From Gemmatimonadales bacterium (GTDB lineage Bacteria > Gemmatimonadota > Gemmatimonadetes > Gemmatimonadales > GWC2-71-9), in the NCBI GenBank assembly GCA_036279355.1, contig DASUJH010000045.1:1-60982 (forward strand): a stretch of 60,982 nucleotides of DNA, read 5' to 3'. The first letter of the stretch is position 1; every line of letters begins with the position of its first letter. The notes beneath the pieces were generated by a model. That model saw only the letters and a list, made by a program, of their open reading frames with translations. It was not told where the DNA came from and ran no database searches. Below, one piece after another: positions 1 to 60,982 of the stretch. Position numbers and translations under genes: made by a program.

Positions 1-1300
1 TACGCGACGAGTCAATCGGCGTCCCGGCCGGACCCGCGGCCGGTGCACCCGCACCGGTCGTATCGGTGGCCGGCATCTCCACCGTAGAGTTGGGCCGAAC
101 GCCGGGCTTGAATCCGTGCGCCTCGTAGTAGTAGAGCAGCCCCGCGGCCCCACCGATCACGGCGAGCACCACGAAGGGCCACGCCGGCATGCCGTTCCGG
201 AGGGCGAGCGAGCGATCGGCAATGCGCCGCCCGGACAGGTCGCGCCGCTCGGGCGCGGCCCGGCGGTCCACGGACGCCGCGTTGAGCGGAGTCGTCGGCT
301 GGCTCGCGATCGCGGCCGCCACCGAACCGGAGTTGACCGCCGCGCGCACCGATCCGGGCGCCGCGATCGGCTGCCCCTGCAGTGCCGCGACCAGCTCCTC
401 GCACGCCTGGAACCGGTCCGCCGGGTCCTTCATCAGCATCCGCTTGATCGCCTCGAAAAGCCGGCGTTCGTCCGCGGTGAGCAACTGCGGCGTCGGGATC
501 GGCTCGGTGATGTGCTTGTAGCCGATCGAAAAACTGTCCTCCCCATCGTACGGCACCGCGCCGGTCAGGGCCTGGTAGGCGACGACGCCGAGGCTGTAGA
601 TGTCGCTCCGGCCGTCGATGGGCTGGGCCCGCGCCTGCTCGGGGCTCATGTAGTGCGGCGTGCCGATCGACATCCCGGTGCCGGTGAGCCGCTGGCCCGA
701 GGCCGCCTTCGCGATGCCGAAGTCGGTGAGGACGCACTGCCCGAACTCGTCGAACATGATGTTGTCGGGCTTGATATCACGGTGGACGATGCCGCGCTGT
801 GCCGCGTAGCCGAGGGCGCTTCCGGCTTCCACGAGGAGACGCCGGATTTCGGGCGGGGTGAGCGTCTTCCGTTCGGCCAGCACGCCCGAGAGCGCGCCGC
901 CGCGTAGAAACTTCATGACGAAGTAGATCACCCGGCCCGAGCGGCCGACCCGGTAGATCGGGATGATGTTGGGGTGCTCGAGCTGCGCCGCCGTGCGGGC
1001 CTCGCGTTGGAAGCGCTCGACGAACTCGCTGTCGAAGCCCAACGTGAACGGCAGCACCTTGACCGCTACCTCGCGCTCCAGGTGCCGGTCCTTGGCCCGG
1101 AACACGAGCGCCATTCCGCCGCGGCCCAGCTCTTCCAGCACCTCGTATTCGCTCGACAGCGCTTCGCGCACGAGGTCGAGCTCGGCCACGGCGCCGCTCG
1201 CGAGCGCCTGGATCGGCGTGGTCGCCGTGAGATCGAGGCCGCAGGAGGGACAGAATTTGGATTGGCTGGCGACTTCGCTGCCGCAGCGCGAGCAGAACAT
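1..1300 (-). CDS. Membrane-anchored Ser/Thr protein kinase with N-terminal zinc ribbon (3' end beyond window)
   Basis: A Hanks-type Ser/Thr kinase that phosphorylates proteins in the cytoplasm. It starts with ATG at 1300 and is open to the window edge, so the C-terminus is missing (433 residues seen). Residues 3-20 hold two CxxC pairs, a short zinc ribbon. The kinase domain follows: glycine loop near 59-66, lysine K81, HRDIKPDN with catalytic D175, DFG at 193-195, and an activation segment ending GTPHYMSPEQ. A low-complexity linker leads to one membrane helix near 375-395, so the tail is probably extracytoplasmic. A PP2C phosphatase lies 2.7 kb away and could oppose it (inference). The fold is certain; the substrate is unknown. 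Confidence 0.93.
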   Translation of the reverse strand, partial: MFCSRCGSEVASQSKFCPSCGLDLTATTPIQALASGAVAELDLVREALSSEYEVLEELGRGGMALVFRAKDRHLEREVAVKVLPFTLGFDSEFVERFQREARTAAQLEHPNIIPIYRVGRSGRVIYFVMKFLRGGALSGVLAERKTLTPPEIRRLLVEAGSALGYAAQRGIVHRDIKPDNIMFDEFGQCVLTDFGIAKAASGQRLTGTGMSIGTPHYMSPEQARAQPIDGRSDIYSLGVVAYQALTGAVPYDGEDSFSIGYKHITEPIPTPQLLTADERRLFEAIKRMLMKDPADRFQACEELVAALQGQPIAAPGSVRAAVNSGSVAAAIASQPTTPLNAASVDRRAAPERRDLSGRRIADRSLALRNGMPAWPFVVLAVIGGAAGLLYYYEAHGFKPGVRPNSTVEMPATDTTGAGAPAAGPAGTPIDSSR

Positions 1301-1387
1301 GGGCCCCAAGCTATCGAGGGTGTCCGGGTAGTCAAGCGAGTTTCCGGCGTTCGAGCGCCAAATGGCACGAACTATGCCGGTGAGCAC

Positions 1388-1882
1388 ATGACCCGCTTCT
1401 CATCGCACGCGTTTCACTACCCCGGAGTACCCGTGGTCCCGTATCACACGATTGCCTTCAGCCAGCAGAAGCTCCGCGCCGCCCTGCGCCGCGCCGCAGC
1501 CCAGGAGCCCGCGCTCACCTACGGCTTCGTGGTGCACTCGAGACGGCACCACACCCGCCCCACGCTCGGGATCATCACGCTGAACGGCGAAAGCCTCCCG
1601 CTCAGCCGCAACCTCCTCGCCTCGCTCGGCGGGCTCCCGCTCTGGCTGTTCGGCCACGCGCGCATTTCTCTCGGACACGGCACGACCATCGACGGCGTCG
1701 AGGACGAGGAAAAGGCGGCGATCGCGCCGCTCGTTTCACTCATCATGCATATCGCAACGTTCGACGCGAGTACCGGGGTGACGCAGAATCTGGTGCAGGT
1801 CGAAGCCGCGATCCGCGCCGATACGCTGGTGCAGCCGCTGCTCGTGCTCACGCACGGCCGACCGTCCGCCTGGCCTTCCTGA
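1388..1882 (+). CDS. Hypothetical protein, 164 aa
   Basis: I do not recognise this family. The frame has the strong third-position G/C bias of its neighbours, which supports real coding. It starts with ATG at 1388, diverges from the kinase gene, and ends 10 bases before the stop of the convergent amidase gene. No signal peptide or membrane helix is obvious. The middle (around residues 55-110) looks like a compact alpha/beta fold with a short acidic stretch (VEDEEKAA). The divergent position beside the kinase may mean a shared control region, but no function can be given. Confidence 0.6.
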   Translation: MTRFSSHAFHYPGVPVVPYHTIAFSQQKLRAALRRAAAQEPALTYGFVVHSRRHHTRPTLGIITLNGESLPLSRNLLASLGGLPLWLFGHARISLGHGTTIDGVEDEEKAAIAPLVSLIMHIATFDASTGVTQNLVQVEAAIRADTLVQPLLVLTHGRPSAWPS

Positions 1883-1885
1883 AGA

Positions 1886-1907
1886 GCGGCCGCTAGGGAG
1901 CGGCCGC
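1886..1907. terminator. Perfect hairpin between convergent genes
   Basis: A 9-bp perfect stem (GCGGCCGCT / AGCGGCCGC) with a 4-base loop AGGG. It lies just after the stop of the plus-strand hypothetical gene and covers the stop codon of the minus-strand amidase gene. There is no T tract, so it would be a weak or Rho-assisted bidirectional terminator. Confidence 0.5.
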
Positions 1908-3905
1908 CGTCCGCAGGAACCGCTCGATCCCGTCGTAGACCCCACGCGCATACAGCTCCTGCCCCTCGGCGCTCCGGAGCGCCGCCTCCTGATCCGGCAT
2001 GATGATGTACATCCCTTCGCAGAGTACGGCCGGCATCCAGCTCGGCCGCGCCAGCGCGAGGTCCGCCCGGCCGACGCCCAGGTCGCGGAGGCCCAGACGG
2101 CGGACGAGCGCCGTCTCGATGTCGCGCGCAAGCGGAAGGGCCTGCGGCTGGTTGTAGAAGACGCTGGTGCCGCTGTTGGTGAGCGGATTGACCCCGTCCG
2201 GCAACGCGTTTTGATGGATTGAGACGAGAAGGTCGGCATTGAGCCGCTCGGCGAGCCCGATGCGCGGCAGGAGATCCACCGCCGAGCTGTCGCTCCGGGT
2301 GAGCGTGACCCGCGCGCCGGCCGAGCGGAGGAGATCGCGCAGCCGAAGCGCCACGGCGAGGTTCGCATCCTGTTCGCGGAGGCCGGTCGGACCGGTAGCG
2401 CCGAGCGGCGGGTGCCCCGGATCCACCACGATGACGCGCCCCTCAAGCGGATGCGAGGGATCCATGGGTGGCGGGGCGCGCAGCTCGACCACGAGATCGG
2501 TCCGGCTCCAGCGCACCCGGTATCCCCAGAGCGGGCGCGCCAGATCGAGCGTGAGCACAACCTGTCCCGGCGCCTTCTCCTCCCAACTCATCCGGCGCAC
2601 CAGCGAGTCGCGCGCGACCGGCCCGTAGCGCATCCAGTCGAGGTCGCCCATTGCGCCGTAGAGCGTGAGGGTCACCGACCGTTCCGCGGGCGTCACATGG
2701 AACGGGAGCCGCTCGCCCACCGGAATTCGGACGACCGCGCGATCCGGGTCAGCGGCGCGCGAGAGCGTTACCGAGCCGACCGTGGCAGCTGGCGGCGGCG
2801 TTCCGGCCGGGAGGGCGTGCGCGTCGGCGGCGGCGACCCAGGTGTCGAGGCCCGGCTCGAGCCGGAGCCGCAGGTCGTCGTTCACCCGGCCACTCACGAC
2901 CGCGCGGGTGCCGGTCGGAAAGAACCAGTAGTAGCTCCCCCCGGGCGTGGTGCGGCCGGGAGTGAGGCTGTCGGTCCCGCCGCGATGCGCCACGTCGTCG
3001 TCGAGCTCGGCCACGACGGGCAGCGTGTCGAGCACCGCCACGCTGAGGGGCCAGCTCACCCGGGCGGTATCTCCGCCGCTGATGGCCTCGAGCACCGGTT
3101 CGGCATAGGAGCCGACGGGAAGCGGCTCGGCGACGGCGAAGGGGCACCGGCCGGTCGGACAGCGGGCGCGGGCAGCCGCGAGGGCGCGCGCGAAGTCCGG
3201 TCCTGCGCCGGGTAGCACGGCACCCGGGCTCTGGCCGAGCGGCCGCGCCGCCAGCAGGCCGGCGTAGTGTTCGGCATTCAACGGGAGCGCGAGGTTGGCC
3301 GTGTCGCGGTCGAAGGCGCGAACGGCGCGGGGCACCTCATCATGCGACCCCTCGGGCCAGAGCGGCACCACGGTGCCATCGCTCAAGCGAAGCTGCACTA
3401 ACGCGCCGGCCGACGCGCGCGCCGAAAGGGTGAGCAACTCACCGTGCCCGAGCCAGACGCGCCCGCTGGGCCGGAGCGAGCTGCTGTCGATCCAGACCGG
3501 TGCCGCGGGCGGCTCGAACGCCATGGCGCGGGGCACCACGTAGTCGAGCCGCGCGGAATCGGCGGCGGTGCGCGCCTCGATATCGAAGTGCATCAGCGAG
3601 TCGCGCGGAAACGCAAGCCACGCGAGCCATGCGCCATTGGGCCAGACGCGCGCGGGCACGCGGTTCACCGTGACCGCGGCCGCGCCGTTCCCGGAATATC
3701 CGAAGATGAAGCTCGAGTCGCGCACGCTCACGGTGTCGTCGGGACGCGGGTAGACGACGCGAAGCGCAAGCGGGCCGCGCACCTCCGGCACCGCCGGCAG
3801 GCGCCGGGAAGCGCCGTCGGGGCCGGGAGAGGTGATCGGTTGTGGTGCGCAGCAGAGGGTGGCGAGTGCGAGCCAGCCGGCCCCGAAGGAGCGGGCGAGG
3901 TGCAT
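1893..3905 (-). CDS. N-acetylmuramoyl-L-alanine amidase (Amidase_3) with long N-terminal region
   Basis: A zinc amidase that cuts the bond between N-acetylmuramic acid and L-alanine in peptidoglycan. The 670-residue product begins with a signal sequence with a possible lipobox (LATLCC), so it is secreted or a lipoprotein. A long beta-rich N-terminal part carries no motif I can name. The catalytic domain occupies roughly residues 485-665: DPGH with H498, the Glu of REQDAN, SIHQN, and the catalytic Glu in LCEGMYI, which is the full H-E-H-E set. The ATG at 3905 is chosen because the signal peptide starts there. Together with the AmpG-like permease and murQ-anmK-nagZ nearby, it suggests a wall-recycling neighbourhood. 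Confidence 0.9.
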   Translation of the reverse strand: MHLARSFGAGWLALATLCCAPQPITSPGPDGASRRLPAVPEVRGPLALRVVYPRPDDTVSVRDSSFIFGYSGNGAAAVTVNRVPARVWPNGAWLAWLAFPRDSLMHFDIEARTAADSARLDYVVPRAMAFEPPAAPVWIDSSSLRPSGRVWLGHGELLTLSARASAGALVQLRLSDGTVVPLWPEGSHDEVPRAVRAFDRDTANLALPLNAEHYAGLLAARPLGQSPGAVLPGAGPDFARALAAARARCPTGRCPFAVAEPLPVGSYAEPVLEAISGGDTARVSWPLSVAVLDTLPVVAELDDDVAHRGGTDSLTPGRTTPGGSYYWFFPTGTRAVVSGRVNDDLRLRLEPGLDTWVAAADAHALPAGTPPPAATVGSVTLSRAADPDRAVVRIPVGERLPFHVTPAERSVTLTLYGAMGDLDWMRYGPVARDSLVRRMSWEEKAPGQVVLTLDLARPLWGYRVRWSRTDLVVELRAPPPMDPSHPLEGRVIVVDPGHPPLGATGPTGLREQDANLAVALRLRDLLRSAGARVTLTRSDSSAVDLLPRIGLAERLNADLLVSIHQNALPDGVNPLTNSGTSVFYNQPQALPLARDIETALVRRLGLRDLGVGRADLALARPSWMPAVLCEGMYIIMPDQEAALRSAEGQELYARGVYDGIERFLRTAAAP

Positions 3906-3947
3906 GTTGCAAGGTACACGGGCGCCATAACTTACGCCAAGATGGCG

Positions 3948-3977
3948 TTGACGGCCCCCCGGCGCCTTCCCTAGATT
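3948..3977 (+). promoter_or_regulatory. Candidate sigma-70 promoter for the PP2C gene
   Basis: TTGACG at 3948-3953 and TAGATT at 3972-3977, spacing 18. It lies in the 99-bp divergent gap between the amidase and phosphatase genes, about 30 bases before the GTG start. A five-codon ORF (ATG at 3991) ends on the TGA that overlaps the GTG start at 4005, so its translation could feed the phosphatase start. Confidence 0.4.
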
Positions 3978-4004
3978 CACCGGACCTTTCATGACGAGGT
4001 CCGC

Positions 4005-5183
4005 GTGAATCTCGGCCCGATCCGCGTGTCGGTCTTCGGCAAGAGCGATCTTGGCCGCACGCGCGAGCACAACGAGGACACCTTCCTCGTGGCCGACCTC
4101 ACGCTGCGCAACGCCAGCCTCCGACCCGAAGTGCGCGATCATGTGGTGGGTCCGCGCGGCTCGCTCTTCATGGTGGCGGACGGCATGGGCGGCGCCGCCG
4201 CAGGCGAAGTCGCGAGCCGCATGGCGGCGGACGTCATCTATCGGCATCTCTCCACCGAGTGGGGCGACGACCCGGATGTCTCCGAGCGCCGGTTCGCCTT
4301 CCGCATGCGCGAGGCGGTAGAACGCGCCAACCACGAGATCCATGTCTACGCCCGCGCGCACCCCGAGATGCGGGGCATGGGGACCACCGCCACGGTGGCG
4401 GGCGTGCAGGGATCGAATCTCTACCTCGCGCAGATCGGCGACAGCCGAGGTTATCTCGCCCGCGGCGGGCGGCTGATTCAGCTCACCAAGGACCAGTCGC
4501 TCATGCAGCGACTGGTCGAAGCCGGCGAGCTGACCGAGGAGGAGGCGGAGCAGAGCGAGCGGCGCAACATCATCCTGCAGGCGCTCGGGCCTGATCCGAA
4601 GGTCAAGGTGGAGCTCACCTACCAGCCGCTCCGCCGCGGCGACACGCTCGTCATCTGCTCCGACGGCCTCTTCGGCCTGGTGAAGCGCGACGAAATCGCC
4701 GAGGTGATCGCGACGACGCCCGACCTCGCTGCCGTGTGCGGTACGCTCATCGATCTCGCCAACGCGCGCGGCGGTTCGGACAACATCACGGTGGTGCTGG
4801 CCCGCTTCGAGGGTCAGGGGCTGCCCGACGCCGATGGCGCCGCTGGCGTGGAGTATCGGGTGTACCGGCCATCGGGCGACGTGGAGCCGGAGGAGCCGCC
4901 GGCGATGAGCATGGCCGCGCCACCGCTCGCGGGCGCGTTTGCCGGGGTACGCGCCGGCGGGCACGCGGCAGCGTTCGGCGACGCTTCCGCCCCGCTGCCG
5001 CACGCGCCGGTGCCGCTGGAGCCCGCGCCGCTCGAATCGGCGCCGGGTGCGCCCCAGGTGGATGCGCCTGCGCCGGGCCTCGCACCGCCGCCGGGGTCGT
5101 CGCCCTCGTTTCCGCGCGCGCTCATCGCGATTCTCCTCGTCGTGGCGCTGCTCATCATCATCAGTCTCCTCTCCCGACGTTGA
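4005..5183 (+). CDS. PP2C-family Ser/Thr protein phosphatase with C-terminal membrane anchor
   Basis: A metal-dependent phosphatase of the Stp/PrpC type that removes phosphate from Ser/Thr of kinase targets. The 392-residue product has the PP2C motifs in order: GKSDLGRTREHNED near residue 12, VADGMGG with metal ligand D59, GTTATV, QIGDSRGY, CSDGLFGLV and GGSDNITVV. The catalytic part ends near residue 265. An Ala/Pro-rich linker of about 100 residues follows, then a hydrophobic helix at about 370-389 and SRR, so the enzyme is tail-anchored with the catalytic domain in the cytoplasm. The GTG start at 4005 is supported by GAGG five bases upstream. It is a likely partner of the kinase at the left edge. 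Confidence 0.93.
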   Translation: MNLGPIRVSVFGKSDLGRTREHNEDTFLVADLTLRNASLRPEVRDHVVGPRGSLFMVADGMGGAAAGEVASRMAADVIYRHLSTEWGDDPDVSERRFAFRMREAVERANHEIHVYARAHPEMRGMGTTATVAGVQGSNLYLAQIGDSRGYLARGGRLIQLTKDQSLMQRLVEAGELTEEEAEQSERRNIILQALGPDPKVKVELTYQPLRRGDTLVICSDGLFGLVKRDEIAEVIATTPDLAAVCGTLIDLANARGGSDNITVVLARFEGQGLPDADGAAGVEYRVYRPSGDVEPEEPPAMSMAAPPLAGAFAGVRAGGHAAAFGDASAPLPHAPVPLEPAPLESAPGAPQVDAPAPGLAPPPGSSPSFPRALIAILLVVALLIIISLLSRR

Positions 5184-5213
5184 GCGGGTGACGCTCTGAT
5201 CCGCGATCCAGAC

Positions 5214-6392
5214 GTGGCTCCGCCGGCCGCGAAGCCACTCGCGGTGCGGCTCGCATGGCTCGGCCTGCTGTCGGTGGCGTCGGGCCTGCCCTACTTCCTC
5301 TTCTATGAGACCGTGCCGGTGTATCTCGCGGCGCGGCACGTGAGCCTGGCCGAGATCGGGCTCGCCACCGGAGCGTCGGCGCCGTGGGTGCTCAAGTTTC
5401 TCTGGTCTCCGCTGGTGGATCGCTACGGAAGCCGGCGGGCGTGGATTCGCGGCGCGCTGCTGTTGCTCGCGGCTGCGACGGTGCTCTTCGGCGCGGTCGA
5501 GCCGGCTGCGCGGCCGGTGGCGTTCGGCCTCCTGCTCACCGCATTCGTCGCGCTCTCGGCGACGCAGGACATCGCGATCAACGCGTACACGATCGAGAGC
5601 ACCACGACCCGCGAACTGGGCGTCGCGAACTCGGTGCTGATCGGCGGCTATCGCGCGTCGAGCTTCGTCTCGAGCGCGCTGCTCATCTGGATCGCCGCCC
5701 GGCGCGGGTGGGACGCGGCATTCGGCGCGGGGGCGGCGGTCTTCGCGGTGCTGGCACTCGCGACGCTCGCGCTCCCCGCGGCCGAGGGCGCACGCAAGGC
5801 GCCCGGCACGCTGACGGAGCCGATCGCGGCGCTTCTCAGGCGGAAGGACGTGTGGGCGATCGCGCTCTTCGCCCTGCTCTTCAAGCTGGACATTTCGGCG
5901 ATGGAGCCGATGACGAAGCCGTTCTGGGTGGCGCGCGGCTTCGGACTGGGTGAGATCGCGGCGCTCACCACGGCGCGGCTCGTCGCGACGCTCGTGGGCG
6001 CCGCGCTCGGCGGCATCGTGGCAACCCGGTGGGGCATCTTCCGCGCGCTCTGGTCGCTTGGTCTCGTGCAGTTGCTCTCGAGCCTGGGCTACGCGCTCGC
6101 GGCCGCGGTGCCGGGCAAGGCGCTGGTGACCGGGGCCGCCGTGTTCGAGAACTTTGCCGCCGGCCTCGGCACCGCTGCGTTCCTCGCATTCCTCATGTCG
6201 GTCTGCGAGCGGCGCTACGCAGCGACACAGTACGCGCTCCTGAGCGCGATCTTCGCCCTGAGCCGCTGGGCCGCAGGTATTGCGTCGGGCGTGCTGGCGG
6301 AGCAACTCGGCTTTGCGCGGTATTTTCTGCTGACGTTTTTTCTCGGCCTTCCGGCCTACCTGCTGCTGCCAAGGATGCGGCGCATCTCGTAG
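5214..6392 (+). CDS. ampG: AmpG-like MFS permease
   Basis: A 12-helix major facilitator protein of 392 residues. AmpG imports GlcNAc-1,6-anhydro-MurNAc peptides from the periplasm for recycling. Matching features are SGLPYFLFYETVPVYL near the start, WSPLVDRYGSRR after helix 2, SATQDIAINAY in helix 4 and the C-terminal stretch around FENFAAGLGTAAFLAF. These fit the AmpG branch better than generic MFS carriers. It starts with GTG at 5214, 30 bases after the phosphatase stop, so the two may be cotranscribed. The convergent nagZ-anmK-murQ operon, which would process the imported sugar, supports the call. Confidence 0.82.
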   Translation: MAPPAAKPLAVRLAWLGLLSVASGLPYFLFYETVPVYLAARHVSLAEIGLATGASAPWVLKFLWSPLVDRYGSRRAWIRGALLLLAAATVLFGAVEPAARPVAFGLLLTAFVALSATQDIAINAYTIESTTTRELGVANSVLIGGYRASSFVSSALLIWIAARRGWDAAFGAGAAVFAVLALATLALPAAEGARKAPGTLTEPIAALLRRKDVWAIALFALLFKLDISAMEPMTKPFWVARGFGLGEIAALTTARLVATLVGAALGGIVATRWGIFRALWSLGLVQLLSSLGYALAAAVPGKALVTGAAVFENFAAGLGTAAFLAFLMSVCERRYAATQYALLSAIFALSRWAAGIASGVLAEQLGFARYFLLTFFLGLPAYLLLPRMRRIS

Positions 6393-6416
6393 ACGGGTCG
6401 CTCGGCGTGGGTCGCG

Positions 6417-7871
6417 TCACGCCTTTGCCGCGATCCAGCGCGCCACGGCTTCCTGCATGAGACGCTGGCGGTGCCACGCAATCAGGACCGGCGCCGGGCC
6501 CGGTATCTCGGCCACGAGGCGGGGATGGCCAAAGAGAACCACGAGCCCCGCGTCGGGAGCTTCCCGCGCGAGCGCGGCGGCGGACTCGGCGCTGAAACTG
6601 GCGCGGCCTTTCCATCCTCTCGGTCCATTGAAGGCGAGCACGACGCGCGTGCTGGTGCGGCTGCCGGCGCGGTTCACGGCGAGCCGGAGGGACAACCCGC
6701 GGCGTTTGAGCTCGGCTTCGACGTAGCCCGCCGGGCTCGGCGCGTACGGCCCGCCCACGTCGTCGTCCACCACCACACATTCGATCGGCGGCGGAAGCGG
6801 GCTCATCCGGCCGCGCACGAGGCCGCGGTCGAGCAGCGCATCGGCGAGCGCGTCGGGAGATACCCAGGGGCCTGCGCGCGGAGGCACGACGGGGCGCTCT
6901 GCGCGCTCGAGCGCGTGGACGTAGCGCCGCCGCGCCTCGCGCACCCGCGCGGGCTCGAGCCGGCCTGCGTCGATTGCGCGCGCGAGCGCATCGTGGACCG
7001 CCGCCGGGTCGCCCGGATAGAGCAGCAGGTCCACGCCGGCGCGGATCGCCTCGACCGCCGCCTCGCCCTCGCTCCGGCCGGCGCGCGCGCCTTCCATGAT
7101 GAGCGCGTCGGTTACCACGAGCCCGTCAAAACCGAGCGATTCGCGGAGCTGGCGGAGGATGGGCGGCGACATCGTGGCGGGACGGCGTGATGGGTCGAGC
7201 GCAGCGTATGCCACGTGCGCCGTCATCACCGTGGCGACGCCCGCGCGCGCGGCCTCGGCAAACGGGCGCAAGTCGCCCGCGCTGAGCGTGGCCGCATCGG
7301 CGTCCACCTCCGGCAGCGCGACGTGCGAATCGCGCGCCGTGCGCCCGTGACCCGGATAGTGTTTCGCGCACGCCAGCGCACCTGCGCTCTGGCATCCCTC
7401 GACCCAGGCGCGCACGCAGGCAGCGACGCGCGCGGGATCAGCGCCGAACGAGCGCGTCTGCACGATGGGATTCTCCGGCAGCACGTCGAGATCGGCAACC
7501 GGCGCAAACGCCCAGTTGATTCCGACGCTCCGCGCATCGGCGCCGGTGCGGGCGCCGGCCCAACGGATCACGTCGAGGTCGCCGAGCGAGGCCAGGGCGA
7601 GCGGCGGCGGCAATTCGCTCAGCCCGGCCACCTGCTGCCCCGCCCCGCGCTCGATGTCCGACCCGATGAGGAGCGGGCGATGCGCCCGTCGCACCAGATC
7701 GGCCGTGAGCGTGCGCACTGCGTCCGCCGTGCCACCGAAAACGATGAATCCGCCGGCGCCGATGGCGAGCGCGCCGGCGATCAGCGGTCCTTCGTGAGCA
7801 AACCCCGTGTCGGGGCGCCACCGGAGCGCGGGAATGATGAGACGGCCGAGCGCGGCATCGGCTCCGGGCAT
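6417..7871 (-). CDS. nagZ: Beta-N-acetylhexosaminidase, GH3 (NagZ) with extra C-terminal domain
   Basis: A cytoplasmic glycoside hydrolase family 3 enzyme that removes GlcNAc from GlcNAc-anhydroMurNAc (peptides). The NagZ signature KHYPGHGRTARDSH, with the catalytic His, is intact, and VTDAL carries the nucleophile Asp. The product is 484 residues against about 340 in E. coli NagZ. The extra 130 or so residues form an alpha/beta module resembling the GH3 C-terminal domain (VVLFGHPRL). There is no signal peptide. It lies 10 bases after anmK and is the last gene of murQ-anmK-nagZ. No good Shine-Dalgarno precedes the ATG at 7871, so translation may depend on coupling. Confidence 0.9.
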   Translation of the reverse strand: MPGADAALGRLIIPALRWRPDTGFAHEGPLIAGALAIGAGGFIVFGGTADAVRTLTADLVRRAHRPLLIGSDIERGAGQQVAGLSELPPPLALASLGDLDVIRWAGARTGADARSVGINWAFAPVADLDVLPENPIVQTRSFGADPARVAACVRAWVEGCQSAGALACAKHYPGHGRTARDSHVALPEVDADAATLSAGDLRPFAEAARAGVATVMTAHVAYAALDPSRRPATMSPPILRQLRESLGFDGLVVTDALIMEGARAGRSEGEAAVEAIRAGVDLLLYPGDPAAVHDALARAIDAGRLEPARVREARRRYVHALERAERPVVPPRAGPWVSPDALADALLDRGLVRGRMSPLPPPIECVVVDDDVGGPYAPSPAGYVEAELKRRGLSLRLAVNRAGSRTSTRVVLAFNGPRGWKGRASFSAESAAALAREAPDAGLVVLFGHPRLVAEIPGPAPVLIAWHRQRLMQEAVARWIAAKA

Positions 7872-7881
7872 GGGAGGAATG

Positions 7882-9006
7882 CTAGGCCGGCGTGATCGCG
7901 CCGAGAATGCGCGGCCCGATGGCGCCGGTGGCCGCGGGTACGTTGCCGGGCTGGCCGTGCAGCGTGAGGTACCCGAGCAGCGCGAAGGCGACGGCTTCCT
8001 TGGCATCGCCCGGAAAGAAGAGCTCGTCGAAGCGGCGAAGCCGGGTGCCTTCGCTTGGCGCCGCCCCGCCGTCGAGCGCGCGCGCGAGTGCCGCGACGAG
8101 CCCCGGATGGTGCGCGCCACCGCCTGAGATGACAACTTCGGGCCGGCCGGGAACCCAGCGCTCGATGGCGGCTCCGATCGAACGCGCCGTGAGCTCGACC
8201 GCGGTAGCGACGCCGTCCGGGCCCGGCACCCGGGCGTGCAGCCGCCGCGCGTACGCGTCGCCGAACCGTTCGCGTCCGGTGCTCTTCGGCGGCGGCGCCG
8301 CAAAGAACGGATCGCTCAGCAGCTCTGCGACCACGCCGGCGTCGGCGCGACCGCGCGCGGCGATTGCGCCGTCCTGATCGAACGGCGCGCCAGGCGCCAC
8401 CAGCCGCGCCACCGCGTCGATCACCGCCACACCGGGCCCGGTGTCGAACGCGAGCGTGCCCCGCTCCTGCGCCCGGCGTGGCACGTAGCAGAGGTTCGCC
8501 ATGCCGCCCACGTTGAGCAACACACGGGGTGCATCGGGCGAGGCAAAGAGGAGGACGTCGGCCGCGGGGACGAGCGGTGCGCCCTCACCTCCCGCGGCGA
8601 CGTCGCGCGCGCGGAAGTTGTGGACGACGCGCACGCCGAAGCGCTCGGCCAGGAGCGCCGGCTCGCCGAGCTGCCAGCTGACGTGAGGCGGCTCGTGCCA
8701 GACGGTCTGGCCGGGAAATGCGATGAATGCGAGCTCGCGCGCGGCATCGGCGTGCGCATCGAGCAGGCGCCGTACGGCATCAGCCGCCCACTCAGCGAGG
8801 CTGGCGTGAAGGAGCGCGTACTCGCGCGGCGTGCCGCCCTCGAGCGCCGAACGGAGCAGCGCGCGCTGCGCGTCATCGTACGGCCGAGTGAGGAAACCCA
8901 GCAGTTCTGCGCGAGTCGGGCCGGTGAACCGGACCAGCGCGGCGTCCACGCCGTCGAGCGAGGTGCCCGACATGAGGCCGATGCCGACGATGGGCCGCTC
9001 GCTCAC
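7882..9006 (-). CDS. anmK: Anhydro-N-acetylmuramic acid kinase
   Basis: Phosphorylates 1,6-anhydroMurNAc with ATP and opens the anhydro ring, giving MurNAc-6-phosphate. The 374 residues match the usual length of about 370. Landmarks are MSGTSLDGVDAALV near the N-terminus (ATP site), LLNVGGMANLCYV in the middle and FDTGPGVAVID. The GTG start at 9006 overlaps the murQ stop as GTGA, so the two are translationally coupled. Its product is the substrate of MurQ, encoded just upstream. Confidence 0.95.
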   Translation of the reverse strand: MSERPIVGIGLMSGTSLDGVDAALVRFTGPTRAELLGFLTRPYDDAQRALLRSALEGGTPREYALLHASLAEWAADAVRRLLDAHADAARELAFIAFPGQTVWHEPPHVSWQLGEPALLAERFGVRVVHNFRARDVAAGGEGAPLVPAADVLLFASPDAPRVLLNVGGMANLCYVPRRAQERGTLAFDTGPGVAVIDAVARLVAPGAPFDQDGAIAARGRADAGVVAELLSDPFFAAPPPKSTGRERFGDAYARRLHARVPGPDGVATAVELTARSIGAAIERWVPGRPEVVISGGGAHHPGLVAALARALDGGAAPSEGTRLRRFDELFFPGDAKEAVAFALLGYLTLHGQPGNVPAATGAIGPRILGAITPA

Positions 9007-9929
9007 GCGGGACGCACCGGCGGCGGATCGCCGACGATGGGCCGGAGCCGGCCCGCGTGCGCTTCGATCAGGCGCTCGGCCTCGGCGCGGGAGACCCCGC
9101 GCCGCGCCATGACGATCGCGAGCTTCACGCTCCCCTCGGCGGCGTCGATTGCGGCGCGCGCCGCCGCCCGGTCGAGTCCCGTCGCCTCCATGATGATCCG
9201 CTCGCTTCGATCGATCAATTTGTCGTTCCACGCGCGCAGATCGACCATCAGGTTCCCGTATGTCTTGCCGAGCCGGATCATGGCGCCGGTCGTGATGGTG
9301 TTGAGCACGAGCTTGGTCGCGGTGCCGGCCTTCATGCGGGTCGAGCCGGTGACGACCTCGGGCCCGACCGGCACCAAGACGACGACGTCGCACTCCGCCG
9401 CGAGCGCCGGCGGCGGGTCGGCGCAGGTGACGAGCGCGGTGCGCGCACCGAGCGCCCGCGCGCGCGCGAGTGCCGCGCGCACGAACGGGGTGGTGCCGCT
9501 CGCCGCGATGCCGATGACTATGTCGTGCGCGGTCACGCGGTGAGCGTCGATCGCGTCCGCGGCCGCCTTCACATCGTCCTCCGCGCCTTCGACCGAGCGC
9601 ACCAGCGCGGCGGCTCCGCCCGCGATCACCGCAACGACCATCTCCGGTGGCGTTCCGAACGTGGGCGGGCACTCGGCCGCGTCGAGCACGCCGAGGCGGC
9701 CGCTCGTCCCGGCGCCGATGTAGACCAGCCGGCCGCCGGCGCGGAAGGCCGTTTCGACCAGCTCGATCGCACGCGCGAGCTCCCTCCGCGCCCGCGCCAC
9801 CGCCGCCGGCACGCCGGCGTCCTGCGCGCCGATCAGGTCGACGATTTCGAGCGGCGTCGCGACATCGATGGCGATGGTGGCAGGGTTGCGGCGTTCCGTG
9901 AGCCGTGCGTCCACGAATTCGTCGGGCAT
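9003..9929 (-). CDS. murQ: N-acetylmuramic acid 6-phosphate etherase
   Basis: Cleaves the D-lactyl ether of MurNAc-6-phosphate to give GlcNAc-6-phosphate and D-lactate, the last step specific to anhydroMurNAc salvage. The 308-residue product has the SIS-fold signature GAGTSGRLGVLDAAECPPTF and the second signature VTGSTRMKAGTATK with NTITTGAMIRLGKTYGNLMV. The ATG at 9929 gives a start typical of the family (MPDEF...TERRNPAT). It is the first gene of the operon. No strong promoter is evident; a long hairpin separates it from the lipoprotein gene upstream. Confidence 0.95.
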   Translation of the reverse strand: MPDEFVDARLTERRNPATIAIDVATPLEIVDLIGAQDAGVPAAVARARRELARAIELVETAFRAGGRLVYIGAGTSGRLGVLDAAECPPTFGTPPEMVVAVIAGGAAALVRSVEGAEDDVKAAADAIDAHRVTAHDIVIGIAASGTTPFVRAALARARALGARTALVTCADPPPALAAECDVVVLVPVGPEVVTGSTRMKAGTATKLVLNTITTGAMIRLGKTYGNLMVDLRAWNDKLIDRSERIIMEATGLDRAAARAAIDAAEGSVKLAIVMARRGVSRAEAERLIEAHAGRLRPIVGDPPPVRPA

Positions 9930-9962
9930 GGCGCGGAAGATAAGACGCCCGGGCGAGACGGA

Positions 9963-9999
9963 GAACGGCGCGGCTCCGATGGACGGAGCCGCGCCGTTC
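9963..9999 (-). terminator. 16-bp perfect hairpin downstream of the glycine-zipper lipoprotein genes
   Basis: Arms 9963-9978 and 9984-9999 are perfect reverse complements with a 5-base loop. It lies 27 bases after the stop of the minus-strand lipoprotein gene and 34 bases before the murQ start. There is no T tract. The stem length makes it the best terminator candidate for the upstream genes, insulating murQ. Confidence 0.65.
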
Positions 10000-10026
10000 G
10001 CCCACGCGAGATCGCGAGAGATGCCG

Positions 10027-10890
10027 CTACGCCGTCGGCGTGAAGGGGCTCTTGAGCGTGAGCTTGACCGACGATCCGGCGGGCACGACGACATCGCGGT
10101 CCTTGGTTTCGACCGCGCGCTGCGCGCCCACCGCGCCGCCAATCACACCGCCGATGATGGCACCCGTGGCACCCCCGCCGATCACCCGGCCCGCGACGGC
10201 GCCGATGCCTGCCCCAGCGCCGACCTTCGCGATATCACCCGCGCCGGTCTTGCGCCCCGCGAGGCTGGTGTTCACCGAGTCGATGCTCGCCGTGATGGGA
10301 TAGCTCTGGCCGTTCATCCGCACTTCGGTCGGCTCCAGCGTGAGCGTGCCGGTCTTGTCGCTCTTGTTCTCGGATTCGTGGATGGCGGTGATCTTCATCG
10401 ACACCGTGGCGCCTCGGGGGATGACCGTGCGCCCGCGCGAATCTTTGACCGCCGAAGTGGTGGTCGCCTCGATCACGTCGCCCACCTTGTTGCGCCGGGA
10501 GCTGATCGAGTCGGCGAGCGTGGCGCGGATCACGGTGCCGGCCGCGAGGCTCGCGCCGGCGGCAGGTGCCGCGGGCGCCGCGGGTGCCGCGGCGCCCGAT
10601 GGCTGGGGCGTGGCCGGCGAAGGCCGGCTCGGGTTCGAGCTGGCGCCGGCGGTGGACCGCCGCTTCGGGGCCGGTGCTGCCGGTGGTGCTGCGGGCGTTG
10701 CCGCCGCCGTGGCGGTGTCCGCCGCGCGGTCGCCGAGCGCCGCGGTCGTGTCGGTGGGAGCCAATTGCAGATCGCGGGTCAGGCTGTCGGCCGACGCCAT
10801 GGAGCCGCGGTCGCGTCCTCCGCAGGCCACGGCGCCGGCCGCGGCGGCCGCCACGAACGCCGCCGCGATGCTTCGATGCCATCTATGCAT
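10027..10890 (-). CDS. Glycine-zipper lipoprotein, copy 1
   Basis: An envelope lipoprotein of unknown function, 287 residues. The N-terminus has a lipoprotein signal ending in AGAVAC. A Pro/Ala-rich linker (to about residue 115) leads to a beta-rich domain, then a glycine zipper around GAGIGAVAGRVIGGGATGAI, then VETKDRDVVVPAGS. Glycine zippers of this kind occur in membrane-inserting outer-membrane lipoproteins of the SlyB/17-kDa antigen type. A strong AAGGAGAGG Shine-Dalgarno precedes the ATG at 10890. It is a tandem paralogue of the gene at 10944-11792. Confidence 0.8.
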   Translation of the reverse strand: MHRWHRSIAAAFVAAAAAGAVACGGRDRGSMASADSLTRDLQLAPTDTTAALGDRAADTATAAATPAAPPAAPAPKRRSTAGASSNPSRPSPATPQPSGAAAPAAPAAPAAGASLAAGTVIRATLADSISSRRNKVGDVIEATTTSAVKDSRGRTVIPRGATVSMKITAIHESENKSDKTGTLTLEPTEVRMNGQSYPITASIDSVNTSLAGRKTGAGDIAKVGAGAGIGAVAGRVIGGGATGAIIGGVIGGAVGAQRAVETKDRDVVVPAGSSVKLTLKSPFTPTA

Positions 10891-10943
10891 ATCACACCTC
10901 TCCTTCAGGTGGTAATCGCTAGGGTACCGCGGAGCCGGATAGC

Positions 10944-11792
10944 TCAGGTCGCGGTGAACTTCTGCCGCAACCGTATGGTAACCGCGGCGCCTGGGGAAAC
11001 CACCACATCGCGGTCCTTGGTCTCGACGGCGCGCTGGGCGCCCACCGCCCCGCCGATGAGTCCCCCGATCACGGCACCCGTGGCGCCGCCACCAATCACC
11101 CGGCCGGCGACCGCGCCGATGCCTGCGCCGGCGCCGACCTTGGCCACGTCGCCGGCGCCGGTGCCACGGCCCTGGAGGTGCGAATCGACCGACTCGACGG
11201 TGCCGTCGAGCGCGTACGCGTGCCCACCGACCGTGATGTCACCGGCCTCGAGCTTGAGCTTCCCGGTCTTGTCGCCCTTGTTCTCGGATTCATGGATCTC
11301 CGCGATCGTGAACGTCACCGTCGAGCCGGCGGGAATCACCACCTGGCCGGCGGCATCGCGCACATCCTGGGCGACCCTGGCGCGCACGCGGTCACCCGCC
11401 TTGTTGCGGCGTGAGGTGATCGAATCGACCATCGCGACGTGAATCACGGTGCCCGCGTCGAGACTCGCCGGAGCGGCCGGCGCGGGTGCCGGCGCCGGCG
11501 CGGGAGCCGCGGCCGCCTGCGACGGCTCGCTCGCCGGGCGCGGGGTGGAACGCGGCTTGGGCTTGGGGCGCGGGGCCGGAGTCGCGACGCGCGCCGGCTC
11601 TGGCGCGGGTGCGGCTGCGGGCGCGGCCGCGGTATCGGCCGGACGGTCGCTCAGCGGCTGCGTCGTGTCCACCGGCGCAAGCTGCAGATCGCGCTTCAGG
11701 CTGTCGGCCGCGGCCATCGTCTGCCTGTTGTCGCCCCTCGAGCACGCCACCATGGCGGCGAGGGCCACCAGAGCCACGATTCGCTTCGCCAT
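10944..11792 (-). CDS. Glycine-zipper lipoprotein, copy 2
   Basis: A paralogue of the preceding gene, 282 residues, same architecture: lipobox (LAAMVAC), a segment like ADSLKRDLQLAPVDTT, a Pro/Ala linker, a beta domain starting AGTVIHVAMVDSITSRRNKAGD, then a zipper around GAGIGAVAGRVIGGGATGAV. The beta domain and zipper are close between copies while the linkers differ in length and composition, which suggests an old tandem duplication. AAGGAGGAA lies at good distance from the ATG at 11792. It is divergent from the ABC exporter with a 58-bp gap. Confidence 0.8.
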   Translation of the reverse strand: MAKRIVALVALAAMVACSRGDNRQTMAAADSLKRDLQLAPVDTTQPLSDRPADTAAAPAAAPAPEPARVATPAPRPKPKPRSTPRPASEPSQAAAAPAPAPAPAPAAPASLDAGTVIHVAMVDSITSRRNKAGDRVRARVAQDVRDAAGQVVIPAGSTVTFTIAEIHESENKGDKTGKLKLEAGDITVGGHAYALDGTVESVDSHLQGRGTGAGDVAKVGAGAGIGAVAGRVIGGGATGAVIGGLIGGAVGAQRAVETKDRDVVVSPGAAVTIRLRQKFTAT

Positions 11793-11850
11793 CAGTTCCT
11801 CCTTGAAATCTGACTTGCCCGGGTTTCGACTGCCGGTGACATTTGAGCCG

Positions 11851-13644
11851 ATGCGTGAGCTGCGCGCGCTGTTACCGTACCTCCGCCGCTATCGCGGCAC
11901 CGTGGCATTCGGCATGGCCATGGTGCTCGTGTCGAACGGCTTTGCCGTGCTTGGACCGCACTTTCTGGAGCGCGGCATCGATGCGCTCCGGGCTGGGGCG
12001 CCCTTCGCACGGGTCCAGTACTTTGCTTTCCTCATCGTGGGCGTCGCCGCCGTGGGCGGTGTGGCGCGCTACGGCATGCGCCAGATCCTGAACAGCGCGA
12101 GCCGCTGGATCGAGTACGATCTCCGGAACGACCTGTACGAGCACGTCCAGGGAATGTCAGCCGAGTTCCACGATCGGCACACCACGGGGGACGTGATGGC
12201 CCGCGCCACCAACGATCTCCTCGCGGTGCGCATGGTGGCGGGACCGGCGTTGATGTATCTGGTGGATACAATAATCAGGGCGGCGCTCATCGTACCAGCC
12301 ATGGCGCGCATCAGTCCGCTCCTCACCGGCCTCGCCCTGCTGCCGCTCGTGGGGCTGCCCATCGCCATGGTGTCGCTCGGGCAATTGATCCACCGCCGCA
12401 CGCTGGAGATCCAGGGGCGGTTCGGCGACCTGACCGGCTTCGTGCACGAGAACCTCTCCGGCGTGCGGGTGGTGCGCGCCTACCGCCAGGAACGTGCCGA
12501 GCTGGATGCATTCGGCGACCTCAACCGCGACTATCTCCGCCGCAACATCGCGCTCGCCCGGGTGCAGGGTGTGTTCTATCCGGTGATGGGCCTATTCGGC
12601 GGGCTCGGCGCCGTAATCATCATCTATCTCGGTGGGCGCCTCGTCATCGCGGGCACGGTGAGCGTCGGCGCATTTATCGCGTTCGGCGTGTATCTCGCCA
12701 TGCTGGTGTGGCCGATGATCGCGCTCGGCTGGGCCATCAATCTGGTGCAGCGCGGGGCCGCCTCGATGGCCCGCATCAACGAAATCTTCGCCGAGCGGCC
12801 CGCCATCGTGTCCCCGGCCGCGCCGAAGCATCTGCCGCCGCTCAATCCACGCGGGCCCAACGCTCGCGCGCTTTCAGTGCGCGAGCTCTGGTTCCGCTAC
12901 CCCGGCGCCGTGGACCGCGGCTGGGCGCTTCGGGGCATCTCGCTCCATGTGCCTGCCGGTCGATCGCTCGCGGTCGTGGGGCCCACGGGCTCGGGCAAGT
13001 CGACGCTCGTGGACCTGGTGGTCCGCACCTACGACCCGGATCGCGGGCAGGTGGAGATCGACGGTGTGAACATCCGGGACCTGCCACTCGAGGAACTGCA
13101 CCGCGCCATCGGGTTCGTGCCGCAGGAGACCTTTCTCTTCAGCGCCCGGCTCCGCGACAACGTGCTCCTCGGCGCGCCCGACGACGGCCGGCTCGAGCGC
13201 GCGGCGGAGGTATCGCAGTTGAGCGCGGCGCTCACCGATCTTCCTCACGGCTTCGATACCATGTTGGGCGAGCGCGGGGTGAATCTCTCGGGCGGGCAGA
13301 AGCAGCGCGCGGCCATTGCGCGCGCCCTCGCGCAGGACCCGACGATCTTCGTGCTCGACGATGCCTTGAGCGCGGTGGACGCGCAGACCGAAGCACGCAT
13401 CCTGGCGGGGCTCCGCGGTGCGCTCGCGGGCCGCACCAGCGTGATCGTGTCCCACCGGCTCACCGCGGTCCGGGATGCGGACTGGATCGTCGTGCTGGAC
13501 GAGGGACAGGTCGTGGAACAGGGCACCCACGAAGCGCTGGTGGCGCGCGGCGGCCGCTACTGGGAGCTGCTCCGCCGGCAGCAGCTCGAGACCGAGCTGG
13601 AAACCGCGTTGGAGGAAGAGGCCGAGGGCGAGGCGGTAGGCTGA
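11851..13644 (+). CDS. ABC exporter, fused membrane and ATPase domains
   Basis: A type IV ABC half-transporter of 597 residues, expected to dimerise and export lipids or drugs (MsbA/BmrA-like). Six transmembrane helices fill about residues 15-300. The nucleotide-binding domain has Walker A GPTGSGKST, the Q loop in FVPQETFLFSA, signature LSGGQKQR, Walker B IFVLDDALSAVD and the H-loop VSHRL. The ATG at 11851 follows a short intergenic region. The acidic Glu-rich tail (about 15 residues) is not part of the usual domain. The substrate cannot be told from sequence. Confidence 0.93.
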   Translation: MRELRALLPYLRRYRGTVAFGMAMVLVSNGFAVLGPHFLERGIDALRAGAPFARVQYFAFLIVGVAAVGGVARYGMRQILNSASRWIEYDLRNDLYEHVQGMSAEFHDRHTTGDVMARATNDLLAVRMVAGPALMYLVDTIIRAALIVPAMARISPLLTGLALLPLVGLPIAMVSLGQLIHRRTLEIQGRFGDLTGFVHENLSGVRVVRAYRQERAELDAFGDLNRDYLRRNIALARVQGVFYPVMGLFGGLGAVIIIYLGGRLVIAGTVSVGAFIAFGVYLAMLVWPMIALGWAINLVQRGAASMARINEIFAERPAIVSPAAPKHLPPLNPRGPNARALSVRELWFRYPGAVDRGWALRGISLHVPAGRSLAVVGPTGSGKSTLVDLVVRTYDPDRGQVEIDGVNIRDLPLEELHRAIGFVPQETFLFSARLRDNVLLGAPDDGRLERAAEVSQLSAALTDLPHGFDTMLGERGVNLSGGQKQRAAIARALAQDPTIFVLDDALSAVDAQTEARILAGLRGALAGRTSVIVSHRLTAVRDADWIVVLDEGQVVEQGTHEALVARGGRYWELLRRQQLETELETALEEEAEGEAVG

Positions 13645-13646
13645 GC

Positions 13647-13663
13647 GGGCGGGCGGCCCGCCC
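13647..13663. terminator. Hairpin between ABC exporter and fur-like gene
   Basis: GGGCGGG - CGG - CCCGCCC, a 7-bp stem with a 3-base loop in the 18-bp convergent gap. It has no T tract. It could slow polymerase from both sides. Confidence 0.4.
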
Positions 13664-14139
13664 TACTCGGCGAGCGGGCCGAGGTCGCGGCGGCGGCAGT
13701 CCTGGCAAATGCCGTGGATCTCGACCCGGTGGTGCTGGTGCAGGAAGGCGTGCTCGTCGGCGATGATGGGAAGCATGCGCTCCAGCCGCTCGTTCTGAAA
13801 CTCGACCACGGCCCCGCAGCGGACGCAGATCAGGTGCTCGTGGTGCGCCTGCTCCGGCGTGGGCTCGAAGCGCCGGAAGCCTTCGCCGAAATCGTGCGCG
13901 CGGGCGAGGCCGCTTTTCACCAGCACGTCGAGCGTGCGGTAGATCGTCGCGGTGCCGACGTGCTCGCCCCGCTCGGCGAGCCGCTTCTGGATGGCCTCGA
14001 CCGAGAGATGCTCGTCGGACGTGAGCACCGTCTCCGCGACGAGATCACGCTGGCGGGTGACCGGGAGGTGGTGGTCGCGCAGGTGGCGGCGGAACCGGTC
14101 GAGGAGCGCGGCGCCCTCGCCTCTAGCGAGCCGGGCCAT
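13663..14139 (-). CDS. Fur-family metalloregulator
   Basis: A metal- or peroxide-sensing repressor of 158 residues. The N-terminal winged helix contains TRQRDLVAETVL and the recognition segment TATIYRTLDVLVKSGL. The dimerisation half has EQAHHEHLICVRCGAVVEF, with the His cluster and first CxxC, and ends in CQDC, the second CxxC of a structural zinc site. It could be Fur, PerR or Zur; sequence alone does not decide. It is the last gene of a coupled operon: its ATG lies inside the end of the preceding hypothetical gene (17-base overlap). The TonB receptor facing the operon makes iron a plausible signal. Confidence 0.9.
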   Translation of the reverse strand: MARLARGEGAALLDRFRRHLRDHHLPVTRQRDLVAETVLTSDEHLSVEAIQKRLAERGEHVGTATIYRTLDVLVKSGLARAHDFGEGFRRFEPTPEQAHHEHLICVRCGAVVEFQNERLERMLPIIADEHAFLHQHHRVEIHGICQDCRRRDLGPLAE

Positions 14140-14536
14140 CGTCGGGATCCTCGGGCGGCGGGAACCACGCGGCGAGCGGCACGGGGACCGGCGGATGCTC
14201 GTCGTCAGTGCGCTGATGCACGTCCCGCAGCAGCGTGGCCAGCGCCTCGACGGGTCCGCTCCCCACCTCCTCCAGCTCCGCCTCGAACTGCCCCCGCTCC
14301 TTCCCCTTGAGCACGAGCACGTAGCGCGCGGTGTAGATGCGGCGCCGCTCGCCCGAACGGCGCGCGACCACGGCCGTGCCCCATTCCCGCCCGTCGCGGC
14401 GGAGGTTGGGGAAGGCCCAGACGGCGTCGATCTCGCCCGGCGGGAGCGCGCGGCCGATGTGCTCCGCCAGCCGGCTCCAGCCCAGGCCGACGCCCGGCGC
14501 CGCGGCCGGCCGGTTCAGTCCGGCGCCTGGGCCCAT
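14123..14536 (-). CDS. Hypothetical protein between LOR/SDH enzyme and Fur regulator
   Basis: A 137-residue protein I do not recognise. The ATG at 14536 lies 22 bases inside the upstream gene and the stop 17 bases inside fur, so all three are coupled. The sequence looks like a compact alpha/beta domain: AEHIGRALPPGEIDAVWAFP, then basic strands (RRIYTARYVLVLKGKERGQF) and a helix EALATLLRDVHQR. There is no signal peptide or membrane segment. Its place suggests a role linked to the enzyme upstream or to metal regulation, but nothing in the sequence shows which. Confidence 0.6.
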   Translation of the reverse strand: MGPGAGLNRPAAAPGVGLGWSRLAEHIGRALPPGEIDAVWAFPNLRRDGREWGTAVVARRSGERRRIYTARYVLVLKGKERGQFEAELEEVGSGPVEALATLLRDVHQRTDDEHPPVPVPLAAWFPPPEDPDDGPAR

Positions 14537-15606
14537 CGCTCCACGTAGAATCGGAGCACGTGCATGAAGTCCTGCGCGTTGGTCACCACGCCGTACGCCT
14601 GGTGGGTGCCGCGATCCTTGAGTTTGTTCACCACGAACTCGGTCTGGTCCACGCAGATCGTCATGAGCGGCTCGGGCACGCCGTGGCCGGTGTGGAACGC
14701 CGGCAGCATGTTGCCGACGGCGATCGCGTGCAGCGCCGTGGCGATGAAGATGGCGCCCGTGGCCTTGACCGTGTGCTCGCGCATGGCATCCTGCGCCGCG
14801 AGCGTGTCGCTCAGGACGCCGGGGAGCGGGCCGTCGTCGCGGATGGAGCCAGCCAGCACGAACGGAATACCGTGGGTGACGAGCGAATGCATGATGCCGC
14901 TCGTCACGAGCCCCGAGGCCACGGCGTTCTCGATCGAGCCCGCCGCGCGCACCTGGTTGATGGCGCGCATGTGGAGGCCGTGGCCCCCCTCGGTGGCCTC
15001 GCCGGTGCTGGTCATGCCGAGCGTCGTGCCGTAGATGGCGGCTTCCATATCGTGCACGGCGACGGCGTTTCCGACGAGCACCGCCTGCACGAAGCCCTTG
15101 GCGATGAACCACTCGAAGTCCGCGCGCGCGCGCGAGTGCACCAGCGCCGGCCCCACCACCCAGATGAGGTAGCCGCCATTTCGCCGCTCCTCGACGAGCC
15201 GGCGCGCCAGCTCCTCGTAGTTCACCGGCCGCTCGCGGCTCACCTCGGTGGACATGAAGCGGAACTCGTTCGCCCCGTGGCTGCCGCCCAGAAACCCGTC
15301 CCCGTGAACCACGATGCCCTGAGTGCCGTCCTCCGCTTCGCCCATCGCGACCAGATCGCCTCGACGCAGCCGGCGCGGCTCGATCGTCTCCAGCCGGTTC
15401 GGCCGGCGCACCACCACACAGTCCATCCGCGGCCGCTCCGGCATGACCCAGCGGCCGTCCACGTGCAGGTAGGTCGGGAGGTTGGAGGTCGAGAAGAAGC
15501 CTTCGGGCAGCACGCCGTCGGCGGGGAGCGGCGCAAAGCGGGCCTCCGGCGCACCCGCGAACGGCGGCTTGGCAAAATCGGGCATCCGATACGGCGAGTC
15601 GGCCAT
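14515..15606 (-). CDS. LOR/SDH-type protein (TIGR00300 family), possible ornithine cyclodeaminase-like enzyme
   Basis: 363 residues resembling the family annotated as LOR/SDH bifunctional enzyme (TIGR00300), members of which include the archaeal-type ornithine cyclodeaminase and the C-terminal half of cyanobacterial ArgZ/AgrE. Diagnostic stretches are TSNLPTYLHVDGRWV, VGPALVHSRAR, VGNAVAVHDMEAAIYGTTLG, FVLAGSIRDDGPLPGVLSDT and a C-terminal TICVDQTEFVVNKLKDRGT resembling a dinucleotide site. The start is taken at ATG 15606; an internal ATG at MPDFAKPP is possible. The reaction in this organism is not established; an NAD-dependent amino-acid step is a reasonable guess. First gene of the operon with the hypothetical protein and fur. 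Confidence 0.75.
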   Translation of the reverse strand: MADSPYRMPDFAKPPFAGAPEARFAPLPADGVLPEGFFSTSNLPTYLHVDGRWVMPERPRMDCVVVRRPNRLETIEPRRLRRGDLVAMGEAEDGTQGIVVHGDGFLGGSHGANEFRFMSTEVSRERPVNYEELARRLVEERRNGGYLIWVVGPALVHSRARADFEWFIAKGFVQAVLVGNAVAVHDMEAAIYGTTLGMTSTGEATEGGHGLHMRAINQVRAAGSIENAVASGLVTSGIMHSLVTHGIPFVLAGSIRDDGPLPGVLSDTLAAQDAMREHTVKATGAIFIATALHAIAVGNMLPAFHTGHGVPEPLMTICVDQTEFVVNKLKDRGTHQAYGVVTNAQDFMHVLRFYVERWAQAPD

Positions 15607-15660
15607 AGAGCGCGGAAAGCTAGGCGCCGCCCGGGGGCGATACAAGCGGCGGAGCCGTTG

Positions 15661-15676
15661 TATAATCCTGACGTCA
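15661..15676 (+). promoter_or_regulatory. Perfect -10 box and adjacent palindrome upstream of TonB receptor
   Basis: TATAAT at 15661-15666 is a consensus -10 box, rare in such GC-rich DNA. No good -35 is present at normal spacing. Two bases downstream lies the 8-bp palindrome TGACGTCA (15669-15676), which would cover the transcription start and could be a repressor site. The Shine-Dalgarno AAGGA is at 15697-15701. Confidence 0.5.
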
Positions 15677-15708
15677 TCCGCGTGCCCACCCTTCGCAAGG
15701 ACTCGGCA

Positions 15709-17910
15709 ATGCCCGTCCGGACCCGTCCGCGCCCGGCAGCATCCTCGAGGTCGCTCGTGCTGGCGGCGTTCGCGGCGGCGCTCGCGCTCACGCCGCGTCA
15801 GACAGCGGCGCAGCAGCCGACGGCAGCCGACACGGCAGCGCGGGACACGCTGGCGCGCGATACCACCGTGCAGCAGCTCAAGACCCTCGAGGTGACCGTC
15901 ACCCGCACCGCCGAGCCGCTGAGCCGGGTGCCGGCGGCGGTGTCCGTGCTGGACCGCGCCGAAATCCGCCGCGCGCAGCCCACGCTCGGCCTCGACGAAG
16001 CGCTCAACGATCTGCCCGGCGTCTACGTCGCCAACCGCTACAACTTTTCGCTCGACCAACGGCTCTCGATCCGCGGCTTCGGCAGTCGGGCCAACTTCGG
16101 CACTCGCGGCGTCAAGATCCTGCTCGACGGCGTGCCGCAGACGCTGCCCGACGGCCAGAGCCAGCTCACCAACGTCGAGTTCGGATTGATCGACCGGGTT
16201 GAGGTGCTGCGCGGCTCGGCGTCGTCGCTCTACGGCAACGCATCGGGTGGCGTGATTTCGCTTCAGACCGAAACGGCCGATCCGGGCCCGTTCTCCCAGT
16301 ACGTCCGCGCGGAAGGCGGCGCGTTCGGCTTATTCAAGTGGCAGACCCGCACCCACGGCCGCCTCGGCGCCGCGAGCGGCGTGCTCTCGCTCTCGCGCGC
16401 CACGCTCGACGGCTTCCGCCAGCAGAGCGCCGCCGACCTCCGCCTGCTCAACGCGGGCATCGACTACGCGCTTTCGGGCAACGACCTCCTCACCCTCCGC
16501 TTCAACGCCGCTGACGATCCGCAGGCGCAGAACCCCGGGGCGCTCACGCCCGCCGAGTACGCGGCGAACCCCGATTCGGCCTCGGCGGGCAACATCCGGC
16601 GCGGGGCCGACAAGGATGTGAGCCAGGAGCAGCTCGCCTTCGGCTACAAGCACGTGGGCAACGAGGGCGACGAGTACGGGGTCACGATCTTCGGCGTCCT
16701 CCGCGATCTCAACAATCCGCTCGCGACGCCCCCGCCGCAGGGGCCCGGGCCCACCATCGGCACCTACGTGCGGATCGGCCGCGCGGTGGGCGGCGTGCGG
16801 GCCACGGGCACGCGGCGCATCGGCCAGGGTACGCTCGCGCCACAGCTCACGGCAGGCGTGGATTTTCAGTATCTGCGCGACAATCGCAGCAACTTCCGCT
16901 CGGTGTCGGGCGCGCCGACCGACAGCGTGCTGGTGGACCAGCGGGAGCAGGTGGACGAGGTGGGGCCGTTCGTGCAGGCGAACTGGACGCCCACACCGCG
17001 CGTCCGGGTGAGCGGCGGCGCGCGATACGACCGGGTGCACTTTGCCGTTGACGACCGTCACCTGACCGACGGCCGGGACGACAGCGGCGACCGCACGCTC
17101 GATGCGTGGGACGGCAACGGCGGGGTGAGTTACTTCGTCTCCGACGCGGTGATCCCGTACGTCAACGTGGCCAGCTCGTTCGAGACGCCGACCACGACCG
17201 AGCTGGCCAACAGGCCGGACGGGAGCGGCGGCTTCAACGACGCGCTCGGGCCGCAGCGCGCCTGGACCTACGAGGTCGGCGCGCGCGGACGGATCGGCAC
17301 GCGGGTGGAATACTCGGTCGCCGCGTTCCTCGGGCGGGTGAGCGACGCGATCGTCCAGTTCGAGGAGGTGGGCGGCCGCGCCTTCTTCCGGAACGCCGGC
17401 AAGACCCACAACGACGGCGTGGAGCTCGGCCTCTCGGTGACGCCGATCCGCGGGCTCCGGGTCTTCGGCTCCTACACATTCGCGGACTACATCTTCGCGG
17501 ACTACAAGGTGCAGAACGGCGCGTCGGTCGACACGCTCGACGGCCACCGCCTTCCGGGCGTGCCCGAGCACTTCGCGCGGCTCGGGCTCCGGGCCGATCT
17601 GCCTCGCGGGTTCGCGGTGGATGTGGACCACACGCTCAGCTCGTCGCTCTTCGCCGACGACGACAACACCTTCGAGGTGGCCGGCTGGGGCGCCGGCGTC
17701 ACCAATCTCAGGGTGAGCTGGCGGGGCGAGACCGGGCGCACGCGCGTGACGCCGTTCATCGGCATCAACAACCTGTTCGACAAGCGCTACATCGCCTCGG
17801 TGACGATCAACGGGTTCGACCGACTGGCCAACGCCCCGCGCGTGATCGAGCCCGCGCCCGGCATCAGTCTCTATGCGGGGGGCGAGATCGGCTTCCGGGC
17901 GGGGCAGTAG
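15709..17910 (+). CDS. TonB-dependent outer-membrane receptor
   Basis: A 733-residue outer-membrane importer of the iron-complex receptor class. A signal peptide ends near TAAQQ. A TonB box candidate (LEVTVT) sits around residue 63, followed by the plug domain (VPAAVSVLDRAEIRRAQP, LDEALNDLPGVYV, LSIRGFGSRANFGTRGVKILLDGVPQTLPDGQ, GSASSLYGNASGGVISLQT). A beta barrel fills the rest and ends in an aromatic-rich strand. AAGGA lies upstream of ATG 15709. The nearby Fur-family gene suggests a siderophore or other metal chelate as cargo; the sequence does not prove it. Confidence 0.92.
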   Translation: MPVRTRPRPAASSRSLVLAAFAAALALTPRQTAAQQPTAADTAARDTLARDTTVQQLKTLEVTVTRTAEPLSRVPAAVSVLDRAEIRRAQPTLGLDEALNDLPGVYVANRYNFSLDQRLSIRGFGSRANFGTRGVKILLDGVPQTLPDGQSQLTNVEFGLIDRVEVLRGSASSLYGNASGGVISLQTETADPGPFSQYVRAEGGAFGLFKWQTRTHGRLGAASGVLSLSRATLDGFRQQSAADLRLLNAGIDYALSGNDLLTLRFNAADDPQAQNPGALTPAEYAANPDSASAGNIRRGADKDVSQEQLAFGYKHVGNEGDEYGVTIFGVLRDLNNPLATPPPQGPGPTIGTYVRIGRAVGGVRATGTRRIGQGTLAPQLTAGVDFQYLRDNRSNFRSVSGAPTDSVLVDQREQVDEVGPFVQANWTPTPRVRVSGGARYDRVHFAVDDRHLTDGRDDSGDRTLDAWDGNGGVSYFVSDAVIPYVNVASSFETPTTTELANRPDGSGGFNDALGPQRAWTYEVGARGRIGTRVEYSVAAFLGRVSDAIVQFEEVGGRAFFRNAGKTHNDGVELGLSVTPIRGLRVFGSYTFADYIFADYKVQNGASVDTLDGHRLPGVPEHFARLGLRADLPRGFAVDVDHTLSSSLFADDDNTFEVAGWGAGVTNLRVSWRGETGRTRVTPFIGINNLFDKRYIASVTINGFDRLANAPRVIEPAPGISLYAGGEIGFRAGQ

Positions 17911-17962
17911 CGCCGCGGATGAGCGTCGCGATACCGACGACGGTCGCGTTGAATTCGATCTC

Positions 17963-19846
17963 ATGCCGGGCGTGAAGCTGGGTCGCCGCCGAGTCCGGCG
18001 GTGGGTGCGTCGCACGACCCGGGGCGTCCGGCACGTCACCTACGGCGCGGTGCGGCCGGCGCGCGGCGCGTGGGACGACTTCGTCGACTGGTTCAACGCG
18101 CTCGAGCTGAGCGAGAACGCGATCCTGCTCGGATTTGCCGTGCTCATCGGCATCGCGAGCGCGCTCGGCGTGGTGGCGTTCTACAAGCTCATCGACTTCG
18201 CGTACATCGCCTTCTTCCGCTGGCCCGGCACGTTCCTCCCCAAACTCGGATTTCTCGCGTACCGGCCGGTCGTGACCGGCGCCGGACTCGTGGTGGCGTG
18301 GCTCATCATGCGCCAGTTCGGGCAGGGGAACGACGGCCTCAACGTGCCCGACGTGCAGGTAAGCGTGGTGCGGCGCGGCGGCGTGATTCCCTCGCGCCCG
18401 GCGCTCGCGCGGACGGCGGCGAGCGCGGTGACGATCGGCGCCGGCGGTGCGGCTGGCAGCGAGGGCCCGGTGGCCGTGCTCGGCGCCGCGATCGGCTCGC
18501 TCCTCGGGCGGCTCTTCCGCTTCGCCTCGTCACGTGTCACGGTGCTCGTGGCGGCGGGAGCCGCCGGCGGGATTTCGGCCGCGTTCAACGCGCCGCTTGC
18601 CGGCGCGTTCTTCGCGCTCGAGGAAATCCTGGGGACGCTCAGCGTCAGCGCGTTTCCGACGGTGGTGGTGAGCAGTGTGGTGGCCGCCGTGGTCTCGCGC
18701 GCGGCGTTCGGCAACCATCCCGCATTCGGGATTCCGATGGAGTACGGCTACCGCCTCACCTGGGAGGTGGCCGCGTTCTATCCATTGCTTGGCGTCATTG
18801 CGGGGCTCGTCTCGGTCGCTTTCGTGCGGATCTTTTTCGCGGCCGAGGAGCATCGGGCGCGGCTCAAGCTTCCACCGGCGCTGGTGGCGGCGCTCGGCGG
18901 GGTGTTGGTAGGCGGCCTTGTGTTCGCCTCACGAGGATTTCTGGTGGGCACCGGGCATGTGGCGTTTCCGCTCGTGGTGTTCGGCCGGCTCGAATGGTAC
19001 ACGCTCGCGGCGCTCGCGCTCGGGGAAATTCTGGCGACGTCGATTACGCTCAACTCCGGCGGCTCGGGCGGCCTCTTCACGCCATCGCTCTACGTGGGCG
19101 CGGCCACGGGAGGCGCGGTGGGTGTCGCATTGCAGCGCCTGTTCCCATCGCTCGCGCTGCACCCGGAGGCGTACGCGCTGGTCGGCATGGGCGCGCTGAT
19201 CGCGGGCGCAACGGACGCGCCGATCACTGGCATTTTGCTCGTGTTCGAGATGACGAACGACTACGCGATCATCCCGCCGCTCATGCTCGCCGCGGTGATC
19301 AGCTACGTCATCGCCCGCTGGCTCGAGCCCGACTCGCTCTACAGCGGATGGCTCCGCCGGCGCGGCGAGGACATCGAGCACGGCACCAGCCGCGACGTGC
19401 TGGCAGGGCTGCGGGTGGGCGATGCCTACGAGCGGCGGCCGGACGTGATTCCCGCCTCGGAGCTCGTGAGCGCCGCGCTCCGCCACCTCGGGCGGGCCGA
19501 CCAGGAGACCTTCCCGGTGATTGACGCCGACGGGCTCCTGATCGGCGTGCTCACGCTCTCGGAGCTGGGCCAGATCGCGCGCGATCGGAAACCCGACGAC
19601 GCCAGACTCACCGCCGGGGACGTCGCCGACGACTGCGAGACCGTTGCGCCCGCCGACACGCTGCTCGAGGCGATCCACCGGATGGGCACGCGCGGCTCGG
19701 CGGCGCTGCCGGTGGTCGACCCCGTTACGGGCCGGCTGCTCGGGCTCCTGAGCCGGAGCCACGTGCTGGGCCTGTACGAGCGCGCAGCGCTCGGCGCGCC
19801 GGAGGGCATTGGCGCCGAGCTCGCCGCGCCACCGTCGGGACAATAG
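17963..19846 (+). CDS. CLC-family chloride/proton antiporter with C-terminal CBS pair
   Basis: A CLC transporter of 627 residues. Motifs: GSEGPVAVLGAAIGS (filter region, with the gating Glu), LAGAFFALEEILG matching the proton-pathway Glu pair of E. coli ClcA (so antiport is likelier than a channel), and GGSGGLFTPSLYVG. Two CBS domains follow from about residue 480, a usual nucleotide-sensing module. The first filter motif, normally GSGIP, reads GNDGLNVP, so the serine that contacts chloride is replaced. That may mean a different anion such as fluoride or nitrate (inference). The start is set at ATG 17963, 53 bases after the receptor gene. Confidence 0.88.
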   Translation: MPGVKLGRRRVRRWVRRTTRGVRHVTYGAVRPARGAWDDFVDWFNALELSENAILLGFAVLIGIASALGVVAFYKLIDFAYIAFFRWPGTFLPKLGFLAYRPVVTGAGLVVAWLIMRQFGQGNDGLNVPDVQVSVVRRGGVIPSRPALARTAASAVTIGAGGAAGSEGPVAVLGAAIGSLLGRLFRFASSRVTVLVAAGAAGGISAAFNAPLAGAFFALEEILGTLSVSAFPTVVVSSVVAAVVSRAAFGNHPAFGIPMEYGYRLTWEVAAFYPLLGVIAGLVSVAFVRIFFAAEEHRARLKLPPALVAALGGVLVGGLVFASRGFLVGTGHVAFPLVVFGRLEWYTLAALALGEILATSITLNSGGSGGLFTPSLYVGAATGGAVGVALQRLFPSLALHPEAYALVGMGALIAGATDAPITGILLVFEMTNDYAIIPPLMLAAVISYVIARWLEPDSLYSGWLRRRGEDIEHGTSRDVLAGLRVGDAYERRPDVIPASELVSAALRHLGRADQETFPVIDADGLLIGVLTLSELGQIARDRKPDDARLTAGDVADDCETVAPADTLLEAIHRMGTRGSAALPVVDPVTGRLLGLLSRSHVLGLYERAALGAPEGIGAELAAPPSGQ

Positions 19847-19847
19847 G

Positions 19848-19865
19848 GCGCGCGGAGGTGCGCGC
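19848..19865. terminator. Short hairpin between clc and priA
   Basis: GCGCGC - GGAGGT - GCGCGC immediately after the clc stop in the 61-bp convergent gap. Six base pairs, no T tract. A weak bidirectional terminator candidate. Confidence 0.35.
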
Positions 19866-19907
19866 GCGACGGTTCGCGGGAACGCGTGGGTTGGAAACGC
19901 CGGGCGG

Positions 19908-22406
19908 TCAGAGCACCGACGCCGGATCGCGATCGATGACGACCCGCGTATCGCCGCGGCGCGCGGGCCGCCGGGCCGCGTAACGCACCACGCGGCCGAG
20001 CACGCGCGAAGGCCCCTTGAGCAGCACGTGCCAGCGCCAGCGGTCCTTGATCCGCGCGAGCGGGCACGGCGCGGGCCCGAGCACCTCGACGGCGAGCGCG
20101 TGCCGCGCCGCGACCGCCGTGCACCAGTCGGCCACCTGCGCCGCGCGGCGGCTCACGGCCCGCTCGGCCGGCCCCGAGACGATGAGATTCACCAGCGCCA
20201 CGATCGGCGGATACGGCGGCGCCCGACGGGTCCCAAGTTCGGCGGCGAGGAATCCCTCGGTGTCGTGCTGCGCCGCGTGTACCAGCGCCGGATGTCGCGG
20301 GCTCCGGGTCTGGACCAGCACGCGGCCGCCTTTCGGCCCGCGGCCCGCGCGCCCCGCTACCTGCGCCAGCAACTGAAAGGTCCGCTCGGCCGAGCGGAAG
20401 TCGGGCAGGTGCAGGCCGGTGTCGGCGTCGACCACGCCCACGAGCGTGACGTTGGGGAAATCGAGCCCTTTCGCGATCATCTGCGTGCCGACGAGCAGAT
20501 CCACTTCGCCCCGCTCGACTGCACCCAGGATGCGCTGGTGCGACCACTTGGTGCTCGTGGCGTCGAGGTCCATCCGCGCCACGCGCGCCGCCGGATAACG
20601 CTCGGCGAGCACGCGCTCGAGCTGCTGAGTGCCGACCCCGCGCATCTCGTACACCGGGCTGGCGCATGCGCGACAGGTGAACGGCATCGGCTCCTCGTGC
20701 CCGCAGTAATGGCAGCGCAATGCGGACGGATGCCGGTGCACCGTGAGTGAGACCGAGCAGCGCGGGCATTGCCACACCTCGCCGCAGTCGGGACATTGCA
20801 GGAACGACGCCCAGCCGCGCCGGTTGAGCAGCAGCAACGCCTGCTCGCCGCGCGCGAGCACTGCGCCGACGGCGCCGTCGAGTGGCTCCGACCAGGCCAC
20901 CGGACCCGTGTCCGCGACCTTCGGCGCCGTCCGCAGATCGACCAGCTCGACCGGCGGCAGCGGCCGCATGCCGATGCGCTCGGGGAGGCGCACCATCTGG
21001 AGCCGCCGCGGTGCGGGAGCAGGGGACGATTCCGGCGGCGCGACCTGCCGCGATGCCGGCGAGACCGCCTGCACCGGAGCCGCGAGCGCGAGTGCCAGCG
21101 TCTCGAGCGAGGGCGTAGCGCTCCCGAGCACGAGCGCGGCGCCTTCGAGCCGGGCGCGCACGGCGGCCACGTCGCGCGTGTGGTAGCGCGGCGTCTCGCC
21201 GTTCTTGTAGGTGGCCTCGTGCTCCTCGTCGAGCACGATGATGCCGAGTCGCTGGACCGGCGCGAACACGGCCGAGCGTGCGCCGACCGCGACGCGGCGC
21301 TCGCCCCGGCGCAGCAGGCGCCAGGCGTCGGCGCGCTCGCCATCGGAGAGGCCGCTGTGGAGCACCGCGACGTCGTCGCCGAACGCGCCGCGGAACCGGC
21401 TCACCGTCTGGGGCGTGAGGCCGATCTCGGGGACTAGAACGATCGCGCCGTGCCCTGCGGCGAGCAGTCGCCGCACGGCCTCCAGATAGACCAGCGTCTT
21501 TCCGCTTCCCGTGACGCCGAACAGCAGCGCCCCCTCGCCGGGCGCGAGCGTACCGATCGCATGAAGCGCGGCGGCCTGGTCGCCGGTGAGATGCTCGGGC
21601 GGCGGCGTTGCCGGGAGCACCGCGAACGGATCGCGCACGCGCTCGGTGGACTCGACCCGCGCCAGCCGGCGCCGTACCAGCGCGCGCACCAGTGCGGCGC
21701 TGAAACCGAGCTGCTCGACCGCGTGGCGCACCGGCGCGTGGCCACCCAGACCCTCGAGCGCCTCGTAGAGCTCGCGCTGGCGGCGCGAGCGCCGGAAGAG
21801 CGCCTCGCGCTCGAGCAGCGTCGGCGCCGGCTCGGCGAGCACGAGGAGCCGCTCGGTGATGACCGCCGCCGAGGTATCGGGCGGCTCGACCCGGAGCGAG
21901 ACCGCGCCCACGCGCGCAAGCCGATCGAGCGCGTCCCACACGCTTCGACCCAGTCCGCGCGCCATCGATGCGACCGCCGCCTCACCACCCTGCTCTTCAA
22001 GCCACGCGAGCACTCGACCGGCAAGACCGCCCACGGTCCTCGGTGCCCGCTCGAGGGTCGCGACTACGCGCGATGCGCCCCAGAGCCCTGCCGGCAATGC
22101 GGCGCGAAGCGCGAGGCCGAGCGGCGCGCCGTAGTAGCCCGCCATCCACTCCGCCGCGCGGAGCAGCGGCGCGGGCATGGCCGGCTCCGCATCGGGCGCG
22201 GCGAGCAGGTCCTTGAGCGGCACGCCGTCCGATCCGGCAGACGGTGCATCGTCGACGGAGACCACGATGCCGACGAGCTCGCGCCGCCGCACCGGCACGA
22301 CCACGCGCGCGCCCGCCGACACGCGATCGGCGAGCGTTTCGGGAATGCGGTAGGTGTAGGCGGTGGAGAGCGGCAGCGGGAGTGCCACCCGCGCGAACCC
22401 GATCAT
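19908..22406 (-). CDS. priA: Primosomal protein N' (replication restart helicase PriA)
   Basis: A 3'-5' helicase that reloads the replisome at stalled forks. The 832-residue product has the PriA N-terminal DNA-binding module (FARVALPLPLSTAYTYRIP), Walker A GVTGSGKT, the DEEH box in VLDEEHEATYKNGETPRY, and a zinc-binding insertion with eight Cys in four CxxC pairs (CPDC, CPRC, CHYC, CRAC). Helicase motifs IV-VI follow (VGTQMIAKGLDFPNV, QVAGRAGRG). The ATG at 22406 overlaps the epimerase stop as ATGA. It is longer than E. coli PriA (732) mainly through a variable segment near residue 160-260. Confidence 0.96.
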   Translation of the reverse strand: MIGFARVALPLPLSTAYTYRIPETLADRVSAGARVVVPVRRRELVGIVVSVDDAPSAGSDGVPLKDLLAAPDAEPAMPAPLLRAAEWMAGYYGAPLGLALRAALPAGLWGASRVVATLERAPRTVGGLAGRVLAWLEEQGGEAAVASMARGLGRSVWDALDRLARVGAVSLRVEPPDTSAAVITERLLVLAEPAPTLLEREALFRRSRRQRELYEALEGLGGHAPVRHAVEQLGFSAALVRALVRRRLARVESTERVRDPFAVLPATPPPEHLTGDQAAALHAIGTLAPGEGALLFGVTGSGKTLVYLEAVRRLLAAGHGAIVLVPEIGLTPQTVSRFRGAFGDDVAVLHSGLSDGERADAWRLLRRGERRVAVGARSAVFAPVQRLGIIVLDEEHEATYKNGETPRYHTRDVAAVRARLEGAALVLGSATPSLETLALALAAPVQAVSPASRQVAPPESSPAPAPRRLQMVRLPERIGMRPLPPVELVDLRTAPKVADTGPVAWSEPLDGAVGAVLARGEQALLLLNRRGWASFLQCPDCGEVWQCPRCSVSLTVHRHPSALRCHYCGHEEPMPFTCRACASPVYEMRGVGTQQLERVLAERYPAARVARMDLDATSTKWSHQRILGAVERGEVDLLVGTQMIAKGLDFPNVTLVGVVDADTGLHLPDFRSAERTFQLLAQVAGRAGRGPKGGRVLVQTRSPRHPALVHAAQHDTEGFLAAELGTRRAPPYPPIVALVNLIVSGPAERAVSRRAAQVADWCTAVAARHALAVEVLGPAPCPLARIKDRWRWHVLLKGPSRVLGRVVRYAARRPARRGDTRVVIDRDPASVL

Positions 22407-23428
22407 CGCGCGCGGACGCCGAGCCCCGGTGCCGTGGGAAGCGAAAGCCGGCCGGCATCGATGCCCGCGCCGACGAAGGGATCGTCGGAGAGGAGCGCGG
22501 CCCCGTCGAGGTCCACGAGATCGACCAGCGGAGCGAGGTGCGCCGCCGCGGTGATCGCGATCGACGATTCGATCATGCAGCCCAGCATCACGGTCATCGC
22601 GTGCGCGCGGGCGACCGCCACCATCCGCAGCGCTTCGCGCAGGCTGCCGCACTTGGCGAGCTTGATGTTGATTCCGTCCACGACGCCGGCGAGCGGCGGG
22701 ATGTCGGCGGCGACGAGGCAGCTCTCGTCGGCAATGACGGGAATCCGGGCCGCGCGGGTCACGGCCGCGAGCCCCGCCAGATCGCGCGGCGGGAGTGGCT
22801 GCTCGAGCACGGTGACGCCGTACTCCTCGATCAGCGGGAGCATGCGGAGCGCGTGGGTGCGGGTCCAGGATCCGTTGGCATCGACCCGCAACTCCTTGCT
22901 GGTCGCGTCGCGGATGGTGCGGAGAATTTCCACGTCGCGCGGCGTCCCGAGCTTCACCTTGAGGACCGGATAGGGCTCGGCTTCGGCCACCTTGGCCCGC
23001 ATCTTGTCCGGCGCATCGAGCCCGATGGTGAAGGTGGACGGAGGCGCCGTGGTGGGGTCGAGTCCCCAGAAGCGCCAGAGCGGGACACCGAGTCGCTTGC
23101 CGGCGAGGTCGTGCAGCGCCATCGAGAGCGCGGCGCGCGCCGACGGATTTCCGGCGAGCGCGCGAGCGAACCGCGCGTCGGCTGCGTCGAGATCGAGCGG
23201 ATCGTCCGGGAGCTCGGGCCGGTACCTGCCGAGCGCGGCGAGCACCGTGTCGGGTGTCTCGCCGTAGTACGGGCTCGGCGCCGCCTCGCCCCACCCGACC
23301 GCGCCGTCGCGGTCGGTAACGCGCACCCAGACTGTGCGGTGCTCCGCGCGTCCGCCGCGCGCGATGATGAACGGATGGCGCGTGTGGAGGTCGAGCGGCT
23401 CGGCTTCGAGATGGAGCGCGGGGGGCAC
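22403..23428 (-). CDS. Dipeptide epimerase (enolase superfamily, L-Ala-D/L-Glu type)
   Basis: A muconate-lactonising subgroup enolase of 341 residues. The L-Ala-D/L-Glu epimerases convert a murein-derived dipeptide so it can be degraded. Seen: KVKLG (KxK catalytic lysines), VDANGSW, LEQPL and ADES (three metal ligands), and NIKLAKCGS with the opposite lysine. The GTG start at 23428 is followed by a typical N-terminal capping domain. Overlap with priA is four bases. Substrate specificity in this family varies, so Ala-Glu is the likeliest rather than proven; murein-recycling genes 12 kb away fit it. Confidence 0.85.
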   Translation of the reverse strand: MPPALHLEAEPLDLHTRHPFIIARGGRAEHRTVWVRVTDRDGAVGWGEAAPSPYYGETPDTVLAALGRYRPELPDDPLDLDAADARFARALAGNPSARAALSMALHDLAGKRLGVPLWRFWGLDPTTAPPSTFTIGLDAPDKMRAKVAEAEPYPVLKVKLGTPRDVEILRTIRDATSKELRVDANGSWTRTHALRMLPLIEEYGVTVLEQPLPPRDLAGLAAVTRAARIPVIADESCLVAADIPPLAGVVDGINIKLAKCGSLREALRMVAVARAHAMTVMLGCMIESSIAITAAAHLAPLVDLVDLDGAALLSDDPFVGAGIDAGRLSLPTAPGLGVRAR

Positions 23429-23520
23429 GGCGGACCTCGGTCGGGGACGGCGTGGAATATCGCGGGCGGGCGGCGGGGGCGCTACGGCGTCGCAGCGCGC
23501 TGCAGCGGGGGTCCGTGTGG

Positions 23521-23644
23521 GGCGGACAGAAACGCGGGGACCGCCCCTCCCGGCCGCTGCAGTTCGCTCGATCGGGGAGATCCCAAGGGGGGCTACGGCT
23601 CACTGATGCGTCCGTCCGGGGCAGCCCCCGCGTTTCTCTCCGCC
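23521..23644. repeat. Inverted-repeat element A (core 23557-23609)
   Basis: Arms 23521-23539 and 23626-23644 are reverse complements at 18 of 19 positions. Pairing can extend inward to 23547/23618 if two wobble pairs on the minus-strand RNA are allowed. The 53-bp core sits centrally between them and matches the core of element B in inverted orientation at 45 of 53 positions. Arms of A and B are unrelated in sequence. Confidence 0.7.
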
Positions 23645-23708
23645 GCCGGCCACTCTCCCAGAGCGCGGCGATGCCAGTGGCGCCGAGCGCTCGAGCTTTG
23701 GGGCGGCG

Positions 23709-23830
23709 GTGAGCCGCGATCGGGGTCGGTGCCGCGCAGCGGGCGTCAGTGAGCGGTAGCCCCGCTTGGGATCTCTCAAGTTGAGCGAACTGCAGTCCGC
23801 GGAGTGGCACCGACCGCGATCCCGGCTCAC
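23709..23830. repeat. Inverted-repeat element B (core 23743-23795)
   Basis: Arms 23709-23733 and 23806-23830 are reverse complements at 23 of 25 positions. The core lies exactly between them, 9 and 10 bases from the arms, and is the inverted counterpart of the element A core. It begins 28 bases after the stop of the deacetylase-like gene in the direction of transcription. No target-site duplication flanks it. Confidence 0.7.
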
Positions 23831-23857
23831 AATTACACGGAGCACCGACCGCGCGGC

Positions 23858-24772
23858 TCACGCGAGCGCCCGCACATGCGCCGCCACCCCGTCGGCGAGG
23901 CGCTCCGGCACGTAACCTCCCTCGAGCACGCCCACAATCGGCACGTCCGGCATCCGCTCCCGTAGCCGCCGAGTGAGCTCGGCGTAATGCTCCGGCTCCA
24001 GCGTGAACCCGCCGAGCGGGTCGCCCCGCATCGCGTCGAACCCCGCCGAGACGAGCACCAGCTCCGGCTCCCACCCGCGGGTCGCCGCCAGGATCGCCGC
24101 CCAGAGATCGTCGACATAGAGCGACGCGGGGCGCCCCGGCCCGCGCGGCACGTTGAAGATGTTGCCTACACCGCGCTCCTCCGCGGCGCCGGTGCCGGGA
24201 TACCATGGCCACTGATGCAGCGAGACGTAGCGGATGCCGGCGTCGTGCTCGACCAGCGCCTGTGTCCCGTTGCCGTGGTGCACGTCCCAGTCGACGATCA
24301 GCACCCGCTCGCGCCCGAGCCGCTGGGCGGCGCGCGCGCCGATCACCGCGTTATTGAGCAGGCAGAAGCCCATTCCCGTCGACGCGAGGGCGTGGTGTCC
24401 CGGCGGCCGCACCGCGGCGAAGGCGTGCGACGCCGCGCCGCGGCCGCCCGATGCCGGGTGCACGGATTCAACGGCGGACACGACCGAGCCGGCCGCGCCC
24501 GTTGCCGCGGACCAGCTCGCGCCGTTCATCATGGTATCGAGGAAAAGTACGCCGCCGCCGCGCGCGCTCAGCGACTCGAGGCGACGCAGATATGGCTCGG
24601 GGTGCACGACGAGAAGATCTTCGCGCCGCGCTTCCGGTGCCGTGACGAGCTCGGCCGCGGGTTCATCGCCCAGGCGCTCGAGCACGGCACGCAGCCGCGC
24701 CGGCGATTCCGGATGATCCGGCCCCGCGTCGTGGAGCAAACAGGCGGGATGGGTAAAGACGCGAACCGGCAT
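23858..24772 (-). CDS. Histone-deacetylase-family zinc amidohydrolase
   Basis: A class II-like HDAC/AcuC/APAH fold enzyme of 304 residues. Such bacterial enzymes remove acetyl groups from small amines such as polyamines or from proteins. Active-site features: RPPGHHA (tandem His), GMGFCLLNN, VDWDVHHGNGTQ with zinc ligands Asp and His, SAGFDAMRGDPLGGF with the third ligand, and GVLEGGY with the transition-state Tyr. It is the last gene of the glyS operon, 37 bases after the two-helix membrane protein gene. The substrate is unknown. Confidence 0.9.
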   Translation of the reverse strand: MPVRVFTHPACLLHDAGPDHPESPARLRAVLERLGDEPAAELVTAPEARREDLLVVHPEPYLRRLESLSARGGGVLFLDTMMNGASWSAATGAAGSVVSAVESVHPASGGRGAASHAFAAVRPPGHHALASTGMGFCLLNNAVIGARAAQRLGRERVLIVDWDVHHGNGTQALVEHDAGIRYVSLHQWPWYPGTGAAEERGVGNIFNVPRGPGRPASLYVDDLWAAILAATRGWEPELVLVSAGFDAMRGDPLGGFTLEPEHYAELTRRLRERMPDVPIVGVLEGGYVPERLADGVAAHVRALA

Positions 24773-24809
24773 CCGGGCGTTACCGCGGCAGGAGGAGGCC
24801 GCCGGCCCG

Positions 24810-25073
24810 TCACCCGCCGAGCAGATGGCGCAGCGAGTGCTCGGCGGTGACCAGCGCGTTGCGCGCGGCGGCGATCTCGTCGAGCTGCCGCCGGTGCCAG
24901 CGCCAGTACACGAGGATGAGGCCCGACGCGATGAAGAGGCAGAGCCCCGCGACGGCGACGAGCGGGTGCCGCGTCCAGACGCCGATCACGACCACCGCGG
25001 CGCCGTCAAACCCCAGAAAGGCTGACGCCAGCACTGTGGCGGTGCGCGCGGCGATGGGCGACAGCGGCCCCAT
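24810..25073 (-). CDS. Small membrane protein with two predicted helices
   Basis: An 87-residue protein I cannot assign to a family. Two hydrophobic stretches (about residues 11-31 and 37-58) are followed by a positively charged helical tail with heptad-like spacing (WHRRQLDEIAAARNALVTAEHSLRHLL), probably cytoplasmic. It lies four bases after the ubiquitin-like gene and 37 before the deacetylase-like gene, all same strand. The tail could be an interaction surface. Confidence 0.6.
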   Translation of the reverse strand: MGPLSPIAARTATVLASAFLGFDGAAVVVIGVWTRHPLVAVAGLCLFIASGLILVYWRWHRRQLDEIAAARNALVTAEHSLRHLLGG

Positions 25074-25077
25074 GGCG

Positions 25078-25362
25078 CTACCGCACCGGACGGCGCCGCC
25101 GCGGAAGCACGATCAGCGCCGCGTTGGGCACCACGCCGGTCTCGGCCAGCGTGCGCGCCTCGTCCGGCTGCTCCGCACCGCGGAACTTCACGACGTACTC
25201 CGCGGGATCCCGCGCGACGCGGGTGCGCTCGAGCGCGCGGCGCTTGAGCTCGCCGAGCGACGCCGAGGCAGGCAGCAGCAACTCGACCTCGTCCCATACG
25301 TCCGGCACCATGACGCGCACCGGCAGGGCGCCGTTGCCCGCCGCGCCGTCGCGCGCGCTCAC
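25078..25362 (-). CDS. Small protein with ubiquitin-like (YukD-like) pattern
   Basis: 94 residues. From about residue 14 the pattern resembles a beta-grasp: strand VRVMVPDVW, strand DEVELLLP, helix SLGELKRRALERTRV, strand EYVVKFRG, then TLAETGVVPNAALIVLP. The helix following a short turn and the TL-E-GV-(P)-L-L ending are typical of YukD/EsaB-like and ubiquitin-like proteins. It ends in RRRRPVR, not Gly-Gly, so conjugation is not indicated. The GTG start at 25362 overlaps the previous stop as GTGA. The fold call is inferred from pattern only. Confidence 0.55.
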   Translation of the reverse strand: MSARDGAAGNGALPVRVMVPDVWDEVELLLPASASLGELKRRALERTRVARDPAEYVVKFRGAEQPDEARTLAETGVVPNAALIVLPRRRRPVR

Positions 25363-25646
25363 GCCGGCTCCGACTCTGCGCCCGCGGCGTCCACCGCGGG
25401 CAAGGTCGAGAGAAAGCGATCCACCACCTGATCGAAGAGCAGCGTGGAGCCCCGCACCCGCGTGCCCGCCTCACCCGCGATGGCGGCAAACGCGATCTCC
25501 TCCCCGCCCTGGCCGCGCAACACGAGGTAGTCCGGCCCCTCCTTCTCCGGATACGCCGCGTAGAGCGGCACCCGCTCGGCGAAGAACTCCCGGGCGCGGC
25601 GGAGCACCTCGGCCGGCAGCAGCGTGGTCATGGTCTCGTAGGTCAT
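25359..25646 (-). CDS. Small hypothetical protein downstream of glyS
   Basis: 95 residues, family not recognised. The N-terminal helix ([17 protein letters not shown]) is followed by strands containing [32 protein letters not shown] and a helix [13 protein letters not shown], a layout like a small two-layer alpha/beta protein. The ATG at 25646 overlaps the glyS stop as ATGA and its own stop overlaps the ubiquitin-like gene, so it is coupled on both sides. An alternative ATG lies five codons in. Confidence 0.6.
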
Positions 25647-26989
25647 CGCGTCGAATATACCGGATCGATGCGATCGAAGAGAAAGGCATCAAGCTGGTCG
25701 AGCGACACACGGTCCTGGCTCATCGAGTCCCGATGCCGCACGGTGACGGTCCGGTCCGCGATGGTGTCGCCATCGATCGTGATGCAGAACGGCGTGCCCG
25801 CCTCGTCCATCCGGCGGTATCGCCGCCCGATGGCGCCGCTGTCGTCGTAGAAGCAGAAAAACCGGCGCCGGAGCGCGTGGTAGACCTCGATGGCGAGCTC
25901 CGGCATGCCGTCCTTCTTCACCAGCGGAAACACGCCCGCCTTGATCGGCGCGAGCGCCGGATGCAGGCCCAGCACCACGCGAGTCTCGCCCTCCACCTGC
26001 TCCTCGCGATAGGCGTCAACGAGCAGGGTGAGCGTCACCCGGTCGGCGCCGGCGGAGGTCTCGACGATGTAGGGCACGTAGCGCTCGTTCGCGGGCTGGT
26101 CGAAATAGTCGAGCCGCTTGCCGGAGTACTGCTGGTGACGCGTGAGGTCGAAGTCGGTGCGGTTGTGGATGCCTTCGATTTCCTGCCAGCCGAAGGGAAA
26201 CTCGTACTCGATGTCGAACGCGGCGCGCGCGTAGTGGGCCAGCTCGTCGGGGCCGTGCGCGTGAAAGCGGAGCTTCGCCGGATCGAGCCCCAGGCCGCGA
26301 TGCCACGCCATGCGCCATTCCTTCCAGCGCTCGAACCATTCCATGTCGGTCCCCGGCTTCACGAAAAACTGCATCTCCATCTGCTCGAATTCGCGGGTGC
26401 GGAAGATGAAGTTGCCCGGCGTGATCTCGTTGCGGAACGCCTTCCCGATTTGCGCGATGCCGAACGGAATCTTCTGCCGCGCGGTATTAAGGACGTTGAG
26501 GTAATTGACGTAGATGCCCTGCGCCGTCTCCGGCCGGAGATAGACGACGGCTGCCTGCTCCTCGACCGGTCCCATGAACGTCTTGAACATGAGGTTGAAG
26601 AGTCGCGGCTCGGTGAGCGTGCCGCGCGAGCCGCAGACGGGGCACTGCGCATCGGGCTGGCCGGGCGTGCCCTTGATCCGAGGGTCGTCAGCGCGAAACC
26701 GGTTCTTGCAATGTCGGCAGTCGACCAGCGGGTCGGTGAAGCCCGCCACGTGGCCTGACGCTTCCCACACCTTGGGGTGCATGAGAATCGCGGCGTCGAG
26801 TCCTTCGATGTCGTCGCGCTCGTGGACCATTGCGTCCCACCAGCGGTTCTTGACGTTCCGCTTGAGCTCGACGCCGAGCGGGCCGTAGTCCCAGACGGAG
26901 CCCAGGCCGCCGTAGATCTCGGACGACTGGAACACGAATCCGCGCCGCTTGGCGAGCGACACGAGCTTGTCCATCAGGGATTCGGCCAT
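25643..26989 (-). CDS. glyS: Glycyl-tRNA synthetase, dimeric alpha2 type
   Basis: Charges tRNA-Gly with glycine. The 448-residue class II enzyme is the single-chain type (as in Thermus and eukaryotes), not the alpha2beta2 GlyQ/GlyS type. Visible: [13 protein letters not shown] near the N-terminus, a zinc site (CRHC ... CPVC at about residues 95-140), motif 2 around [25 protein letters not shown], and motif 3 near the end. The ATG at 26989 (MAESLMDKL) is a family-typical start. It is followed without a gap by three small genes and an HDAC-like gene, an unusual operon for a synthetase. Confidence 0.95.
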
Positions 26990-27135
26990 CGGCCAGCTAC
27001 ACCAGTGCGTGAGGGGAATGGTCCATACCGAAGTGGCGGCGGAAGATACGAGGGGCCGGCGGCGCGGGCAAGGAAGGCGGGAGCGCCGTTTGGTGGGAGC
27101 CACATGGTACCCGGCCGGAAGCGACGCGGCCGATC

Positions 27136-27164
27136 TTGCCGGCCCCGGGATCTGGCGGTAGCTT
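27136..27164 (+). promoter_or_regulatory. Candidate promoter of the PqqD-like gene (leaderless)
   Basis: TTGCCG at 27136-27141 and TAGCTT at 27159-27164 with 17-base spacing. The predicted start of transcription falls at about 27171, which is the GTG start codon, so the mRNA may lack a leader. The same -10 hexamer TAGCTT is seen upstream of rpsL. Confidence 0.4.
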
Positions 27165-27170
27165 TGTGAT

Positions 27171-27467
27171 GTGCAAAACCAATCCGGCTCCCGAACTCCA
27201 CGTCGACGCTGTCCCCGCGCTCGCGCCGACCTCCGCTTCCAGCCCGCGCCCGGCGGCCTCGCCCTGCGCGACGGGCAGGGCCGGCGGAGCGGGCCGCTCA
27301 GCCTCACCGCGGCGCTCGTCCTCACCTACTGCGACGGCGCCCACGAGCCGAGCAGCATCGCCCACGCCGTCGCGCAGACACTCGCCCCGCAGGGCGAGAG
27401 TGACGCTCTCCGGGCCGACGTTCAGCGAATCATCGAGAGCTTCGAGACCGACGGCTTGTTGGTCTAG
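27171..27467 (+). CDS. PqqD-like protein
   Basis: 98 residues resembling the PqqD / RiPP recognition fold: [39 protein letters not shown], then a C-terminal helical part ending [13 protein letters not shown]. PqqD-type domains bind leader peptides and present them to radical-SAM enzymes. Here no radical SAM or precursor gene is in the window, so the protein is an orphan or acts with distant genes. GTG at 27171 is used; an ATG two bases upstream opens another frame. The gene is divergent from glyS. Confidence 0.65.
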
Positions 27468-27650
27468 GCGGTGCGGCAGGCCGTCACGCCTCCCCTCTCA
27501 AAATCAGGCGCCCAGTGGAGAAATCCGGCGACCCGCCGGCCCCGCCCCCATGCGCGTGAGCGCATCGCCTTGTAAATCAAGCGTTTCTGCGCACGGGCCC
27601 AGGCCCCGAACTTGCCTCTCCTGACCCGACCAGCCGACCAGGTGAATGAC

Positions 27651-29699
27651 ATGCAGTTGCCCGGGACCGATTCGCAGGAGCTGTCGAGCGGCCGCAAGCC
27701 CGCGGCCGCCCTGCCTCGGGACGTGGCCGAGTTCCTGGTCGAGTTCTCCATCGCCCTCCACAACCGCTCGACCTATCCCCAGGGCCATCCGCAACTCCGC
27801 CGCGCGGCCGACCGGTTTGCCCGCCGGCTCGAGCTTCTTCTCGAGGCGCGGGGGCCGGTCTCTCTCGGCGTGGCGCACCGCCAGCTCCTCGTGGACGGCG
27901 CGGCCACCGATCCGCAGAACGCCCTGCTGCGGGATCTCTCGGAACGCCTGCACCGGCACCAGCTGACCGCGATCCGTTTCGAGCCTGGCGTATCACTCAG
28001 CGAGATCGACGACCTCGTCGGCGCGCTCGCCGCCGACCCGCTCCGCGGAGAAGGGCCGCTCGGCCGGCGGATCGGCGGCACCCTGCACTGGCCGCACCTC
28101 CGTCTCTCCGCCGTGGAATACGACAAGCTGGCACTGCGCGGCGCCGAACCGACCACGGCGCTCGATGGCGCGCGCGACGGCGCATCGCTCTGGGTGGACC
28201 TCGCGCGGCTTGCGCTCGGCGCTGATGGGGCGGCGGAGTCATCCGAGGTGGCGCGGGCGATCGACGCCAATGCCGGCGAGGTCGCCTACGACCGCGTCGT
28301 GCTCGAGTACCTGACCCGCATCGCCGAGGAGATGTCGGGTCGCGTGAGCCCGGCCGAGGAGCACCTGCGCCGCCGTGTCTCCGACCTCGTCAATCAGCTC
28401 GACCCCGCAACGCTGAAGCGGCTGCTCGCGGCCAGCACCGATCAGAGTGCGGCGCGACAATTCACCCTCGATGCCTCCCAGGTGCTCGCCGTCGACGCGG
28501 TTGTCGCGGTGCTCGAGGCTGCCGCGGGCGCCTGCGGCCAGACGATTTCGCATCAGCTTCTGCGCCTGCTCCACAAGCTCGCCCACCACGCCGAGCAGGG
28601 CGCGCTGCACGCGCGGCCGGAGGCGGCGGGAGTGCTTCGCCAGCAGGTCTCGGCCCTTGCGGCGGGATGGCAACTCGACGACCCGAATCCGAGCGCGTAC
28701 ACCGCCGTCCTCGACCAGCTCGTGCAGAGCGGCTCGGTCGATCTCTCGACCGATGTGACGCTTCGCAGCGAACCCGAGGACGTGCTCCGCATCGGGCTCG
28801 AAATCGGATCGGCGGGGTCGCGTGTGCTCGCCGCTGTGGACACGATGCTGGCCCGTGGGGATGTGCACCCGCTGCTCGATCTCCTCGCCGCGGCACCGCC
28901 GCACGAGGCGACGGACATCCTGTGGCAGCGGGTGGCGACTCCCGAGCGCCTCCGTGACACGCTCCACGACTCGCCCTGCGACCGCGCCCTCGTCGAGCGC
29001 CTGGCCGAGCGGCTCGGTGCCGCGGCGCTCCCTCCACTGCTCGATGCTCTGGCCGCGCGGGAGGAGCGCGGGGCCCGAGCGTGGCTGCTCCGCGTGCTCG
29101 CGGGGCTCGGGCTCACTGCCGCCACCGCGGCGATCGAGCGATTGCCCGGCGCACCCTGGTTCGTCCAGCGAAATCTGCTGCTCCTGCTCGGGCGTATCGG
29201 GGAGTGGCCGGAGGGCTTCAGCCCGCTGCCGTACGCGCGCGAAAGCCATCCCGCGGTACGGCGTGAAGCCGTAAAGCTGGGGCTCTCGCGCCCGGTGCTC
29301 CGCACCGAAACGGTGCTCACCGCGCTGGGCGACAGCGACCAGCGCGTCGTCACCCTCGCTCTCCGCGCGGCGTGCGAGGACTGTCCGCCGGACGCCGTGT
29401 CGCGGCTCGAGGCGATCGCAACCGACGGCCGGCGCGACCGCGAGATGCGCGCCCGCGCCGTGCGCGCGCTCGGCGGAAGCCGCACACCCACCGCGCTCGA
29501 GCGGCTGCTTGAGTTGGCACTCACCCGCCGGCGTTGGCTCCCGAGCCGCCTCGCGCCCAAATCCCCGGAGGTGCTCGCCGCCGTGAGCTCGCTGGCCGCG
29601 TTCTGGAGCGACGACCCGGGCGCGGCCAAGGTCGTGGCGATGGCCCGGCGCCATGCCGACCCCGCCTTTCAGGCCGCGGTGGGGCCGGCGCAGTCATGA
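27651..29699 (+). CDS. HEAT-like repeat protein with N-terminal domain shared with the HD-GYP protein
   Basis: A 682-residue soluble protein. Residues about 22-165 form a domain (FLVEFSIALHNRSTYPQGHP, LVDGAATDPQNALLRDLSERLH, IRFEPGVSLSEIDDLVGALA) that can be aligned with the start of the next gene product. From about residue 400 on there are alpha-helical repeats of HEAT type (VRREAVKLGLSRPV, DQRVVTLALRAACED, MRARAVRALGGSRTPTAL). There is no signal peptide or catalytic motif; a scaffold role is likely. The stop overlaps the HD-GYP start as ATGA. The start is placed at ATG 27651; an in-frame TTG at 27612 is less likely. Confidence 0.8.
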   Translation: MQLPGTDSQELSSGRKPAAALPRDVAEFLVEFSIALHNRSTYPQGHPQLRRAADRFARRLELLLEARGPVSLGVAHRQLLVDGAATDPQNALLRDLSERLHRHQLTAIRFEPGVSLSEIDDLVGALAADPLRGEGPLGRRIGGTLHWPHLRLSAVEYDKLALRGAEPTTALDGARDGASLWVDLARLALGADGAAESSEVARAIDANAGEVAYDRVVLEYLTRIAEEMSGRVSPAEEHLRRRVSDLVNQLDPATLKRLLAASTDQSAARQFTLDASQVLAVDAVVAVLEAAAGACGQTISHQLLRLLHKLAHHAEQGALHARPEAAGVLRQQVSALAAGWQLDDPNPSAYTAVLDQLVQSGSVDLSTDVTLRSEPEDVLRIGLEIGSAGSRVLAAVDTMLARGDVHPLLDLLAAAPPHEATDILWQRVATPERLRDTLHDSPCDRALVERLAERLGAAALPPLLDALAAREERGARAWLLRVLAGLGLTAATAAIERLPGAPWFVQRNLLLLLGRIGEWPEGFSPLPYARESHPAVRREAVKLGLSRPVLRTETVLTALGDSDQRVVTLALRAACEDCPPDAVSRLEAIATDGRRDREMRARAVRALGGSRTPTALERLLELALTRRRWLPSRLAPKSPEVLAAVSSLAAFWSDDPGAAKVVAMARRHADPAFQAAVGPAQS

Positions 29700-30856
29700 C
29701 CGACCCGACCCGGTTTCTCACCGCCTTCGCCAAGGGCGTCGCGGGGCTCCACCTCTATGGCGACGCTCACCCCGCGTTCCGCCGCGCGGTGGCGCAGGCG
29801 GCCGAGCACCTGGCCGAACTCCAGGCCGGCGACCCTCGCCTCGAGTTCAATTTCCTTCCGTCCGAGGTGCTGTTCGGACAGGAACTGCTTCACGAGCTGG
29901 AGGACTCGGAGTGGGCCGAGCGGATGCGCGGCGCCGGCATCGAGCGGCTCGAGTTCACCGGTCCGGTCGGCGCGGACGAGCTGGAGCGGTTCGTGACCCA
30001 CGTGGGCGCGCGGCTCTCGCCGCGCGGCTCGGACACGAGCGAAACCTGGCAATCGGGCGGAGGCAACATTCGCTGGGGGCGGCTCGAGATCCGGAGCGAC
30101 GACGCGCCCCGGCTCGTGCTCGAGCCGCCACCGACCATCGCGACGCTCACCTTCGGGCTGCGTGAGGAGCGCGAGGCGGTGGCCTGGATGCACGAAGAAA
30201 TCCAGGCGGGAACGGCGCTGCCGCTCGTCGAAGCCGAGGCGGTCGTGCGCTCGCTCTCGTTCGCCATGCACGCGGACCGGGCGATGGTGCTGCCACTGCT
30301 CGAGCTGAAGGAGTTCGACCAGTACACCACGACGCACTCGATGAACGTCTCGGTGCTGGCGATGGGTCTCGCCGAGCATCTCGACCTGCGCGGCGACGTG
30401 CTGCGCACGATCGGCCTCGCCGCACTGCTGCACGACCTGGGCAAGGTCTGCGTGCCGCGCGAGATCCTGAATAAGCCCGGCAAGCTCACCGATGCCGAAC
30501 GCGACGTGGTGCGGCGGCATCCGGTCGAAGGGGCGCGGATGATTCTCGAGCGCGACGAGGAGCTGGACCTGGCGGCCACGGTGGCCTACGAGCACCACCG
30601 GATGATCAACGGAGGCGGATACCCGTGCCCGCACTTCCCCCGCGAGGCCGGCTACGTGAGCCGGCTGGTCCACGTGTGCGACGTGTACGATGCATTGCGC
30701 ACGCGGCGGCCCTACCGCGAGGCCTGGGAATCAGTCGAGGCGCTGCGCTACATTCAGAGCCGGGAGGGTATCGAATTCGATCCGACGATCGCGCGGGCGT
30801 TCGTGGGGATGATGCGGCACTGGGAGGAGCGGGTTCACCCGACCGCCGCGGCCTGA
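29696..30856 (+). CDS. HD-GYP domain phosphohydrolase with unusual N-terminal domain
   Basis: HD-GYP proteins hydrolyse cyclic di-GMP (some hydrolyse other cyclic dinucleotides). The 386-residue product has the HD pair at residues 246-247 (LLHDLGK), downstream His residues (RRHPVEGA, YEHHRM), GYP at 308-310 (NGGGYP) and DVYDALRTRRPYR. Residues about 5-130 form a non-catalytic domain homologous in pattern to the start of the preceding gene product. There is no membrane segment or receiver domain. It is coupled to the upstream gene and overlaps the convergent ypdA end by 22 bases. Confidence 0.9.
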   Translation: MTDPTRFLTAFAKGVAGLHLYGDAHPAFRRAVAQAAEHLAELQAGDPRLEFNFLPSEVLFGQELLHELEDSEWAERMRGAGIERLEFTGPVGADELERFVTHVGARLSPRGSDTSETWQSGGGNIRWGRLEIRSDDAPRLVLEPPPTIATLTFGLREEREAVAWMHEEIQAGTALPLVEAEAVVRSLSFAMHADRAMVLPLLELKEFDQYTTTHSMNVSVLAMGLAEHLDLRGDVLRTIGLAALLHDLGKVCVPREILNKPGKLTDAERDVVRRHPVEGARMILERDEELDLAATVAYEHHRMINGGGYPCPHFPREAGYVSRLVHVCDVYDALRTRRPYREAWESVEALRYIQSREGIEFDPTIARAFVGMMRHWEERVHPTAAA

Positions 30857-31857
30857 CGGGCCGCGGCGCCCTGCCGCTCGATGATGTCCCGCACGATCCG
30901 CTCGCCGTGGCCGCGGGAATTTTCGATGAAGAGGCGATTGGCATCGTTGCCGCTCGCGATGACCCCCGCGAGATAGCAGCCCGGCAGCGGCGTGGACATC
31001 GTCCGTTCGTCGTGGGCCGGGATCCCGCTGGCGCCGTCCACCGGCACGCCGAGGCGCTGGAGGAGCATGGTGTCGGCGTGATACCCGGTCATCGCGAGCA
31101 CCGCGTCGGCTCCCAGCTCCTCGACCTCCGAGACCCCCTCCGTCATGATCGCAACGTGGGTCGGCGTGATGGCCCGCACCCGCGAGCGCCAGCGCACTCC
31201 GATGCTCCCCTCGCGGATCCGGTTGGTGATGTCCGGCAGCACCCAGGGCTTCACCGTCGCGTCGAGCTTCTCGCCCAGATGGACGATGGTCACCTCCGCA
31301 CCCGCGCGCCAGCACTCGAGCGCCGCATCTACCGCGCTGTTTCCCGCCCCGATGACGACCACCTGCCGGTGCCAGAACGGGTGCCCCTCGCGGAAGTAGT
31401 GGCTCACGTGCGGCAGCTCCTCGCCGGGCACACCGAGGAAGTTGGGGTTGTCGAAGTACCCGGTCGCGAACGCGACGTTCTCGGCGAGATAGCTCGTCTC
31501 GTCATGCGGCCGCTGCACCAGCAGGCGGTAGCGCCCGCTGCCGTCGCGGGTCACGTCCACCACCTCCTCCGCCGGACGCACGTCGAGCGCGTAATGCTCG
31601 GCCACGCGCCGATAGTAGATGAGCCCGTCGCGGCGGGTGGGCTTCTCGTGGCTCGCGACGAACGGCACGCCGCCGATCTCGATCCGCTCGGGCGTCGAGA
31701 AAAACGTCATGGCGAGCGGATAGCGGTCGATGGTGGATACGATGTTTCGGCGGTCGAGCAGCACGCAGGGCATCCCGGCCTGCCGCGCCGCGACGCCGAC
31801 GGCGAGGCCGCACGGGCCGGCCCCGATCACGAGAAGCGTCGTCGACTCGGTTGTCAT
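30835..31857 (-). CDS. ypdA: YpdA-family FAD-dependent disulfide reductase (bacillithiol disulfide reductase type)
   Basis: A flavoprotein of 340 residues. YpdA (Bdr) reduces bacillithiol disulfide with NADPH. The sequence has the FAD site IGAGPCGLAVG near the N-terminus, the YpdA-like stretch FFSTPERIEIGGVPF and ATGYFDNPNFLGVPGEELPHVSHYF, the NADPH site VVIGAGNSAVDAALE, and a C-terminal GNDANRLFIENSRGHG. The ATG overlaps the purA stop as ATGA, so it belongs to the purA transcript. No bacillithiol synthesis gene is in the window, so the thiol partner is an inference. Confidence 0.85.
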   Translation of the reverse strand: MTTESTTLLVIGAGPCGLAVGVAARQAGMPCVLLDRRNIVSTIDRYPLAMTFFSTPERIEIGGVPFVASHEKPTRRDGLIYYRRVAEHYALDVRPAEEVVDVTRDGSGRYRLLVQRPHDETSYLAENVAFATGYFDNPNFLGVPGEELPHVSHYFREGHPFWHRQVVVIGAGNSAVDAALECWRAGAEVTIVHLGEKLDATVKPWVLPDITNRIREGSIGVRWRSRVRAITPTHVAIMTEGVSEVEELGADAVLAMTGYHADTMLLQRLGVPVDGASGIPAHDERTMSTPLPGCYLAGVIASGNDANRLFIENSRGHGERIVRDIIERQGAAARQAAAVG

Positions 31858-33134
31858 ACCTCGATGATCTGGTCGCGGCGGGTGCCGACGCTCACGTACC
31901 GGATCGGCGCCCCGGAGAGCTGTTCCAGCCGGTCGAGATAGCGGCGTGCCTCGATCGGAAGATCGGCGAGCCGGCGGGCCCCGGCGGTCGGTTGACGCCA
32001 GCCCGGCAGCACCTCATAGATCGGCTGCACCCGGCCGAGCAGGTCCACCTCCGCCGGCATCTCCTCGCAGGCGCAGCCGTCGAGACGGTACGCGGTGCCC
32101 ACCGGAATCTGCGCGAAGGTGTCGAGCACGTCGAGCTTGGTGACGGCGAGTCCGGTGAGTCCGTTCACCCGCACCGCGTAGCGCACCACCGTCGCGTCGA
32201 ACCAGCCGCAGCGCCGCGGGCGACCGGTCACCGCACCGAACTCGTCGCCCAGCTCGCGCAGGCGCGCGCCCTCGGCGTCGGTTGCCTCGGTCGGGAGGGG
32301 ACCGTTGCCGACGCGCGTCGTGTACGCCTTCACCACGCCGAGCACGCCGTGGATGGCGGTGGGCCCGATTCCGGCACCGACGGCGGCCCCGCCCGCCGTG
32401 GTGTTCGACGACGTGACGTAAGGATAGGTGCCGTGATCCACGTCGAGCAGCGCGCCCTGCGCGCCCTCGAGCAGCACCCGGCGACCGGCGAGCACCGCCC
32501 GATGGACCAGCAAGCCCGCGTCGGCCGCGAGCGAGAGCAGCCGTGGCGCCCAGCGCTCGAGCAGCGCCGCGTGCGCCTCGAGCGAGGCGCGCTCGGGGCT
32601 TCCCATGAGCTCGAGCAGCCGGTTGGCCCGCTCCACCCGCTCGGCCAGCACCGGCCGGGTGCACTCGAGCAAGCGGAGGTCGCCCACGCGAATGCCGCGG
32701 CGGCCGTATTTGTCCTCGTAGGTGGGACCGATGCCGCGGCCGGTCGTGCCGATCTTCTGGCTCCGCTCGGTGGCGGCATCCAGCAGTTTGTGGTACGGCA
32801 GGACGAGATGGGCGCGGTCGGAAACGAAGATGCGGCCGTCGGTGGCGATGCCCCTGGCGCGAAGCTGGTCCAGCTCGCCGAAAAGCTGGTCGGGGTCGAG
32901 CACGACGCCGTTTCCCACCACGCAGGTGACCCGTGGGTGGAGGATGCCCGAAGGAATCTGCTGCAGGATGAATTGGGTGTCACCGGTGACGACGGTGTGG
33001 CCGGCATTGGCGCCGCCCTGATAGCGCACGACCATGTCGGCCCGCTCGGCGAGGACGTCGACCAGCTTGCCCTTGCCCTCGTCGCCCCATTGCGCGCCCA
33101 CGACCACCACGCAGGTGGTCCGTGCATCGAACAT
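31854..33134 (-). CDS. purA: Adenylosuccinate synthetase
   Basis: Joins IMP and aspartate using GTP to form adenylosuccinate, the first step to AMP. The 426-residue product shows GAQWGDEGKGKLVD at the start, GGANAGHT, TTGRGIGPTYEDK, EGAQGALLDVDHGTYPYVTSSN, KAYTTRVGNGP and the GTP-binding VTKLDVLDT. A GAGGAG Shine-Dalgarno precedes ATG 33134. An intrinsic terminator and a promoter lie just upstream, which suggests leader control. Confidence 0.97.
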   Translation of the reverse strand: MFDARTTCVVVVGAQWGDEGKGKLVDVLAERADMVVRYQGGANAGHTVVTGDTQFILQQIPSGILHPRVTCVVGNGVVLDPDQLFGELDQLRARGIATDGRIFVSDRAHLVLPYHKLLDAATERSQKIGTTGRGIGPTYEDKYGRRGIRVGDLRLLECTRPVLAERVERANRLLELMGSPERASLEAHAALLERWAPRLLSLAADAGLLVHRAVLAGRRVLLEGAQGALLDVDHGTYPYVTSSNTTAGGAAVGAGIGPTAIHGVLGVVKAYTTRVGNGPLPTEATDAEGARLRELGDEFGAVTGRPRRCGWFDATVVRYAVRVNGLTGLAVTKLDVLDTFAQIPVGTAYRLDGCACEEMPAEVDLLGRVQPIYEVLPGWRQPTAGARRLADLPIEARRYLDRLEQLSGAPIRYVSVGTRRDQIIEV

Positions 33135-33180
33135 GGCTGCTCCTCGCGCGCCGACATGCGCGCGCGCTCCTCACGACAAC

Positions 33181-33200
33181 AAAAAAGCCCCGCGGGGGGC
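33181..33200 (-). terminator. Intrinsic terminator between the M28 gene and purA
   Basis: On the minus strand GCCCC-CCGC-GGGGC is followed directly by six T (33186-33181): a classical Rho-independent terminator. It lies 98 bases after the M28 peptidase stop and 46 bases before the purA start. It sits downstream of a good promoter, so it may work as an attenuator as well as an operon end. Confidence 0.75.
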
Positions 33201-33219
33201 GCTCGTGCATCCTCCGGCA

Positions 33220-33248
33220 ATGTTAGCGGCGGCGGGCGCAAACGTCAA
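33220..33248 (-). promoter_or_regulatory. Candidate promoter upstream of the purA leader terminator
   Basis: On the minus strand TTGACG (33248-33243), 17-base spacer, TAACAT (33225-33220). The expected start is near 33213, only 13 bases before the terminator hairpin. The leader also contains GGAGG directly followed by ATG (33210), which opens a reading frame running through the terminator. Confidence 0.5.
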
Positions 33249-33297
33249 ACGCTCGCCGCTGCCCAGCTCAGCGCCCTCGCCGGATGCATGGCGCCGC

Positions 33298-34416
33298 TCA
33301 GGCGCCGAGTGCGCGCCCCACCCGCTCCGCCGTGTCGAATGCGAAGCCATCGGCGGCATCGCGCGGGGTATGGATCAGGCGGAGCGTGCTGCGGTCGAGC
33401 CGCGCGACGGTCACGGCGGCGGCGCCCGCGCGGGCGAGCGGCATGCTGTCGACCAGAATACCGAGCGGGAGCCGCCGCACCCGCACCGGAAGACCGAGGC
33501 CGCCGAGCCGACCGGCGGTGGCCGCGGCGAGCGGCGCGCCGCGCGCGTCGTGGCGCACCACGGCGAGGGGGCCGGTGTCGTCCAGCGTGTCGAAGTTGAT
33601 CACCTCGCACCCCCGCAGCGCGGCCGCGTGCGCGCGGGCGAACGCGCGCGCACCGACGAGGCCGAATTCTTCGGCCGCCGTGATGAGAAACCCGGTGGCG
33701 TCGTCCGTCGAGTGCTCCGCCACGGTGAGCGCCGCGAAGAGCCCGCTGGCGTTGTCCCGCGCGCCCACCGAGCGACCCTTGAGCCGGCCCCGGCCCGCGA
33801 GCGCGCCCGCCAGGACTGCGAGCGCGGCGCCGGCACCCGCCACCACGATCGGCAGCTCGCCCCGTACCCGGAGCGCGGCGAGCGCCGTGAGAGCGAGAGC
33901 CGCGAGTAGCACGAGCCAGACGGCGACGATCCGCCCCGCCATCGAATGTCCCTGCGCCTTGGAATCGAGATGTGCCACGATCCAGCGGCGCACCTCGGGC
34001 GAGCGGGTGGCGACGATGGTCGCATCGTCGCGCAACCGGCCGGCGAGCGGGAGCGACGCCCAGCCCGCGCCCACCACCCAGACCAATGCCGTGAGGCTTA
34101 CGGCACCGATGGCCCAAAGGACGAGCGCGGCCCACGGTGTCACGGTCGGCATCACGAGGAGCGGGAGGAGCACGAGGCCGAGCCAGCCGAGCCCCGCGCC
34201 GAGCACCGGGAGCGCCCAGAGCGACGAGGGCGTGAAGCGGATCGGCTCGAGCGTGACGGCGTACCCCAACGCGCTCAGATGCCGCGCGACCGCATCGCGC
34301 GCGGCGTGGGCCTCGGGCGTGCCGGCCTCGCGCGGGGCGGCGAGCACCCGCGCGAGCGCATCACGCGCCCGCGGCCTGTTTGCCGCGGCGGCCGGACGGG
34401 GCCTGTGGTGCGCCAC
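33298..34416 (-). CDS. M28-family zinc aminopeptidase with four membrane helices
   Basis: 372 residues. Metal-binding features of M28 peptidases are present: HLDS (H149, D151), ARDNASG (D221), AAEEFG (E249, E250), NFDTLD and a late IHTPRDAAD. Helices at about 66-89 and 94-118 precede the domain. Two more at about 160-183 and 188-208 lie between D151 and D221, inside the catalytic domain. The start is uncertain: GTG at 34416 keeps the usual N-terminal helix but overlaps pilT by 56 bases; GTG at 34347 would follow the pilT stop. The side of the membrane where the active site lies is not clear. Confidence 0.75.
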   Translation of the reverse strand: MAHHRPRPAAAANRPRARDALARVLAAPREAGTPEAHAARDAVARHLSALGYAVTLEPIRFTPSSLWALPVLGAGLGWLGLVLLPLLVMPTVTPWAALVLWAIGAVSLTALVWVVGAGWASLPLAGRLRDDATIVATRSPEVRRWIVAHLDSKAQGHSMAGRIVAVWLVLLAALALTALAALRVRGELPIVVAGAGAALAVLAGALAGRGRLKGRSVGARDNASGLFAALTVAEHSTDDATGFLITAAEEFGLVGARAFARAHAAALRGCEVINFDTLDDTGPLAVVRHDARGAPLAAATAGRLGGLGLPVRVRRLPLGILVDSMPLARAGAAAVTVARLDRSTLRLIHTPRDAADGFAFDTAERVGRALGA

Positions 34417-35518
34417 CGGAGGGTGAGTTCGGGGTGGCCGCGCGCCCGCCGCTTTGCGCGGCGCCGGGGCGCGCAGCCGGTGCGGGGCTTGGCATGGCAG
34501 CGGTGGCGGCCGCCGCCGCCTCACGCGTGATCCGCCCAGCCTCGACCAACTCGAGGAGATGCTGCTCGAACGTTTGCATGCCATCGTCACGGGCGGCGGC
34601 CATGAGCGCCGCCAGCTCGTCGAGCCGCGCCGGCGCCTTCACACAGTCGCGCACCGCCGGGGTCGCGACCATCAGCTCGGCCACCGCAACCCGTCCCGCG
34701 CCGTTCCGCGTCGGCAGAAGCTGCTGGGCCACGATGGCGCGCACCGCCTCGCCGAAGCGAACCCGGCCGATCTCGCGCTCGCCGGGTTCGAGTGTGGCAA
34801 GCACGCGCTCCACCGCGCCGGCCACGTTCGGCGCCGGCACCGTCGCGATGACGAGCCGGCCGGTCTCGGCCGCCTTGAGCGACACGTCGAGCGTCTCGGC
34901 GTCCGCCATGTCGCCGATCACGACGACGTCCGGGTCCTGCCGGAGCGCCGCGCGGAGCCCTATGGCGAGCGACTCGGTGTCCACGCCCACCTCGCGCTGG
35001 GTGATCGAGCAGTTGATGTCGCGGTGGAGGAATTCGATCGGGTTTTCGATCGTCACGACGTGCCGGTGCTGGGTCCGGTTCACGTGATGGATCATCGCGG
35101 CGACCGTCGAGCTCTTGCCGCTCCCGCTCACGCCGGCCACCAGCACGAGCCCGCGATCGGACTCGGCCACCTGGGCGAGCGCCGCCGGCAGCGCCAGCTC
35201 ATCGAGCGTGGGCACGGTGAACGGGATGACGCGCATCACGACCATGAACGACGAGCGCTGGCGCAGCACGTTGACCCGGAAGCGGCCCACACCCGGCATG
35301 CCCCAGGAGCAGTCGAAGTCGCGCAGCTGCTCGATGCGTGCGCGATCTACGTCGCTGCTCATGAGCTGGAGCGCGATGGCGCGGGTCTGCTCGGGCGTGA
35401 GCCGCTGCTTCGTGAGCGGCACGAGTTTGCCGTTGATGCGGGCACGGAAGACGTCGCCCGCCTTGATGTGCAGGTCCGACGCGCCCCGCTCGACCGCCGC
35501 CTTGATGATTTTTTCCAT
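34361..35518 (-). CDS. PilT/PilU-like type IV pilus ATPase with altered catalytic boxes
   Basis: A retraction-type secretion ATPase of 385 residues. It has the N-terminal SDLHIKAGD, FDCSWGMPGVGRFRVNV, Walker A GVSGSGKSS (129-137) and the Asp box VVTIENPIEFLH. In Walker B the usual GEMRD reads GDMAD (catalytic Glu to D203), and the His box, usually ATLHT, reads ATVPAP without His. The C-terminal 55 residues are Pro/Ala/Gly-rich. These changes suggest reduced ATP hydrolysis or a PilU-like accessory role. The start is ATG 35518, 24 bases after trpS. No other pilus gene is nearby. Confidence 0.85.
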   Translation of the reverse strand: MEKIIKAAVERGASDLHIKAGDVFRARINGKLVPLTKQRLTPEQTRAIALQLMSSDVDRARIEQLRDFDCSWGMPGVGRFRVNVLRQRSSFMVVMRVIPFTVPTLDELALPAALAQVAESDRGLVLVAGVSGSGKSSTVAAMIHHVNRTQHRHVVTIENPIEFLHRDINCSITQREVGVDTESLAIGLRAALRQDPDVVVIGDMADAETLDVSLKAAETGRLVIATVPAPNVAGAVERVLATLEPGEREIGRVRFGEAVRAIVAQQLLPTRNGAGRVAVAELMVATPAVRDCVKAPARLDELAALMAAARDDGMQTFEQHLLELVEAGRITREAAAAATAAMPSPAPAARPGAAQSGGRAATPNSPSGGAPQAPSGRRGKQAAGA

Positions 35519-35542
35519 GTCGTGTCCGCGTTGGACGGAGAA

Positions 35543-36532
35543 TCAGTCGACCGGCAGGAACCCCATACGCTCGCGCACCTCCGCCATCGTGGCGCGCGCC
35601 ATTTGCCGCGCCCGCTCGGCACCTGCCGCGAGCAGCTCCGCCACCCGCACCGGGTGCGCGTTCAGCTCGCGCGCGCGCTCGCGCATGGGCGCGAAGTGCG
35701 CGGCAATGTTGTCGGCCAGCACGCGCTTGCAGTCGAGGCAGCCCCAGCGCGCGCCGCGGCAGTTTTCCGCCACCTCGGCCACGGTGGGCGCCGGCGAAAA
35801 GTAGCGGTGCAGGTCGTAGATGTTGCAGATCTCGGGCGTGCCGGGGTCCTTGCGGGTGACCCGCGCCGGATCGGTGACCGCCGGACGGAGCTTCTGCCAG
35901 ATCTCCTCCGGGCTCGCCAGCACGGCAATCGTGTTGCCCAGGCTCTTCGACATCTTCGCCTGCCCGTCGAGGCCCAGGATACGCTTGGCTTCGGTGAGCA
36001 GCGGCTTGGGCTCGGGAAAGTAGTCGGCGCCGCCGCCGAACTCGGCGTTCCAGCGCCGCGCGATTTCGCGCGCGAGCTCGAGATGCTGCACCTGGTCTTC
36101 GCCCACGGGGACGAGATCCGCGCGATACATCAGAATGTCGGCCGCCTGCAGGATCGGATAGTTGAGCAGGCCCGCCGGGATGCTCTCCATTCCCCGCGAC
36201 TTATCTTTGAACTGCGTCATCCGCTCCAGCTCGCCGAGCGGCGTCACCGCGTTCAAGAGCCACATGAGCTCGGCGTGCGCCGGCACGTGCGACTGCACGA
36301 AGAGCGTCGCGCGTTCGGGGTCAATGCCCGCGGCCAGCAGGCCGACCGCCATCTCGTGGGTGCGCTGCGCCAGCAGCGCCGGCTCGTACTTGCGGGTGAT
36401 GGCGTGCAGGTCCACGATGCAGTAGATGCACTCGTAGGAGTCCTGCAGCCGGACCCAGTTCTGCACCGCGCCGAGGTAGTTGCCGAGATGCAGCTCGCCG
36501 GACGGTTGAATGCCGGAAAATATGCGGGGCAT
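35543..36532 (-). CDS. trpS: Tryptophanyl-tRNA synthetase
   Basis: Charges tRNA-Trp. The class I signatures are PSGELHLGNYLG (HIGH-like) near residue 8 and KMSKS at about residue 190. Other conserved parts are HAITRKY, LNYPILQAADILMY and VPVGEDQVQHLELARE. It is 329 residues, normal for the family. ATG 36532 gives the family-typical start MPRIFSGIQPSG; a longer in-frame start at 36580 would overlap the divergent gene. Confidence 0.96.
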   Translation of the reverse strand: MPRIFSGIQPSGELHLGNYLGAVQNWVRLQDSYECIYCIVDLHAITRKYEPALLAQRTHEMAVGLLAAGIDPERATLFVQSHVPAHAELMWLLNAVTPLGELERMTQFKDKSRGMESIPAGLLNYPILQAADILMYRADLVPVGEDQVQHLELAREIARRWNAEFGGGADYFPEPKPLLTEAKRILGLDGQAKMSKSLGNTIAVLASPEEIWQKLRPAVTDPARVTRKDPGTPEICNIYDLHRYFSPAPTVAEVAENCRGARWGCLDCKRVLADNIAAHFAPMRERARELNAHPVRVAELLAAGAERARQMARATMAEVRERMGFLPVD

Positions 36533-36567
36533 CACCCAAGGTAGCTTGCCGGAGTTGGCGCCACAAG

Positions 36568-37386
36568 ATGCTGTCGTCATTAGACTTACTTGATCTCGCC
36601 CGGTCGGCGGCCGCGGGCGCCGCCGGCTTCATTCGCTCGGTCGAGCGGCCGGCCGACCCAGCCGGCTGGACCCTCAAGGGGAGCCGCGACTTCGTCACCG
36701 AGGTCGACCGCACCGCCGAGCGGCTCATCCGCGACATCTTGCTCGGCGGCGTTCCGGGGGCCACTATCGTCGGCGAGGAGCTGTCGCCCGAGATCACCAC
36801 GGCGGGGCTCGTGTGGGTGGTCGATCCGCTCGACGGCACGACCAACTTTCTGCACGACTACCCGGCCTACGCGGTGTCGATCGCCGCGGCCATCGACGGT
36901 GAGCTGGTGGCCGGCGTGGTGCATCAGGTGCCGTTCGATCAGGTGTACTGGGCGACCCGCGGCGGCGGCGCGTGGACCAGCGCGGCGGGGGATGGCGGTC
37001 CCTCGGGGAGCGCCCGCGCGCTCCGCGTGTCGCCCATCGCCGACCCGGCTCACGCTCTCATCGGCACGGGATTTCCTTTCAAGGATCTCGCGCAGCTCGA
37101 GGAATACGAGCAACAGTTCGGCCGCGTCGCTTCGGCGACCACCGGCATCCGTCGCGCTGGCTCTGCCGCGCTCGACCTGGTCGACGTCGCGGCCGGCCGC
37201 TTCGAGGGGTTCTGGGAGCAGCGGCTCTCGGCGTGGGACATCGCGGCGGGACTCGTGCTCATTCGTGAGGCGGGCGGCGTCGCCACTGATTTCGCGGGGC
37301 GCGATCTGGGCGTGGAGCACGGACCGGTGGTGGCGGGCAATCGGCCGATCCACGCATGGCTACTCAAGACACTCGGGCCGGACTGA
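36568..37386 (+). CDS. Inositol monophosphatase family protein
   Basis: A Mg-dependent, Li-sensitive phosphatase fold of 272 residues. Motifs: GEELSPE (first metal ligand), WVVDPLDGTTNFLHDYP (motif 1), and WDIAAGLVLIREAGG (motif 2). Bacterial relatives act on inositol-1-phosphate, on histidinol phosphate, or as SuhB in transcription antitermination at rRNA operons. Which one applies cannot be told here. It is divergent from trpS with a 35-bp gap and followed 45 bases later by the cyclodeaminase-family gene. Confidence 0.9.
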   Translation: MLSSLDLLDLARSAAAGAAGFIRSVERPADPAGWTLKGSRDFVTEVDRTAERLIRDILLGGVPGATIVGEELSPEITTAGLVWVVDPLDGTTNFLHDYPAYAVSIAAAIDGELVAGVVHQVPFDQVYWATRGGGAWTSAAGDGGPSGSARALRVSPIADPAHALIGTGFPFKDLAQLEEYEQQFGRVASATTGIRRAGSAALDLVDVAAGRFEGFWEQRLSAWDIAAGLVLIREAGGVATDFAGRDLGVEHGPVVAGNRPIHAWLLKTLGPD

Positions 37387-37431
37387 TCGACAACCTCGGA
37401 CCGCATTGATCGTGTACGTGGAGGACGACGC

Positions 37432-38058
37432 ATGATCGGCAGCCACGATTCGGTCGAGACGTGGACGGATGCGCTCGCCGCTGCGTCGGCGACGCCCGCA
37501 GGCGGGTCGGCGGCGGCGATCGCCGCCGCACTCGCCGCGGCGCTCGTCGGCATGGTGGCGGCGCTCACCGGACGCCGGGAGAGCTACGCGGCGGTGCGAA
37601 GCGAATCGGCGGCGGCACTCGCGCGGGCGGAGCCGCTCCGCCGCCGGCTGCTGGCGCTCGCGAGCGAGGACATCGAGGCGTTCGACGAGGTATTGCAGGC
37701 GCTCGCGCTGCCCCGCGGCACCGAGGCCGAGATCGCGCGGCGCGGGGCGGCGCGCGACGCGGCGCTCAAGGCGGCGGCGGCGGTGCAGTACGAGCTGCTG
37801 CTGCTCGCCGGAGAGACGGTCGACCTCGCCGAAGTGCTGGCCGACCGCGGGCTCCGAAGTGCGGCCGGCGATGCGGCCTCCGCCGCGTTCCTCGGCGCCG
37901 CGGCGAGCCGCGCGGCGTACTGGGCGATCCGCTCCAACCTGCGGCGGATGCACGAGGACCGCGAGGCGGAGCGGATGTGCGAGCAGGCGCTGGAGCGGCT
38001 GGAGCTGGTCGAGGCGACGGAAGCGCGGGTGCTGCGGCGGCTCAGCGAGTGGGCGTGA
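37432..38058 (+). CDS. Cyclodeaminase/cyclohydrolase family protein (FTCD C-terminal domain type)
   Basis: 208 residues, all alpha. The start matches the FTCD_C/FchA signature: TPAGGSAAAIAAALAAALVGMVAALT. The family includes the cyclodeaminase half of formiminotransferase-cyclodeaminase and clostridial methenyl-tetrahydrofolate cyclohydrolase. No formiminotransferase half is fused. A folate one-carbon role is therefore likely but the exact substrate is not shown. It ends six bases from the convergent map stop. Confidence 0.85.
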   Translation: MIGSHDSVETWTDALAAASATPAGGSAAAIAAALAAALVGMVAALTGRRESYAAVRSESAAALARAEPLRRRLLALASEDIEAFDEVLQALALPRGTEAEIARRGAARDAALKAAAAVQYELLLLAGETVDLAEVLADRGLRSAAGDAASAAFLGAAASRAAYWAIRSNLRRMHEDREAERMCEQALERLELVEATEARVLRRLSEWA

Positions 38059-38064
38059 GCTGCC

Positions 38065-38817
38065 CTACGCCGCGGTGAGGATCCGCGGCCCATCGCCGGT
38101 AATCGCGACGGTATGCTCGAAGTGGGCCGAGAGGCTCCCATCCACCGTGACGACGGTCCACTTGTCGGCCAGCGTGCGGGTGATGGGGTTGCCGACCGTG
38201 ATCATCGGCTCGATGGCGATCGTCATGCCCTCGAGCAGCCGGGGCCCGCGGCGCGGCGCGCCGTAGTTCGGCACCTGCGGCTCCTCGTGGAACCGCGTGC
38301 CGATGCCGTGCCCCACCAGCTCGCGTACCACGCCGTACCCTGCCGCCTCAGCCACCCGCTGCACCGCGTGCCCGATGTCGCCGATGTGGTTGCCCACCCG
38401 AGCCGCGGCGATCCCGGCGGCGAGGCACTGCTGGGTCACGTCGAGCAGGCGCTGCGTTGCCGGTGCGGTGCGCCCCACGGCAAAAGTCGCCGCCGAGTCG
38501 GCATGCAGCCCTTCGAGCTGCACCCCTACGTCCACGCTCACGATGCTGCCCTCGGCCAGCACGCGCCTGGTCGACGGAATGCCGTGCACGATTTCCTGAT
38601 CGATGGAGGTGCAGAGCGTCTTGGGGAACCCGTAGAGGCCCTTGAACGACGGCGTGGCGCCCGGATGGCTCCGGATGAATGCCTCCGCCTCGGCGTCCAG
38701 CGCTGCGGTACTGATACCGGGCTTCACGGTGTCGCGCATGAGCGCGAGCACGCCCGCGACGATTCGTCCCGCCCGGGCCATGGTGTCGACTTCCCGGGGG
38801 GACTTGAGCGTGATCAT
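38065..38817 (-). CDS. map: Methionine aminopeptidase, type I
   Basis: Removes the initiator Met from new proteins. 250 residues, type I without the N-terminal zinc extension. Metal ligands are visible in VSVDVGVQLEGLHADSAATF (two Asp), GHGIGTRFHEEPQVPNYG (His), GMTIAIEPMI (Glu) and FEHTVAIT (Glu). The ATG overlaps the adk stop as ATGA. It is the last gene of the ribosomal superoperon. Confidence 0.96.
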   Translation of the reverse strand: MITLKSPREVDTMARAGRIVAGVLALMRDTVKPGISTAALDAEAEAFIRSHPGATPSFKGLYGFPKTLCTSIDQEIVHGIPSTRRVLAEGSIVSVDVGVQLEGLHADSAATFAVGRTAPATQRLLDVTQQCLAAGIAAARVGNHIGDIGHAVQRVAEAAGYGVVRELVGHGIGTRFHEEPQVPNYGAPRRGPRLLEGMTIAIEPMITVGNPITRTLADKWTVVTVDGSLSAHFEHTVAITGDGPRILTAA

Positions 38818-39386
38818 GCCTCCCCGATCGCCCTCCGCACCCGTCCGGCGATGTCGTCCACCGCGCCCACGGCGGGCACCCGCTTCACCAGTCGCCGATC
38901 GTCGTACCAGGCGAGCACCGGCGCGGTCTGCGACCGGTATGCCTTGAGCCGGGTCGCTACCGCGGCGGGGTCGTCATCGGCGCGGCCCTCGATCGAGCGG
39001 CGCCGCTCGAGCCGGGAGAGGATTTCTTCGTCGGTAACATCGAAAAAGAGCACGGCGTCGAGCCGCCGGTCGCGCTCGCCCAGCAATTTCTCCATCGCTT
39101 CGGCCTGGGGCACGGTCCGCACCACGCCGTCGAGGATGGCGCCGCCGGCGGCCGCCGGCTTGTCCAGCTCTTCGCGGACCATGCCGAGGATGATATCGTC
39201 GCTGACCAGGTTTCCGGCCTCCATCACCGCCTTGGCCTTCCGGCCGAGCGGAGTGCCCTGCTTGACGGCGTCGCGGAGCAGATCTCCGGTGGCGAGTTTC
39301 GGCAGACCAAGATGCTCGGCAAGGATGGCGCCTTGGGTGCCCTTGCCGGCCCCAGGCGGCCCCATCAGCAGGTAATAAGCGGTCAC
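38814..39386 (-). CDS. adk: Adenylate kinase
   Basis: Interconverts ATP+AMP and 2 ADP. 190 residues with GPPGAGKGTQ (P-loop), TGDLLRDAV, DGVVRTVPQAEAM and GRADDDPAAVATRL. The LID domain is the short form without a zinc site, as in shorter bacterial enzymes. The GTG start at 39386 overlaps the secY stop as GTGA. Confidence 0.95.
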   Translation of the reverse strand: MTAYYLLMGPPGAGKGTQGAILAEHLGLPKLATGDLLRDAVKQGTPLGRKAKAVMEAGNLVSDDIILGMVREELDKPAAAGGAILDGVVRTVPQAEAMEKLLGERDRRLDAVLFFDVTDEEILSRLERRRSIEGRADDDPAAVATRLKAYRSQTAPVLAWYDDRRLVKRVPAVGAVDDIAGRVRRAIGEA

Positions 39387-40696
39387 ATGTAGCGCTGCTG
39401 GTTGCCGCGGAACTTCACCCGGCCGGTCTTCATGAAGCCGTCGTACTTCCTGAGCGTGCGGTGCTGTTCCACCTGCGCGATGGTGTCGAGCAGCACGCCG
39501 ACCACGATCAGCACGGAGGTGCCGCCGAACCGCGCCTGGATGTTCACCTGATCCGACACGATGACCGGCAGGATCGCGACGAAGGCGAGGAACAGGCCGC
39601 CGGGGAGCGTCACCCGCGCGAGCACGGCATCGATGTAGTCGGCGGTGCTGGCACCCGGCTTCACGCCGGGAATGAAGCCGCCCTGCTTCTTCAGGTTTTC
39701 CGCCAGGTCCACCGAGTTGAAGATGATGGACGTGTAGAAGTAGGTGAACAGCACCGTGAGCACGGCGAACGTGAGATCGTACGCGATGTTGCCGGGCGCG
39801 AAGTAGGTGGCCAGATCCTGCAGGACCGGCGACTTGGTGAAGGTCGCCAGCGTGCCGGGCACGATGATGATCGTCTGCGCGAAGATGATGGGCATCACGC
39901 CCGCCGTGATGAGGCGGATGGGGATGAAGGTCTTCTGGCCTTCGCGGATGCGCCCGCGTCCCATCACCTTGCGCGGGATCTGGATGGGGATGCGCCGCGC
40001 GGCGATCGTCATCGCCACCACGGCCGCGATCACGCCGAGCAGAACGGCCATGAAGATCACGGTGCCGAGCACCGTGACCGACCCCGCCTTGATGAACTGT
40101 ACGAGCTGCACCGTGGCCGGCCAGAGCCGCTCCAGGATCGAGAACGTAATGAGAAGGCTCATCCCGTTCCCGATGCCGCGCTCGGTGATCTGCTCGCCGA
40201 GCCACATGACGAAGATCGAGCCGGCGGTGAGCGTCACCACCATGACGAGGCGCGACGCGAAGCCCGGATTCTCGATGGCGCCGGGGATGGACTCGGTAAA
40301 GAGGGCGAAGGTATAGGCCTGGGCGAGCGAGATGCCGACCGTCATGTATCTGGTCCACTGGGTCAGCTTCTTCCTGCCCTCTTCGTCCTTCTGCATCTTG
40401 CCGACCGAGGGCGACACGCCGCCGAGCAGCTGGAAGATGATCGAGGCCGAGATGTACGGCATGATCCCGAGGGCAAACACCGTCGCCCGCGAGAGGCCGC
40501 CGCCCAGCGTATCGTAGAGCCCGAAGAACCCGGCGGCGCCCGAGTTCCGGATGAAGTCGGCCAGCGCCGCGACATTGACCCCGGGTGCGGCGATGTGGGC
40601 GCCGACCCGGTAGATGACGAGCGCGAGCAGGGTAAAGAGGAGCTTGCGCTTGAGCTCCTCATCGATGTGGAACGTGGAAACGCGAGGTGCGGTCAC
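39383..40696 (-). CDS. secY: Preprotein translocase subunit SecY
   Basis: The protein-conducting channel of the Sec translocon, 437 residues with ten membrane helices. Recognisable parts are AALADFIRNS, GIMPYISASIIFQLL (plug and lateral-gate region), ERGIGNGMSLLI and the cytosolic loop PIQIPRKVMGR. The GTG start at 40696 follows the rplO stop with no spacing base. Its place after rplO is the classical spc position. Confidence 0.97.
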   Translation of the reverse strand: MTAPRVSTFHIDEELKRKLLFTLLALVIYRVGAHIAAPGVNVAALADFIRNSGAAGFFGLYDTLGGGLSRATVFALGIMPYISASIIFQLLGGVSPSVGKMQKDEEGRKKLTQWTRYMTVGISLAQAYTFALFTESIPGAIENPGFASRLVMVVTLTAGSIFVMWLGEQITERGIGNGMSLLITFSILERLWPATVQLVQFIKAGSVTVLGTVIFMAVLLGVIAAVVAMTIAARRIPIQIPRKVMGRGRIREGQKTFIPIRLITAGVMPIIFAQTIIIVPGTLATFTKSPVLQDLATYFAPGNIAYDLTFAVLTVLFTYFYTSIIFNSVDLAENLKKQGGFIPGVKPGASTADYIDAVLARVTLPGGLFLAFVAILPVIVSDQVNIQARFGGTSVLIVVGVLLDTIAQVEQHRTLRKYDGFMKTGRVKFRGNQQRYM

Positions 40697-41155
40697 TTAC
40701 GCCTCGATGGTGCCGCCGGCGGCTTCGATCTTCTGGCGCGCCGACGCGGAAATCGCCACGCCGGTCACCGTGTATGCCCGGCCGGCCTCGCCGGTGCCGA
40801 GCAGCTTCACGGGGGCGTCTCGCTTGCCGATGAGCCCCGCGGCGTGGAGGGTGTCTGGATTGACGGCCGGTCCGGACAGCTTGTCGAGCTGCGCCAGGTT
40901 GACCGGCTGCGCCACGACCTTGAATGGATTGGTGAAGCCGCGCTTCGGAAGGCGCCGGTACATTGGCATCTGGCCGCCCTCGAAGCCGGGGTTGGTCGAC
41001 CCGCCGGTGCGCGCCTTGTGTCCCTTGTGGCCCTTGCCCGACGTCTTGCCGAGCCCCGATCCGGGCCCGCGGCCAACGCGCCGGCGCGCCTGGGTGCTGC
41101 CCCGCGGCGGGCGCAGCGTCGAGAGGGTGATCTTGCGGTCGTCTGCCATCGTCAT
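40697..41155 (-). CDS. rplO: 50S ribosomal protein L15
   Basis: 152 residues. The N-terminal Gly/Arg-rich extension (RRVGRGPGSGLGKTSGKGHKG) reaches into 23S rRNA, and PGFEGGQMPMYRRLPKRGF is the family signature. Translation probably starts at ATG 41155, which overlaps the rpmD stop as ATGA; a second ATG lies two codons later. Confidence 0.97.
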   Translation of the reverse strand: MTMADDRKITLSTLRPPRGSTQARRRVGRGPGSGLGKTSGKGHKGHKARTGGSTNPGFEGGQMPMYRRLPKRGFTNPFKVVAQPVNLAQLDKLSGPAVNPDTLHAAGLIGKRDAPVKLLGTGEAGRAYTVTGVAISASARQKIEAAGGTIEA

Positions 41156-41409
41156 TCCTTGGCCGGCGCCACGTCGACGAGGTGGCGCACCTTGAACAGC
41201 ATGCCGCGAACGGATGCGTTGTTGGGTACCTGCACCGTCTGCTGGTGGTGCCTCAATCCGAGGGCCTTGAGCGTGCGGCGGAGCCGCTCGGCGTGCCCGA
41301 TCTCCGAGCGAATCTGGGTGACCGCGAGCGTCGCGGCCGCATCTTCACTCGGGATGACCGCGGCGTGGTGGCCGGGACCCTGGCGCCCGACGACCGGATT
41401 GCGTCCCAT
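41152..41409 (-). CDS. rpmD: 50S ribosomal protein L30 with N-terminal extension
   Basis: 85 residues against about 60 usually. The L30 core (LAVTQIRSEIGHAERLRRTL ... VRGMLFKVRHLVDV) starts near residue 28. The preceding 27 residues (GRNPVVGRQGPGHHAAVIPS...) are not part of the normal protein. No internal ATG would give a standard-length start, and the ATG at 41409 is one base after the rpsE stop. Confidence 0.9.
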   Translation of the reverse strand: MGRNPVVGRQGPGHHAAVIPSEDAAATLAVTQIRSEIGHAERLRRTLKALGLRHHQQTVQVPNNASVRGMLFKVRHLVDVAPAKE

Positions 41410-41410
41410 G

Positions 41411-42121
41411 TCAGACCTCCTGCCGCGGCCGGTAGGCGATCTGATCGATCTCGATGCCGCGTTCGCGCGCCACCTGCCGTGCGCTCACCAGCCGCGAGAG
41501 GCCGTTCATGGTGGCCCGCACCATGTTGTGCGCGTTGCTCGAGCCGAGGCTCTTGGTGAGGATGTCGGTGACGCCGGCGCACTCGAGCACGGCGCGCACG
41601 GGGCCGCCGGCAATGACGCCGGTGCCAGTCGCGGCGGGCTTGAGCAGCACGCGTCCGGCGCCGTGCTCGCCCACCACCTCGTGCGGAATGGTGGACCCGG
41701 TGCGCGGAAGGTCCACCATCGCGCGCTTGGCCGCTTCGACCGCCTTCCGCACCGCCTCGGACACTTCGTTCGCCTTGCCCGTCGCGATGCCGACCTTGCC
41801 ACGGCCATCGCCCACCGCCACGAGCGCATTGAACGAAAAGCGGCGGCCGCCCTTCACGACCTTGGCGACGCGGTTGATGGCGATCACGTTCTCGACCATG
41901 TCGCTGCCGTGGTCGCGATCGCGGTCCCGGTCGCGCCGGGGGCCACGATCGCCGCGTCCGCCCCGGCCGCCGGCCCCGCCACCGCGGCGGCCCCGGGGCC
42001 GCTCGGCGGCTGCTGGAGCTTCTGCCGCGCCGGGGCGCTGATCGCCCCCGGGGGCTCCGGTGCCGGTATCTGCCGTCGGGCCGCTGCCCTCGGGCGCCGC
42101 GCTCTGCTTTTCGTCTGCCAT
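41411..42121 (-). CDS. rpsE: 30S ribosomal protein S5 with long N-terminal tail
   Basis: 236 residues against about 165. The S5 core begins near residue 76 ([23 protein letters not shown]) and has the double-stranded RNA-binding fold and C-terminal domain. The first 74 residues are low-complexity: an Ala/Pro/Glu part then an Arg/Gly/Asp part with alternating RD. ATG 42121 is the only reasonable start and lies one base after rplR stop. Confidence 0.93.
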
Positions 42122-42122
42122 G

Positions 42123-42494
42123 CTAGAACTCCAGTCCGCCTTCGCGTGCGCCGTCTGCGACGGCTTGCACACGACCATGGTAACGGTATCCGGCGCGGTC
42201 GAACACCACCCGGGTGATTCCAGCCGCGCGCGCCTTTTCGGCGAGGCGTTTGCCCGTGGCCTTGCCGCGCGCCACCTTGCTCGCGCCGTCCGCCTGCACG
42301 CCCTCGCTCCGGTCATTCACGCCGAAGAGCGTGACGCCCCGGTCGTCGTCGACCAGTTGCGCCGAGATGTGCTTGAGCGAGCGGAAAACCACGAGCCGCG
42401 GCCGTTCGGCCGTGCCGTGCACCTGCTTGCGCACGCGGAGGTGGCGCCGGTAGCGCCGATCGCCGCGGGTACGCGGGGCATGGATCGCGCGCAT
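42123..42494 (-). CDS. rplR: 50S ribosomal protein L18
   Basis: 123 residues; binds 5S rRNA. The core [23 protein letters not shown] and the C-terminal [32 protein letters not shown] are typical. It starts at ATG 42494, two bases after the rplF stop. Confidence 0.97.
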
Positions 42495-42496
42495 GC

Positions 42497-43036
42497 TTAC
42501 TTCGCTCCTGTCTTGCCGGCCTTGCGGCGGACCTGCTCGCCCTGGTAGCGGATGCCCTTGCCCTTGTACGGCTCCGGCGGGCGCACGTTGCGGAGCTCGG
42601 CGGCCACCTGGCCCACGACCTCCTTGTCGGCGCCTTCGACCTTCACGAGCGTATTGTTGTCCACCGAAATCTTGATGCCCTTCGGGGCCTCGTACTTGAC
42701 CGGGTGCGAGTAGCCCACGATCAGGTTCACGCCGTACGGCTTGGCCTCGGCCTTGTAACCCACGCCCTGGATCTCGAGGGTCTTGAGATAGCCACGCGAG
42801 ACGCCGTCCACCATGTTCTGGACCAGGGTGCGGGTGAGGCCGTGCAGCGCCTTGTGCCGGTTCTCGTCGCTCGGGCGCGCCACTGTCACCTCGGCGTCGG
42901 TTACCGCGACCTGCATGTCGCGGTGGAGGCGGCGGCTGAGCTCACCCTTGGGCCCCTTCACCGAGATCGTGTGGTCGGTGAGCGCCACGGTGACGCCCTT
43001 CGGGATCGCCACGGGCTTCTTGCCGATGCGGGACAT
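42497..43036 (-). CDS. rplF: 50S ribosomal protein L6
   Basis: 179 residues, two repeated alpha/beta domains. Signature MSRIGKKPVAIPKGV at the start and PEPYKGKGIRYQGEQVRRKAGK near the end, the rRNA-contacting L6 motif. Normal length, between rpsH and rplR. Confidence 0.98.
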   Translation of the reverse strand: MSRIGKKPVAIPKGVTVALTDHTISVKGPKGELSRRLHRDMQVAVTDAEVTVARPSDENRHKALHGLTRTLVQNMVDGVSRGYLKTLEIQGVGYKAEAKPYGVNLIVGYSHPVKYEAPKGIKISVDNNTLVKVEGADKEVVGQVAAELRNVRPPEPYKGKGIRYQGEQVRRKAGKTGAK

Positions 43037-43046
43037 GCGCGCCTCC

Positions 43047-43445
43047 CTACCAGACGAGCGCCAGGAGCTCGCCGCCCAGCCGGGCGGTGCGCGCCTCGCG
43101 GTCGGTCATGAGCCCCTTCGGGGTGGAGACGATCGCCATCCCGAGTCCGTTCTTGACCCGCGGGATCTCCCGGCACTTGACGTAGCGCCGGAGGCCCGGA
43201 GTCGAGATCCGGCGCAGCTCCCGGATGACCGGCTCGTCGTTGTGGTACTTGAGGTACAGGCGCAGCACGCTGTGGGTGCCGTCGTCGAGCACCTTGAAGT
43301 CCGCGATGTAATGATTGTCGCGCAGCAGCCGGGCGACCTCGCTCTTGAGCTTGGACACCGGCATATCCACCCGCCGGTGGCCCGCGGCGCAGGCGTTCCG
43401 GATGCGGGTGAGCATGTCCGCGACGGGATCTGTGAGGTTCATCAT
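43047..43445 (-). CDS. rpsH: 30S ribosomal protein S8
   Basis: 132 residues; a central binder of 16S rRNA and, in E. coli, the repressor of the spc operon. Typical parts are DPVADMLTRIRNA at the start and the C-terminal GLGMAIVSTPKGLMTDREAR. ATG 43445 is used; an internal Met follows directly. Confidence 0.97.
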   Translation of the reverse strand: MMNLTDPVADMLTRIRNACAAGHRRVDMPVSKLKSEVARLLRDNHYIADFKVLDDGTHSVLRLYLKYHNDEPVIRELRRISTPGLRRYVKCREIPRVKNGLGMAIVSTPKGLMTDREARTARLGGELLALVW

Positions 43446-43456
43446 CCCTCGTCCCC

Positions 43457-43642
43457 CTACCAGCTGGCCTTGCGCACGCCGGGGATGTCTCCCCTGAGCG
43501 CGAGCTCACGGAAACAGATGCGGCACAGGCCGAATTTGCGCAGCACCGCGCGCGAGCGGCCGCACCGCTGGCAGCGCCGCACCGTGCGGACCTTGAATTT
43601 CGGGACCCGTTTTGCCCGTTCGATCCACGCCGTCTTTGCCAT
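43457..43642 (-). CDS. rpsN: 30S ribosomal protein S14, zinc-binding short form
   Basis: 61 residues, type Z. Two CxxC pairs (CQRC and CRIC) bind zinc. The C-terminus [15 protein letters not shown] is standard. ATG 43642 matches the conserved start MAKTAWIER; a longer in-frame extension upstream is not expected. Confidence 0.96.
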
Positions 43643-43659
43643 CGACTCTCCTTGCTCCT

Positions 43660-44400
43660 TTACGCCACCTTCACCGGCGTCTCGCCCCGGAAGGGCCACC
43701 CGAACTCGCGCAAGAGCGCCAGCGCCAGATCGTCCCGCGTCGCCGAGGTGACGATCGTGATGTCCATCCCGTGGATCCGCTCGACCTTGTCGAAGTCGAT
43801 CTCGGGGAAGATCATCTGCTCCTTGATGCCGAACGTATAGTTGCCGCGTCCGTCGAAGCTCCGGTTCGAGAGCCCGCGGAAATCGCGAATGCGCGGGATC
43901 GCGAGGCTGATGAACCGGTCGAGGAACTCGTACATCCGAGCCCGGCGCAGCGTCACCGTGGTACCCACCGGCATCCCGGCCCGGAGGCCGAAATTGGCGA
44001 TGGCCTTCTTGGCCCGGGTCACCACCGGCTTCTGCCCGGTGATCAGAGCCAGCTCTTCGACCGCCGCCTCGAGCCCCTTCGGATTCTTCGAGGCGTCGCC
44101 CATGCCGACGTTGAGCACGATCTTGTCGAGCTTCGGCACCTGGTGCGGGTTCGCGAGCCCGAACTCGCGCTGAAGCCTGGGCCGGATCGTCTGCTCGTAA
44201 TGGGTCTGCAACCGCGGCTTCCCTTCCGCCGCTTTGGGCGCATGATCGACCGCGCCAGCAGCGGCCTTGTCCTTTCCCTTGGCCTGCGCCGCGCCGCCAC
44301 CCTTAGGCGCACCGCCCCCCTTCTGACCGGCGCCCTTACCGCCCTTTCCGTCTTTACCGCCCTTACCGCCTTCCTGCATGCCTTTCGTCTCGTCCGCCAT
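43660..44400 (-). CDS. rplE: 50S ribosomal protein L5 with Lys/Gly-rich N-terminal tail
   Basis: 246 residues against about 180. The L5 core begins near residue 62 ([19 protein letters not shown]) and contains [19 protein letters not shown] and the central 5S rRNA-binding loop. The first 60 residues are a low-complexity Lys/Gly/Ala tail. The ATG shares one base with the rplX stop (TAATG). Confidence 0.94.
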
Positions 44401-44783
44401 TACCTCACCCTCGGAATCGGCTGCCCCGACTTGATCGCAATCCGCTCCACCGTCCCATCTGCCGCCCGCCGCCGGCGAATACGCGTCGGCGCGCCGGTCT
44501 TGGGGTCAATGAGCATTGCCTTCGAGTGGTGGATCGGCGCCGGCATGCTGATGATTCCCGATTCGCCGCCCGGCGTCGTGGCGCGGCGGTGCCGCTTCAC
44601 GATGTTGACGCCTTCGATCGTGATCCGCCCGCTCTTGGGATCGACCCGCAGCACGGTGCCGCGCTTTCCCTTCTCGTCACCCGAAACGATCTGCACGGTG
44701 TCGCCCTTGGTGATGTGCAGCCGCATCCGCTCGGGCGGCGCGTGGCGCACCCGCTTCCGCTTCTTGTAGACCAGCGGTTTCAT
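44400..44783 (-). CDS. rplX: 50S ribosomal protein L24
   Basis: 127 residues; an assembly initiator. The KOW motif is seen in [23 protein letters not shown]. The first 19 residues ([19 protein letters not shown]) are a basic extension; an internal ATG at residue 20 would give the usual length. Confidence 0.95.
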
Positions 44784-44784
44784 G

Positions 44785-45153
44785 CTAGAGCACCTCCGGC
44801 GCGAGCGACACGATCTTCATGTATCGCTTCTCGCGCAGTTCGCGGGCGACGGGGCCGAAGATGCGGGTCGCGCGCGGCTCGCCGTTGTCGGTGATGAGCA
44901 CCGCCGCGTTCTCGTCGAACCGGATGTAGGAGCCGTCCTTGCGCCGGACCTCCTTGGCCGTCCGCACGATCACCGCCTTGGCCACGTCGCCCTTCTTCAC
45001 CTGCCCGGTGGGGATGGCGTCCTTGATGGCCACGACGACCTGGTCGCCGAGCCCCGCGTAGCGGCGCTTGCTGCCGCCCAGGACGCGGATCACGAGCGCG
45101 CGCCGGGCCCCCGAGTTGTCCGCGATGCGGAGGATGCTCTCTTGCTGGACCAT
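44785..45153 (-). CDS. rplN: 50S ribosomal protein L14
   Basis: 122 residues, standard length. Starts [24 protein letters not shown] and contains the L14 signature around [27 protein letters not shown]. It starts two bases after the rpsQ stop. Confidence 0.98.
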
Positions 45154-45155
45154 GG

Positions 45156-45437
45156 CTACTTCGCTCTCTCGACGATCTCGGTGACCCGCCAGCGCACCGT
45201 CTTCGCGAGCGGCCGGGTTTCCATGATGCGCACCGTATCGCCCGTGTGCGCGCCGTGCTCGTCCCGCGCCTTCACGGTCTTGGTGCGCGTCACCTGCTTG
45301 CCGTAGACCGGGTGGGCGTAGCGGCGCACCAGCGATACGGTGACCGTGCGGGTCATCTTGTCGCTCGTCACCACCCCGACGCGGGTCTTCCGCCGCCCGC
45401 GCGGCGCACTCGTGTTCGTCGTCTCGCGTTCCGGCAT
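45156..45437 (-). CDS. rpsQ: 30S ribosomal protein S17
   Basis: 93 residues. Core [31 protein letters not shown] and [23 protein letters not shown] 45437 is preceded by AAGGGTGAG. A GTG at 45446 overlapping the rpmC stop (GTGA) is a possible alternative three codons earlier. Confidence 0.95.
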
Positions 45438-45442
45438 GTTGC

Positions 45443-45658
45443 TCACCCTTGCGGCTGGCCCGCCGGCGCGCCCGGGGCGCGCTCGCGCAGGATCGTCTTG
45501 ATCCGGGCGATGTCCCGGCGCAGCGCGCGGAACCGGATCGGATTCTCGATCGTCTCGGTCGCGGCGCGGAAGCGCAGCCGGAACCGTTCCTCGACGAGCT
45601 CGTGCAGTTTGGTCTCCAGCTCGTCGTTCGTGAGCTCGCGCAACTCGGTCGGCGTCAT
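45443..45658 (-). CDS. rpmC: 50S ribosomal protein L29
   Basis: 71 residues, two long helices. Typical features are [27 protein letters not shown] and the second helix [16 protein letters not shown]. Normal S10 position after rplP. Confidence 0.96.
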
Positions 45659-45661
45659 CGC

Positions 45662-46075
45662 TCAGGTCTCCTCGCGGGTCACGAACCGGGTCTTGACCGG
45701 CAGCTTGGCCGCCGCGAGCGCCAGCGCCTTCCGCGCCAGGTCCTCGCTGATCCCCTCGATCTCGAACAGCATCCGGCCCGGCTTTACCACGGCCACCCAC
45801 CCCTCCGGGTTGCCTTTGCCCTTCCCCATGCGGGTCTCGGCCGGCTTTTTGGTGATCGGCTTGTCCGGAAAGATCCGGATCCACACCTTGCCGCCGCGCT
45901 TCATCTCGCGGGTCATGGCGACGCGGCTCGCCTCGATCTGCCGGTTGGTGATCCAGCCCGGATCGAGACTCATGAGCCCGAACTCGCCGAACGCGACCGT
46001 GTTGCCCCGCTGCGCGATGCCCCGGGTGCGGCCCTTGAACGTCTTGCGGAACTTGATCCGCTTGGGAGCCAGCAT
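45662..46075 (-). CDS. rplP: 50S ribosomal protein L16
   Basis: 137 residues, standard. Signatures [20 protein letters not shown] near the start, [27 protein letters not shown] in the middle. Contacts tRNA in the A site region. Confidence 0.98.
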
Positions 46076-46081
46076 CGTTCG

Positions 46082-46741
46082 TCAGGCTCCGGTGCTGTAG
46101 GTGCGGCCCGCCACGTCTTCGATCACTTCGCCCTTGAAGATCCAGACCTTGATGCCGATGGTGCCGTAGGTCGTCTTTGCCGTGCTGGTGGCGTAGTCGA
46201 TGTCCGCGCGCAGCGTGTGCAGCGGCACCCGTCCCTCGTGATAGCCCTCGGTGCGCGCGATCTCGGCGCCTCCCAGACGCCCCGACACCCGGATCTTGAT
46301 GCCTTGCGCGCCCATTCGCATGGCGCTCTGCACCGCGCGCTTCATGGCGCGGCGGAACGAGATCCGTTGCATGAGCTGGTGGGCGATGTTGTCACCGACC
46401 AGTTGGGCCGAGAGCTCGGGCCGCTTGATCTCTTCGACGTTGATCGCGGCGTCCTTGCCGGTGAGCTGCGCCAGCTCGTCGCGCAGCTTGTCGACCTCGG
46501 CGCCGCGCTTGCCGATCACCACGCCGGGCCGCCCGGTGTGCACCGTCACGGTGGCCTTGCCGGGGCGGCGCTCGATATGGATCTCCGAGATCGCGGCGTG
46601 CCCGAGGCGGGTCTTCAGGTACTTCCGGATCAGCTCGTCCTCCTTGAGCAGCGCCGGCATGTCCTTGGCTGCGAACCAGCGCGACTTCCACGGCTTCACG
46701 ATCCCGAGGCGAAAGCCCACCGGATGTGTCTTCTGGCCCAT
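46082..46741 (-). CDS. rpsC: 30S ribosomal protein S3
   Basis: 219 residues. Starts [16 protein letters not shown] domain with [24 protein letters not shown]-terminal [34 protein letters not shown] and the rplV stop share one base (TGATG). Confidence 0.98.
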
Positions 46742-47097
46742 CAGTCGTTCTCCTTGGCCGCCACGTGAATCTCGACGTGGCTGGTGCGCTTTCTGATCGG
46801 CGTCGCCCGGCCCTGCGCCGCCGCGCCGAAGCGCTTGAGCGGCGAGCCGGCGTTCACGATCGCCTTGCTGACGACCAGCAGATCGGGATCGAAGTGGCCG
46901 TTGTCCTTGAGCGCCGCCTGCTCGGCATTGGCCACGGCCGAGCGCAGCGTCTTTGCGATCTGCCTGGCCGCGAGCTTCTTGTTGTACTTGAGGATGGCGT
47001 ACGCATCGTTCACATCCTTGCCGCGGATGAGATCGATGACGAGCCGCATCTTCCGGGGCGACTGCCGCACCCCCCGCTGAATCGCGTGGCCGCTCAT
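46741..47097 (-). CDS. rplV: 50S ribosomal protein L22
   Basis: 118 residues. [25 protein letters not shown] is typical; the beta hairpin that lines the exit tunnel is at [13 protein letters not shown]. It is three bases after the rpsS stop. Confidence 0.97.
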
Positions 47098-47100
47098 CGG

Positions 47101-47391
47101 TTACTCCGGCTTGGCCTTCTTGTCGGCCACGAGCTTGCCGCTGTGCCCGCGGAAGAGCCGCGTCGGCGCGAACTCGCCGAGCTTGTGGCCCACCATGTTC
47201 TCGGTCACGTACACCGGCACGAACTTGTTGCCGTTGTGCACCGCGAAGGTGTGGCCCACGAACTCGGGGAGGATCGTGCTCGCCCGGCTCCAGGTTTTCA
47301 CCACCCGCTTCTCGTTGCGCTGGTTGAGCTGGCCCACCTTGCGGGCCAGCGCCTCCTGTACGAAGGGACCCTTCTTGACGCTGCGTGCCAT
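47101..47391 (-). CDS. rpsS: 30S ribosomal protein S19
   Basis: 96 residues. [15 protein letters not shown] and the signature IVPEF-like [37 protein letters not shown]. The ATG shares a base with the rplB stop (TAATG). Confidence 0.98.
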
Positions 47392-48230
47392 TACCGGGTT
47401 GCCTTCCCGCGCTTCCGTCCGCGCACGACGTACTTGTTGGAGGCCTTCTTGTGATGCCTCGTCTTCCGCCCCTCGGGCTTGCCCCAGGGCGACACCGGCG
47501 GCCGCCCGCCCGAGCTCTTGCCCTCGCCGCCGCCCAGCGGATGGTCGACCGGGTTCTTGGCGACGCCGCGCACCTTGGAGCGCTTGCCGAGCCAGCGGTT
47601 CTTGCCCGCCTTGCCGATGGAGAGCAGCTCGTGCTCGGCGTTGCCCACCTCGCCCACGGTGGCGAGGCAGCGCGCGTGGACCAGGCGCATCTCGGTGGAG
47701 CGGAGCCGGAGCGTGACGTAATCGCCTTCCTTGGCCACGACCTGCGCGCTAGTGCCGGCGCTCCGGCAGAGCTGCCCGCCCTTGCCGATCTTGAGCTCGA
47801 TGTTGTGCACCTGGGTGCCGAGCGGCATTTCGCCCAGCGGCACCGCGTTGCCGGTGCGCGTGTCCGACCCCGGGCCCGAGACGATGGTGTCGCCCACGGC
47901 GAGGCCCTTTGGGTGGAGCACGTAGCGCTTCTCACCGTCGGCGTACACGATGAGCGCGATCCGCGCGCTCCGGTTCGGGTCGTACTCGATTTCGGCGACC
48001 CGGCCCGGAATGCCGAACTTGTTGCGCTTGAAGTCGATCTTCCGGTATTGCCGCTTGTGACCGCCTCCCTTGTAGCGCGCCGTCACGTGGCCCTGGTTGT
48101 TGCGGCCGCCGCTCTGGCGCTTGGGCTCGAGCAGCGACTTCTCGGGCGTGGACCGGGTGATCTCGTCGAATCCCGACACCGAGCGGAACCGGGTGCCCGC
48201 AGTCATGGGTCTGAATTGTCTGATGCTCAT
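47391..48230 (-). CDS. rplB: 50S ribosomal protein L2
   Basis: 279 residues. Contains [20 protein letters not shown] at the N-terminus and [18 protein letters not shown] near the peptidyl transferase centre. The start is at ATG 48230 ([10 protein letters not shown]). Standard length. Confidence 0.98.
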
Positions 48231-48243
48231 CGCGACGGCCTCC

Positions 48244-48531
48244 TCAACCCTCGAACACGGCGATCGAGTCACCGTCCTTGAGCGTCACCACGGCCTTCTT
48301 CCAGCGCGCCGTCTTGCCCCGCGTGCGGCCGCGCACCACCTCGCGCCGCCGCATCTGCATCGTGCGCACACCCGTGACCGTGACACCGAACAGCCGCTCG
48401 AGCGCCGTGCGGATTTCGGGCTTGGTGGCGGCCGGGTGCACCTCGAAGGTGTAGACCTTGCCGGCCTGGTAGGCAGCCGAGCTCTTCTCGGTCACCACGG
48501 GTCGAACGATCGTGTCATGCAGCGACGGCAT
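48244..48531 (-). CDS. rplW: 50S ribosomal protein L23
   Basis: 95 residues. [37 protein letters not shown] is the L23 pattern; it forms part of the SRP and trigger-factor docking site at the exit tunnel. It follows rplD directly. Confidence 0.97.
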
Positions 48532-49380
48532 TTACTCGCGCTCCTTCTTCTTCCGCGCGGCGGGCCGCTTGGCGGCCTTGGCCTTGGCGGTCTTGGCCTT
48601 GGCCGTCGACTTGGCGGGCTTGCCCGCTGCCCGCTTGGCCTTGGCGCCGGTGCCCTTCGCGCGCTTGGCGGCCTTTGCCGCGCTCTTGGGCGCGGCGCGC
48701 TTGGGCTGCCTGGCGCGCGGCGCGGCTTCGGCGGGTTCAGCCTCGGGCTCCGCCTCCACCTCGGGAATCACCCCGGTGATGGCACCTTCCTCGACCACCA
48801 CCGCGTCGGCCCGAACGACGTCGTATGCTGAGGCGTCGGCGTAGCGCATGACCTCGACGCCCGGCAGGTTGCGCCCGCTCAGATAGACGTTGGGGCTGTG
48901 CTCGGCGGTGAGCACGAGAACCTTCCGCCCGGCGACGCCGAGCCGCGCGAGCAGCGCCGCGAGATCGCGGGTGCGCGGCTCCGGAAACAGGAGCCGCTCG
49001 ATCACGTGCAGCTCCGCCTCGCGGGCGCGCGCGTTGAGCGCGGAGCGCCGGGCGAGCTGCCGCACCTTGCGTGGAATGGCCGTGGTGTAGTCCCGCGGCG
49101 ACGGACCGAACACCGTGCCGCCGCCCCGCCAGTGCGGGGCCCGCGTCGATCCCTGACGTGCCCGGCCCGTGCCCTTTTGCTTCCACGGCTTCTGATTGCC
49201 GCCGGAGACGAAGCTCCGAGTCTTGGTCTGGGCCGTGCCCTGGCGCTGGTTATTGAGGAATGCGCGCACGGCCTGGTGCAGCGCCGGCTCGTGCACGGTT
49301 CCGTCGAAATAATCGGCCGGCAGCGCGAATGCCGCGTCGCGCCGGACGCCGGCGGCAGAGTAGTGCGGCGCCTCAATCAT
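48532..49380 (-). CDS. rplD: 50S ribosomal protein L4 with histone-H1-like C-terminal tail
   Basis: 282 residues against about 205. The core has KPWKQKGTGRARQGSTRAP (rRNA and tunnel loop) and ends near residue 206. A short acidic stretch (207-221) is followed by about 60 residues of Lys/Ala repeats like a histone H1 tail. The tail is coded in frame with no stop and keeps the genome's codon bias. The start overlaps the rplC end by eight bases. Confidence 0.94.
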   Translation of the reverse strand: MIEAPHYSAAGVRRDAAFALPADYFDGTVHEPALHQAVRAFLNNQRQGTAQTKTRSFVSGGNQKPWKQKGTGRARQGSTRAPHWRGGGTVFGPSPRDYTTAIPRKVRQLARRSALNARAREAELHVIERLLFPEPRTRDLAALLARLGVAGRKVLVLTAEHSPNVYLSGRNLPGVEVMRYADASAYDVVRADAVVVEEGAITGVIPEVEAEPEAEPAEAAPRARQPKRAAPKSAAKAAKRAKGTGAKAKRAAGKPAKSTAKAKTAKAKAAKRPAARKKKERE

Positions 49381-49996
49381 GGCGGCTCCGCCCTCCCTGC
49401 TTGGCGATCGTGACGATCCCGTTGCGCGCGCCCGGAATGGCGCCGCGGACGAAGAGCAGATTCCGCTCCGGGTCGATCCGGACCACGGTGAGTCCGAGCT
49501 CGGTGTGCCGGGCAGCGCCTTGGTGCCCCGGCATGCGCTTGCCCTTGATGACGCGCGAGGGATCGGTGCCCGGACTGATCGAGCCCGGCTTCCGATGCCG
49601 CGTGTTGCCGTGTGTGGCCGGCCCCCCGCCAAAGCCGTGGCGGTGGACCACGCCCTGGAAGCCACGCCCCTTGGTGGTGCCGGTGACCTTGACCAGCTCG
49701 CCCGGCTCGAAGATGTCCACCTTCACCTCGGCGCCGGCCGCCGGCGCCTCGCCGTTCAGCGGAAAGTCCCGAAGCACCCGGGGTGCCGCATCGAGACCCG
49801 CCGCCTTGGCGTGGCCCAGCTCCGCGCGGCTCGTGCGCCGCGCCCGCTGCGCGCCCCAGCCGAGCTGCACGCCCTGCTCGCGCACCTGGACCACGCGGCA
49901 GGGGCCGGCCTCGATCACCGTCACCGCTACCGCGGTGCCGTCCTCCGCGAAGACCCGGGTCATCCCGAGCTTGCGGCCGATCAATCCAGTGGTCAT
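49373..49996 (-). CDS. rplC: 50S ribosomal protein L3
   Basis: 207 residues. GLIGRKLGMTRVF at the start and the central GRGFQGVVHRHGFGGGPATHGNTRHRKPGSI and MPGHQGAARHTE that reach the peptidyl transferase centre. Standard length. Confidence 0.98.
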   Translation of the reverse strand: MTTGLIGRKLGMTRVFAEDGTAVAVTVIEAGPCRVVQVREQGVQLGWGAQRARRTSRAELGHAKAAGLDAAPRVLRDFPLNGEAPAAGAEVKVDIFEPGELVKVTGTTKGRGFQGVVHRHGFGGGPATHGNTRHRKPGSISPGTDPSRVIKGKRMPGHQGAARHTELGLTVVRIDPERNLLFVRGAIPGARNGIVTIAKQGGRSRHD

Positions 49997-50008
49997 CTGG
50001 GCCCTCGC

Positions 50009-50317
50009 CTACTCGACCTTGATCTCGACGTCGACACCCGCCGGCAGATCGAGCTTGGTCAGCGCGTCCATCGTCTGGGGCCGGGAGTCGTTGATATCGA
50101 GCAGCCGCTTGTGGGTGCGAAGCTCGAACTGCTCCCGGCTCTTCTTGTCGATGTGCGGGCTGCGCAGCACGGTCCACCGCTCGGTCTTGACCGGCAGCGG
50201 AATGGGCCCGGACACCTGCGCACCGGTTTTTTCCGCGGTGCGCACGATGTCCGCCGCCGCCTGGTCGAGGACGACGTGGTCAAAGGCCTTGAGGCGGATG
50301 CGGATTTTCTGAGCCAT
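50009..50317 (-). CDS. rpsJ: 30S ribosomal protein S10
   Basis: 102 residues; also the NusE antitermination partner. [48 protein letters not shown] are typical. The 78-bp gap to tuf is GC-rich with short hairpins and no obvious terminator. Confidence 0.98.
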
Positions 50318-50395
50318 GAGCGCTCCAATGGGTCGGGCGGACCGCCGGGCGGCCGGTCGAGAGTGACCGGAACCGACCGGCTGACGCCGGACCGC

Positions 50396-51598
<1,203 letters not shown>

Positions 51599-51632
51599 GA
51601 TCCTGTCCTCGTGCTCCTGTGTGGTGCCGCCC

Positions 51633-53726
51633 TTAGCTCTGCTTCGAGATGATCGCGTCCGCGATGGTCTTCGGCACTTCCTCGTAGTGATCGAACTGCA
51701 TCGAGTACACCGCCCGCCCCTGCGTCATGCTGCGCAGCGTGGTGGAATACCCGAACATCTCCGCGAGCGGGACGTGGGCGGCCACGACCTGCGCATCGCC
51801 CCGCTGCGTCATGCCGCCGATCTTGCCGCGGCGGCTCGAGAGGTCGCCGATCACGTCGCCGAGGAAATCGGCGGGTGTCACGACCTCCACCTCCATGACC
51901 GGCTCGAGCAGCACGGCGTGCGCCTTCCGGGCCGCCTCCTTCACCGCCATCGAGCCGGCGATCTTGAACGCCATTTCGGAGCTGTCCACGTCGTGGTAGC
52001 TGCCGAAGGTGAGCGTCGCCTTCACGTCGACCATCGGGTAGCCGGCCAGCACGCCGCCCTCGAGCGCCTCGCGGATGCCGGCCTCGACCGGCTTGATGTA
52101 TTCGCGCGGAATGACGCCGCCGACGATCTTGTCCTCGAAGAGGAATCCGGCGCCGGCCTCGGTCGGCTCGAGATCGATCACGACGTGGCCGTACTGGCCC
52201 TTGCCGCCGCTCTGCCGGATGAACTTGCCCTCGACGTCGCTCACCTTGCGGCGGATGGTTTCGCGGAAGGCCACCTGCGGCCGGCCGACGTTGGCCTCGA
52301 CCTTGAACTCCCGCTTCATCCGGTCGACCAGGATCTCGAGGTGCAGCTCGCCCATGCCGGCGATGATCGTCTGCCCCGTTTCGGCGTCGCTCCGCACCCG
52401 GAAGGTCGGATCCTCCTCGGCCAGCTTCTGCATCGCGATGGCGAGCTTGTCCTGGTCGGCCTTGGTCTTGGGCTCGATCGAGACGTCGATGACCGGGTTG
52501 GGAAACTTCATCGCCTCGAGGATGACCGGCTTGGCGTCATCGCACAGCGTGTCGCCGGTGCGGGTGTCCTTGAGGCCGATGGCGGCCGCGATGTCGCCGG
52601 CCAGCACTTCCTCGATCTCGTCCCGCTTGTTGGCGTGCATCTGCAGGAGCCGGCCGATCCGCTCGCGCTTGTCCTTGGTGCTGTTGTAGACGTAGCTGCC
52701 GCTCTTGAGCGACCCCGAGTACACCCGGAAGTAGGTGAGCCGGCCCACGTACGGATCAGTCATGATCTTGAACGCGAGCGCGCTGAACGGCTCCGCATCG
52801 GAGGCGCAGCGCTCGACGTGGGTGTCGTCGTGCTGCGGCAGGTGCCCCTGCACCGGCGGAATGTCGAGCGGGCTCGGCAGATAATCGATGACCGCGTCGA
52901 GCAGCGCCTGCACGCCCTTGTTCTTGAACGAGGCGCCGCAGAGCACCGGCACGAACGCGCCCGCGATCGTCGCCTTGCGGATGGCGCGGGTGACCTCGTC
53001 GGGGCTCAGCTCGGCGCCGCCCAGGTATTTCTCCAGCAGCTCTTCGTCGTACTCGACGGCGGCCTCGATCAGCTCGTGACGCACCTGCTCCACCCGCTCG
53101 CGGTACGCTTCGGGCACCGGCATCTCGGTAAACGTCTTGCCCAGGGTCTCGTCATCGAAGACGATCTCGACCCGCCGGAGCACGTCGATGTGCCCGGTGA
53201 AGAGCTCGCCCGAGCCCACGGGAAGCTGTAGCGGGTACGCCCGCTTGGTGAGCCGGCCGCGGATCATGGCCAGGCAGCGGTCGAAGTCCGCCCCGACCCG
53301 GTCCATCTTGTTGGCGAAGATGATCCGGGGGACGTTGTAGCGGTCGGCCTGGCGCCAGACGGTCTCGGTCTGCGGCTCGACGCCGGCCACCGAGTCGAGC
53401 AGGGTGACGGCGCCATCAAGCACGCGGAGCGACCGCTCCACCTCGACGGTGAAGTCCACGTGGCCCGGGGTATCGATGATGTTGATCCGATACTCGGTGC
53501 CGTGCCGGCTCCAGAAGCAGGTAGTGGCAGCCGAGGTGATGGTGATGCCTCGCTCCTGCTCCTGCTCCATCCAGTCCATGGTGGCCGCGCCCTCATGGAC
53601 CTCACCGATCTTGTAGTTCTTCCCCGTGTAGTAGAGGATGCGCTCGGTCGTAGTCGTTTTCCCGGCATCGATGTGGGCCATGATGCCGATGTTGCGATAG
53701 CGGTCGAGCGGGGTTCGCCGAGCCAT
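51633..53726 (-). CDS. fusA: Elongation factor G
   Basis: Translocase GTPase, 697 residues. [19 protein letters not shown], the switch I ERGITI (intact, unlike EF-Tu here), [21 protein letters not shown] and NKMDR. Domain IV includes [12 protein letters not shown] 53726 gives the family-typical [16 protein letters not shown]; the in-frame upstream stretch is a repeat-rich leader, not protein. No clear Shine-Dalgarno is seen. Confidence 0.98.
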
Positions 53727-53758
53727 AGTCCGTCTGGGTCCAGTCACTCTCGAGCGGC

Positions 53759-53802
53759 GCGTTTGCGGCGCCTGCGGCGCCTTTGCGGCGCGTTTGCGAC
53801 GC
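53759..53802. repeat. Four imperfect short tandem units in the fusA leader
   Basis: Units of 9-11 bases resembling GTTTGCGGCGC at about 53761-53771, 53772-53780, 53781-53791 and 53792-53802. They lie 35-80 bases upstream of the fusA start. The role is unknown; slippage variation between strains would be expected. Confidence 0.5.
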
Positions 53803-53980
53803 GGCTTCTGCTCGAAGCGGCTAACGAAAAAGCGGGGCGACCGTGCCGGCCGAGGCCGGGGGTATCGCTCCGCGCGCATCCGGGCGTCCGCCCTGGATGA
53901 GGAGTTCGATTCTCCACGCGTTGTGTTTGGAAGACCAGAGGTGGCGGCCCGCGCCGGCGCGCGTCACGTGGTCCGATGTC

Positions 53981-54010
53981 GGCTTGGCGAACCTCGAAAG
54001 CAGCCAAGCC
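53981..54010 (-). promoter_or_regulatory. Hairpin in the fusA leader
   Basis: GGCTTGGC at 53981-53988 pairs with GCCAAGCC at 54003-54010: 8 perfect base pairs around a 14-base loop. It would lie at the very 5' end of a transcript from the promoter at 54016-54043. Confidence 0.4.
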
Positions 54011-54015
54011 TTGTA

Positions 54016-54043
54016 AAAGTAGCGGGTTAGCTGGTGAAGTCAA
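54016..54043 (-). promoter_or_regulatory. Candidate internal promoter for fusA
   Basis: On the minus strand TTGACT (54043-54038), 16-base spacer, TACTTT (54021-54016). The predicted start is near 54009. The match is moderate and based on sequence only. Confidence 0.3.
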
Positions 54044-54073
54044 CCCCGCCGAGCGCGGGACCGGCCGCCCGGC

Positions 54074-54544
54074 TTACCAGCGATAATGCGCGAACGCCCG
54101 GTTAGCCTCGGCCATCCGGTGCGTGTCTTCCTTCTTCTTTATCGTGTTTCCCTCGCCCTTCGAGGCGAGGATGAGCTCGGCCGCCAGTCGCTCCGACATC
54201 GTCTTCTCGGTGCGCGCGCGCGAGTACTGGATGAGCCAGCGCATGGCGAGCGCCGTGCGGCGATCGGGCCGAACCTCGACCGGCACCTGGAGCGAGGCGC
54301 CGCCCACCCGGCGGCTCTTCACCTCGAGCGTCGGCTTGGCGTTGTTCACCGCCTGCTTGAACACGGCGACGCCAGGCTGCCCGGTGCGCTCCTCGATCAG
54401 GTCCATCGCCCGATAGAAGATGCCCTCGGACACGCTCTTCTGACCCGCGTACATGAGGTTGTTGACGAACTTGGAGACGGTCTGGCTGTCGTAGCGCGGA
54501 TCCGCGGGGACCGGACGCTTGACCGAACGGGTGCGGCGGCTCAC
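54074..54544 (-). CDS. rpsG: 30S ribosomal protein S7
   Basis: 156 residues, standard. Starts at GTG 54544, which overlaps the rpsL stop as GTGA. Core: [26 protein letters not shown] and the rRNA-binding [23 protein letters not shown]. Ends [12 protein letters not shown]. Confidence 0.97.
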
Positions 54545-54930
54545 TTGCCGGCTCCCGCCGCCTTCGGCCGCTTGGCGCCGTACTTGGAGCGACCCTGCCG
54601 GCGATCGTTCACCCCGGCGGAGTCGAGCGTGCCGCGCACGATGTGGTAGCGCACGCCGGGAAGATCCTTCACGCGACCACCGCGGATGAGCACGATCGAG
54701 TGCTCCTGAAGGTTGTGCCCCTCGCCGGGAATGTACGCCGTGACCTCGAACCCGTTGGTGAGCCGCACCCGCGCCACCTTGCGCAGCGCCGAGTTGGGCT
54801 TTTTCGGGGTCGTGGTGTACACGCGCGTGCACACCCCCCGCTTCTGCGGGTTCGATTTCAAGGCCGGGGCCTTGTCCTTCGCTTCCACGTCTTTCCGGCC
54901 GTGCCGGATGAGCTGATTGATGGTTGGCAT
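54541..54930 (-). CDS. rpsL: 30S ribosomal protein S12
   Basis: 129 residues; decoding-centre protein. [18 protein letters not shown] and [16 protein letters not shown] carry the lysines where streptomycin-resistance changes occur; both are wild type here. ATG 54930 gives [12 protein letters not shown]. First gene of the superoperon. Confidence 0.98.
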
Positions 54931-54970
54931 TCGCCTGCGTAATAAAGGAATCGCGCGAAACAGACCGACG

Positions 54971-54999
54971 AAGCTAGCCGGCCCCTCGGGGGAAAGCAA
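54971..54999 (-). promoter_or_regulatory. Candidate promoter of the str-S10-spc superoperon
   Basis: On the minus strand TTGCTT (54999-54994), 17-base spacer, TAGCTT (54976-54971). A start near 54964 would give a leader of about 34 bases. The spacer contains a CCCC/GGGG inverted repeat. Confidence 0.4.
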
Positions 55000-55070
55000 G
55001 CGCGGCGCGCGCTCGCGCGGAGGGCAGCGGGGCATCTGTCGCCGTGTCCATTTGCGCGGTCCACGGCCTT

Positions 55071-55099
55071 TTGACAGACTCCGTACCGGCCCCTAGAGT
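55071..55099 (+). promoter_or_regulatory. Promoter of the metalloprotease gene
   Basis: TTGACA at 55071-55076, 17-base spacer, TAGAGT at 55094-55099. This is the best sigma-70 match in the window. Transcription would begin near 55106, which rules out protein starts upstream of that point. Confidence 0.6.
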
Positions 55100-55205
55100 A
55101 CGGTCGTCCCCTCACGATGCAGCGATCGATTCCGGCCCCCGTTTTGCCAGCCTCGCCGCGGCCCCGGTGCCCCGCCGGGCGCGGTCCCTGGTAGTGGAGT
55201 GCGTC

Positions 55206-58052
55206 GTGCGCAAGTTCCCCGTCGATCGCGTGGTTCGCTCTCGCGTTAGTCCGCTCGCGCTTGCGGCCGGCCTTGTGCTACCCTCGCTCGCCGCCGCGCA
55301 GCAGCCGGCGCAGCCGGCCGAAGCGCCGCCGCCCGCTGCGGCAGTCGCCGTTTCCGCCACCGCGTCAGACTCCGCGCCGCCCGATTCCGGCATCATTCGC
55401 CCGTCCGACCACGGCAAGGACGTCCCCTGGAAGCCGTTCGGCGAGGTGACCCGAAACGCCGAGGTGGAGACGGGCCTCTTCACCGCGTACGTGAGGCGCG
55501 ACCAGGTGCTCCTCGGGATCAAGCCGAGCCAGTTCGACCGCGACTTCCTGCTGGTGACACAGGTTGGCCAGGGAATCGGCGACGCCGGCCTCGACGGCGG
55601 AACATCGCTCAGATCCGATCTCGTGCGTTTTCACCGGAGCGGCGACCGGGTCGAGCTCTGGGTGGTGAACCCGCACGTCGCAGCCGCAGCCGGCTCGCCC
55701 ATGGCGCTGACGGTGGCCTACTCCTTCGGCCACTCGGTGGCCCAGTCGTTCCCCATCGCCACCATCCGGGATACGAGCGAGATCCTGGTCGACGTGGAGC
55801 CGATGCTCCTCTCCGACTGGGCCGATCTCACCACCCGCCTGGAGGCGTACGCGAACCGCCGCCATAGCGGCGCCAACGTGCAGTTCGATCGCGACCGGTC
55901 GAGCATGCAGAGCGTCCACGTCTATCCCAGCAATCTCGAGTCGGAGGTGCGCCTCACCTACGCACCGAGCCGGAACCTGGGCCTCCAGACCGTGCCCGAC
56001 TATCGCTGGATCCCGCTCGGCATCCACTACTCGCTCCTGGAACTGCCGGCCACGCCGATGCGGCCGCGCTACGCCGATGACCGGGTGGGCTACTTCATCT
56101 CCGCCCTCAAGGACTTCTCGCGGGACACGGCCGACGGCTTCTTCGTCCGCTACATCGACCGCTGGCGGCTGGAAAAGAAGGACCCTGCGGCGCGCCTCAG
56201 CGAGCCGGTCCGGCCGATCACGTACTACATCGACCGGACGGTGCCGACCGAGTGGCGCCCCTACGTGCGAGCCGGCATTCTCGAGTGGAACCGCGCGTTC
56301 GAGGACGCGGGCTTCAAGAACGCCATCCGCGTGCTCGACGCACCGGACGACTCCGCCTGGAGCGCCGAGGACGCGCGCTATTCGACGGTGCGCTGGACGG
56401 CGACCAACAACTCGGTCTACGCGATCGGGCCGAGCAACGTGGACCCGCGCACCGGCGAGATCCTGAACGCGGACATTCTGATCTCCGCCTCCTGGGTGCA
56501 GACCTGGCGCGGCGAGCTCACCCGCATGGCCGGGCCGAGCGCATTCGTCGACGAGACCTTCGAGCAGGACTCCGTGCTCGCGCAGCTGCCGATGAGCCAA
56601 GTCGGCCGGCTCTGCAGCTATGCGGCAGCGCTGGGCGTTGAGGGGACGGTGCTCCGCGCGGCGCTCGCGGAGCGCGGCTCCATTCCGGCGGGCGGGATGG
56701 TGCCGCGGGAGTACATCGGGCAGGCGCTCAAGGAGCTGGTGATGCACGAAGTCGGTCATACGCTTGGGCTCCGGCACAACTTCCGGGGCTCGGCCGGCAT
56801 CACGCGCGCACAACTGGCCGACCGCGCCTACACGGCCCAGCAGGGAATCGGCGTCTCGGTCATGGACTACGATCCGCCCGCGGTGAGTCTCGAGCCCGAT
56901 GGGCAGGGCGAGTACTACGCGAGCACGATCGGGAGCTACGACCGGTGGGCCGTGGAGTACGGCTATGCGCCGGTGCGAGTGGAATCCCGGGCCGCCAAGG
57001 GTGGCGGCGCCGAAAGCGCAGGCGCGAGCGGCGGGGAGTGGTCGCCCGATGCTGAGCTTCCGGGGCTTCGGGCCATCGCGGCGCGCGCGTCCGATCCGGG
57101 TCACCTCTACGGTACGGACGAGGATGCCGGCTTCGGCGGCTTCGGACTCGATCCGCTGGTCTCCCGCTACGACCAGACCGATGATCCGCTGGGCTGGGCC
57201 CGCGAGCGGGTCGGGCTCATCGACACGCTGTTCGACTCGCTCGAGACCCGAGTCGTGGCGAGCGGCCAGAGCTACTATCGGCTCCGCGACGCGTTCACCG
57301 ATCTGCTTTCGGCGCGGTGGTACGCGATGCTGGTCACGACCAAGTACGTGGGCGGCGCCACAACCTCACGCGACCATCGCGACGACCCCGGCGGCCGTCC
57401 CCCGATCGTCAACATCCCGGCCGAAAAGCAGCGTGAAGCGCTGGCCTTTCTGACCGACGCCGGATTCGGCGAGGGGGCGTATCAGTTCCGGCCGGAGTTG
57501 CTGAGCCGGCTCGCGCCCGACCGCTGGATGCATTGGGACTCGAACCCCTCGTCCGAGTCGCGCATCGATTTCCCGCTGCACCACTGGGCGCTCACGGAGG
57601 AGGCGGGGCTGCTGAATCAACTGCTCGATCCGGCCGTGCTCGCGCGCATCAGAGATGCCGAGCTCCGCGCCGGCCCCGGCGAAGAGGTCGTGACGATTCC
57701 CGAGCTGTTCGGCAGGCTCACCACGGCCATCTGGGCCGAGGTGGGCTACGATGCCGGCGGCCGGCCAACGCGCGTGCCGCGCAACACCAGCTCGATTCGG
57801 CGCGACGTGCAGCGGCTCTATCTCGCCGATCTGATCAAGCTGCTGGTGACACCGCGGCCGGGCACGCCCGAGGATGCGCGCGCCGTCGCCCGCGCCACGC
57901 TCACCGATCTTGGCGACCAGATCGACCGGGCGCTCGCCCGCGGCGGTAGCACGCTCGACGCCTATACCCGCGACCACCTGGCCGACTCGCGCGTGCGCAT
58001 CGACCAGGCGCTCGACGCGGAGATGATCCAGCCGGCCGACTCCGGTCACTAG
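55206..58052 (+). CDS. Secreted zinc metalloprotease (DUF5117/DUF4953 type)
   Basis: A large extracytoplasmic metzincin-like protease of 948 residues. The GTG at 55206 gives a clear signal peptide (MRKFPVDRVV ... LAAAQQ) and follows GGAG. The N-terminal part (FTAYVRRDQVLLGIKPSQFDRDFLLVTQVG) resembles DUF5118/DUF5117 modules. The catalytic site is HEVGHTLGLRHNF from H514 (HExxHxxGxxH), with SVMDYDPPAV as the Met-turn. The C-terminal 300 residues are helical and of unknown role. The family is common in Bacteroidetes and Gemmatimonadetes; substrates are unknown. Confidence 0.9.
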   Translation: MRKFPVDRVVRSRVSPLALAAGLVLPSLAAAQQPAQPAEAPPPAAAVAVSATASDSAPPDSGIIRPSDHGKDVPWKPFGEVTRNAEVETGLFTAYVRRDQVLLGIKPSQFDRDFLLVTQVGQGIGDAGLDGGTSLRSDLVRFHRSGDRVELWVVNPHVAAAAGSPMALTVAYSFGHSVAQSFPIATIRDTSEILVDVEPMLLSDWADLTTRLEAYANRRHSGANVQFDRDRSSMQSVHVYPSNLESEVRLTYAPSRNLGLQTVPDYRWIPLGIHYSLLELPATPMRPRYADDRVGYFISALKDFSRDTADGFFVRYIDRWRLEKKDPAARLSEPVRPITYYIDRTVPTEWRPYVRAGILEWNRAFEDAGFKNAIRVLDAPDDSAWSAEDARYSTVRWTATNNSVYAIGPSNVDPRTGEILNADILISASWVQTWRGELTRMAGPSAFVDETFEQDSVLAQLPMSQVGRLCSYAAALGVEGTVLRAALAERGSIPAGGMVPREYIGQALKELVMHEVGHTLGLRHNFRGSAGITRAQLADRAYTAQQGIGVSVMDYDPPAVSLEPDGQGEYYASTIGSYDRWAVEYGYAPVRVESRAAKGGGAESAGASGGEWSPDAELPGLRAIAARASDPGHLYGTDEDAGFGGFGLDPLVSRYDQTDDPLGWARERVGLIDTLFDSLETRVVASGQSYYRLRDAFTDLLSARWYAMLVTTKYVGGATTSRDHRDDPGGRPPIVNIPAEKQREALAFLTDAGFGEGAYQFRPELLSRLAPDRWMHWDSNPSSESRIDFPLHHWALTEEAGLLNQLLDPAVLARIRDAELRAGPGEEVVTIPELFGRLTTAIWAEVGYDAGGRPTRVPRNTSSIRRDVQRLYLADLIKLLVTPRPGTPEDARAVARATLTDLGDQIDRALARGGSTLDAYTRDHLADSRVRIDQALDAEMIQPADSGH

Positions 58053-58094
58053 GCCGTCCCCACCCGCCTCGCCTCGTGGTGGTCGCGCGCCAGG

Positions 58095-59450
58095 CTACGG
58101 TCCGCGAGCCACGGGAGCGCTGCGAGTTCTCGGCTCGGAATATTCCAGAAGCCGCTGGCGGAGTCGGGCGGAGAGCCGCGACACCGCGGGAATGAGATCG
58201 GTCGAGTCCGCCGCCGTGTCACCCTCCACTGCGATCACGTTCCCGCCACGGGCGCCGACCAGCTCGGCGGCCACGACGTAGCTGCCGCCCGCGGCACTCA
58301 CGCTGCCGGTGACGACCGCGCTCAGTGGATGCGGCCCCGCCAGCTCCCGTTCGAAGGCGTCGCCGATGGCTTGCGCGAGCCGCGGGTACGGCGTGCGGTT
58401 TTCGATCGGGCCGACGACGACCGAGTGGTGGGGATCGAAACCCAATCCGCTTTCGGTCACCGATGGCGGTGGGATCGGCGGCCCCGGGCCGCGGCTCATC
58501 GCGTAGCCGGCGGCAAGAAGGACGACCGCGGTCGCCACGAGCCAATGCGCCCGTCCGATGACGTGCTTGCGCGCGACATCGGGCGCCCCGCCGTTCGGCG
58601 CGGCCAGTGGCAGCCGAAGCGAGCCGGCGTCGACCAGGGCCCAACCACTCGTTACGAAGGGGTCCGGCTCGCGCATGCTCGGGCGTGGGGGCGTGCCCGA
58701 ATCGGGCGCGCGCCGCTCGAGGGCCATCGAGTCCGCACGGATGCGCGCTGCAAGCGCCTCGGTTTCGGCGGCGGGCGCCACGCCGTAGTCGCGCGCGAGC
58801 CGCCGGGCAAAGGCGTCATACACCCGAAGCGCACCCAGCCGATCGCGCTGGCGCTCGAGCAGCATGAGCAGGCGCCGGAGCGCGCACTCGTCGTCCGGCG
58901 CAAGCTCGTGCGCGCGGAGCGCCGCGGCCGCGGCATCGCGGTCGCAGCCGGCCGCGTCGTGCGCCTCGGCGAGTCTCCACGCGGCCGCGGCGGCGCGGCC
59001 CCGCGCCCCTGCCCGCACGCGTTCGACCCAATCGTCGAAGCCTTGCGCGGCGGCGGGCACGAACACGCCGTCGAAGAAGTCCCCCTGATAGAGCGCGAGC
59101 GCGTCCGCCTCGCGACCCTCCCGGATCGCCCGATCGAACTCTTCCAGGTCTGAGCCCAGCGCGCCGGGTGCGAGGCCGATCTGGTCGTCGGCCCGGCTGC
59201 TGATCGCATCGGCGCCGAGCACCCGCCGCAGGTGGTGCACGGACTGCCGCAGGGCGCGCCTGGCGTCCGCCTCATCGAGCTCGGGCCAGAAGAGGCCGAG
59301 TAACGCGTCGCGCCGGTGGTGGCCCGCGGGTGCGGCGAGCGCCAGATACGCGAGCAATGCCAGACGCTTGGGCTGGGCAGTCACGACCCGCCGGCCCGGT
59401 GAGCCGGCGTCGGTCAACTCGAATCGCCCGAGAACCAGAAGTCGCATCAT
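58095..59450 (-). CDS. Membrane-anchored BTAD-domain transcriptional regulator
   Basis: 451 residues. The N-terminal winged helix resembles SARP/OmpR DNA-binding domains (LLVLGRFELTDAGSPGRRVV, DALLGLFWPELDEADARRALRQSVHHLRRVLG). A BTAD TPR-like domain follows to about residue 245. One membrane helix (WLVATAVVLLAAGYAM, about residue 305-325) leads to an extracytoplasmic domain beginning VVVGPIENRTPYPRLAQAIGDAFERELAG, like the sensor half of CadC/ToxR-type regulators. The start is ATG 59450; GTG 59462 is possible. It faces a lipoprotein gene across a 227-bp gap and may control it. Confidence 0.85.
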   Translation of the reverse strand: MMRLLVLGRFELTDAGSPGRRVVTAQPKRLALLAYLALAAPAGHHRRDALLGLFWPELDEADARRALRQSVHHLRRVLGADAISSRADDQIGLAPGALGSDLEEFDRAIREGREADALALYQGDFFDGVFVPAAAQGFDDWVERVRAGARGRAAAAAWRLAEAHDAAGCDRDAAAAALRAHELAPDDECALRRLLMLLERQRDRLGALRVYDAFARRLARDYGVAPAAETEALAARIRADSMALERRAPDSGTPPRPSMREPDPFVTSGWALVDAGSLRLPLAAPNGGAPDVARKHVIGRAHWLVATAVVLLAAGYAMSRGPGPPIPPPSVTESGLGFDPHHSVVVGPIENRTPYPRLAQAIGDAFERELAGPHPLSAVVTGSVSAAGGSYVVAAELVGARGGNVIAVEGDTAADSTDLIPAVSRLSARLRQRLLEYSEPRTRSAPVARGP

Positions 59451-59677
59451 GGGCCGGGTCACAAGCGTCCGTGGCCCGACACGATACGACGCGGACGGCA
59501 GGGCGGCAATAGACCGTCACTCAGGCGGCCGATCGGGACGCCGCCGGCGTTACCCCAGCGCGACACCGATGCTCCGGGCCGATAACGGGACGCCTCGACA
59601 TTCCCTGCGCGAGCCGCCCGGCCGATCCAGGTGGAGGTCGACTCGACGCCGGCTCACCCCCTCGTCAGGAGCAACCA

Positions 59678-60568
59678 ATGAGAAACCCGAACGGAACGCG
59701 CCGCGGCGCCTCCGTGCGCACCGCGGTCTGGACTGCGGCGGCGCTGGCGGCCGCCGCCCTGATCCCGGCGTGCAGCGGCGATGCCGGCTCAAACCTCTCC
59801 GGACCGACCAACACCAAGGTCGCAACCACGCTGCCGACCTTTGGCGACTTCAAGGCGGCGCTGGTGGCCGCCCAGCAGGAGAACAATGGCGGCCTCGGGT
59901 TCAACATGTGGGGCACGATCGTGGACCGGGAAGGCGTGGTGAAGGCCGTGGTCTTCACCGGCGACTCGCCGGTAGACCAGTGGCCCGGAAGCCGGGTGAT
60001 CTCCGCCCAGAAGGCCAACACCGCGAACGATTTCAGCCTGACCGCGTTCTCGCTCTCGACCGCCAACCTGTACGCGGCCACGCAGCCGGGGGGGAGCCTC
60101 TTCGGCTTGCAGGAAAGCAACCCGGTCGACATCACCGTGGCCTACGAGGGCAAGCTCGAGGACTATGGCACCGAGAAGGACGCGCTGGTGGGCAAGAAAA
60201 TCGGCGGCGTCAATGTCTTCGGGGGCGGGCTCGCGCTCTACGCGCCCGACGGGAGCTTGATCGGCGCGCTCGGCGTGAGCGGCGACGCCTCCTGCGCCGA
60301 CCATATTATCGCTTGGAAGACGCGCCACGCGCTTCATCTCGACTACGTGCCGGCGGGGGTTGCCAACGGAGGGCTCAATGCGAACCCGAACAACACCGCG
60401 GGTTCGACCGATAACATCATCTTCGACATCGGCGCGAACGGCAGCAGCGCGAGCGGCTTTGGCCACCCGATCTGCGACAATCCGCCCGCGGCCGCGAGCG
60501 AGACGTCAATGCAGTTCATCGCCGAGCATCTGCCGCAGACCAACCCGATCCCGCAGGTGGTGCCGTGA
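59678..60568 (+). CDS. GlcG/HbpS-family (DUF336) lipoprotein
   Basis: 296 residues. AGGAG precedes ATG 59678. A twin-Arg-like start (TRRGAS) is followed by a lipobox (ALIPAC), so it is a lipoprotein. The body matches the GlcG/HbpS (DUF336) pattern: FKAALVAAQQENNGG, MWGTIVDREGVVKAVVFTGDS, WPGSRVISAQKANTANDFS, ATQPGGSLFGLQ. HbpS binds haem or iron; here that is an inference from family. The C-terminal part has Asn-rich loops not found in short family members. Confidence 0.8.
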   Translation: MRNPNGTRRGASVRTAVWTAAALAAAALIPACSGDAGSNLSGPTNTKVATTLPTFGDFKAALVAAQQENNGGLGFNMWGTIVDREGVVKAVVFTGDSPVDQWPGSRVISAQKANTANDFSLTAFSLSTANLYAATQPGGSLFGLQESNPVDITVAYEGKLEDYGTEKDALVGKKIGGVNVFGGGLALYAPDGSLIGALGVSGDASCADHIIAWKTRHALHLDYVPAGVANGGLNANPNNTAGSTDNIIFDIGANGSSASGFGHPICDNPPAAASETSMQFIAEHLPQTNPIPQVVP

Positions 60569-60611
60569 GCAAAGGGACCGGCAGCGCAAACGCCGGCTCG
60601 GCCCGAGCGGA

Positions 60612-60982
60612 CTAGAGAGGACGGAAGAGCTCGGCGAGCGCGAGCGTGAACGGCTGACTTGCACCGGCAGGGTGCCAAGCCAACCGTTCACGCTCGATCC
60701 GGGGGAAGAGATTGGCGGGGGTCCAGATCTCGGCCTGGTGCTGATCTGCATCCACAATCCAGTACAGTGGAACGCCCTGCGCCTGGTAGAGACGACGCTT
60801 GGCAAAGCGGTCCTGGCGGATGGAGGCGGGACTCAGGACCTCGGCGACGAGCCTGAGATCCGTCATTCGGGCCCAATCGAGCGTGCGCGCCTGCTCGAGC
60901 GGCACGACGAACAGATCGGGTGAGACCAGCACGTCGTCGCTCCACGAGATATCGGCGAGGGGCCCGAAGGCGTGGCCGACAG
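60612..60982 (-). CDS. Uma2-family (DUF820) protein, 5' end beyond window
   Basis: At least 123 residues are seen; the frame is open to the right edge. The restriction-endonuclease-like fold of the family is indicated by VSPDLFVV, LRLVAEVLSPASIRQDRFAKRRLYQAQGVPLYWIVDADQHQAEIW (the D-ExL-K nuclease pattern is partly visible as EVLSP ... KR). Uma2 proteins are frequent, often multicopy, and poorly understood. It is convergent with the lipoprotein gene. Confidence 0.75.
   Translation of the reverse strand, partial: VGHAFGPLADISWSDDVLVSPDLFVVPLEQARTLDWARMTDLRLVAEVLSPASIRQDRFAKRRLYQAQGVPLYWIVDADQHQAEIWTPANLFPRIERERLAWHPAGASQPFTLALAELFRPL

Follow-up and report, generated by a model that had tools for sequence, protein, structure and literature searches.

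The window analysed here, a stretch of 60,982 nucleotides from a Gemmatimonadales bacterium, holds a pair of inverted hairpins in the spacer between two minus-strand genes, and the gap was rightly annotated at the outset as non-coding. Its features are given below, with scores from two covariance models, R1 (built on 11 copies) and R2 (built on 68 copies).

22403-23428, minus strand: MR_MLE gene, mandelate racemase/enolase superfamily (Pfam)
23509-23517, no strand: left terminal inverted repeat GGGTCCGTG, degenerate GGCTCCGTG, from comparison with the copies in contigs C19, C34, C25, and C60
23521-23644, minus strand: left hairpin, with the CAGTGAG (functional) strand on minus
23540-23625, minus strand: left hairpin, modelled core and inner arms (R1, 85.8 bits; R2, 73.8 bits)
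23645-23708, no strand: inter-hairpin spacer, which in sister copies contains an inner inverted repeat, GCTCCGAAA / TTTCGGAGC
23709-23830, plus strand: right hairpin, with the CAGTGAG (functional) strand on plus
23727-23812, plus strand: right hairpin, modelled core and inner arms (R1, 94.2 bits; R2, 86.9 bits)
23836-23843, no strand: right terminal inverted repeat CACGGAGC, from sequence comparison
23858-24772, minus strand: histone-deacetylase family gene (Pfam), which by synteny directly precedes the MR_MLE gene in relatives without the insertion

Two 53-nt cores (23557-23609 and 23743-23795) face each other in inverted orientation at 85% identity (45/53), exactly where the initial annotation had placed them. 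Each sits, as it had also stated, within a hairpin of its own: positions 23521-23563 pair with 23602-23644 on the left and 23709-23750 with 23789-23830 on the right, and the CAGTGAG strands fold far better than shuffled sequences (z of -6.0 and -6.4, respectively; 0 of 200 shuffles reach either). The hairpins had been taken as the full extent of the element; they stand, and the unit proves larger. Immediately outside the pair, on both sides, is a terminal inverted repeat of 9 bp in degenerate form, GGCTCCGTG, bounding an inserted unit of ∼335 bp (roughly 23509-23843) with both hairpins inside. Just beyond the left terminal repeat, positions 23494-23508 carry a CTGCAGCG-like stretch similar to the 3' part of the core, which may, from its sequence, be the remnant of an older copy. 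The earlier failure to recognise a known RNA family agrees with Rfam 15, strict and permissive scans of which gave no window match at the gathering score and only chance-level matches at the loci.

The two flanking genes lie 27 to 69 nt apart in eight relatives, 204 nt apart in a ninth, and 429 nt apart in the window, and a search of those relatives' gene-pair loci with the R2 model found no copy. Because a gap of 27 to 69 nt in relatives compares with 429 nt here, the window element has been inserted between two tandem genes whose adjacency is conserved.

Searched for in the source genome and in relatives, the core has other copies in both. Besides the window pair (contig C45), the source genome (60 contigs, 3.25 Mb) holds at least three further pairs, plus two copies that are single or truncated. 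Contig C19 carries the same pair between other neighbours, at 87% identity over ∼340 bp; C34 carries a pair at 77% identity to the window pair, C50 a more diverged one, and C25 and C60 the single or truncated copies. The arms of the two hairpins had been called unrelated. Those of the window pair do differ, each fully paired, but “left” and “right” arm types recur in paralogous pairs of the same genome, and the three most alike pairs (C45, C19, and C34) each combine one left with one right type; the pair therefore spreads as a unit. An inverted pair would be the usual moving unit in the source genome. The few arm changes that have arisen recently, between C45 and C19, affect one side only, and older divergences are compensated. 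Two types of terminal loop, TTGGGATCTC and TTATGATCTC, are found in the pairs of C45, C19, C34, and C50; these four pairs show every possible left/right combination, and some of them have identical arms (window 23557-23795; L042, L043, and L046). Judged from these combinations, the sequences suggest that loops have been exchanged between copies.

That a unit of ∼335 bp moves whole, and that pairs of the source genome terminate near the degenerate 9-bp repeat GGCTCCGTG, is what would be expected of a conventional MITE. Such an element would have arisen by deletion from a DDE-type insertion sequence, would carry terminal inverted repeats, and would contain the hairpins only incidentally. MITEs keep their termini while the interior drifts. 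Here, it is the interior core that is conserved across genera, the 9-bp terminal repeat is limited to pairs of the source genome, and other lineages have different termini. No target duplication was recognised when the sequences of copies were inspected by eye, nor was a parent insertion sequence found next to them. We consider a MITE origin improbable.

The element is dispersed within one family of Gemmatimonadales, whose members are soil and groundwater bacteria. A covariance model built from the matches, a step proposed with the initial annotation, works: of the 102 family genomes, 32 have copies by R1 and 33 by R2. Among the 288 genomes of the order searched, R2 also finds a single diverged copy outside the family, in a genome of a sister family (G199), and it finds no further copies among 395 phylum genomes. 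Carrying genomes hold from 1 to at least 38 copies (the highest number in G086), these numbers being lower bounds because only the best 11 to 43 candidates per genome were scored. An exact-core scan of 84,980 species genomes returned 19 stretches, all from Gemmatimonadota, and phage, plasmid, and viral-contig collections gave no match to the element.

What unites the copies is a fold. Hairpins are 110 to 150 nt long, and the strand reading CAGTGAG...GCGAACTG forms a rod. Outward from a central helix, CAGU/ACUG, a GU/CA loop leads to a stem of 6 to 7 bp, a symmetric GNA/GNA loop, and Watson-Crick arms of free sequence (median, 25 bp); inward, a GA/GA loop is followed by GC/GC and a loop of ∼30 nt containing TT...GATCTC. 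The covariation of arm pairs, which had been named as a check, is pronounced: in 67 distinct copies, both partners have changed in 18 of 20 pairs, and 94.8% of cells are paired. The covariation score of 0.561 exceeds that of shuffles (0.165 ± 0.011; 0 of 500 reach it) and falls below 0.1 in registers slid by 1 to 3 columns. The 67-copy alignment was fitted to the model and is hence biased towards the structure, and a MAFFT alignment of 11 copies agrees with it.

Inverted-repeat correction, by template switching or hairpin repair, perfects quasi-palindromes, and paired arms could in principle be its by-product, with no selection on folding. Whole arm blocks could then be copied at once, as a comparison of the left hairpins of C45 and C19 with that of C34 would allow. 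Such correction would, however, erase mismatches, yet the GNA/GNA, GU/CA, and GA/GA loops persist across genera. It should also make G-T and A-C wobbles equally frequent. On the CAGTGAG strand, arm wobbles are instead G-T in 124 cases and A-C in 37 (p = 4e-12) or, counted by element, G-T is in excess in 56 and A-C in 9 (p = 2e-9); these p-values are indicative, since copies share ancestry. Arms were scored symmetrically for these counts. The kept mismatch loops and the wobble bias already disfavour correction, which we regard as highly improbable.

The bias holds whatever the direction of the neighbouring genes (G-T:A-C of 34:17 where both are sense and 30:6 where both are antisense), so it is the single-strand folding of the CAGTGAG strand that matters. 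A cruciform, a double-stranded binding site, and palindrome correction are all disfavoured because none predicts G-T over A-C.

Wobbles of this kind fit RNA as well as single-stranded DNA. Each copy's own strand might be transcribed into a rod-shaped RNA, acting as a protein-binding regulator or spreading by reverse transcription in the manner of a SINE; strand-specific G-U tolerance, compensatory pairs, and the symmetric purine-rich internal loops typical of structured RNA all point this way. Against it, elements lie in either orientation to neighbouring genes, including antisense to both, and no promoter-like site was found at them with the sigma-70 consensus, which may not apply to this phylum. 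Of the 102 family genomes, a reverse transcriptase was found in only 12, and the source genome is not one of them. An RNA is thus conceivable but on the unlikely side. Of the two alternatives in the initial annotation, a small dispersed structured element is upheld by the copies, the covariance model, and the covarying arms, and a new regulatory RNA, still possible, loses ground through the two-way orientation and the lack of promoter-like sites. Mobility and REP-like placement explain the distribution, so a regulatory role is not needed for it.

Elements are located at gene 3' ends and are depleted from divergent spacers. They occupy 19 convergent, 6 divergent, and 38 tandem spacers, against length-based expectations of 3.6, 22.9, and 36.5 that derive from a small sample, the element-free spacers of the same loci; the gene calls came from a simple script based on codon scores. 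Pairing recurs in several genera, and pairs within 450 bp are predominantly divergent (11 divergent, 1 convergent, and 2 tandem). Many elements adjoin intergenic short tandem repeats, (GACGGCAT)n or (GATTGGGC)n (L102, L103, L104, and L105 in G087; L118 in G092). A different dispersed hairpin of ∼110 nt, GGCGGAGGGTG...CACCCTCCGCC, lies beside one element (L101:2488-2609, also G087) and has a dozen or more copies in that genome.

The search for a mobiliser covered transposases, reverse transcriptases, and neighbouring genes. Y1_Tnp is present in 59 of 102 family genomes and is equally common in those without the element; none was found in the copy-rich genomes G086, G022, and G075. Its presence does not correlate with the element, and we rejected it as mobiliser, as we did reverse transcriptase, which shows no correlation either. 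In one genome (G019:C1:4535717-4536255, L108), a Y1 transposase domain at 4535717 lies ∼150 bp from an element at 4536169, the sole such adjacency seen. Pfam and PHROGs tallies of 131 neighbour genes revealed no recurrent or enriched mobility gene.

We favour, with moderate confidence, the view that the element is a new, oversized, non-autonomous mobile hairpin of the REP/BIME kind. Several observations weigh against it: no transposase accompanies the element, mobility genes are not enriched among its neighbours, target duplications were not recognised, and the wobble bias is equally compatible with RNA. By analogy with TnpA-REP, which reads REPs, the folded single-stranded DNA would be read by an enzyme supplied in trans. 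Arms could drift freely because pairing alone, and not sequence, would be read there. A more specific version, in which a lineage-specific mobile element has its folded single strand read by an enzyme through the successive conserved non-canonical loops and its arms by shape only, with exchangeable terminal loops, is put forward as a speculation that is probably wrong in at least some part. If true, it would amount to a new type of mobility system that recognises hairpins and depends on neither Y1 transposases nor integron integrases.

The likeness to REP/BIME as a general kind is close. Both are dispersed intergenic palindromes with many copies per genome and inverted pairs with heads together; both lie preferentially between tandem or convergent genes, close to 3' ends, and are depleted between divergent ones, and in both stem letters vary while the palindrome is kept. 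Placement and pairing of this sort are described in surveys of REPs (PMC3733652). REPs measure 20 to 40 bp, whereas the element measures 110 to 150 nt, with conserved tandem mismatch loops and a terminal loop of ∼30 nt. Among described groups are the GTAG- and CGTC-tagged REP superfamilies (PMC3733652) and RAYT-associated REPs (PMC2817692). GTAG REPs bear the tetranucleotide at a free end and are associated with RAYT (Y1_Tnp); here, only 27 of 83 copies contain GTAG, which then lies within the terminal loop, and the element has no such link. CGTC REPs, which like the element lack a dedicated transposase, are defined by an unpaired end tag, a stem of 8 to 9 bp, a loop of 4 to 5 nt, and a CCA-like tail (PMC3733652). 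CGTC does precede CAGT in 76 of 83 copies, but it is internal, partly paired in a mismatch loop, and followed by a different hairpin rather than placed at a free end.

Integron attC sites are recognised as folded single strands, their structure conserved beyond their sequence; the element shares the second feature and would share the first. The attC R' and R'' boxes (RYYYAAC/GTTRRRY) were found on either strand in 0 of 81 copies, which rules out attC identity, and there are no cassette arrays. ERIC/RU-1, RU-2, and Correia/NEMIS are likewise non-autonomous intergenic hairpin repeats, of 100 to 350 bp (PMC2229807), but have conserved termini, whereas the element has a conserved core and free, covarying arms and belongs to another host clade. 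We found no description of it in the open-access literature.

Because the tested features differ, the element is separate from GTAG and CGTC REPs, conserved-end MITEs, and attC sites; it is a new family within the bacterial dispersed palindromic repeats that fits none of those described. As a comparative case, it offers a bacterial repeat whose conservation rests on single-strand folding and not on sequence, in a poorly studied phylum, where copy number and covariation suffice to define the recognised structure. Like the CGTC REPs, it raises the question of how palindromic repeats lacking a dedicated transposase are mobilised.
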